Assembly: GCA_030699345.1 (NCBI GenBank)
Contig: JAUYMX010000191.1
Location: 1-35,442 of the forward strand
Source: Methylococcaceae bacterium
GTDB taxonomy: Bacteria; Pseudomonadota; Gammaproteobacteria; Methylococcales; Methylomonadaceae
DNA: 35,442 nucleotides
Direction: 5' to 3'
Numbering within the stretch: position 1 is the first letter of the stretch; every line of letters begins with the position of its first letter. Made by a program: the position numbers and the translations under genes. This document shows positions 1 to 35,442 of this stretch, in pieces. A model generated the notes under the pieces. The model saw only the letters and a program-made list of their open reading frames with translations, was not told the DNA's origin and did not search any database.

Positions 1-37
1 CCATTAGTTATTATTGGGATTGTTGCGAAATAACTGG

Positions 38-60
38 GTATGAGCGCTACCGTACCGACC
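38..60 (+). promoter_or_regulatory. shared dyad motif (site A)
   Basis: gtatgagcgctaccgtaccgacc, 20/23 identical to site B, with the same 30-nt spacing to 'aaggttttgac'. Confidence 0.6.
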
Positions 61-146
61 TGATCGGGTGCCGCGGTTAGAGTAATTGCAAGGTTTTGAC
101 ACAACCCCAATTTCAATCCACAGCTTAAGCTCTCAGGAGAATCGCC

Positions 147-503
147 ATGAACCAACAAACCCACACTTCCAGTGAACACGGCATGTCGGCTTGTATTGAA
201 GCCTGCAGTCATTGTCATCAAGTCTGCCTGCAAAGCGCCATGAATCATTGCCTTAAGGTTGGCGGCAAGCATGTTGAAGCAGAGCATTTTCGTCTGATGA
301 TCAGCTGCGCCGAGATTTGCCAAACATCGGCTAATTTTCAGCTGATGGGTTCGCCTTTTCACCAAAGGGTGTGCGAGGTTTGCGCCGAAGTCTGTGAGGC
401 GTGTGCTTTGAGCTGCGAGAAAGTCGGCGGTATGGAGGCATGCGTTAAAGCATGTCGAGATTGCGCCGAAAGTTGCCGGAAAATGGCCAACGTTCAGCAT
501 TAA
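147..503 (+). CDS. Cys-rich four-helix-bundle copper-storage-like protein (Csp/DUF326-like), no signal peptide
   Basis: 118 aa with 16 Cys in CxxxC-type spacing ([37 protein letters not shown]); SD 'aggag' upstream. Confidence 0.85.
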
Positions 504-517
504 CGGTGCTTGATTTT

Positions 518-1837
518 ATGGATATTTCTCCAAAAGCCTTGGGGCTAGCGGCTATAGCAATAGCCCTTACGGCCTGTGGGGAAGTAGCGCAATTGCCGAT
601 TTCCGCTGGTATTGGTACTCATCCTCAGCTGCCGCCGCCCAACCCGACATTAATTCCAACATTTAATATCGCGCAGGCTGTCGGTTGGCCTGCCAATGCC
701 AAGCCGGTAGCGACACCGGGGCTTACTGTCAATGCGTTTGCCGCTGGACTCGATCACCCGCGTTGGTTGTATGTGCTGCCAAATGGTGATGTCTTGGTCG
801 CCGAAACCAACGCGCCAGCCAAACCGGAAGACGGGCAGGGCATCAAAGGCTGGATTATGCAGTGGGCTCTGAACAAAGCAGGTGCAGGCGTACCTAGCGC
901 TAATCGCATTACATTACTGCGCGATGCCGACCATGACGGCGTGGCGGAAACTCGAACGGTATTTATTGCAGGGCTCAATTCGCCGTTTGGCATGGCATTG
1001 GTTGGTAACGACTTTTACGTCGCTAATGCAGATGCGTTGCTGAAATTTCCTTATAAGTCAGGTGAAACCAATATTACTCAAGCGGGAACCAAGGTGTTGG
1101 ATTTACCGGGTGGGCCAACTAATCATCATTGGACTAAAAATGTGTTGGCTAGTCCGGACGGCGCGCGATTGTATGTGACGGTTGGTTCCAATAGTAATGT
1201 CGCCGAGAACGGTATGGATAATGAGATTGGTCGTGCCGCGATTTGGGAAGTCGATCCCAAGCGCGGCAGCTATCGTATTTTTGCCTCAGGCTTGCGTAAT
1301 CCCAATGGCTTAGCTTGGGAGCCAGACAGCGGCGCCTTGTTAACTGTCGTCAACGAGCGCGATGAAATTGGCAGCGATTTGGTGCCGGATTATCTGACCT
1401 CAGTGCCCGACGGTAGCTTCTTTGGTTGGCCTTACAGCTATTATGGTCAGCATGTCGATGAGCGGGTACAGCCGCAGCAGCCCGACCTAGTTGCCAGTGC
1501 CAGGGTGCCGGATTATGCGCTCGGGACGCATACTGCCTCACTGGGGTTGGTGTTTTCAAAAAACAGCGGATGGCCTGCACCATTTGATAACGGGGTTTTT
1601 ATTGGTCAGCACGGTTCGTGGAATCGCGAGCCACGCAGTGGCTATAAGGTGATTTTTGTCCCTTTCAAAAGCGGTAAACCTGTCGGTGATCCCATCGATG
1701 TGCTGACCGGCTTTGTCAGCGCCGAGGGCGATGCCTTCGGACGACCGGTAGGTGTTGCGCTGGATAAGCAAGCCGCGTTGTTGGTCGCAGATGATGTTGG
1801 CAACATCATCTGGCGGGTGGTGACGAGGCAGCCCTAA
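518..1837 (+). CDS. PQQ-type glucose/sorbosone dehydrogenase-like beta-propeller lipoprotein
   Basis: ORF 452..1837; likely start ATG 518 ([22 protein letters not shown] lipobox). Motifs [49 protein letters not shown]. Confidence 0.85.
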
Positions 1838-1930
1838 GCAACTTAATCCAGTCTATGTGCGATGCTGAACAGATGCTCTACCGTATCGAGAGCAACATTT
1901 ACCCGAACATAATTTTTCAGGAGATAAATC

Positions 1931-2863
1931 ATGACCAATACCAACATTAAAACTGCCGACGAATTCGGACCGTTGCCAAGCGGAATCATTCACAACCACC
2001 TTAACGCAGTGTCGTGGGGCGCTATCTTGGCAGGGGCAGCAGCGGCCGCGGCCTTGTCGTTATCATTGTTGATATTGGGAACAGGCCTGGGTCTGTCTTC
2101 GGTATCACCATGGGCGTTTAATGGCGTTACCGCGACTACCTTTGGCGTAACAACCATTCTCTGGCTAACTTTTACGCAACTGATTGCTTCTGGAGTAGGC
2201 GGCTACATTGCCGGGAGACTGAGAACCAAGTGGGTGGATACCCAATTCGACGAGGTCTATTTTCGCGATACCGCACACGGCTTTTTAGCCTGGGCCGTTG
2301 CTGCATTGGCGACTGCGGCGCTATTAACATCGGTGATTAGTTCAATCGTCAGCGGCGGCATTCAAGCCGGGGCGACTTTTGCTGGCGGCGTCGCCGGCAC
2401 TGCCGCAGTGGCAGATTTAGATAGAGTCAAACCGGAGCATGACAATGGGCCACTGGCTTACTTCGTCGATTCGCTGTTCAGAAGAGACATTGATGTAGCT
2501 ATAGTCAAAAACGGCGGCGTTCCGGAACCGATCTTCTCGCATGGTGCGCCTTTTGAAGTAAGTCGTATCTTTTTAAACTCTATTCATACCGGGCCATTGC
2601 CTCCGGAAGATATACGGTATGTCGGTCAAGTTGTCGCAGCGCGTACCGGATTAACTCAGCAAGCTGCGGAAACGCGAGTAACTGATACCTATAACCGTGT
2701 TCAAAGCAAACTGCATAACGCCGAAATCCTCGCCAAAGAAGCAGCCGACAAGGCTCGTAAAGCCACAGCTTATGCGGCGCTGTGGCTGTTTATCTCGATG
2801 CTTATTGGCGCATTTGTGGCTAGCTTATCAGCCACTTATGGTGGTCGGCAGCGTGATTTGTAA
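1931..2863 (+). CDS. membrane protein, hypothetical (several TM segments, Gly/Ala-rich)
   Basis: 310 aa; SD 'caggag' upstream; hydrophobic segments AILAGAAAAAALSLSLLILGTG and AALWLFISMLIGAFVASLSATYGG. Confidence 0.7.
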   Translation: MTNTNIKTADEFGPLPSGIIHNHLNAVSWGAILAGAAAAAALSLSLLILGTGLGLSSVSPWAFNGVTATTFGVTTILWLTFTQLIASGVGGYIAGRLRTKWVDTQFDEVYFRDTAHGFLAWAVAALATAALLTSVISSIVSGGIQAGATFAGGVAGTAAVADLDRVKPEHDNGPLAYFVDSLFRRDIDVAIVKNGGVPEPIFSHGAPFEVSRIFLNSIHTGPLPPEDIRYVGQVVAARTGLTQQAAETRVTDTYNRVQSKLHNAEILAKEAADKARKATAYAALWLFISMLIGAFVASLSATYGGRQRDL

Positions 2864-2898
2864 TTATCTATAAACTTCACTAACTCAGGAGATTAACA

Positions 2899-2973
2899 AT
2901 GCGCTCAATACTTTTATACCTACTTGGCATTCCCATTCCTATCATTATCTTAATTGCGATTTTCGTGCATTAG
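2899..2973 (+). CDS. 24-aa hydrophobic single-TM peptide (MRSILLYLLGIPIPIIILIAIFVH)
   Basis: Read directly from sequence (not in ORF track). SD 'tcaggag' 8 nt before ATG; followed by a perfect 20-bp stem terminator. Confidence 0.65.
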   Translation: MRSILLYLLGIPIPIIILIAIFVH

Positions 2974-3000
2974 ACGAATCGTAAAACACTCTAAAAAGCG

Positions 3001-3055
3001 TCGCCCTTGTCTTAACTTAATGTGACTGCGTTAAGTTAAGACAAGGGCGATTTTT
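3001..3055 (+). terminator. Rho-independent terminator
   Basis: tcgcccttgtcttaacttaa-tgtgactgcg-ttaagttaagacaagggcga-ttttt, perfect 20-bp stem. Confidence 0.85.
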
Positions 3056-3165
3056 ATAGGCGGCTTACGTTATTGGCTAGAGCTTTCGCATTGCAGCCAT
3101 ATAGAAAAATGGCTCAACAAACTACCTTGAACCGAACTTGCTTGCTGACAGCCGCACTTTTTTCT

Positions 3166-3188
3166 GTATGTTCGCTACCGAACCGACC
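3166..3188 (+). promoter_or_regulatory. shared dyad motif (site B)
   Basis: gtatGTTCGctacCGAACcgacc upstream of the BON lipoprotein; possible -10 tatagt 18 nt downstream. Confidence 0.6.
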
Positions 3189-3368
3189 GCAATACGATTT
3201 ATCGATATAGTGTTTATAAGGTTTTGACGCAACCCCAGTCTTATTGAGGATCTAAGGTTCTTGGTGAAGATGACAGGCCATTTTCGAACCTAGGTATTTT
3301 GCGATAAGAATCTGGAGATTTAGGCATCAAAGCTCAGTTCACTTTTAAACATCATTGGAGATTTACAC

Positions 3369-3683
3369 ATGAAACAACTAATTAGATTTTTTTCTGCATT
3401 ATTTATAGCGCTCACATTATTAACTGCGGTGGGTTGTGCTTCGACCAAAACAAGTGCTGGAACCGGTGAATATGTTGACGATACTGTTATCACCAGCAAA
3501 GTGAAAGCGGCGATTTTGCATGAGCCGACGTTAAGTTCTGCCGAAATCAACGTGGAAACCTTTAAAGGCGTCGTGCAACTGAGCGGCTTTGTAAATTCTA
3601 ATGAAGATATTAAAAAAGCAGTCGAAGTAGCCCGTAACGTTGGCGGCGTGAAGTCTGTTAAAAACGACATGCGTCGTAAATAA
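3369..3683 (+). CDS. BON-domain lipoprotein (OsmY-like)
   Basis: Lipobox LLTAVGCAS; BON pattern DDTVITSKVKAAILHEPTLSSAEINVETFKGVVQLSGFV..GVKSVKNDM. Confidence 0.88.
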   Translation: MKQLIRFFSALFIALTLLTAVGCASTKTSAGTGEYVDDTVITSKVKAAILHEPTLSSAEINVETFKGVVQLSGFVNSNEDIKKAVEVARNVGGVKSVKNDMRRK

Positions 3684-3717
3684 GCCAGCCACATCAAACA
3701 GGAATTAATTCAAGCGA

Positions 3718-3778
3718 GTCGCTAAGTTTTGAAGGGTAATTTCCTTGCTCCTGCGTGAAATCATCAAAACTTAGCGAC
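3718..3778. repeat. long inverted repeat/hairpin
   Basis: gtcgctaagttttga ... tcaaaacttagcgac, 15-bp stems, directly downstream of the BON gene. Confidence 0.75.
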
Positions 3779-3821
3779 GGTTAGATTGCTACGCAAGCCT
3801 CGGCTGTCCTGCTCCAATATC

Positions 3822-3847
3822 GTTTAGCCACGACAAGGTGGCTAAAC
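3822..3847. repeat. hairpin
   Basis: gtttagccac-gacaag-gtggctaaac. Confidence 0.65.
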
Positions 3848-4001
3848 ATCGCAGCAATGACGTTACGCTATCGGCATCGACCGATTGCATTTTTTCATCG
3901 CAAACAGCACGCTCGATAAAACGCCGGAACGATATAGCTACCGAGGACTAAAATTCACGCACCTTCCGACTCCGGTTTGGTGCATTCCCTGAATTTCAGC
4001 G

Positions 4002-4232
4002 ATGGAAACGTTAGATAGAGTAACAAATACAGCGCATGACGCTTATGACAAGGTTGCGCAAGTGACCAGCCAAGCGGTGGATACGCTGGGTGACAAAGGC
4101 CAACAACTAAGAAATACCGAGGAGCGCTTAGTTAAAGACTGCCGCGGTTATATTAGTAAGAATCCCATTGCGTCAGTCGGTATTGCGGCAGCGGTTGGTT
4201 TTTTATTTGGCCGTCTGTTGAATCAACGTTAG
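4002..4232 (+). CDS. DUF883 (ElaB/YqjD-like) C-tail-anchored protein, copy 1
   Basis: C-terminal CRGYISKNPIASVGIAAAVGFLFGRLL, typical of DUF883. Confidence 0.85.
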   Translation: METLDRVTNTAHDAYDKVAQVTSQAVDTLGDKGQQLRNTEERLVKDCRGYISKNPIASVGIAAAVGFLFGRLLNQR

Positions 4233-4250
4233 AGCTCAATCATCACAAAC

Positions 4251-4274
4251 TGAGATGCCTTAATAGGCATCTCA
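4251..4274. repeat. intercistronic hairpin between the two DUF883 genes
   Basis: tgagatgcct-taat-aggcatctca. Confidence 0.7.
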
Positions 4275-4290
4275 GCACGAGGAAATTACC

Positions 4291-4521
4291 ATGGAAACTA
4301 TAGAAAAAGCCGCCAATTCAGCCCATGAAACGGTCGATATTATCGCCAATGTCGCCACTCATGCGGTTGACGCATTAGGTGAAAAAGGCGAACAACTGAA
4401 AAATAGAGAGCAACAATTGCTTGATGATTGTCGGGGCTATGTACATGACAACCCTATTACCGCGCTGGGCATCGCGGCAGCGGCAGGCTTTGTGCTAAGC
4501 CGGTTGTTGAGCGGCCGTTAG
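4291..4521 (+). CDS. DUF883 (ElaB/YqjD-like) protein, copy 2
   Basis: Paralogue of 4002..4232 (CRGYVHDNPITALGIAAAAGFVLSRLL). Confidence 0.85.
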   Translation: METIEKAANSAHETVDIIANVATHAVDALGEKGEQLKNREQQLLDDCRGYVHDNPITALGIAAAAGFVLSRLLSGR

Positions 4522-4534
4522 ACGGTCGAATATT

Positions 4535-4978
4535 ATGAACCCAAGCACGGTAAACGATCAGGCCTCTGGGCAAACCGCCCAAAGCAGCGAACCGCAAAAC
4601 GTGGCCGGCGTATTGGCAGAAGCCCAGTTGTTATGGGATGAATTACGCGGGTTGGGTGTTGATCGTATTCGCCTGGCAGCGCTGGAAACTCAGCGGGCAG
4701 GCGATAGTTTGGTGTCGATGCTCATCTCGGGCGTGATGATTGCCGTCTTGCTACTGAGTGCGTGGCTGGGTTTGCAGGCTGCGGCTGTGTTATTGCTTAT
4801 TGAAAATGGCTTTGCTCCCAGCAGTGTCATATTGCTTACTGTCGCGGCTAACTTGTTGCTGACACTTATTTTGTTTGGCGTGATACGCCGTAAGAGTCGT
4901 TTTTTACAATTCCCTTCGACGCTCCGCAGTCTTCAGCCCATAACGCCAGAGCGTCCGGATGTCGGGAAATCATCATGA
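4535..4978 (+). CDS. YqjE-like / phage-holin-3_6 family membrane protein
   Basis: Two hydrophobic hairpin segments; position after the DUF883 genes as in yqjD-yqjE. Confidence 0.7.
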   Translation: MNPSTVNDQASGQTAQSSEPQNVAGVLAEAQLLWDELRGLGVDRIRLAALETQRAGDSLVSMLISGVMIAVLLLSAWLGLQAAAVLLLIENGFAPSSVILLTVAANLLLTLILFGVIRRKSRFLQFPSTLRSLQPITPERPDVGKSS

Positions 4979-5403
4979 AAGACCCGTTTCTAAAACGTCG
5001 CAAAGCCAGGTCGCTGAGCGCCCAAATCAGTAATGTCGAATGGCAGATATTGCAACGTCAACAAAGTATCAATGTGCGTGGCGATAGCTTAATCAGGAAA
5101 ATCCGCCAGCAGCTTACTGCGCCAACTTCGTTGCTGCTTTCCGGTGGTGTTGGTTTTCTGTTAGGAGAACTTACCAAGCGCCGGGCACCAAAATCATGCG
5201 GAAATGGCGATAAATCAACAGCTCCCGCAACCTCGCCACTGATCACTGCGCTAAATCTAATCGGCACAGTTCGCACTTTATATATGGCGTTGCCGATAGC
5301 CTGGATGTTGAAGTCTTATAAGCAAAGTACGCAATCTTCTGAACGGCGCTATCGCCAGGCGGGGCGCTCGTCTGTTACAACCGTTGGTCGCGACTCAAGA
5401 TAA
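4975..5403 (+). CDS. YqjK-like hypothetical protein
   Basis: ATGA overlap with the upstream gene; basic N-terminus; end of the yqjDE-type operon. Confidence 0.55.
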   Translation: MKDPFLKRRKARSLSAQISNVEWQILQRQQSINVRGDSLIRKIRQQLTAPTSLLLSGGVGFLLGELTKRRAPKSCGNGDKSTAPATSPLITALNLIGTVRTLYMALPIAWMLKSYKQSTQSSERRYRQAGRSSVTTVGRDSR

Positions 5404-5525
5404 GGATGTGCTTGAAAATAACTTCTCTCATTCAATTGGGGCGATTTTAGTGGCCTTGCGCGAATGAATTCACCCCTCGATCGTTAATTGTGGTGAAATC
5501 CCAAGTTATTCGCGCTGGCAGCCAG

Positions 5526-6488
5526 TTAACGCTTAGGGTGTAGCGTACAAACGTGACTAGTGGTGCCCAGTTCTATTTGTAAGGTGCTGTGCTCGACGGA
5601 AAAGCGTTCTTTCAGTGTTAAGACAATCTCATCTATAAATATATCGCCAGGATAGCCATTGGGCATTACTAAATGAACTGTCAGGGCCGTTTCCGTCGTG
5701 CTCAAGCCCCAGATGTGCAAATCGTGAATATCACTGACACCTGGACATTGGCGCAGATAAATTTCTACTTCGGGTAGGTTAATGTGTTTAGGCACAGCGC
5801 TCAAGGCCAGTCGTATTGATTCACGCAGCAAGCCCCAGGTGCCGATCACAATAACCAAAACGATAACGAGGCTAATGACCGGGTCAAGCCAGAACCAATT
5901 GGTAAACATAATTGCGACACCGGCGGCAACAACGCCTAATGACACTAGGGCGTCAGCCAGCATGTGCAGATAAGCTCCCCGGATGTTCAAATCGCCTTTG
6001 CTGCCTTTGACAAAAAGCCAAGCGGATAAGCCGTTTATGACGATACCAACCGCCGCGATTTCCATCATCAGCATCCCTGAAACCATCGGCGGCTGTGAGA
6101 AACGTTGTATCGCTTCCCACGCAATGGCTCCGCACGCCACCAACAGAAACGTCGCGTTTGCTAAAGCCGCCAAAATCGATGTGCTTCTAAGTCCATAGGT
6201 GTAGCGCACGCTAGGCTCTTTGCGGCCCAGGATCGTTGCAATCCATGCCAGCAGCAGGCCCAAAACATCGGATAAATTATGCCCGGCATCGGCCATTAAC
6301 GCCGTTGAGTTGGCAATAAAGCCATACACAAATTCAATCACAACAAACGCGGTATTCAGTCCGATAGCGATAACAAACGCACTGCCGTAATTGCCGGGTT
6401 TAGGATGATGATGACTTCCATGAGAGTGACCTTGATGGGAGTGATTATCATGAGAATGCGAATGGTGGTGGTCGTGTTGATGAGCCAT
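5526..6488 (-). CDS. cation diffusion facilitator family transporter (CzcD/ZitB-like), His-rich N-terminus
   Basis: HDHHHSHSHDNHSHQGHSHGSHHH; CDF motifs ALMADAGHNLSDVLGLLLAW and HMLADALVSLGVV. Confidence 0.93.
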   Translation of the reverse strand: MAHQHDHHHSHSHDNHSHQGHSHGSHHHPKPGNYGSAFVIAIGLNTAFVVIEFVYGFIANSTALMADAGHNLSDVLGLLLAWIATILGRKEPSVRYTYGLRSTSILAALANATFLLVACGAIAWEAIQRFSQPPMVSGMLMMEIAAVGIVINGLSAWLFVKGSKGDLNIRGAYLHMLADALVSLGVVAAGVAIMFTNWFWLDPVISLVIVLVIVIGTWGLLRESIRLALSAVPKHINLPEVEIYLRQCPGVSDIHDLHIWGLSTTETALTVHLVMPNGYPGDIFIDEIVLTLKERFSVEHSTLQIELGTTSHVCTLHPKR

Positions 6489-6931
6489 CGGCGAGGATTT
6501 CCGTAATTAATTATAAGTTGACTGGATCGGTCGCGACTATCTTGCCAGGCTTGTTTCTGAATGACGAGCAAGTGACTAATCTGCAGTCAGTATACTCAGC
6601 AATCGCCGATTCAGTTGCATCGCTCATAGTCTTATTGATGCGGTGAAGACCAGTCCATTTGGACAGTCTTCCCAACTAATATAATAAAAATTCGGTAACT
6701 ATTCAGTCATTAATCTGAGTGAGGCTATGCGTTTATTCTGTAGGGTGGTTAAGCAACGCGCATCCACCGGATTTGCCGGATGCGCTAACGCTTATCCAGC
6801 CTACGCATGACGGCTCGATCAAGAGACTGAGTAGTTACAAAATTTGAAGATTTTAATACGCGGCTTAGATTTTTTAGAAGGGGGTCGAAATGAGGTGGTT
6901 GCGGTGATCGGCTTCAAGCACTTAACGCTCC

Positions 6932-8293
6932 TTACTCGGATAAAACCGAGACTTCCCGCAACGTCACAAATTCTTCAGCGGCAGTCGGATGGATGCCGAT
7001 TGTTGAATCGAAGATTGCTTTAGTCGCACCAGCTCGAATCGCAACGGCCATGCCTTGGATAATTTCCGGCGCATCGGTGCCTACCATGTGTAAACCCACG
7101 ACCTGATTAGTGCTGCGCACTACGATCATCTTCATTAGGGTTTTTTCATCCAAGCCGGACAGGGCGTTTTGCATTGGTGTAAAACTGGTTTTGTAAATAT
7201 CGATGTCGGAGTGTTTTTCTTTTGCTTGCGCTTCGGTTAGCCCCACCGTACCAATGGTCGGCTGGCAAAATACTGCGGTGGGAATATTCTCGTAATCCAC
7301 CGATTGCGGCTGCTGGGCATATAGCTTATTGATTAGCGCCATCCCTTCGGCTATCGCTACTGGCGTCAGATTGACTCGATTAGTGACATCGCCTAAGGCA
7401 TAAATTGATGGGATATTGGTTTGGTAGTCGTCGTAAACCTTGATTGCACCGTCATCGTCTAATTCAACTCCCAACGCTTCTAAGCCAAACCCGCTTGAAT
7501 TCGGGGTTCTGCCGGTGGCATATAACACCAAGTCGGTGGTCATTTTTACGCCGTCAATAAGTCGGACTGCAAAACCTGAGGCCATTTTTTCTATGGCTTC
7601 AATGTCGGTGTTGAACAACAGACTAATGCCTTTTTGGGTCATCTCCTCAGCCAGAAAATCTCGAATATCTTCATCAAAACCTTGCAGCAATTTGTCGCCA
7701 CGATGGCAAATAGTGGTGTCGACGCCAAGACCATTCAGAATACTGGCAAATTCCACCGCGATATAACCGCCACCGACAATAATGATGCGCTTGGGCAATT
7801 GCCCAAGAAAAAACATCTCATTCGAGGTGACGATATGTTCCTTGCCAGGGATGTCGGGTACAAACGGTCTGCCGCCTGTGGCAATGATTATGCGTTCAGC
7901 CCGGTAGGATGAGCCTTCTACCTCGACCGTGTTTGCATTAAGCACTTTTGCCGAGCCGGTAATGACATTAACGCCGGATTGTTGTAGTCGCTTGTTATAA
8001 ACCCCTTGTAGCCGGGTTATTTCCTGGTTTTTGTTGGCGATCAAGCTTGACCAGTTGAATGTTGATTGTCCCACCGTCCAGCCAAATCCTTTGGCGGCTT
8101 CGAATTGATCGTGAAATTGCGAGGCATAGACCAGCAGTTTTTTGGGCACACAACCGACATTGACACAGGTGCCGCCGATGTGGCGCTGCTCAGCGAGGGC
8201 AACTCGTTTACCCAAACCGGCCGCCATGTTGGCAGCACGCACGCCGCCTGAGCCGCCACCAATTACAAACAGGTCATAGTCATATTGTGTCAT
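6932..8293 (-). CDS. gor: glutathione-disulfide reductase
   Basis: FAD/NAD motifs; redox site GGTCVNVGCVPKKL; C-terminal GIHPTAAEEFVTLR. Confidence 0.93.
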   Translation of the reverse strand: MTQYDYDLFVIGGGSGGVRAANMAAGLGKRVALAEQRHIGGTCVNVGCVPKKLLVYASQFHDQFEAAKGFGWTVGQSTFNWSSLIANKNQEITRLQGVYNKRLQQSGVNVITGSAKVLNANTVEVEGSSYRAERIIIATGGRPFVPDIPGKEHIVTSNEMFFLGQLPKRIIIVGGGYIAVEFASILNGLGVDTTICHRGDKLLQGFDEDIRDFLAEEMTQKGISLLFNTDIEAIEKMASGFAVRLIDGVKMTTDLVLYATGRTPNSSGFGLEALGVELDDDGAIKVYDDYQTNIPSIYALGDVTNRVNLTPVAIAEGMALINKLYAQQPQSVDYENIPTAVFCQPTIGTVGLTEAQAKEKHSDIDIYKTSFTPMQNALSGLDEKTLMKMIVVRSTNQVVGLHMVGTDAPEIIQGMAVAIRAGATKAIFDSTIGIHPTAAEEFVTLREVSVLSE

Positions 8294-8326
8294 GGGTGCG
8301 TCTCGTATAAGTCAAGATGAAAAGGG

Positions 8327-8864
8327 CTATTTGTTTTGCAACAAATAATCCAACAGTGTATCGGCGCCGCTCACCGTAAATGGATCATCCGGGCAATTAT
8401 CAACCTGGCCGGGTTCGCTGAATATTTTGAGAATTTTTTTATCATCGACAATCATCGACAATCATCGAATAGCGCCATGAGCGACTGCCAAAGCCGACGT
8501 TGTCTTTTTTCACCAGCATGCCCATGGCTTTGGTAAATTCACCATTGCCGTCGGGCAGCATTTTTACGTTGGTGATGTCCAGGTGCTTGCTCCATTGAAA
8601 CATCACAAAAGCGTCGTTAACGCTCAGGCAATACACTTCGTCAACGCCTTGATCGAGGAGATCCTGATATTTAGCAACAAAGCCGGGAAGATGTTTACTT
8701 GAACAGGTTGGTGTAAACGCACCGGGTAGCGCCAACACCACGATTTTCTTGCCTTTAAAAATATCGTCTGTGCTGACATCTTGCCAGCGAAAAGGATTGT
8801 CGCCACCGATGCTTTCGTCGCGAACACGGGTTTTAAAAATTACATCAGGTACAGTTGAAATCAT
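8327..8864 (-). pseudogene. Prx5/AhpE-type peroxiredoxin, frameshifted near the 3' end
   Basis: Peroxidatic motif FTPTCSSKHLPGF; ORF 8442..8864 stops at RYSMIVDDCR*. Removing one 10-bp repeat unit restores RYSMIVDDKKILKIFSEPGQVDNCPDDPFTVSGADTLLDYLLQNK* ending at 8327. Confidence 0.8.
8441..8468. repeat. 10-bp tandem repeat (2.8 copies of atcatcgaca)
   Basis: atcatcgaca atcatcgaca atcatcga. Confidence 0.95.
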
Positions 8865-8984
8865 TAGGAATTCCTTGGTTTTTAGCGGTGAGGCCGGGGG
8901 CGACTTATTTTGTGGATCACGCAATAAAAAAAGCCAGCGGGAAAATTGTTGGTCCACGCTGGCATCAGTTTAAAACTGCATGAG

Positions 8985-9125
8985 TTAGGGAAGCGCTGAT
9001 TAAATCCTTCGACAGGCTCCACCTCAAGGGTGGTCTAAGGACAGATGAACGGTAACTTATTGATTTCGTTCGTGGTGAGCTTGTCGAACCATGAGCGAAA
9101 ACTATTTTTTCAGCGTTTCCTTAGG
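8985..9125. repeat. MITE/REP-like element with imperfect terminal inverted repeats
   Basis: ttagggaagcgctga ... tcagcgtttcctta outer arms; inner imperfect IR ccttcgacaggctccacc / gtggtgagcttgtcgaacc; partial relative at 12401..12436. Confidence 0.55.
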
Positions 9126-9130
9126 AAAAT

Positions 9131-9574
9131 TTAAGCTGTTGCTGCGTCCAAAAGCCGATCCAGAGTACGGATATGCGCTTGCTGAGCGGGCAGCAATTTT
9201 GCTTCAATTAACGTGCGAAGATCGGCGGATAACTCGTCATCCTTTAAGGCTTGTTCATAATCATCAACGCCATTTTTTTCGCCTTCGCGTAGCGCTTTTA
9301 GTGCAGTGTGGTTACCCAAAATACTAGCGCTTTCCAGCACTAATGTTGCCCACGTGCCCCATGCACCTGAAGTCACAGCGGGCGTGCCGCCTAACGAACG
9401 GCTTAATGTCTGCAAGCTAGATACAGCAATTTTATGATCTTGATAAATGGGTCGTAAATGTTCCGACTCGCCCAAACTGACATCTTGTCTGAGTTTATCC
9501 AAGGCTTGTTGGTAGGACTCAACGGCTGCTAATTCGTCTTTCAGTAATTTATTGATTGTTTCGATGTTATGCAT
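9131..9574 (-). CDS. DUF2383 / PA2169-type four-helix-bundle protein
   Basis: MHNIETINKLLKDELAAVESYQQAL..DHKIAVSSLQTLSRSLGGTP..; DUF2383-type architecture. Confidence 0.78.
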   Translation of the reverse strand: MHNIETINKLLKDELAAVESYQQALDKLRQDVSLGESEHLRPIYQDHKIAVSSLQTLSRSLGGTPAVTSGAWGTWATLVLESASILGNHTALKALREGEKNGVDDYEQALKDDELSADLRTLIEAKLLPAQQAHIRTLDRLLDAATA

Positions 9575-9650
9575 AACAAAATACCTGTGCGATTGTTAGT
9601 TTGGTTTTGTATGAAATCAGCAAAATCTAACTAACGAAATTGATGGAGAC

Positions 9651-9956
9651 TTATTGCACGGCTTTTAGATGTTTAACCGCTTCGTTAGCCGCTTTTTTAG
9701 CTTCTTCGGTATGGCCTAAGTTGCCATGTTCGATAGCTTCATCCAAATTTTTGATACCGGCATCCAGATGTTCATCGGCGACTTTTGCGTGGGTTTTAGC
9801 GGTATCCGCATGTTCGGCGATGGTTTTAGCGTCGGTGGCTTTTGCCGCGACTTGTGCATGTTTAAGTGCTACTGCGCTGTGGCTTTCTTCAGCAAATGCG
9901 CCGAATGAGCATAAGGTTAATGCAATGCCTGCACACACGTTTGAGGTAAGTTTCAT
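9651..9956 (-). CDS. SmbP-like small metal-binding periplasmic protein
   Basis: Signal peptide ..CSFGAFAEE; regularly spaced H/A/E helices (ALKHAQVAAKA, IAEHADTAKTHAKVADEHLDAG). Confidence 0.72.
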   Translation of the reverse strand: MKLTSNVCAGIALTLCSFGAFAEESHSAVALKHAQVAAKATDAKTIAEHADTAKTHAKVADEHLDAGIKNLDEAIEHGNLGHTEEAKKAANEAVKHLKAVQ

Positions 9957-9984
9957 ATTGAGTTCCTGTGATTTTATTATTGGT

Positions 9985-10015
9985 AGCGAGCCAGTTTTGT
10001 TGTCACTGGCTCGCT
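9985..10015 (-). terminator. hairpin downstream of the exported CsbD gene
   Basis: agcgagccagt-tttgttgtc-actggctcgct, 11-bp perfect stem; no strong U tract. Confidence 0.5.
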
Positions 10016-10029
10016 TAGATCAGACGGGT

Positions 10030-10308
10030 TTATTTGTCTTCTTTAATATCTTGTTTAATATCGCCAATACCTTTTTGGACTTTGCCGGTATTTTTTTGGA
10101 TATTGCCTTCTACTTCCATGCCTTTGTCGTCCAGCACTTTGCCGACTTCTTCTTTGGCTTTACCTTGGGCTTCATCAACGCGGCCTTTTACTTGATCTTT
10201 GTTGTAAGGCGCTTCTATTTTGCTGTCTTCCGCATAAGCGCCGAAGGAGCAAAGGCTTAAAGCTATAGCTGCAGATAAACCAAGCAATTTGATATTTGCG
10301 ATTTTCAT
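10030..10308 (-). CDS. CsbD-family protein with signal peptide (predicted periplasmic)
   Basis: Likely ATG 10308: MKIANIKLLGLSAAIALSLCSFGAYAEDS + YNKDQVKGRVDEAQGKAKEEVGKVL..EVEGNIQKNTGKVQKGIGD. Confidence 0.82.
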   Translation of the reverse strand: MKIANIKLLGLSAAIALSLCSFGAYAEDSKIEAPYNKDQVKGRVDEAQGKAKEEVGKVLDDKGMEVEGNIQKNTGKVQKGIGDIKQDIKEDK

Positions 10309-10383
10309 GGTGATGTCCTGTGATATTTGTCTGGGAATAGGATTGCCGTTAAGCCGGTTGAGCATTAACAGCGCAGCGCTTCT

Positions 10384-10560
10384 TTAGAGTGCTTTTTTAA
10401 TTTCTTCTTTAAGGTCGCCGACCTTTGATTGCACTTTGCCGACATTCTTTTGGACGTTGCCTTCTATTTCCAACTCATCATCATTGATGATATTGCCGGT
10501 GACTTCTTTAACTTTGCCAATCACTTCGTCTACGTGGCCTTTAACTTGATCTTTGTTCAT
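10384..10560 (-). CDS. CsbD-family stress protein (58 aa, cytosolic)
   Basis: Translated from sequence (below the ORF-track cutoff): MNKDQVKGHVDEVIGKVKEVTGNIINDDELEIEGNVQKNVGKVQSKVGDLKEEIKKAL*; SD aggag. Confidence 0.88.
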   Translation of the reverse strand: MNKDQVKGHVDEVIGKVKEVTGNIINDDELEIEGNVQKNVGKVQSKVGDLKEEIKKAL

Positions 10561-10665
10561 GAGGCTCTCCTGATAATTATTTAGCCATGACCCAATAGTC
10601 TTGACTAAAGCGTGAGATGATTTTTCTCAGCGCTTGGGGTAAACAATACAGTTAAAGATAAGCTT

Positions 10666-10686
10666 GGTCGGTGCGGCAGCGAACAG
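10666..10686 (-). promoter_or_regulatory. shared dyad motif (site C)
   Basis: minus strand cTGTTCGctgcCGCACCGACC, upstream of CsbD 10384..10560. Confidence 0.6.
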
Positions 10687-10705
10687 AAGGATTGGGGCAG
10701 CAAAA

Positions 10706-11548
10706 TTAATTCGTTGTCGACACTGCCGACCCAGGTGGCGGTTGATCGGTTATTTGGTAAGGTGAAGTTTGTTCAGCCCAAACTGCAAGGTAGGTTAGCG
10801 TCGCTTCCCCGATGATAGTTGCGAAAGATGCGTCTGCAGCATCGCGACCTGTGCCAATACGAACAAATCCTTCGACCGGCGCCATTCGGGTAGAATCAAA
10901 CAAATACCAACGAGTCCCCAGATAAGCTTCAAAAAAACCATGGAAATCAGGTGGCTGCAAATACAAGGCATACCCAGAAACATAGCGTGCGGGAATACAT
11001 AACGCCCGGCATAAGGTAATGGCGAGATGGGCATAATCTCGGCATACCCCTACACGCTCTATTAATACATCGCAGGCGCTGGTACTTTCGCCGGTACTGC
11101 CTGCTTGATAGTCGAGATTGTTGTTTATCCAGTCGCAAATCGCAGTAACTCTGGAAAATCCAGGCGCGGCGTTGCCAAACATCCTTGAGGCAAAATGGGT
11201 CAAACGATCTGACTCGCAATATCGGCTGGGATTGAGGTAGGGCAACACTTCGTTTGGCAATTGGGAGTATCCGGTCTCCATAATCCCTGATGTATCATAA
11301 ATTTCCGGGAGTAAATCCACATTCGCACGGTATTGGAGTTGCAGAACGCAGGGTTCAACAGTTAGTCGGTACACTTGAATATCTTCTGTACCTAAACTGC
11401 TGGCCTCATATTGGATATTGGGGTTTAACTGTAGGGTCTCCCAGCTGATGATCTGGTGCCTAGTTCGTGCCGCGGCTACGTTAAACAAGAAGCTCGTGGG
11501 CGTTGTGACCGAATACGTTAAATCGCAGCCTACTTGAATTGTTGTCAT
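10706..11548 (-). CDS. transglutaminase-like (Cys protease fold) family protein
   Basis: SACDVLIERVGVCRDYAHLAITLCRALCIPARYVSGY...FHGFFEAYLGTRWYLFDSTR = Cys/His/Asp transglutaminase core. Confidence 0.9.
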   Translation of the reverse strand: MTTIQVGCDLTYSVTTPTSFLFNVAAARTRHQIISWETLQLNPNIQYEASSLGTEDIQVYRLTVEPCVLQLQYRANVDLLPEIYDTSGIMETGYSQLPNEVLPYLNPSRYCESDRLTHFASRMFGNAAPGFSRVTAICDWINNNLDYQAGSTGESTSACDVLIERVGVCRDYAHLAITLCRALCIPARYVSGYALYLQPPDFHGFFEAYLGTRWYLFDSTRMAPVEGFVRIGTGRDAADASFATIIGEATLTYLAVWAEQTSPYQITDQPPPGSAVSTTN

Positions 11549-11607
11549 GATTATTAACCTTAGATAAGCACTTACTCAACTATTAGATTGTAAGTGCGGA
11601 TTTAGTT

Positions 11608-11808
11608 TTACTGAATCATGCGGCCACCACGAATCATCTAGCCTTGTTCCGGTGTGCCCGCGCCATCTAAACTGCCGCCGGTAACTTTAAGTTCTTCAAA
11701 AATGTGGAAAGCCGCACCTGCCAAAGAGGCGATGCCGCTGCCGAAGAAATACGCTTTTTGGGTGGATGTGGCCGCCGAGTTGGCGGAATTTTGCTTGGTA
11801 TTCTGCAT
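11608..11808 (-). pseudogene. oleate hydratase (OhyA-type) N-terminal remnant
   Basis: Minus-strand translation [65 protein letters not shown]; resembles the oleate hydratase N-terminus (xAYxVGxGIASLAAA..IFEELxxxGGSLDG..PExGYxIRGGR) with an in-frame internal deletion and Tyr-to-stop. Confidence 0.7.
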
Positions 11809-11824
11809 GTTGGCTACCTAATGA

Positions 11825-12316
11825 CTAAGACGGAAAGTCGGTATGGCGATCTAATTGTTTGCCGCTATAGCGAAGAGATAACGCATGACCTTGTATGCCA
11901 AAGAATAATAAGGTGAAGATTCCTAAGCCAAAGATGCATGCTTGAGCGAGTTGCAAGTCATGTGGAACGGGAGTGATGCTGAGTAATAACGCTAACACGA
12001 CAAGTGACGGGACTAAGCCGAAAACAATGATCAGCGCGATAATAAAAATGGGTTGTTCCGCACCGGAGGGTTTGGTATGCGCAAAGCCAGACACGACTTT
12101 AATAATCGTTTGTCCGAATAACACGGCTGAGCCAAAGGATAATTCTGGGGATTCGATGATCGCGAATATCGACCGGCCAACACTGACATCGACGATGGCA
12201 ATTACCACCAAGGGCAGTACGATAAATAGCAAGTCTCCCAATATCGCGTATATCGCGGCTTTACGATGAGTCTTATGAGTTAAAACGTCACCGGCTATAA
12301 ATGTATCTTTAATCAT
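11825..12316 (-). CDS. multi-TM hypothetical membrane protein
   Basis: ORF 11825..12394; likely ATG 12316 (MIKDTFIAGD..); at least 4 hydrophobic segments. Confidence 0.65.
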   Translation of the reverse strand: MIKDTFIAGDVLTHKTHRKAAIYAILGDLLFIVLPLVVIAIVDVSVGRSIFAIIESPELSFGSAVLFGQTIIKVVSGFAHTKPSGAEQPIFIIALIIVFGLVPSLVVLALLLSITPVPHDLQLAQACIFGLGIFTLLFFGIQGHALSLRYSGKQLDRHTDFPS

Positions 12317-12553
12317 GATGATGAAATGCCTGATAAAACTTACACGCGTTGGGTAAGTTTTGGGGTGATGTAAATAGCCATCTCCAAAAAACACGTCTTA
12401 TAAAAGAAACGCTGATTTAGGCCCTCGACAGCCTGGTTTTCAAGGGAGTTCTATGTACAGATATGAGCCAAATCAGAGATGGCTTAAGGTCAAATGCATA
12501 AAGTTGGAGAAACGGGTTGTGTTAACTGCCAGTTGAATTTCCGTATTAGCCGC

Positions 12554-12772
12554 TTATCTTTTGCCTGCAACAAGCAACAATCCGCCGCCTGCCACTATCG
12601 CTGCTACACCGGCCCAAATGGGGATATTTACAGTCTTGGTATCGTTAACTGTCAGCTCTATAGGCCCAATCTTGGCTTCTTGCGTTTCTTGGGTATAGCT
12701 AAATTGACCATACACCAGTCCCAAAACGCCGAGTGTGATTAGGACAAGCGCCAACATTTTTATTCCACTCAT
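12554..12772 (-). CDS. DUF3185-like small membrane protein
   Basis: MSGIKMLALVLITLGVLGLVYGQFSYTQETQEAKIGPIELTVND..IPIWAGVAAIVAGGGLLLV. Confidence 0.75.
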   Translation of the reverse strand: MSGIKMLALVLITLGVLGLVYGQFSYTQETQEAKIGPIELTVNDTKTVNIPIWAGVAAIVAGGGLLLVAGKR

Positions 12773-12799
12773 TTGATTTCTCCAGTAAATGACAAATTT

Positions 12800-12826
12800 A
12801 GGGTTCGGCGTTCAACACCGAACCCT
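12800..12826 (-). terminator. hairpin downstream of the lmo0937-type gene
   Basis: agggttcgg-cgttcaaca-ccgaaccct, followed on the minus strand by aaattt. Confidence 0.6.
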
Positions 12827-12837
12827 GCCACTTTATG

Positions 12838-12987
12838 TTAGACGATGCGTCGGCCTTGAATGACCCGCAGCACAATGACAACAAGTGCAATGACTAAAAG
12901 AATGTGAATAAACCCGCCCAGTGTGTACGACGACACCAAGCCCAGTATCCAAAGGATGACTAATACAACTGCTAAAGTTTCAAGCAT
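12838..12987 (-). CDS. lmo0937-type small membrane protein (49 aa)
   Basis: Translated from sequence: MLETLAVVLVILWILGLVSSYTLGGFIHILLVIALVVIVLRVIQGRRIV*; matches the WxLGxxSSYTxGGxIHxLLVIA pattern. Confidence 0.88.
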   Translation of the reverse strand: MLETLAVVLVILWILGLVSSYTLGGFIHILLVIALVVIVLRVIQGRRIV

Positions 12988-13107
12988 GATTGCTTCTCCT
13001 TAATTGGCCATCGACAGACGGCGCTAGGTAACGGTTAAAGCATATTCAGCCGCTGATGGGTTTCGCGATGCTCTCCCCATCCTACGGACTGTTTAACTTT
13101 GCTTAAA

Positions 13108-13284
13108 TTAGAGGCTGTCTTTAAGATCTTCTTTAAGATCGCCAACTTTACCTTGAACCTTGCCAATGTTTTTTTGGACGTTGCCCTCTATTTCCAAGCC
13201 TTTATCATCCAATAACACGCCAGCGGCTTCTTTAACTTTACCTTTAACTTCGTCTACTAGGCCTTTAACTTGATCTTTGTTCAT
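13108..13284 (-). CDS. CsbD-family stress protein (58 aa, cytosolic)
   Basis: Translated from sequence: MNKDQVKGLVDEVKGKVKEAAGVLLDDKGLEIEGNVQKNIGKVQGKVGDLKEDLKDSL*. Confidence 0.88.
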   Translation of the reverse strand: MNKDQVKGLVDEVKGKVKEAAGVLLDDKGLEIEGNVQKNIGKVQGKVGDLKEDLKDSL

Positions 13285-13392
13285 CACTGTCTCCTGATAA
13301 TTGAGTCATGACCAAGTGACCATGACTGAAGCGCGGAAGAATCTTTGTCCATCCATCGCTTGAGTAAAATAGTATCAGCAAGACTTAACGCA

Positions 13393-13413
13393 GTCGGTGC
13401 GCTAACGAACATA
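13393..13413 (-). promoter_or_regulatory. shared dyad motif (site D)
   Basis: minus strand tATGTTCGttagCGCACCGAC, upstream of CsbD 13108..13284. Confidence 0.6.
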
Positions 13414-13623
13414 GTTGGGCACTTTGATTACAAGGCACTTGTGATTCTTGTGGTTATAAATACCAGCGATGTCCTATAAATCAATGGATTGTGTTCGTGG
13501 TAAGCCTTGGTTCCGCTCTTCTGAGCGTATCCTAATGATATGAGTGGAATGAGGTTAAGGCTTATAAAAGGGGAGGGTGTCCTGGATTTTGTGTAAACGG
13601 GGGGCTAATTTAATAAAGGGTGC

Positions 13624-14751
13624 TTAAGCATCCTGGTAGCGTTCACGAATGCTATCGATTTCCTCAGTATTTAATTCTAAAGCCGCAACACAGTCAGCAT
13701 CCAGCTGCCCTGCAACAACCATTCTATTGAGTTCGTCGAAAGCTTCATGAGTTGTCCAAACACGCTTATAAGGGCGTTTGCTAGTGAGAGCATCAAAAAT
13801 ATCAGCAACGGTAACGATTTTTGCTTCAAGCGGGATTTGATCGCCTGTTAATCCATGCGGATATCCGGAACCATCAAGAAATTCGTGGTGAAATTTGACG
13901 ATGTTGATCATGATTTTGGAATCAGGAAGATGCTCGAGCGCAAAATCGCCAAGAATCTTTTTTACAATCTCATATCCTTTAACGACGTGAGACTCCATTA
14001 TTTTGCGTTCATTCGCATCAAGTTTTCCTTGTTTAAGCAAAACGCTATCAGGAATACCAATCTTGCCTATGTCATGAATCGGGGCAAATAACAACACGTG
14101 TTCGACAAATTCATCGTTTAAGTGATAGGCAGGCGCGATAGATTTTGCGATGACTCTTGAATAACGAGCCATCCGCCCCAGGTGTGATCCCGTCTCAAAA
14201 TCACGTAAATGCGCAAAATCGCTGGCGATTTTTGCAGAGGCAACAATTGATCGAACTGCTGAAAATTCGCTGGAAATGCTCATATTGATGAGGCTGGAAT
14301 ATAGGCTTAGATCGCGTTGAGTTTCTTGTGAAAATGCCGATATTTCCATTGAATCGTAAAATACGAAGCCAATAAAGCCACCGTTATCGTAAATTGGCAA
14401 TGTGAAAGACGACCGGTAACCTTGTTTTAATAACCAACTCGAGTGCAATGAGTTTGACTTGATTATCTCCTGGATTTCGTTGATAACGCGTGGCTCTCCG
14501 CTCATTGCCAGCTTGTGAAGAGACGGGCTATCGGAAAGTTTAAAGTCGTAGGAGGTAATCGCTTCGCCTTTACGGGTGCTATTGATAAATGTTTTGAGCT
14601 TATCCTCTGACGTCTCGTAGATTGCAACGGCAATCCGATCGACGACCGGGATTGCCGCCAATATACGATCATGCAAAATACTAAGCCTGTCATTGAGCGA
14701 AGAATCACTCTCGAAGAGCCGTGGAATAACCGTATTGTGTGTTAGCGACAT
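13624..14751 (-). CDS. GAF + HD-GYP domain protein (putative c-di-GMP phosphodiesterase)
   Basis: HDIGKIGIPDSVLLKQGKL, HHEFLDGSGYPHGLTGDQIPLEAKIVTVADIFDALTSKRPYK; N-terminal GAF-like region. Confidence 0.9.
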   Translation of the reverse strand: MSLTHNTVIPRLFESDSSLNDRLSILHDRILAAIPVVDRIAVAIYETSEDKLKTFINSTRKGEAITSYDFKLSDSPSLHKLAMSGEPRVINEIQEIIKSNSLHSSWLLKQGYRSSFTLPIYDNGGFIGFVFYDSMEISAFSQETQRDLSLYSSLINMSISSEFSAVRSIVASAKIASDFAHLRDFETGSHLGRMARYSRVIAKSIAPAYHLNDEFVEHVLLFAPIHDIGKIGIPDSVLLKQGKLDANERKIMESHVVKGYEIVKKILGDFALEHLPDSKIMINIVKFHHEFLDGSGYPHGLTGDQIPLEAKIVTVADIFDALTSKRPYKRVWTTHEAFDELNRMVVAGQLDADCVAALELNTEEIDSIRERYQDA

Positions 14752-14973
14752 AATCGAGCCTTTGCGACATTCTTTACATAATGAGCAAGAATAGCAGTGA
14801 TCGCTGAATATGATATTTTTCCAATCTTGGCTATTTTTACATCATTGCAAAAAGTAACTGACCATAGAGATTTTCTGCGAGGAGCGTGCAAGCCTTTGCG
14901 TTGTCTCATGAATAACGCGCGGTCTCTCAGCTCATTAGTGACCGGCTGTCACATAGTTCACCCCGGTTTGTAT

Positions 14974-15008
14974 AATGGTCAGGGTGCGGCGAGCGTTCCC
15001 TGACCATT
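14974..15008 (-). terminator. hairpin downstream of the 15024..15701 gene
   Basis: aatggtcaggg-N13-ccctgaccatt, 11-bp perfect stem. Confidence 0.55.
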
Positions 15009-15023
15009 CAAGCCTAAACTGAC

Positions 15024-15701
15024 TTAGTCAGCGGCAAAGCAATAGAAATAGCCGGCACCGCCGGTGCTTACCAAATTGTCCTGACTGCAGCCTTTGCTGG
15101 CATGGGTCGAATTCCAGGATACGTTGCCGCCGGTGGCGCCGCGATTGGTACGATCAGAGTGACCAAGCTGAACGGTACCATCGCCGCTGCTCGTGTAATT
15201 CTTGCAGGTATGATCGGCCGCGTCAGTGTAAGCTCTGCCGTCTGGTTTTGAGCCGGTGATGACGTCGTGCTGGTTAGGTGTAGCGCCAACGCCGTTGATC
15301 TGCGCGCCCTTTTCGGTAAGGTTGGTGGTGCGATGGACGTTGTTGCCGAGCTGGCCGAGTTCCACAGTGTCGCCGTGCAGATGGGCCACGTCGTTGGCCA
15401 CGATGGCACCGTTGGCATTGGCCCACGGTCCATTGCCGATGCGGTCGCGCGCGTTGACGGCGGGATGGTCGCCTTCAGCCTGAGTGCTCAGATAAGCTCG
15501 CCAAGTCCGGTTGCCCGCACTAACGCTGCTGGCCAGTTTCTGGCAATGAGCATCGGCACCGGCGAGGCCGCCTAAGTCGGCTCCCTTGCCGAGGCCCGTG
15601 CTGGTTACGAAGAAGCCCAGCGGGGGCTTAGGCGGTTCTTCTGCGAAGGCAGCGGTGGCGCTCAAAACGAGCAGACCGGCAAGCAAGCTACTTTTTTTCA
15701 T
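15024..15701 (-). CDS. secreted lectin/endostatin-fold-like protein
   Basis: Signal peptide MKKSSLLAGLLVLSATAAFAEE; GFFVTSTGLGKGADLGGLAGADAHCQKLA..RTWRAYLST; C-terminal GYFYCFAAD. Confidence 0.72.
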   Translation of the reverse strand: MKKSSLLAGLLVLSATAAFAEEPPKPPLGFFVTSTGLGKGADLGGLAGADAHCQKLASSVSAGNRTWRAYLSTQAEGDHPAVNARDRIGNGPWANANGAIVANDVAHLHGDTVELGQLGNNVHRTTNLTEKGAQINGVGATPNQHDVITGSKPDGRAYTDAADHTCKNYTSSGDGTVQLGHSDRTNRGATGGNVSWNSTHASKGCSQDNLVSTGGAGYFYCFAAD

Positions 15702-15946
15702 TCATTTTCTCTCATCTAGGGTTTAACAAAACGGATTTGTCGAGCAAGCTCGAACCCCAATAATCAGCATTTATCGTGCCGCGAGAAATCGAGTGATAAT
15801 TCTAATGTTGAAGTGAATTGCTAATCACTAAGTGTTGCTCTAAGGACATAATCTGCTGATGTCCTGTTGGCACAGAAGCATGAGGTGGTAATGACTATCT
15901 CTATCAGGTTGGCCGACTTTACTATTCGTATTGAGGCAAATGCCCT

Positions 15947-16372
15947 TCACATCACTAAAAAAGTAGACAGGTAAACAATCCCCGCCGCGGTAGAAACCAA
16001 GCTCAATTTATTGCTTAAGGTCAATGACACCCAATAGGCTGCACATTGGCTTTTTCGGCGTTGCCAAGCGTGCTGCACAGATTGAACAATCTGTTTGTAA
16101 AGACGCGGCAGAACGCGCCATAACCAACACATCAACAAACTGGCGATCAGCATCAGAATATAAAAAGTGACAACCTGACTGCCATGACGGGACGTATGAA
16201 ATAAATGCTCTACGCTGTGCTCGATCCCCAGCTCGAACCATTCGTACATAATATGGATGACTTCGAAAAGCAGATGTAAAATGTTGAAGAACAAATCAAT
16301 CACCACGTCATACATGGCAATAGACAAAGCAATTAGCGCCACACTAACCAAATCAAGATGTTCTTTAATCAT
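15947..16372 (-). CDS. hypothetical membrane protein
   Basis: 141 aa, TM segments at both ends and centre. Confidence 0.6.
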   Translation of the reverse strand: MIKEHLDLVSVALIALSIAMYDVVIDLFFNILHLLFEVIHIMYEWFELGIEHSVEHLFHTSRHGSQVVTFYILMLIASLLMCWLWRVLPRLYKQIVQSVQHAWQRRKSQCAAYWVSLTLSNKLSLVSTAAGIVYLSTFLVM

Positions 16373-16617
16373 GGCATTACCATAAGGTTTAGCTTTAGAA
16401 GATGTCTATTATCAAAGCTGCACAAAATAAGCATTTTCTTCGCCGCTCCAAACCACCAAGCTTTGATTTTTAATAGAAATTTGGTCGGCATACCAAGCGT
16501 AATCCTTGATAAATTGACGGTTAAATCATCTTACCGGCTTAAGCTTTCGTAAACCTTTCAACGAATAATTGAATTTTGTCGATGTGGTGGCGAGGATTGG
16601 CACCAAGATTTTGAGCA

Positions 16618-17280
16618 TTAAGCTAATCGCAACTCACTAATGTATTTAAGATATTCATCATCGGTCTGGTTGATGATTTCCCAGGCTCTCTTATATGCCC
16701 CGCCGGGTAATTGCCCATCAACAGCAATAACTTCCTTAAGCTCTTCAGTTAACCCTAACTGCAAATACACGGCTTTTTCCAGCGCCAACAGGTGCAGATG
16801 ATTTAATACCCGCTTATTTTCGTCCTGATGCTCAGACAGTAAAATTGATTCCGATGGCAAGTGCTCGTCCAAAAATTTATGTAGAATTTCGTGGAACAGT
16901 ACGCTGACTTTATATTGCAGTGATACAGGTGTCGCAGTAAAGCTAGCAAGGGCATAGCGCATATTTACCACTGCCCCCAGAAATGAATCAGAGGGCACAT
17001 CGCAAAGCGTCAGATGCGCACTAATTTGCGTCTGAGAAAATGCTTTGCCGGTAATCTTTTCGACCTCCGTTAACAGTTTTGGACCGAGTGCTTGCCACTG
17101 CCGCTCAAACTCATGCATGCGGTTTTTTAAATCCACTTGCCACTCTTCCTTTATCTCAGAGCTACGAAATACACTGCAAATGTAATCGGCGGACTCGCTA
17201 TAGGATATTTCAACAGCAGGTGCAGCAGCTTTGGCGGCACTCATATAAAACAGCAATGTTAATGCCAGTAATGATTTCAT
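16618..17280 (-). CDS. secreted protein with HExxH motif (putative zinc peptidase-like)
   Basis: Signal peptide MKSLLALTLLFYMSAAKAA; VLFHEILHKFLDEHL (HExxH). Confidence 0.65.
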   Translation of the reverse strand: MKSLLALTLLFYMSAAKAAAPAVEISYSESADYICSVFRSSEIKEEWQVDLKNRMHEFERQWQALGPKLLTEVEKITGKAFSQTQISAHLTLCDVPSDSFLGAVVNMRYALASFTATPVSLQYKVSVLFHEILHKFLDEHLPSESILLSEHQDENKRVLNHLHLLALEKAVYLQLGLTEELKEVIAVDGQLPGGAYKRAWEIINQTDDEYLKYISELRLA

Positions 17281-17325
17281 TTATGTAGATTAGATTTTGT
17301 ATGTAATTGCTGGAATGGATTGATC

Positions 17326-18234
17326 TTAATCAACTATGTTGCCAAGCCGCTCCCAGCGTATGTCTGCTTGAGGCTGCTTTGAAAACCATATTTGCCGCGC
17401 CTTGCCGACGATGTCAGAAAGCGGTACGGTGCAGAACACACGCGAGTCGGTACTCGTGTTGCGGTTGTCACCCAATACAAATGCCTGCCCCGGCGGTATG
17501 GTTATATCGACATCAGTAGATTGCTTATCGGTGTTTGTCCACTGTACCTGCCATTGCTGGTCTTCGATGGCTTCGTTGACCAGAATGCCCGACGCGCTTG
17601 CCTCTTCATTTAACGTTAAAGGCTTATCGTTAACCTGGACGGCATGCCCTGAAATATGCACTCGATCGCCGGGCAGCGCGATAACGCGCTTGATGTAGTT
17701 GAGGGTACGGTTATTGGGATAGACGAAAATTGCGATGTCACCTCGCTTAACCGCCCCTTTGCAGCCGGGACAGTTGTAGCGCATGTCGGCGAACAACACA
17801 TCACCTTTCAGAATGCCGGGTTCCATGCTGTTTGAGGGAATATAGAAGGATTGGACTTGATGCTCCCGGACGTAATCGACCAAGAACAGTTGCGCCAGAC
17901 AAGCCAGCAGCCAGACTACGGCATAGACACCGCTAATCTGCCATCCAGATTGCACATAGTCTTGTTTACGCCGGGCCGTGCGCCATGCGTCAATCATGCC
18001 GAAGAGCCAGATTGACAGTGTCACCGCCAAACTAACTAATAATGAAGGCAGCATCCAGCCACCGGATAAATACAGAGCAATGAACACTAAGCCCGGAATG
18101 CTGAGCACAGCAAAAGTAATAAACAACCAGATCGCTTTATTTGCTTCGCCGTTGTATAGCTGACCAAAGCCCGGCAGCACAAAGGACATCGTCAATGCCA
18201 GCCAGGGTTTGCGGGGATGGTTTAGGGTTTGCAT
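17326..18234 (-). CDS. lepB: signal peptidase I with extra N-terminal membrane domain
   Basis: SPase motifs IPSNSMEPGILKGD, YIKRVIALPGDRV, VLGDNRNTSTDSR; N-terminal LPGFGQLYNGEANKA hairpin; CPGC insert. Confidence 0.88.
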   Translation of the reverse strand: MQTLNHPRKPWLALTMSFVLPGFGQLYNGEANKAIWLFITFAVLSIPGLVFIALYLSGGWMLPSLLVSLAVTLSIWLFGMIDAWRTARRKQDYVQSGWQISGVYAVVWLLACLAQLFLVDYVREHQVQSFYIPSNSMEPGILKGDVLFADMRYNCPGCKGAVKRGDIAIFVYPNNRTLNYIKRVIALPGDRVHISGHAVQVNDKPLTLNEEASASGILVNEAIEDQQWQVQWTNTDKQSTDVDITIPPGQAFVLGDNRNTSTDSRVFCTVPLSDIVGKARQIWFSKQPQADIRWERLGNIVD

Positions 18235-18257
18235 AAATAATCTCCTTAAGTTGTTTT

Positions 18258-18482
18258 TTAATAAGCGACGGTGGCTGTCCAGATGCCAAAAATAAATGAA
18301 AACAATTCGATAATGCCTACTGTCACAGCGCCGATCATGGCCAGCGATTGCAGTCGGTCTCGCCAGGTTTGTCGGGGCGCTGGCTGCGGCAATCGATTAA
18401 TTTCACGCATCACGCGTTCGGTAAAGTCATCAGGTACTTGCAGCAAGCCCGATGTCAGCAAATTATCCAAATCTTTATTCAT
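18258..18482 (-). CDS. small single-TM protein, candidate anti-sigma factor
   Basis: MNKDLDNLLTSGLLQVPDDFTERVMREINRLPQPAPRQTWRDRLQSLAMIGAVTVGIIELF; overlaps the end of the sigma gene. Confidence 0.6.
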   Translation of the reverse strand: MNKDLDNLLTSGLLQVPDDFTERVMREINRLPQPAPRQTWRDRLQSLAMIGAVTVGIIELFSFIFGIWTATVAY

Positions 18483-19020
18483 CATGTTTCTCCAATAGTT
18501 GACGCAGGCGTTGCTTGGCTCGGTGCAAACGGACTTTAATCGCGCCGGTACTGCAGCCTTCAATACGGGCAACGGCTGCCAGATCCAGTTCCTGAAAATA
18601 AGCTAACGCGAGAGCGCTGCGGTCTGTCACGGGTAAAGCGTACAGGGCGGCTCGCAGGCGTTGCCGTTGTTGGTTTTGATTAAGCACATCAGCAGGTTGC
18701 ATGCCGTCACAAACGAAATTCGGCAAGCTTTCATCGCTTGCTACTTCGCGTTTACTGGACGCCCGTTCGAGTTCATGCAAGGCAAGATTGCGGGCAATGG
18801 TAAACAGCCAGGTGGAAAATTCGGCGCGCGTAGGATCGTAATCATCTAGCCGTTTCCAGGCGCGCAGGAAAGTCTCTTGGGCAATATCTTCAGCCAAACT
18901 TTGCGTTAATCCCATGCGTCCCAGGTAACCAAATAAAGGCTGCTGGAATTGTTGAACCACCAGAGTAAAGGCCGACCGGTCTCCATTTTTAATGCGTTTT
19001 AGAATAGCGTTAATGTCCAC
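18475..19020 (-). CDS. ECF-family RNA polymerase sigma factor
   Basis: LAEDIAQETFLRAWKRLDDYDPTRAEFSTWLFTIARNLALHELER (region 2) and CSTGAIKVRLHRAKQRLRQLLE (region 4). Confidence 0.93.
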   Translation of the reverse strand: MDINAILKRIKNGDRSAFTLVVQQFQQPLFGYLGRMGLTQSLAEDIAQETFLRAWKRLDDYDPTRAEFSTWLFTIARNLALHELERASSKREVASDESLPNFVCDGMQPADVLNQNQQRQRLRAALYALPVTDRSALALAYFQELDLAAVARIEGCSTGAIKVRLHRAKQRLRQLLEKHDE

Positions 19021-19801
19021 ATGACGGTTCCGTGTTGGGTTGTGGAGTTATACCGGTGAATCGGCAAAAGGTTACAGAGATTCCTGCCGTAATGGTTGCA
19101 GGTTAATTTGAAAGCTTGGTTGAATGGGAGGAATCGAAAGTAGCAGGCTGCCGGTTTGGAGGGATATTAAAAAATTTAGCTCAACATTCACCTGCGGGTT
19201 AGGTGAATCTTTACGGCACTTAAGCAAGCCGTTCAACAGCAATTGGATAGGCAGCGCTGCCCGTTTTCTCAAAATTAGTGAAGTTTTCTATCGTTTTTTT
19301 GGCAATTTCACTAAGTGCCTCATACGTAAAAAAGGCCTGATGCCCGGTAATTAACACATGCGGGAATCAGCGTATTGGAAAGATCGCAGAAAACAGACTG
19401 TCCTCTTCTTCGTATACATCAAGACCAAGACTGCCAATCACCCCAAGACTTTAAACTCGAACACTTCCCGATCGGTTGGCGCACTGCAATTAGGCAAGAT
19501 GCACTACCGGCTTGAATTGGATGAAGATTTTGTATGGTTGGAAGCGGAGATTGGCAACGGATAGAGTCCTCAGGCCAGACTCTGAGTGTGTAGGAGGTGC
19601 ATCGGTCGCGATTGATGCGCTTCACTGTGTTCAGCACATCCTAAACTCGGGGTAACCTTGCCATCAGTTCTGACTGAAAGTAATGGATAGAACAGCAAAT
19701 AGGGTAGCAGAAATTTAAGTTTACTCTGACCCCAGTTATTTCCAGTTATTTTAACCTCGAACTCGATTTTCATATTGGACTCGGACGGGCCTGTCTTTTA
19801 C

Positions 19802-19870
19802 ACATAACGTGGAGGTCACCGGCGCTGCGCGGCTTTATCGTGCAGCGTCCGGTGGACCGTAGGGTTGTGC
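19802..19870 (-). repeat. attC-like recombination site (69 bp)
   Basis: minus strand GCACAAC..GGTCCACCGGACGCTGC-acgataaagccgc-GCAGCGCCGGTGACC..GTTATGT; stem with unpaired extra bases. Confidence 0.75.
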
Positions 19871-20517
19871 GTCATGGCTTCGCTCCGCAGAGACTGTCGA
19901 ACTTACGTACAAATGCGGATTGGGTTGCGCTATCTGTTAAGAGAGCGGATTTGTAGGACTCGACGTATTCAAGCAGACCGGTCTGGAAGTTGTCTCGATA
20001 AAGGATGCGGTCTGTGACATTGGCGATGGCGTTTGAGCTCTTAGCCCACACCTTCCAGCCATTCTTTGTTTGTGCTTCATGCAGCAGTCCGCACCTTACG
20101 CCCTCATAAAAGTCGAGTGCGGATGGTTCACTAAATGTGCCGGCAAACGGTTTTCGATTATACAAGAACGCGATGAAGATAGATTTGCTCGATGAATACT
20201 CGAACGGCCCCAGCCTTTCGCCGTTGCGTTTGAACCGATACGTAAGCCCCTGTGCTGTGGACTCAAGAAATTCAATCAATGTGCATTGAATTGCGGCGAT
20301 TGAAAAAACCTTCACCCTGGTAGGTTCCGTTGTCCTGAAGAATCTTGATTGGATCAAGATAGCGAAGCGCCAAGCGAGGGCGGAAATATTCCTCGAATGC
20401 GGCTTCCCATACGGACGGATCGGCGTCTGCGACAAGGGCTCCCCTAAACGCGAGCCAGTCGCCTTCAGTCTTCGATCCAGCAATTAGCGTCTCAGATGTA
20501 CGGGTCATGACGCACAA
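19808..20517 (-). mobile_element. integron-type gene cassette 2 (hypothetical protein)
   Basis: 5' boundary TTGTGC is complementary to its own attC outer core GCACAAC. Confidence 0.72.
19872..20508 (-). pseudogene. cassette-encoded hypothetical protein, single frameshift
   Basis: Start MTRTSETLIAGSKTEGDWLAFRGAL at 20508; frames join at poly-T near 20306: ..GTYQGEGF|SIAAIQCTLIEFLESTAQGL.. Confidence 0.65.
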
Positions 20518-20622
20518 CGTTTGAGCTAACCGGCATTTTGAGGTATGCGGCGGTTGGGCGAGAATGAAATGAAGCCCAACCGCCGCATGCCGCAAAATGT
20601 CCGGTTGAGCGAATTGTTAGGC
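20512..20622 (-). repeat. attC-like recombination site (about 111 bp)
   Basis: minus strand GCCTAACAATTCGCTCAACCGGaCATTTTGCGGCATGCGGCGGTTGGGC...GCCCAACCGCCGCATACCTCAAAATGCCGGTTAGCTCAAACGTTGTGC; long imperfect palindrome with extrahelical base. Confidence 0.85.
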
Positions 20623-21076
20623 CGCACTGCGCTAGCGTCTACTCGGCTTCCTTGCACACAGCTTCTATGCGGTGTCCCTCTGGGTCCAAAACGAAAGCGG
20701 CAAAGTAGTTGTCCCCATAATCGGGTCGAAGTCCCGGCGCTCCGTTGTCTTTACCGCCGGTAGCTATAGCAGCTGCGTGAAAGTCCTGTACTGCAGCCCT
20801 TGTCTTTGCTGCAAACGCTATGTGAAAGCCAGGGATGACTGGTATGTCTTGCGATACTTGTTTGATTGCAAGATTGTCGCCAGAGCCTGGAAGGCCGTAA
20901 CCGACTGCTTGCTCCTCTTCACCTGGTCGAAGATCAGTCCAGACCCGGACATAGCCTAGTGGCTCCATTACAGCATCGTAGAAACGGGCTGCCTGTTCGA
21001 TGTCTTTAGCGCCAATGGATAGATGGTGAAGCATGTATTTTGGTGGAAGAGTGTGGGCCGAAATTGTGCGGCCTAA
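20518..21076 (-). mobile_element. integron-type gene cassette 1 (VOC/glyoxalase-family protein)
   Basis: 5' boundary GTTAGGC (21071..21077) is complementary to its attC outer core GCCTAAC (20616..20622). Confidence 0.8.
20639..21034 (-). CDS. VOC family (glyoxalase/bleomycin-resistance-fold) protein
   Basis: MLHHLSIGAKDIEQAARFYDAVMEPLGYVRV ... AFVLDPEGHRIEAVC. Confidence 0.9.
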   Translation of the reverse strand: MLHHLSIGAKDIEQAARFYDAVMEPLGYVRVWTDLRPGEEEQAVGYGLPGSGDNLAIKQVSQDIPVIPGFHIAFAAKTRAAVQDFHAAAIATGGKDNGAPGLRPDYGDNYFAAFVLDPEGHRIEAVCKEAE

Positions 21077-21160
21077 CTATTGATTATCAAGCAAATCTGC
21101 CTGGACAAGTCGATATTACCCGTCTTTTCGGGCACTTTTGCTTTGATAATTAGAAAACCG
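21071..21160 (-). repeat. degenerate attC-like site upstream of cassette 1
   Basis: GTTAGGC core plus imperfect IR attatcaagcaaa / ttttgctttgataat with one extra base; far outer core not recognisable. Confidence 0.45.
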
Positions 21161-21361
21161 CGCATAGTTGCCTCGATAACTTAATATTAACCGTAAAATC
21201 AGGCGAATTTGCCTGCACATTTAATTTGCGCCTCACTATAGCCGGTAACATTTCTATGTCAAGCAAGCGCTAGCCAAGTAGGGTATGCATTTACGCACAG
21301 GGGCTTCGGCAGGATTAGCCAATCAGAGACGATGCATGGCGGTAGCGCGTTGCTTGGCCTA

Positions 21362-22090
21362 TCAATCCAGCCGATTTTCAATAATCAACAGCCACGGCCT
21401 AGCGCTGGTAAATTGCAGGTAGCCTTCCGGGGATAAGGTCAGGATGGTTTTTGAGACGGAATTGCGGACATTGCCGCCGATGGCTTGCAAGGTTTGGCCT
21501 GTGGTTTCCACGACTATATCGCAATGCAGCTTTGCTTTGAGTGAATCCGGGAGCTCTTCTATCGCTTCTGTGGGCGCGTCTTCGCCCCGGTTGGCACAGA
21601 TTAAATCCCCCGGTTTAGGTTTGTATTCCTGAATGGTATGGGGGATCAAGGGCGCGCCAGGGTTGTGGGCATTGGCAAGAAAATGATTTAGGTAAGATTG
21701 GTGGGCAATGGCCCGTGGGAACAGGGTTTCTGAGACACCGGCCGCCTGCATGATCCAACCGATGAAAGCGGCGGACCAAGGCTGGTTGCAGTCGTTGCCC
21801 GACAGCCAGTACTCGCCGACCGCGCTCCAATACTGGTTGATTCGGTCGCTGTGGCTGGCATCGGCATCCTCCCAAATCCCGACATGGGGAATGCTTTCCT
21901 CGTTCCCGTCGATCACGACTTTCTGCTGGCCGAAGAATATCCATTCATCTATCGCGGCCTTTACGATCTTATATTTCCAAGAATTGACAGGCATAGATGA
22001 CAAACTGTCGGCACCGGGTTGTTTCTGCGGTGCCGCGCTACAAGCGACTAAGACAAGAAACAAAAGGATAAGCAGAGGTTTGACTATCAT
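21362..22090 (-). CDS. DUF2272-domain lipoprotein
   Basis: Likely ATG 22090: MIVKPLLILLFLVLVACSAAP; QPWSAAFIGWIMQAAGVSETLFPRAIAHQSYL..KPGDLICANR. Confidence 0.8.
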   Translation of the reverse strand: MIVKPLLILLFLVLVACSAAPQKQPGADSLSSMPVNSWKYKIVKAAIDEWIFFGQQKVVIDGNEESIPHVGIWEDADASHSDRINQYWSAVGEYWLSGNDCNQPWSAAFIGWIMQAAGVSETLFPRAIAHQSYLNHFLANAHNPGAPLIPHTIQEYKPKPGDLICANRGEDAPTEAIEELPDSLKAKLHCDIVVETTGQTLQAIGGNVRNSVSKTILTLSPEGYLQFTSARPWLLIIENRLD

Positions 22091-22289
22091 TATTGAGGCT
22101 TGGGTATTGTAAAAATTAAAGTAACTATTCAGCGAGTCCTTTGGAGGGCAGAAGCAAAATACCGCATTACCGGGTGGGAGCGACGCTCTCACAAGACACT
22201 TTCACAGCAATCAACTGATGCTGAATAGTTACAAATTAAATTCAGTTGGCGACATAAGCCCCTGTGGATTAAAGCTTGGCAGCTTTACG

Positions 22290-24149
22290 TCATCGTGTCG
22301 GCCGTCGAGCCTCGCGGAACCAAGTCCGGTATTGCTCCATTTTCGCCCGCTGTTCGGCTGGCGCGTGGCGGCGGCAGGTGGCATATTCTTCCGTATCCGG
22401 CTGCGCACCCCAGCGTATTTCGGGGCAGTCGTTGGGATTATAAGTCATTTCGTAGGCGGGTTTGCGTGCCAGCACTTCGGCTACTGAAAGCTCCCACGAG
22501 CTGCCGTCTGTACGCGTATAGCGGATGCTGCGTTCCTGGATGCGCTTGGCGTGGTACTGCTCGATTTCGGCCTTCGCCTGTTCCGGGCTACTGCCGTTCA
22601 TCACAAACAATTCGGGGTGCCGCACGATCTTTTCAGGCAAACCATTCAGTACGTTAATGGCGATAATCAGGCGCATGTCGCGGGAGGGTGTGGAGTAATC
22701 TTCCCAAGGGCCGATAGTCTGAAAAATCGCCGCACCGGTTGGCATGGCGATAACGCTGCCGGGGCTCTTGCGGAAATACGCTTCGCCATTGTCAATCGAA
22801 TTCACGCGGGTCTCGATTTGCTCCACCAATGCGTCCAAGGTGGCTTCGTAAGCTTGTTTGGGATCAAGGCCATTGGGGTTGATGAGCTTTGCCATCCTGG
22901 CGTAGAAATCGTCGGGCGAAAGTTGATTCTGCTCTAAGGAAAAGGAGACGAAGCTGGGGTGATCGACCAGTTCGTCATTAGTGAGCGCCCGCCATCCGCC
23001 CGAAGCGCTGCGAGCCAAGGGCCGGAACGCCTTGAAACCCGGCCCGGCGCTGGCGACGTTATCGAACAGAAACGTGCCTTCCCAAAAACGCTTACGGCTG
23101 ACCGAGTTATCCGGTTGGGCATCGACGGCTAACAAACTACCAGGACGATCCGTCGTCTGCGGCAGCCATTCGACCAACACCATCACATGCCCGTAAGGAT
23201 CGGCATAGACCGTGCCCGGCCAGAGCGTTTCACGGCTTAGAGGAATGGGATACAGATCGGTGGACTCGTCCTCAAGTCCGGTCCGCGCCGAGCCCGAATG
23301 GACGGCATCCGCCAGCTGTCTGCTGACATTTTTGAAACTGGTTTGCGGGCTGATGCCGTTAGTGAATTCAGTGTTGATGGTGGCGGCGCCACAACGCGGC
23401 GGCGAGTTGGCCGAGCCACGACTGCAGGCACGGAAAGCAATGGGCAGGCCGACCTTCCAAGCAAAATAAGCCCGTAAGGTGTAAGGCAGGTCGGCGCAAT
23501 CGGGGGTGAGCGGCAGGTTTTTATCTTCGTTGAGGCCAAGATGATTGTGCAGGAAGTTGCGCTCAGAGTTGCGCAACACCGGCTCCAGGGACGGGAAACT
23601 GAGGTTTTCCTCAGGCGACGCACCAAACAATTCTTCAATCCAAGCCGAATAAAACGCTTCGGTGGCAAGCCCCCAGGTTTTGGGCCTTTCTTGTGCGCCC
23701 GACCCGCCGATGCTGAGTGGATGGCAGGCGGCAAGCTTGCCATCCCGGCTCGCTACCAGCCGATAATCCCCGTCGTTGATGTCTTCCAACGTGGCAACCA
23801 TGCTCCAAGGCGGCCCGCCTCGGCGGTGGAATTGCACAGGTTTGTGCTGGCCTTGGCTGTCAATCAGCGCCAGTTCAGACACCGGGCTGTCCGTGGACAC
23901 GGCCATGATCTTGACTGGCTGATCGACTTTGGGATTGAGGGGCGAGATCCAGATATGCGTATCGCCGGTTTCTTCACATGCAAAATCCTCAGCCAGCGCC
24001 GTCGATATGCTGGCGAATGTCAGCAGGCAAGCAAGGAAATAACCGGTAAGTTGGATTGTCGACTCCGGTAAGTTGCTTAACCTCAGCGCTATTAATAGGC
24101 AGTCTTGCAGTTTTTTCAGCGTTGATTTTGACAAGGGTAGCGTTGTCAT
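22290..24149 (-). CDS. large secreted conserved hypothetical protein (619 aa)
   Basis: Hydrophobic leader then ALAEDFACEETGDTHIWISPLNPKVDQPVKIMAVS; long uninterrupted ORF. Confidence 0.7.
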   Translation of the reverse strand: MTTLPLSKSTLKKLQDCLLIALRLSNLPESTIQLTGYFLACLLTFASISTALAEDFACEETGDTHIWISPLNPKVDQPVKIMAVSTDSPVSELALIDSQGQHKPVQFHRRGGPPWSMVATLEDINDGDYRLVASRDGKLAACHPLSIGGSGAQERPKTWGLATEAFYSAWIEELFGASPEENLSFPSLEPVLRNSERNFLHNHLGLNEDKNLPLTPDCADLPYTLRAYFAWKVGLPIAFRACSRGSANSPPRCGAATINTEFTNGISPQTSFKNVSRQLADAVHSGSARTGLEDESTDLYPIPLSRETLWPGTVYADPYGHVMVLVEWLPQTTDRPGSLLAVDAQPDNSVSRKRFWEGTFLFDNVASAGPGFKAFRPLARSASGGWRALTNDELVDHPSFVSFSLEQNQLSPDDFYARMAKLINPNGLDPKQAYEATLDALVEQIETRVNSIDNGEAYFRKSPGSVIAMPTGAAIFQTIGPWEDYSTPSRDMRLIIAINVLNGLPEKIVRHPELFVMNGSSPEQAKAEIEQYHAKRIQERSIRYTRTDGSSWELSVAEVLARKPAYEMTYNPNDCPEIRWGAQPDTEEYATCRRHAPAEQRAKMEQYRTWFREARRPTR

Positions 24150-24233
24150 TCAGGTACTCCAGTGATCCAGTGAGGTCTTTTTTTTGGCAGCGATGAGGCG
24201 CCGAGGTTGCGCTGAGTTTATCACCCAATAAAA

Positions 24234-25010
24234 TTAAAGATGTCTGCTTTCATCCGTTTGCTGAGGAGCAAGCAAACCACCATAGCGCTGTCTCATATTT
24301 TCCATGTGCGAGCCGTCCCAGTAAATGCGCTGGCAAGTGGTGCATTGGTAGAACTGTTCATAGTAGCGGCGGGTTTTCGGTTCAAGTTGTTCGAGAATAT
24401 CGGCCTTGGCGACCGCAGACAGTACTCCATTGCAAACCAGGCAGCGTGCAAAGGGCTGAATGGCATTGTGCAGTTCGAATCGCCGCAGCACTTCATCGAC
24501 CTGGTTTGCGACCTTGACCGCACGCACCCAGTAGCCGTGGACAATTTGTTTGGCATATAAAAGACGACGGTCCCGCGTCAGTACAATGCGCTGCTCGTTT
24601 ACTGCGATATTGACCACTTCTGCATCACTGTAATCGTTGCGATAGAGGCAATCAAAACCCAGTAAGCGCATGTGCTTGGCAAGTTTGCCCAGATTTACAT
24701 CCATGATGAAGCGCGGATTGTTCAGGGGTTTTTCACGTAGTTTAATTTCGGGGCTGATGTCCGGTCTTCCAAATATCGGGTAAACAGCAACGCAGTCGTC
24801 GTTTTGCAGCTGATAGTCGAAACCCACTGACTGACCGTTGACGATGATTAGTTCTACTTCGGTATGAGGCACACCGAAAACCTCAATGGGATCTTTAATA
24901 CCCGGATGACCGCTGAATCGATAGGCATTCGTTCGCTGGCGTTGCGATGGCGACAGAAAATCGTTTAGTTCCCCGTAAAAACAAAACTCCGCAGTGTGTT
25001 CCGGTTGCAT
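24234..25010 (-). CDS. Mut7-C RNase-domain protein with ubiquitin-like N-terminal domain
   Basis: RFIMDVNLGKLAKHMRLLGFDCLYRNDYSDAEVV..IVLTRDRRLL; CLVCNG..CTTCQRIYWDGSHMENM. Confidence 0.9.
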   Translation of the reverse strand: MQPEHTAEFCFYGELNDFLSPSQRQRTNAYRFSGHPGIKDPIEVFGVPHTEVELIIVNGQSVGFDYQLQNDDCVAVYPIFGRPDISPEIKLREKPLNNPRFIMDVNLGKLAKHMRLLGFDCLYRNDYSDAEVVNIAVNEQRIVLTRDRRLLYAKQIVHGYWVRAVKVANQVDEVLRRFELHNAIQPFARCLVCNGVLSAVAKADILEQLEPKTRRYYEQFYQCTTCQRIYWDGSHMENMRQRYGGLLAPQQTDESRHL

Positions 25011-25073
25011 GTTGTCCGCCTCTTACTGATTGCAGCTAATTTGGTGCCATGCACTTATTACTTGAATTCACGG

Positions 25074-25283
25074 ACTAGGCAAGACCGGGTAGGTGCGGAT
25101 TTATCCGCATAGTGCGAATGAATTCGCACCTACAGCTTGCCTAAATCTCTCAATAAAATTATTTTTATGCTTAAAATCAACTATTTACAAGCAGACAATA
25201 AAATTAAAAATCGTCTCAAACAGCGTCTGTTTCATGGTAACGCCATACCGCCGAAAAGGGGCTTACTTTGCTCACCACGAACG
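25074..25283. repeat. direct repeat copy 1
   Basis: actaggcaagaccgggtaggtgcggatttatccgcatagtgcgaatgaattcgcacctacagcttgcct...cttactttgctcaccacgaacg. Confidence 0.9.
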
Positions 25284-25374
25284 CATTGATTTGTAGAGGC
25301 CCGTTCGCATTTATGCCCTGTGGGTACTGAGCCTGTCGAAGTGCAGGGTTTTTCGAGGTGCCCTATTTTTGACA

Positions 25375-25555
25375 ACTAGGCAAGATCGGGTAGGTGCGGA
25401 TTTATCCGCATAGTGCGAATGAATTCGCACCTACAGCTTGCCTATAAATCAACTAGTTACAAGCGGGCAATGAAATTAAAAATCGCCTCAAACAGCGTCT
25501 GTTTCTTGATAACGTCATGCCGCCGAAAAGGGGCTTACTTTGCTCACCACGAACG
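25375..25555. repeat. direct repeat copy 2
   Basis: Near-identical to 25074..25283 except for an internal deletion of about 30 bp and scattered substitutions. Confidence 0.9.
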
Positions 25556-25677
25556 GCTTAACTTAATAGGATTTAATTAAAAACTTATTGGGATTGGTAT
25601 TACTTCATCAATAGCATGGGGGTGAAAATCAGTAAAAGGTTGTTTGTTAACGGGGCACGAATTTATAGCAACGATTA

Positions 25678-25702
25678 TGGTGCGACAATTTGTCGCACTT
25701 TT
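25678..25702 (+). terminator. hairpin with short U tract
   Basis: ggtgcgac-aattt-gtcgcactttt. Confidence 0.45.
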
Positions 25703-25898
25703 ACTGGACAATAGCTTTTTTAGCTAATAGAATTGCCCCACCTTAAGCAAGGCTGATAAGACTCGAAAGAATCGTCATCTTTAAACGGGGGAGGAAGGCG
25801 ACCGGTAACGCGGTAAAACAACAACAATAAACGCAAGTAATTGAACTGCCATTTTTAATGGTAGGCGTCCATATCAAAAAATAAAAAATACCGGACGA

Positions 25899-25922
25899 AG
25901 CCCACTTTATGTGGGCTTTTTT
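25899..25922 (+). terminator. Rho-independent terminator
   Basis: agcccac-tttat-gtgggctttttt. Confidence 0.8.
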
Positions 25923-26067
25923 ATGCGTATTTTTTAGGCCAAAGTAAAAACGTACAGCAGATTACAATTTAGGACTGAATGGCTCGTTTACTACCAGTGC
26001 GGGCCATTTAAAAGCACATCATAAAGGCGCAGAATTGGTATTCAGTGCCAATCCGTCTTTAAAATCT

Positions 26068-27141
26068 TTATTCTACGGCCAGATATTGCCCGGCCCCCAG
26101 CGGCGATTCATATTGCACTCCTTCTGCGAAATACTGTTTCGGATTGCTGGCAATCTCGCGCGCTGCTAGAAACTGGGCGTAATAATTTCGAGAAGCAAAA
26201 CCGAACGCTGGGCCGTTGTAAGCCGCAACGATATTGGAAAAATTGCGACCTGCCTGGCTTTGTGCCCGTTTCATACCACCAATGCCGTGATTATACGAAG
26301 TGATTGCCGTCGGCCAGTCGCCCAGTTTGCCATAGGCGTAACTGAGATAACGCGCAGCACCATGGGCAGAAGCAACAGGATCAAGACGTTGGTCAATCCG
26401 GCCATTGCCAGGCATGAAGGTTTTTGCCGCAGATTTAGTAAATTGCCACATCCCAACCGCACCAGCAGAAGATTTGGCGGCTGGCTGAAACGAGGATTCA
26501 ACATGAGGAAGAAGAGCCAGTTCTTCCGGCAAACCGGCGTTGCGGAAGATTTTGCGAAATTGCGGAGCATAGCGTCCACTAATCTCACGGCCGCGTTTGA
26601 AGCGTTCACGGGTACCTCGTTGGGATCGCACCCGCTCGGAAGCGCCATTCAATAATTTATTAAGTTGATGGCCGCTACTTTGCAGTTTGGCGATCAATTG
26701 CCGGTCGTTAGCATTTAATGGGGCGTTATAGCGTAATTTATTTTCCAGACCTGCTAATTGAACTTTCCAAAAATCGCGGCGCTGGCTGACGATGGCTTTT
26801 TGATCACTGGTCAGGCCTTCAGCAACATAACCTGGTAATACCATCACTTCGTAAATCACATCCATGTAGCGATCATCATGAAATGCTACTTCAGAGCGAT
26901 GCCAGACTGCATAGGTTTTACGCCAAAATTCCACAGCCGGTTCAAGCTCGCCAGGTTTTTGAAATACCCCGGAGTAAGTCGCAGGTGGATAGCCTTTTTG
27001 CGTTGAGATTGTGCTTGACTGATCAGTGCTTCGATATATTGCGGTTCTTTCATGATTAACCGAGGGCGATGTACTGCTGCAAGCATTTAATACCAACGCT
27101 ATCATTAGCAACAGCCCAAACTGCATAAGTAATCTATTCAT
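26068..27141 (-). CDS. lytic transglycosylase (SLT/MltD-like) lipoprotein
   Basis: Lipobox ALVLNACSS; GLPEELALLPHVESSFQPAAKSSAGAVGMWQFTKSAAK..DQRLDPVASAHGAARYL. Confidence 0.92.
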   Translation of the reverse strand: MNRLLMQFGLLLMIALVLNACSSTSPSVNHERTAIYRSTDQSSTISTQKGYPPATYSGVFQKPGELEPAVEFWRKTYAVWHRSEVAFHDDRYMDVIYEVMVLPGYVAEGLTSDQKAIVSQRRDFWKVQLAGLENKLRYNAPLNANDRQLIAKLQSSGHQLNKLLNGASERVRSQRGTRERFKRGREISGRYAPQFRKIFRNAGLPEELALLPHVESSFQPAAKSSAGAVGMWQFTKSAAKTFMPGNGRIDQRLDPVASAHGAARYLSYAYGKLGDWPTAITSYNHGIGGMKRAQSQAGRNFSNIVAAYNGPAFGFASRNYYAQFLAAREIASNPKQYFAEGVQYESPLGAGQYLAVE

Positions 27142-27798
27142 GTTCGTAATTGAGATAGCGTTGATGGGTGTCGATTAATTGTTGGGTAAGCAATAAGCGA
27201 ATTTTTTCAAGAAATAATAGCGGTCATTTCTGCTAATTGAAAATATAACTGAAAATGAAAATCTTGCACCCGCCAAGCAATTTGAATAAGCCCAATTCCT
27301 GAATCATGCCCATCATCTGATCCAGATGAAGAAAACTGTTTCGGTAATAAAGATCAAGAATCCCGCGGTAATTTATCATCCTGCCTTCTGAGAATACATT
27401 AGCGACCTGGCAACTTTGGACGCTCAATTTGGTTGTCCAATTGTGAATGGCTAATCAGCTCCAGAAAATGAGGATATTAGATAATAATGTTAAAGGATTG
27501 GATAGGTGTTCTTCCTTCTTATTCCTCTCACCGAGATGGTATGATTGAACGCGTAATCGAACGGATTCTGTCCACCCGCTTCGACCCATCTTAAAGCCTG
27601 GATCTTGCCGTATCATACCGGGCTAAAATACAACCACTTGCTCCCCGCAAAGCGCACCCGGCCAGATCACGCAAGCCAAGCCATGCAAAACTGGTGTAAA
27701 AAACGACCGGAATTGTTAAATAAGTGCGTTTATAGTCAGACGGGAGTTGCTTAATTAAACTCAAAATTTTGTGAAAAATACCTAGGAGCCGTTGCACG

Positions 27799-29334
27799 AT
27801 GACTGTCGAATTCTTGATTAACTTAGTGGTGCAGATTCTTGGCACCGGGGCAGTATTCTTCCTCGCCTATCGGTCCTTCCAAAAACGCCGCATTCAGCTG
27901 GGCAATGAACCAACACTACCGGAATACTTTGTCCGCAGAAGTATTTACTGGATAGGCATCACATCGTACTGCACGCTTATGGCCGTACTTTACGGGTTAC
28001 TTACCTGGCTGTGGCTGCCCTTGGCACCGCTGGTGACGCTCATTGTGAAGAACCTTCGATCCGGGGAGTTGGTCAACCTCCTCAATAGCTTGGACGGAAG
28101 CACGATCATGCCTTTGATTGCCGTCGGGCTGTTTCTATTTTTTATTGCTTGGGAAAGTAAGTTTAATCCCTTGCTTGTTTTAAGGGACAGCATCCATGAC
28201 GCTTTCGCGATTCCGACCAAGGCGGTAGAAGTCTACAACGCTTTAATTACATCGAGATTATCGGCAGTCGACGATGGACTAAAAGCACAAATCAATAATC
28301 GCCTATTGGTGCCGAGCGTCGACCCCGGTGATTTCGAAAAATCCAGCGCCACGGTCGAGTATAAATGGGCTCATAATTGCCTTCTTTTTGACCAGATACA
28401 GAATTACGCCAACCAATCGTCCTTTCGTCGTTTATTCAGTGAGCCGTCTTTAAAATGGGGGGAAATCTGTATTTCCTACAATGCGATGTCAGAAAAAGTT
28501 GTCGTCTGGAAGAAAGCGGAGCCGCACTATACCAAGACGGTAAACTTGATCAAGGAACTGGATCACCTCACCGGTTTACTCTGTCGCTTACTCGCTTCTC
28601 TGGTCGTGTTCGGGAGCGCAAGCGAGAACGAAATCTGGGCAAATGTGAAGCAGCTCGGCGGTAATGTCCACGAGACTCGTCTAAAACACACCTACAAATA
28701 TATTCTGCAATTCACGGCGGCTACCGCCATCGGGGTTATGTTGGGTCGAGAGATTTCGGTCTTGCTACATAATGCCTTCCTGTTTCCCGATAAACCGCTG
28801 GCGCACTTTAGTTACACCACGCTCCGTTGGATCGCCTATGCCATTCCGATGTGGGTCCTGCCGATAGCGCTCGTCTTTATTTCACGGACACTCGCTTTCA
28901 GACACCAACGGGAGCAATCCGATCGATCCTATGGGTTTTACATGACGATGATGATCGTGGGCTTCATCGTCAGTACCTCGGTATCGACATTTGTTCTCGA
29001 ATTAACGTTCTATCACAGAGAGTCTTTCGATTTTCTGGAAAGCTTCATACAACATATGCGCTGGGGCATTCTGCCGGCACTCGTGTGCGGTTTTGTGGCT
29101 TATCGAATGGACACGCCCGTGAGCGAATCGGAAGCGCTAAGTAAGCTCATTACAGACGCCGCGTTGCGTTTTCTTGGCTGGGGATCGGTCGCCGTCATTA
29201 TCATGCTTTATGCTACCGATGATTTGATCATCCAGAAAACTAACCTGCGTTTCACTCTTGTTGTCACCGCTTTCTTCGTAATCGGTCTCTTAGGGGCGTC
29301 GGCCCGTTTCAAAACGGCGAAGCTAGATGATTAG
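27799..29334 (+). CDS. hypothetical multi-TM protein (511 aa)
   Basis: SD 'aggag' upstream; long ORF with N- and C-terminal TM bundles around a soluble central region. Confidence 0.72.
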   Translation: MTVEFLINLVVQILGTGAVFFLAYRSFQKRRIQLGNEPTLPEYFVRRSIYWIGITSYCTLMAVLYGLLTWLWLPLAPLVTLIVKNLRSGELVNLLNSLDGSTIMPLIAVGLFLFFIAWESKFNPLLVLRDSIHDAFAIPTKAVEVYNALITSRLSAVDDGLKAQINNRLLVPSVDPGDFEKSSATVEYKWAHNCLLFDQIQNYANQSSFRRLFSEPSLKWGEICISYNAMSEKVVVWKKAEPHYTKTVNLIKELDHLTGLLCRLLASLVVFGSASENEIWANVKQLGGNVHETRLKHTYKYILQFTAATAIGVMLGREISVLLHNAFLFPDKPLAHFSYTTLRWIAYAIPMWVLPIALVFISRTLAFRHQREQSDRSYGFYMTMMIVGFIVSTSVSTFVLELTFYHRESFDFLESFIQHMRWGILPALVCGFVAYRMDTPVSESEALSKLITDAALRFLGWGSVAVIIMLYATDDLIIQKTNLRFTLVVTAFFVIGLLGASARFKTAKLDD

Positions 29335-29879
29335 CTATTCTGTCTCGTGTAATTGTATTTTGATATTTCGCGCCGATGACGCCGGAGAAAGTGCTATTGG
29401 CGTTATATTTTAAGAATAAAAATCTGAGGCTTAAACTTGCTTGTACGATCAAAAAAATTGCTGAGTTATCTGTAAAGGGAAGTGAGAGTGATCCAAGATA
29501 CTCAAACTATTTATTAGCTATTAAGTTGATGATAGAAAGCAGACCGTTGCAATAGCTGATGGCGACAGGTACGTAACGGCCATGAGCTGCCCAAGGCGAT
29601 TGGCCGCTTTGTGGCAAGCAATTCTGTGAAATGAAGATCATCTGTCCAACAGAAAACTCAGTTGCTATGCAAATGCATTAACCAAAAAAATATTGAAACG
29701 AAATAGCCGACCCATCTGCGCCAGTGAAGCTGAAAACATTACAGCGCAAATGTCTCGATTTGTTTAAAGTTTGGCAGGGCGCATGTGATATTATCGCTCT
29801 CGTTAAAGATCAATCTATTGTAAAGCAGTACATTTTTCCGCTACAAACTACGTGTCAAACTTATTCTAAGTGCGCATGT

Positions 29880-29968
29880 TTCAAGGATGATAAAGCCAAA
29901 CTTATTGTAAGATAGGGACGGAAAGCTACGGGGCCTTTATAAAAGGCTGGCCGCGTTGCATTAAATTT
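29880..29968 (+). ncRNA. probable cyclic-di-GMP-I (GEMM-I) riboswitch aptamer
   Basis: gataaagcCAAACttattgtaagatagGGACGgAAAGCtACGGGgcctttataaaaggcTGGCCGcGTTGc, just upstream of the PEP-CTERM gene. Confidence 0.68.
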
Positions 29969-29995
29969 AATGATAGCTTTCTCCTACCTGTATTC

Positions 29996-30745
29996 ATGAA
30001 ATATCAAAAAACTTTGCTAGTGCTGGCTTTGATCGCCAGTACAGTAACAACCAGTACTGCCCAGGCGTCTTTATTTGATCGTGGCGGTGGCCTGCTTTAT
30101 GACAATGTCCTCAATGTCACCTGGCTGCAAGACGCCAACTACGCTCATACTTCAGGTTATGCACTAGCCGATAGTACAGGAAGAATGGACTGGGCGACTG
30201 CAACTAACTGGGCCGCCAATCTGAATTTTGACGGCCTTACCGGCTGGCGTTTGGCGACCAATACCCCGGTCAGTGGTGGCACAAGTTTTGATTTATATTT
30301 CAGCTATAACGGCAGTACGGATTTTAGTTACAACATCACCAGCCCACACTCCGAGCTGGCCTATATGTACAATGTCAACCTAGGCTTGACGAATGCTGCC
30401 AGTACCACTGGCGCTAGCCAATCCAATTTTGGCATCTTCGGCAACGGTACTACTACCGGTCAAAATAACGTCGGCCTGGTGAACAACCTGCAAGGCACTG
30501 GTTACTGGTCTGGTGCTGAGTTATCGCCCGGTTCTGGCACTGCATGGTACTTCAATACCAGCTTTGGCTCGCAGGGCCATGTTTTTCCTAAGGGCTTCCA
30601 GTTCTATGCATGGGCCGTTCGCCCCGGCGATGTTGCCGCCATCCCTGTACCTAGTGCCGTCTGGTTATTTGGCACAGGAATAATCGGATTGTTAGGTTTA
30701 GGACGTCTCGGCAATATTGGTTCATTGGGGCAGAGCAATGCTTAA
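29996..30745 (+). CDS. PEP-CTERM protein with DUF1566/Lcl-like domain
   Basis: Signal peptide; LYDNVLNVTWLQDANYA..MDWATATNWAANLNFDGLTGWRLAT; C-terminal IPVPSAVWLFGTGIIGLLGLGRL. Confidence 0.88.
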   Translation: MKYQKTLLVLALIASTVTTSTAQASLFDRGGGLLYDNVLNVTWLQDANYAHTSGYALADSTGRMDWATATNWAANLNFDGLTGWRLATNTPVSGGTSFDLYFSYNGSTDFSYNITSPHSELAYMYNVNLGLTNAASTTGASQSNFGIFGNGTTTGQNNVGLVNNLQGTGYWSGAELSPGSGTAWYFNTSFGSQGHVFPKGFQFYAWAVRPGDVAAIPVPSAVWLFGTGIIGLLGLGRLGNIGSLGQSNA

Positions 30746-31388
30746 ATTTAAACAAACAGTAACGGTAGCTTTGTTGGCTTCATCAATTCTGCTGGCAACA
30801 GAAGCGAATGCTGCTTGGGGCATACCATCAACAGGTCCGGAGGTGGCTATCACTGACTCCATTGTTCCTATTGACGCCAATACCTGGACTTATACCTATA
30901 CACTTACAAATATCACGCATTGCTTTCTCGATTGTGGAAATACAGCTCCAACTGCCTTTGGGACGAAATCGATAAGCGATTACATACTTGCAGTCCGAGA
31001 GTTTGCAATTCCCTATTTTGACGATGCAAATGTGACGCTTGTCACCGCTCCGGCAAACTGGACATCGCAGGTAGTCGCCGACGATATTTTTGGATTAGGT
31101 TCTGGCGCCCATGCTCTGGTTTGGACGGCATTGACTGATAATTCCGGCATCGCTTTAGGCGCAACACTTGGCGGATTCTCTTATGAGTCGACCTTTGGTC
31201 CCGGCAAAGGGCCATTTTCAACCACGTTCGGCGGCGGATGGGTAGTACTTGGAGATCCGGCTATTCCTCTCTCACCAAGTGCGATTGCTGCGGGTATAGC
31301 GCCTTCTGCCATACCTGTTCCAGCAGCCGTTTGGTTATTTAGTAGCGGATTGGGCTTGCTGGGATTCATCAATCGCCGAAAAAGCTGA
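30738..31388 (+). CDS. PEP-CTERM protein 2
   Basis: ATG 30738 overlaps the upstream stop by 8 nt; signal peptide; C-terminal IPVPAAVWLFSSGLGLLGFINRRKS. Confidence 0.85.
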   Translation: MLKFKQTVTVALLASSILLATEANAAWGIPSTGPEVAITDSIVPIDANTWTYTYTLTNITHCFLDCGNTAPTAFGTKSISDYILAVREFAIPYFDDANVTLVTAPANWTSQVVADDIFGLGSGAHALVWTALTDNSGIALGATLGGFSYESTFGPGKGPFSTTFGGGWVVLGDPAIPLSPSAIAAGIAPSAIPVPAAVWLFSSGLGLLGFINRRKS

Positions 31389-32322
31389 AATATCTGACTT
31401 TTATCCTATGTCAAGGATAGGTAATATAGGATTTTTTACGTGCATTGAACTGATCGACTACTACCGTCAAGTCTTGATTTGACTGTTTTTTACAAAGCGA
31501 AGTGGACTTTGCAATCCGGTTACCCGAAGCACTTTCCGTAATCGCAATTTAGAAATGTCTGTTCGGCGGCAATGACCCTGGCCGGTCAGACGCAATAGTG
31601 CCACTTTGCAAATGACCGGTATCGGGAAGCTTAAATCCATAGCTCAATGTCGCAAATGGGTCGTCTACTGTCGGAGATCTTTTTGCAAAACCCTATAAAC
31701 TAAAACGCCAAGTATCTGGATTTTCAACATTATGATAAGTTTAAAAGAGTTCGTTTTTTCGTTGATTTCAACAATCAATACACCTTTTGATTTAGTTAAA
31801 TTTTAACTTTTGAGCCACTTGCAAAACTATCGCCCAGAATCTGGCTAAGTTAAACAAGGCTGCTGATAAGCCGGTTTTTTTAAGCGGCCCCTGCTATTTC
31901 TAGTTAGTTGCCACGCAATTTCGGTGCTTTTTCACTATTCAAGGCATAGCGGTCCCATCCATCCAATATGTTCCAGTCAATCAATGCGTTTTTACGTCAC
32001 TAATATCATCATTTGATTGGTGATTAGCGGCAGAATCCCAAACATCAAATGACACATAACCTTCGTGTGCCCGCGCACACGGACAAAGCGCCCACCAATC
32101 TCATCTTTTAAACGGCTATTCACACGTTCAACAGTACTTCGCTCGTTGTAGCGTATTGCTTCGGCAGTGGTATGCCCGAGCTGTCGGCAGCGATTCTTTT
32201 TTTGAGGCCAGCTCTGCTTTTAAGGCGGCATCCCGACGCGGATTCACATCAATCAGCGGGATATGTCCCAGTTGTCGGCTGACGGCATGAATCTGCGGGG
32301 CATCGTAAGCGGCGTCCACTAG

Positions 32323-32341
32323 TGCCCCGTGTGGGTATGAC
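32323..32341. repeat. 19-bp palindromic micro-insertion in transposase (copy 1)
   Basis: ctag|tgccccgtgtgggtatgac; removal restores LYDLVDAAYDAP. Confidence 0.7.
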
Positions 32342-32833
32342 ATCATAAAGATTGGTGACGCGCTCACTGCTCATGTGGGCTAAGGGCAGCGCGACTTGGC
32401 TATCATGGACAGAGGTTGAGGTTAAACACCGCACTAATGGGAATGCCGCCGTCAGCGACATCCAGGTGTAATTTGTAGCCGGTCCAGCTGGTTTTGTAAC
32501 CTTTACTGTTTTTCTTAGTGCCCACGTCGCACGCCGTGGGTAAGTCAGTGAGCATATCGGCGAGATTCATGCCGTCGGCTTGTTGTTCGAGGCGTGTCAA
32601 TGGCTTGGGAAGACGTTCTTCACCCCGTTTCGGGCGACCACGCTGGGCAGCTATTTTGGGGGCGATGACTTTTTTAAGCGGTTTTTCGCGTGCCTCAATA
32701 GCCGTCGAATCGCGGCTGTTATGGCCCACTATCTCGCCCGTATAGCTTTTTTTGATCAAGGCTTCATGGACGCGTTCAGGCAAATAGGCGGCGGAGAACT
32801 CGGCAAAGGCCCGCGAGAAGGTCCATTCACTAG

Positions 32834-32852
32834 TGCCCCGTGTGGGTATCGG
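32834..32852. repeat. 19-bp palindromic micro-insertion in transposase (copy 2)
   Basis: ctag|tgccccgtgtgggtatcgg; removal restores RRRDVPSEWTFSRAF. Confidence 0.7.
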
Positions 32853-32877
32853 GGACATCACGGCGACGCTCCCAGCC

Positions 32878-32894
32878 ATTTATGCCCTTTGGGT
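32878..32894. repeat. 17-bp palindromic micro-insertion in transposase (copy 3)
   Basis: atttatgccctttgggt; removal restores LRRICGWERRR; near-identical copy at 25309..25327 (atttatgccctgtgggtac). Confidence 0.65.
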
Positions 32895-33326
32895 ACAAAT
32901 CCGCCTTAAGGCACTATCGGTGGACAATCGATCCAGCAAGGCGCGCGTCGTCGGTAGGTGGTAAATAGTTTTCGCAACAAACGCCCGAGCAATGGCGGTG
33001 CGGTCTTGAGGCGGTCGACCTGGAAAGCCTCGACTGGAGGTGATGAATTCCTCGATGCGTATGATTTCCAACGTAGTGACCAAGGCTTGTTGTTTCTCGG
33101 TCTTTGGCCCCAGTTCTTCGGCTAGCCAGGGAAATAATGAGCTTTGGATGTTCAGCCATGTTTGTGATAAAGTTTCGTTTAACCCGTTCATCTTATTGAT
33201 ATTTATTGGTTTTTAGTCAATTCAATTTTATCATTTTTGAACAGGTTTTTCTTTTTTGGCCGTTCCGGCTACTAATTACGCTCGCTTTAAGGGGTTTTGC
33301 AAGTTCCTCAAACTACTAAAGAACTC

Positions 33327-35210
33327 ATGCCTGCTAACAAAAAGTCTATTCAAGACCCCTACGAAGCGATTTTAAAACAATTGCTTGTTGAACTGGTCGA
33401 ATTGCGCGAAACCATTGAAGATCATGCCAATCAACGTCTGCAAAAATACCAGAACAGCTATCATGGCGGCTTGTTTTCAAAAAGCGCACGTAATCTTGCA
33501 CACTATCTGGCGATGCGGCAATTTGACCTGCGCCATTTACAAGATCGCTTGGCACAGGCGGGCTTATCCTCGTTAGGCCGATCAGAATCATCGGTGTTAT
33601 CAACGTTCGATGCGCTGATTGAGGTATTAAACCGCGCCACCAATAAGTCCTATCAACCCAGCGCCAGGAACCCCAGCGAGAGTGGCTTTAATCGCGGCCA
33701 GCAGCTGTTGGAACAACACACCATCGCATTATTTGGCTCTTTTCATGATCATAGTAAAGCGCATGTCATGGTCACTTTGGGGACTGATGCCTCCTGGGAT
33801 TACGACTTGGTCAGCGCCTTACTGGAAAAAGGCATGACCTGCGCCCGTATCAATTGCGCCCATGATGATCCGGTTATCTGGCAGAAGATGATCAGCAATA
33901 TTCGTCGTGCCGAAACAGAACTGGCTAGTCCATGTCGAATTTTGATGGATTTAGCCGGACATAAAATTCGGACCGGCGCCATTACCCCAGGGCCCGCAGT
34001 ACATCGGATCAAAGTTCAAAAAGACCGCACCGGTAAGATCATCGCCCCAGGCTATTTGCTATTAACCAGTCAAGTTGATGCGACAGGCAATACTGATGCT
34101 TTGTTTAAAGTGCTAATACCCGAACAATTACACCGGCAACTTCAGCCAAAAATGACATTGAGCTTTACTGATACGCGTAATAGGCCCCGATATTTACAAG
34201 TGGAGCAAGCGCTGTCTGAGTCCGATTGGCTGGTAAGTTGCCCGCAAACGGCTTATCTGGCTTCTGGTTGTGTCATACAACTGTTGTCCGCAGATAAGTC
34301 AGCCCCCCAGAAAACGGTTGGCAAATTTAATTTGGGCGAATTTCCAGGTGAGCCTTTGGAGATTCGGGTGTTTAAAGGCGATACGGTTCTGCTAACGGCA
34401 GAACATATTCTTGGTAAACCCGCTGAACATAATGCCGATGGTGAGTTAACACACCCCGCGCAAATTGGCTGTACACTGTCATCGGCCATCAATAAACTTA
34501 AGGTGGGGCAACCGGTATGGATCGATGACGGCAAACTGGGCGCGACAGTCGAAGCCGTGTCCAAAAAAGGTGCGCTGTTGCGCATCACTCATGCAAAATC
34601 CAGCGGCGTTTGTATAAATTCCGACAAAGGCATTAATTTTCCGGAAACCGATCTTGGCTTGTCGCCATTAAGTCAGAAAGATTTAGTCGACTTGGATTTT
34701 GCCTGTGCTCATGCCGATTTAGTTGGCTTTTCATTTGTCGAAAGCCAACAGGATATGGAGTTATTGATGGATGAATTGGCAAAACGCAACGCTGCGGAAA
34801 TGCCTATCATCGCCAAGATTGAAACCAATCGTGCGGTAAAAAATCTGCCGGACATTATCTTGGGCACTATCGGGCGATACAACCTAGGCATCATGATTGC
34901 CCGTGGCGATTTAGCGGTGGAACTGGGTAGTGCCAGATTGGCTGAAATACAGGAAGAATTGTTATGGCTATGTGAGGCGGCGCATGTTCCCGTCATTTGG
35001 GCAACACAAGTACTCGAATCCATCGCCAAAAAAGGCACCCGGTCACGCCCTGAATTTACCGATGCAGCCATGGCCGTGCGCGCGGAATGCGTCATGCTTA
35101 ACAAAGGTCCCTACATACTGGATGCGATAGAAGCATTGGTTAATGTGATGAAACGCATGCATGAACACCAACGGAAAAAGTTTTCGCGCTTACGAGCGTT
35201 GCAATGGTGA
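33327..35210 (+). CDS. pyruvate-kinase-like protein with long N-terminal extension and no obvious C-terminal regulatory domain
   Basis: PK signatures VMVTLGTDASWDYDLV, RINCAHDDP, RILMDLAGHKIRTG, PIIAKIETNRAVKNLPDII, GIMIARGDLAVELG, VIWATQVLESIAKKGTRSRPEFTDAAMAVRAECVMLNKGPYILDAI. Natural start probably ATG 33327 rather than TTG 33297, which falls in the IS end. Confidence 0.85.
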   Translation: MPANKKSIQDPYEAILKQLLVELVELRETIEDHANQRLQKYQNSYHGGLFSKSARNLAHYLAMRQFDLRHLQDRLAQAGLSSLGRSESSVLSTFDALIEVLNRATNKSYQPSARNPSESGFNRGQQLLEQHTIALFGSFHDHSKAHVMVTLGTDASWDYDLVSALLEKGMTCARINCAHDDPVIWQKMISNIRRAETELASPCRILMDLAGHKIRTGAITPGPAVHRIKVQKDRTGKIIAPGYLLLTSQVDATGNTDALFKVLIPEQLHRQLQPKMTLSFTDTRNRPRYLQVEQALSESDWLVSCPQTAYLASGCVIQLLSADKSAPQKTVGKFNLGEFPGEPLEIRVFKGDTVLLTAEHILGKPAEHNADGELTHPAQIGCTLSSAINKLKVGQPVWIDDGKLGATVEAVSKKGALLRITHAKSSGVCINSDKGINFPETDLGLSPLSQKDLVDLDFACAHADLVGFSFVESQQDMELLMDELAKRNAAEMPIIAKIETNRAVKNLPDIILGTIGRYNLGIMIARGDLAVELGSARLAEIQEELLWLCEAAHVPVIWATQVLESIAKKGTRSRPEFTDAAMAVRAECVMLNKGPYILDAIEALVNVMKRMHEHQRKKFSRLRALQW

Positions 35211-35442
35211 ACTTAATTTCATAGGTTCTGGCGCTGCGCCTTAATCACTGATGTTACGCAAACTAAAAGAAATGATCTTTACCTATACTCAAGGATCGCT
35301 GGTGTCGCTATCGCGACAGTTTATTTTAATGTCGGTTCTCGCACCGACAGGCGAGCTACTTTCTTTTGCTTCGCCTCGGCAACTGCTCCCTGCGTTGCTC
35401 TACCTCCTGCATCCTTGCAGTCGAAAAGAAAGTAGCCAAAGA

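Follow-up and report, generated by a model that had tools for sequence, protein, structure and literature searches.

An integron cassette array without an integrase gene, anchored on a predicted attI site, in a Methylomonadaceae genome

Background

The term CALIN (cluster of attC lacking integrase) was introduced by Cury et al. 2016, according to the passage on these elements in PMC8618304. CALINs are commoner than complete integrons (PMC9668308), and off-target insertion of cassettes at secondary sites is a recognised route to their formation (PMC8618304). It is usually hard to decide whether a given CALIN arose in this manner or through loss of the integrase gene intI, since knowledge of attI sites is poor for integrons other than class 1 (PMC9024848). 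IntegronFinder recognises only the attI of class 1 (PMC9024848), so that any anchoring of a CALIN on another attI goes unseen. The closest described systems are found in Xanthomonas, where sedentary chromosomal integrons carry truncated intI genes (PMC12444791), and in Methylococcus, for which the sections of PMC8527097 consulted describe integron-like elements in the form of complete integrons, separate attC arrays and a lone integrase. Among the papers searched, there was no report of Methylomonas integrons or of attI without intI.

Gene cassettes and core sites

The sequence analysed here, referred to as the window, is the 35,442-bp contig C346 at its full length and belongs to a metagenome-assembled genome (MAG) of 3.2 Mb in 610 contigs, which is 75% complete. 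A preliminary description had placed two orphan gene cassettes in the window. Both cassettes are real, though the gene of the second is split between frames and a third, broken cassette begins at 19807. The features of the array are as follows.

20518-21076, minus strand: cassette 1, 559 bp, TTAGGC...G, delimited by the chain of core sites
20639-21034, minus strand: VOC gene of cassette 1 (glyoxalase/bleomycin-resistance superfamily), 131 aa; Pfam PF00903, E 4.7e-9
20512-20622, minus strand: attC of cassette 1, 111 nt; 50.9 bits with the attC model R1
19808-20517, minus strand: cassette 2, 710 bp, TTGTGC...G, delimited by the chain of core sites
19872-20508, minus strand: gene of cassette 2, family not assigned; long ORF at 19872-20483, with the ATG at 20508 in another frame
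19802-19870, minus strand: attC of cassette 2, 69 nt; 59.5 bits with R1
19713-19807, minus strand: start of a third cassette, broken, TTATGTG..., with no closing attC

The 5' boundary of each cassette is complementary to its own R'' outer core, exactly as previously described, and the junctions lie at G|TT, which is the arrangement that defines a gene cassette. GTTAGGC at the end of attI (21077-21071) pairs with the R'' GCCTAAC (20622-20616), and the R' GTTGTGC (20518-20512), which has one mismatch to the GTTRRRY consensus, pairs with the R'' GCACAAC (19870-19864). The last R' is GTTATGT (19808-19802), and the chain of core sites runs unbroken from attI through both attC.

The best plasmid relatives of the VOC protein are from Shinella and Rhizobium (61-64% identity), and a relative is present in just one of the 236 other genomes of the family, at 40% identity. 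The gene of cassette 2 does not match any Pfam family, and relatives of its ORF were found in none of the same 236 genomes. It is split over two frames with the change near a poly-T tract at approximately 20303-20308, and is either a pseudogene or the product of an assembly error. The cassette genes are thus foreign to the family. This eliminates the alternative that these genes and palindromes are an ordinary locus, syntenic and fixed among relatives. Within the third cassette, positions 19713-19746 resemble sequence beside an attC in another genome of the genus (G008). With the gene of cassette 2 broken and cassette 3 decayed, this copy of the array may be inactive.

attC sites

A covariance model (R1) was trained on 20 attC from relatives with the window sequence excluded, most of which had been traced along the core-site chain outward from attI. 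When the 35-kb window was searched with filters off, R1 matched 19802-19870 (minus strand; 59.5 bits, E 4.2e-11) and 20512-20622 (minus strand; 50.9 bits, E 3.2e-9), while the third-ranked match reached 12.9 bits (E 0.7). The model, used in place of IntegronFinder, therefore places both attC-like palindromes exactly where the preliminary description had drawn them. On DNA folding each attC forms a single hairpin, and both hairpins leave one A unpaired at the same place in L'', which agrees with the extrahelical bases described earlier. This unpaired L'' A is almost invariant across the alignment of attC from relatives. The attC of cassette 2 is 83-87% identical to attC in an intact integron of G008. 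No attC was identified with Rfam at gathering thresholds; the sole Rfam match in the window is a c-di-GMP-I riboswitch (29885-29963, plus strand, 59.7 bits) located upstream of the ORF at 29996-30745.

Long GC-rich hairpins located 3' of genes are also what would be expected of ordinary chromosomal genes whose terminators merely resemble attC. A terminator scan found no T-tailed hairpin at either palindrome, and together with the E-values of the attC model, the matched core sites, the adjoining attI and the foreign cassette genes this leaves the terminator explanation with almost no credibility.

attI site, cassette promoter and intI stump

The region directly upstream of the first cassette contains the following features.

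21071-21262, minus strand: attI with the cassette promoter region, 192 bp; cut between G21077 and T21076
21257-21262, minus strand: -35 box of the cassette promoter Pc, TTGACA, overlapping intI codons 1-2 in antisense
21235-21240, minus strand: -10 box of Pc, TATAGT, after a 16-bp spacer; Pc matches the consensus at 11 of 12 positions
21256-21273, plus strand: intI 5' stump, ATG TCA AGC AAG CGC TAG (MSSKR*), followed by unrelated sequence

The element at 21071-21262 is recognised by sequence identity, as 142 bp of it are 91% identical to a segment of contig C91 of the same MAG (G000), which lies between a truncated intI and another cassette array. In seven loci of the family (L052, L057, L060, L061, L064, L068 and L071) the element abuts an intact, divergent intI, and for this reason it is predicted to be the attI of the family. 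These seven attI end in CAATAGTT, which is followed by cassette-like genes. In the consensus of 40 loci the family attI also features four copies of an imperfect palindrome, GGCAAATTTGCC, spaced at intervals of about 30-41 bp, which are candidate binding sites for IntI or a regulator.

The -35 box of the window lies approximately 182-187 bp from the cut, as it does in relatives with intact intI, and the predicted promoter (TTGACA-16-TATAGT) reads into the cassettes. The IntI proteins of intact relatives begin with ATGTCAAG(C/T)..., and the homology of the window to intI runs into ATGTCAAGCAAGCGC, about five codons, before diverging. In place of an intact tyrosine recombinase gene with its integron-specific domain, ATGTCAAGCAAGCGC alone is left. 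Since attI, a Pc at the conserved distance and the start of intI are all present, the locus reads as an integron that has lost intI and kept attI and Pc, rather than as cassettes at random sites. The window very probably holds a chromosomal integron minus intI, of which attI, Pc, the first intI codons, two cassettes with attC and the start of a third remain.

Under this explanation IntI would have been present earlier, and circular cassettes would have been inserted at the G|TT of attI through attI x attC recombination, which would produce the matched core sites seen in the sequence. The VOC gene is probably still expressed from Pc, as this promoter is intact, in the right orientation and adjacent to cassette 1, and further cassette movement at this site would be possible only through an IntI acting in trans.

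The absence of intI would equally be expected if an IntI encoded elsewhere had inserted the cassettes off-target, at a secondary (attG-like) site that was never an integron platform. A secondary site is unlike what is observed, however, since the cassettes abut a 192-bp family attI that retains Pc and a stump of intI, and off-target insertion is considered very improbable here. This anchoring points instead to intI loss at a genuine integron platform as the origin of the array. The assignment of the array as a CALIN in the preliminary description holds in respect of two attC and no integrase but is incomplete, as the attI at 21071-21262 was overlooked; the term orphan is overstated for an array that retains attI, Pc and the 5' end of intI.

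Integrase genes and genome context of the MAG

No match to IntI was identified in the window, as had been reported, and a search of the 610 contigs of the 75%-complete MAG recovered no intact intI. The search of the remaining genome that had been proposed did identify two remnants. Contig C91 carries an N-terminal intI remnant of the same IntI type, and C520 carries a remnant of a second IntI type, which has an intact orthologue beside the same neighbour gene in G008. The second integron type of the genus (L015 3301-3462, L125 1985-2950) adjoins a di-haem cytochrome/SCO-like gene; its intI is intact in G008 and a fragment in the MAG of the window. Integrase matches on C103 and C174 are XerC/XerD-like full recombinases that score far under the IntI cut-off. 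Further attC are located on C91, C520 and C610, and those on C610 include a three-attC array (G000:C610:2111-3392), with no intI found on that contig.

The genome of another member of the genus (G007) is syntenic with the window over the sigma-factor and signal-peptidase genes to position 19077 and differs beyond it. No other genome yielded an orthologue of this precise locus, and no empty site for it was identified in the other three genomes of the genus. In these three genomes the DUF2272 gene exhibits a single weak match of 37 aa, in G008, and the Mut7-C gene exhibits none.

attI loci across the Methylomonadaceae

The attI element was found in 35 of 237 genomes of the family, representing 9 of 29 genera. 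In a scan of GTDB genomes, the exact 25-base attI pattern was limited to Methylomonas, Methylotuvimicrobium, Methylomicrobium and Methylococcales or gammaproteobacterial MAGs. Among 42 attI loci, intI is intact in 7, truncated or frameshifted in 17 and not detectable by tblastn in 18, although a few of the last group retain an intI stub of up to ~25 codons that was seen by eye. Most of these 18 loci keep Pc at the expected place, and several loci that are unrelated to one another lose homology directly after ATGTCAAGC, just beyond the -35 box. The retention of Pc and the position of this homology edge suggest selection for cassette expression.

The same boundary, together with the presence of up to 3-4 attI per genome that are mostly without intact intI, would also be expected if a Pc-attI block, with or without cassettes, moved or was copied independently. 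In that case intI would never have been present at the window locus and one IntI elsewhere would serve several sites. In many attI copies 20-150 codons of intI are still present, a sign of erosion of the gene, and a boundary near the -35 box would also result from selection for Pc. Among the sharply bounded attI loci, none had a clean empty counterpart with both flanks present; relatives of the left flanks exist, and the right flanks either differ or, in G114, a shortened attI is present. A mobile Pc-attI block is accordingly an unlikely origin for the array, for which loss of intI in place is the preferred reading.

The shortened attI of G114 (L170, ~9700-9870) lacks intI and ~115 bp of the element, apparently through recombination between the first and last palindromes; GTTAGAT and a cassette-like gene still come after it. 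Genes that by eye resemble RAYT-type (REP-associated) transposases are located within several arrays or at their distal ends (L014 6635-7345; L015 5042-5596; L019 2529-3140; L175 4117-4638).

Proposed cassette turnover at attI loci without intI

Four pairs of orthologous loci lacking functional intI (C91/G009, L049/L063, L078/L085 and L076/L080) have ~1.5 kb of upstream flank in common at 88-91% identity. In each pair the intI break and attI are also common, and beyond the G|TT cut the identity drops. C91 of the window's MAG and its counterpart in G009, for example, have intI truncated in the same way and flanks of 88% identity, with cassettes that differ from the first base. G119 and G114 have both flanks of an attI locus without intI in common (88-89%), with unrelated contents. 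A cassette of the intact integron L071 recurs from its first base at L050 (97%) and L081 (91%), which are attI loci without detectable intI. In L078/L085 the shared sequence resumes just after the R'' of the first cassette rather than after the full attC, and this pair is therefore not a textbook case of cassette exchange.

The presence of unrelated first cassettes at orthologous loci without intI points to cassette turnover by an integrase in trans, and the simplest reading of these alignments is that such attI sites keep exchanging cassettes in this manner. As an alternative, whole arrays may have been swapped between strains by homologous replacement. For the window locus, turnover in trans is inferred from these other loci of the family.

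Taken more widely, Pc-attI sites without intI might be a lasting part of Methylomonadaceae genomes, with several per chromosome, their promoters kept and their cassettes still supplied by IntI in trans. We advance this tentatively, as somewhat less than an even prospect. If it is true, a set of dispersed insertion sites, each ready for expression, is served by a single integrase. This family pattern of several promoter-bearing attI per genome, lacking intI and undergoing turnover, is the more interesting part of the analysis and is drawn from loci other than the window.

Comparison with known integrons and CALINs

The array has at least two attC, as identified by our own model R1, in cassette order with no intI nearby, and in this it is a CALIN; it differs from CALINs in having a recognisable attI, a Pc and an intI stump. 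The array is best described as a CALIN formed by intI loss and anchored on its own attI. Because the family-specific attI is recognisable by sequence, it gives direct evidence of how such an array arose, and what becomes of the docking site after intI loss can be traced across species.

Compared with the intact Methylomonas integrons (e.g. L057 and L071, with an IntI of ~328 aa), the window has the same attI, position of Pc and class of attC. The intact integrons keep intI divergent from the cassettes, whereas the window keeps approximately five codons of it. The Methylococcus elements belong to a different genus, and the consulted sections of PMC8527097 do not include a characterisation of attI. 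The Xanthomonas integrons are similar in that an ancestral platform has had its intI deleted or truncated and the arrays persist (PMC12444791). Those arrays are reported to have been dynamic prior to the inactivation of intI (PMC12444791), whereas the Methylomonadaceae have several attI loci per genome, and some of the loci without intI carry different cassettes after a shared loss of the gene.
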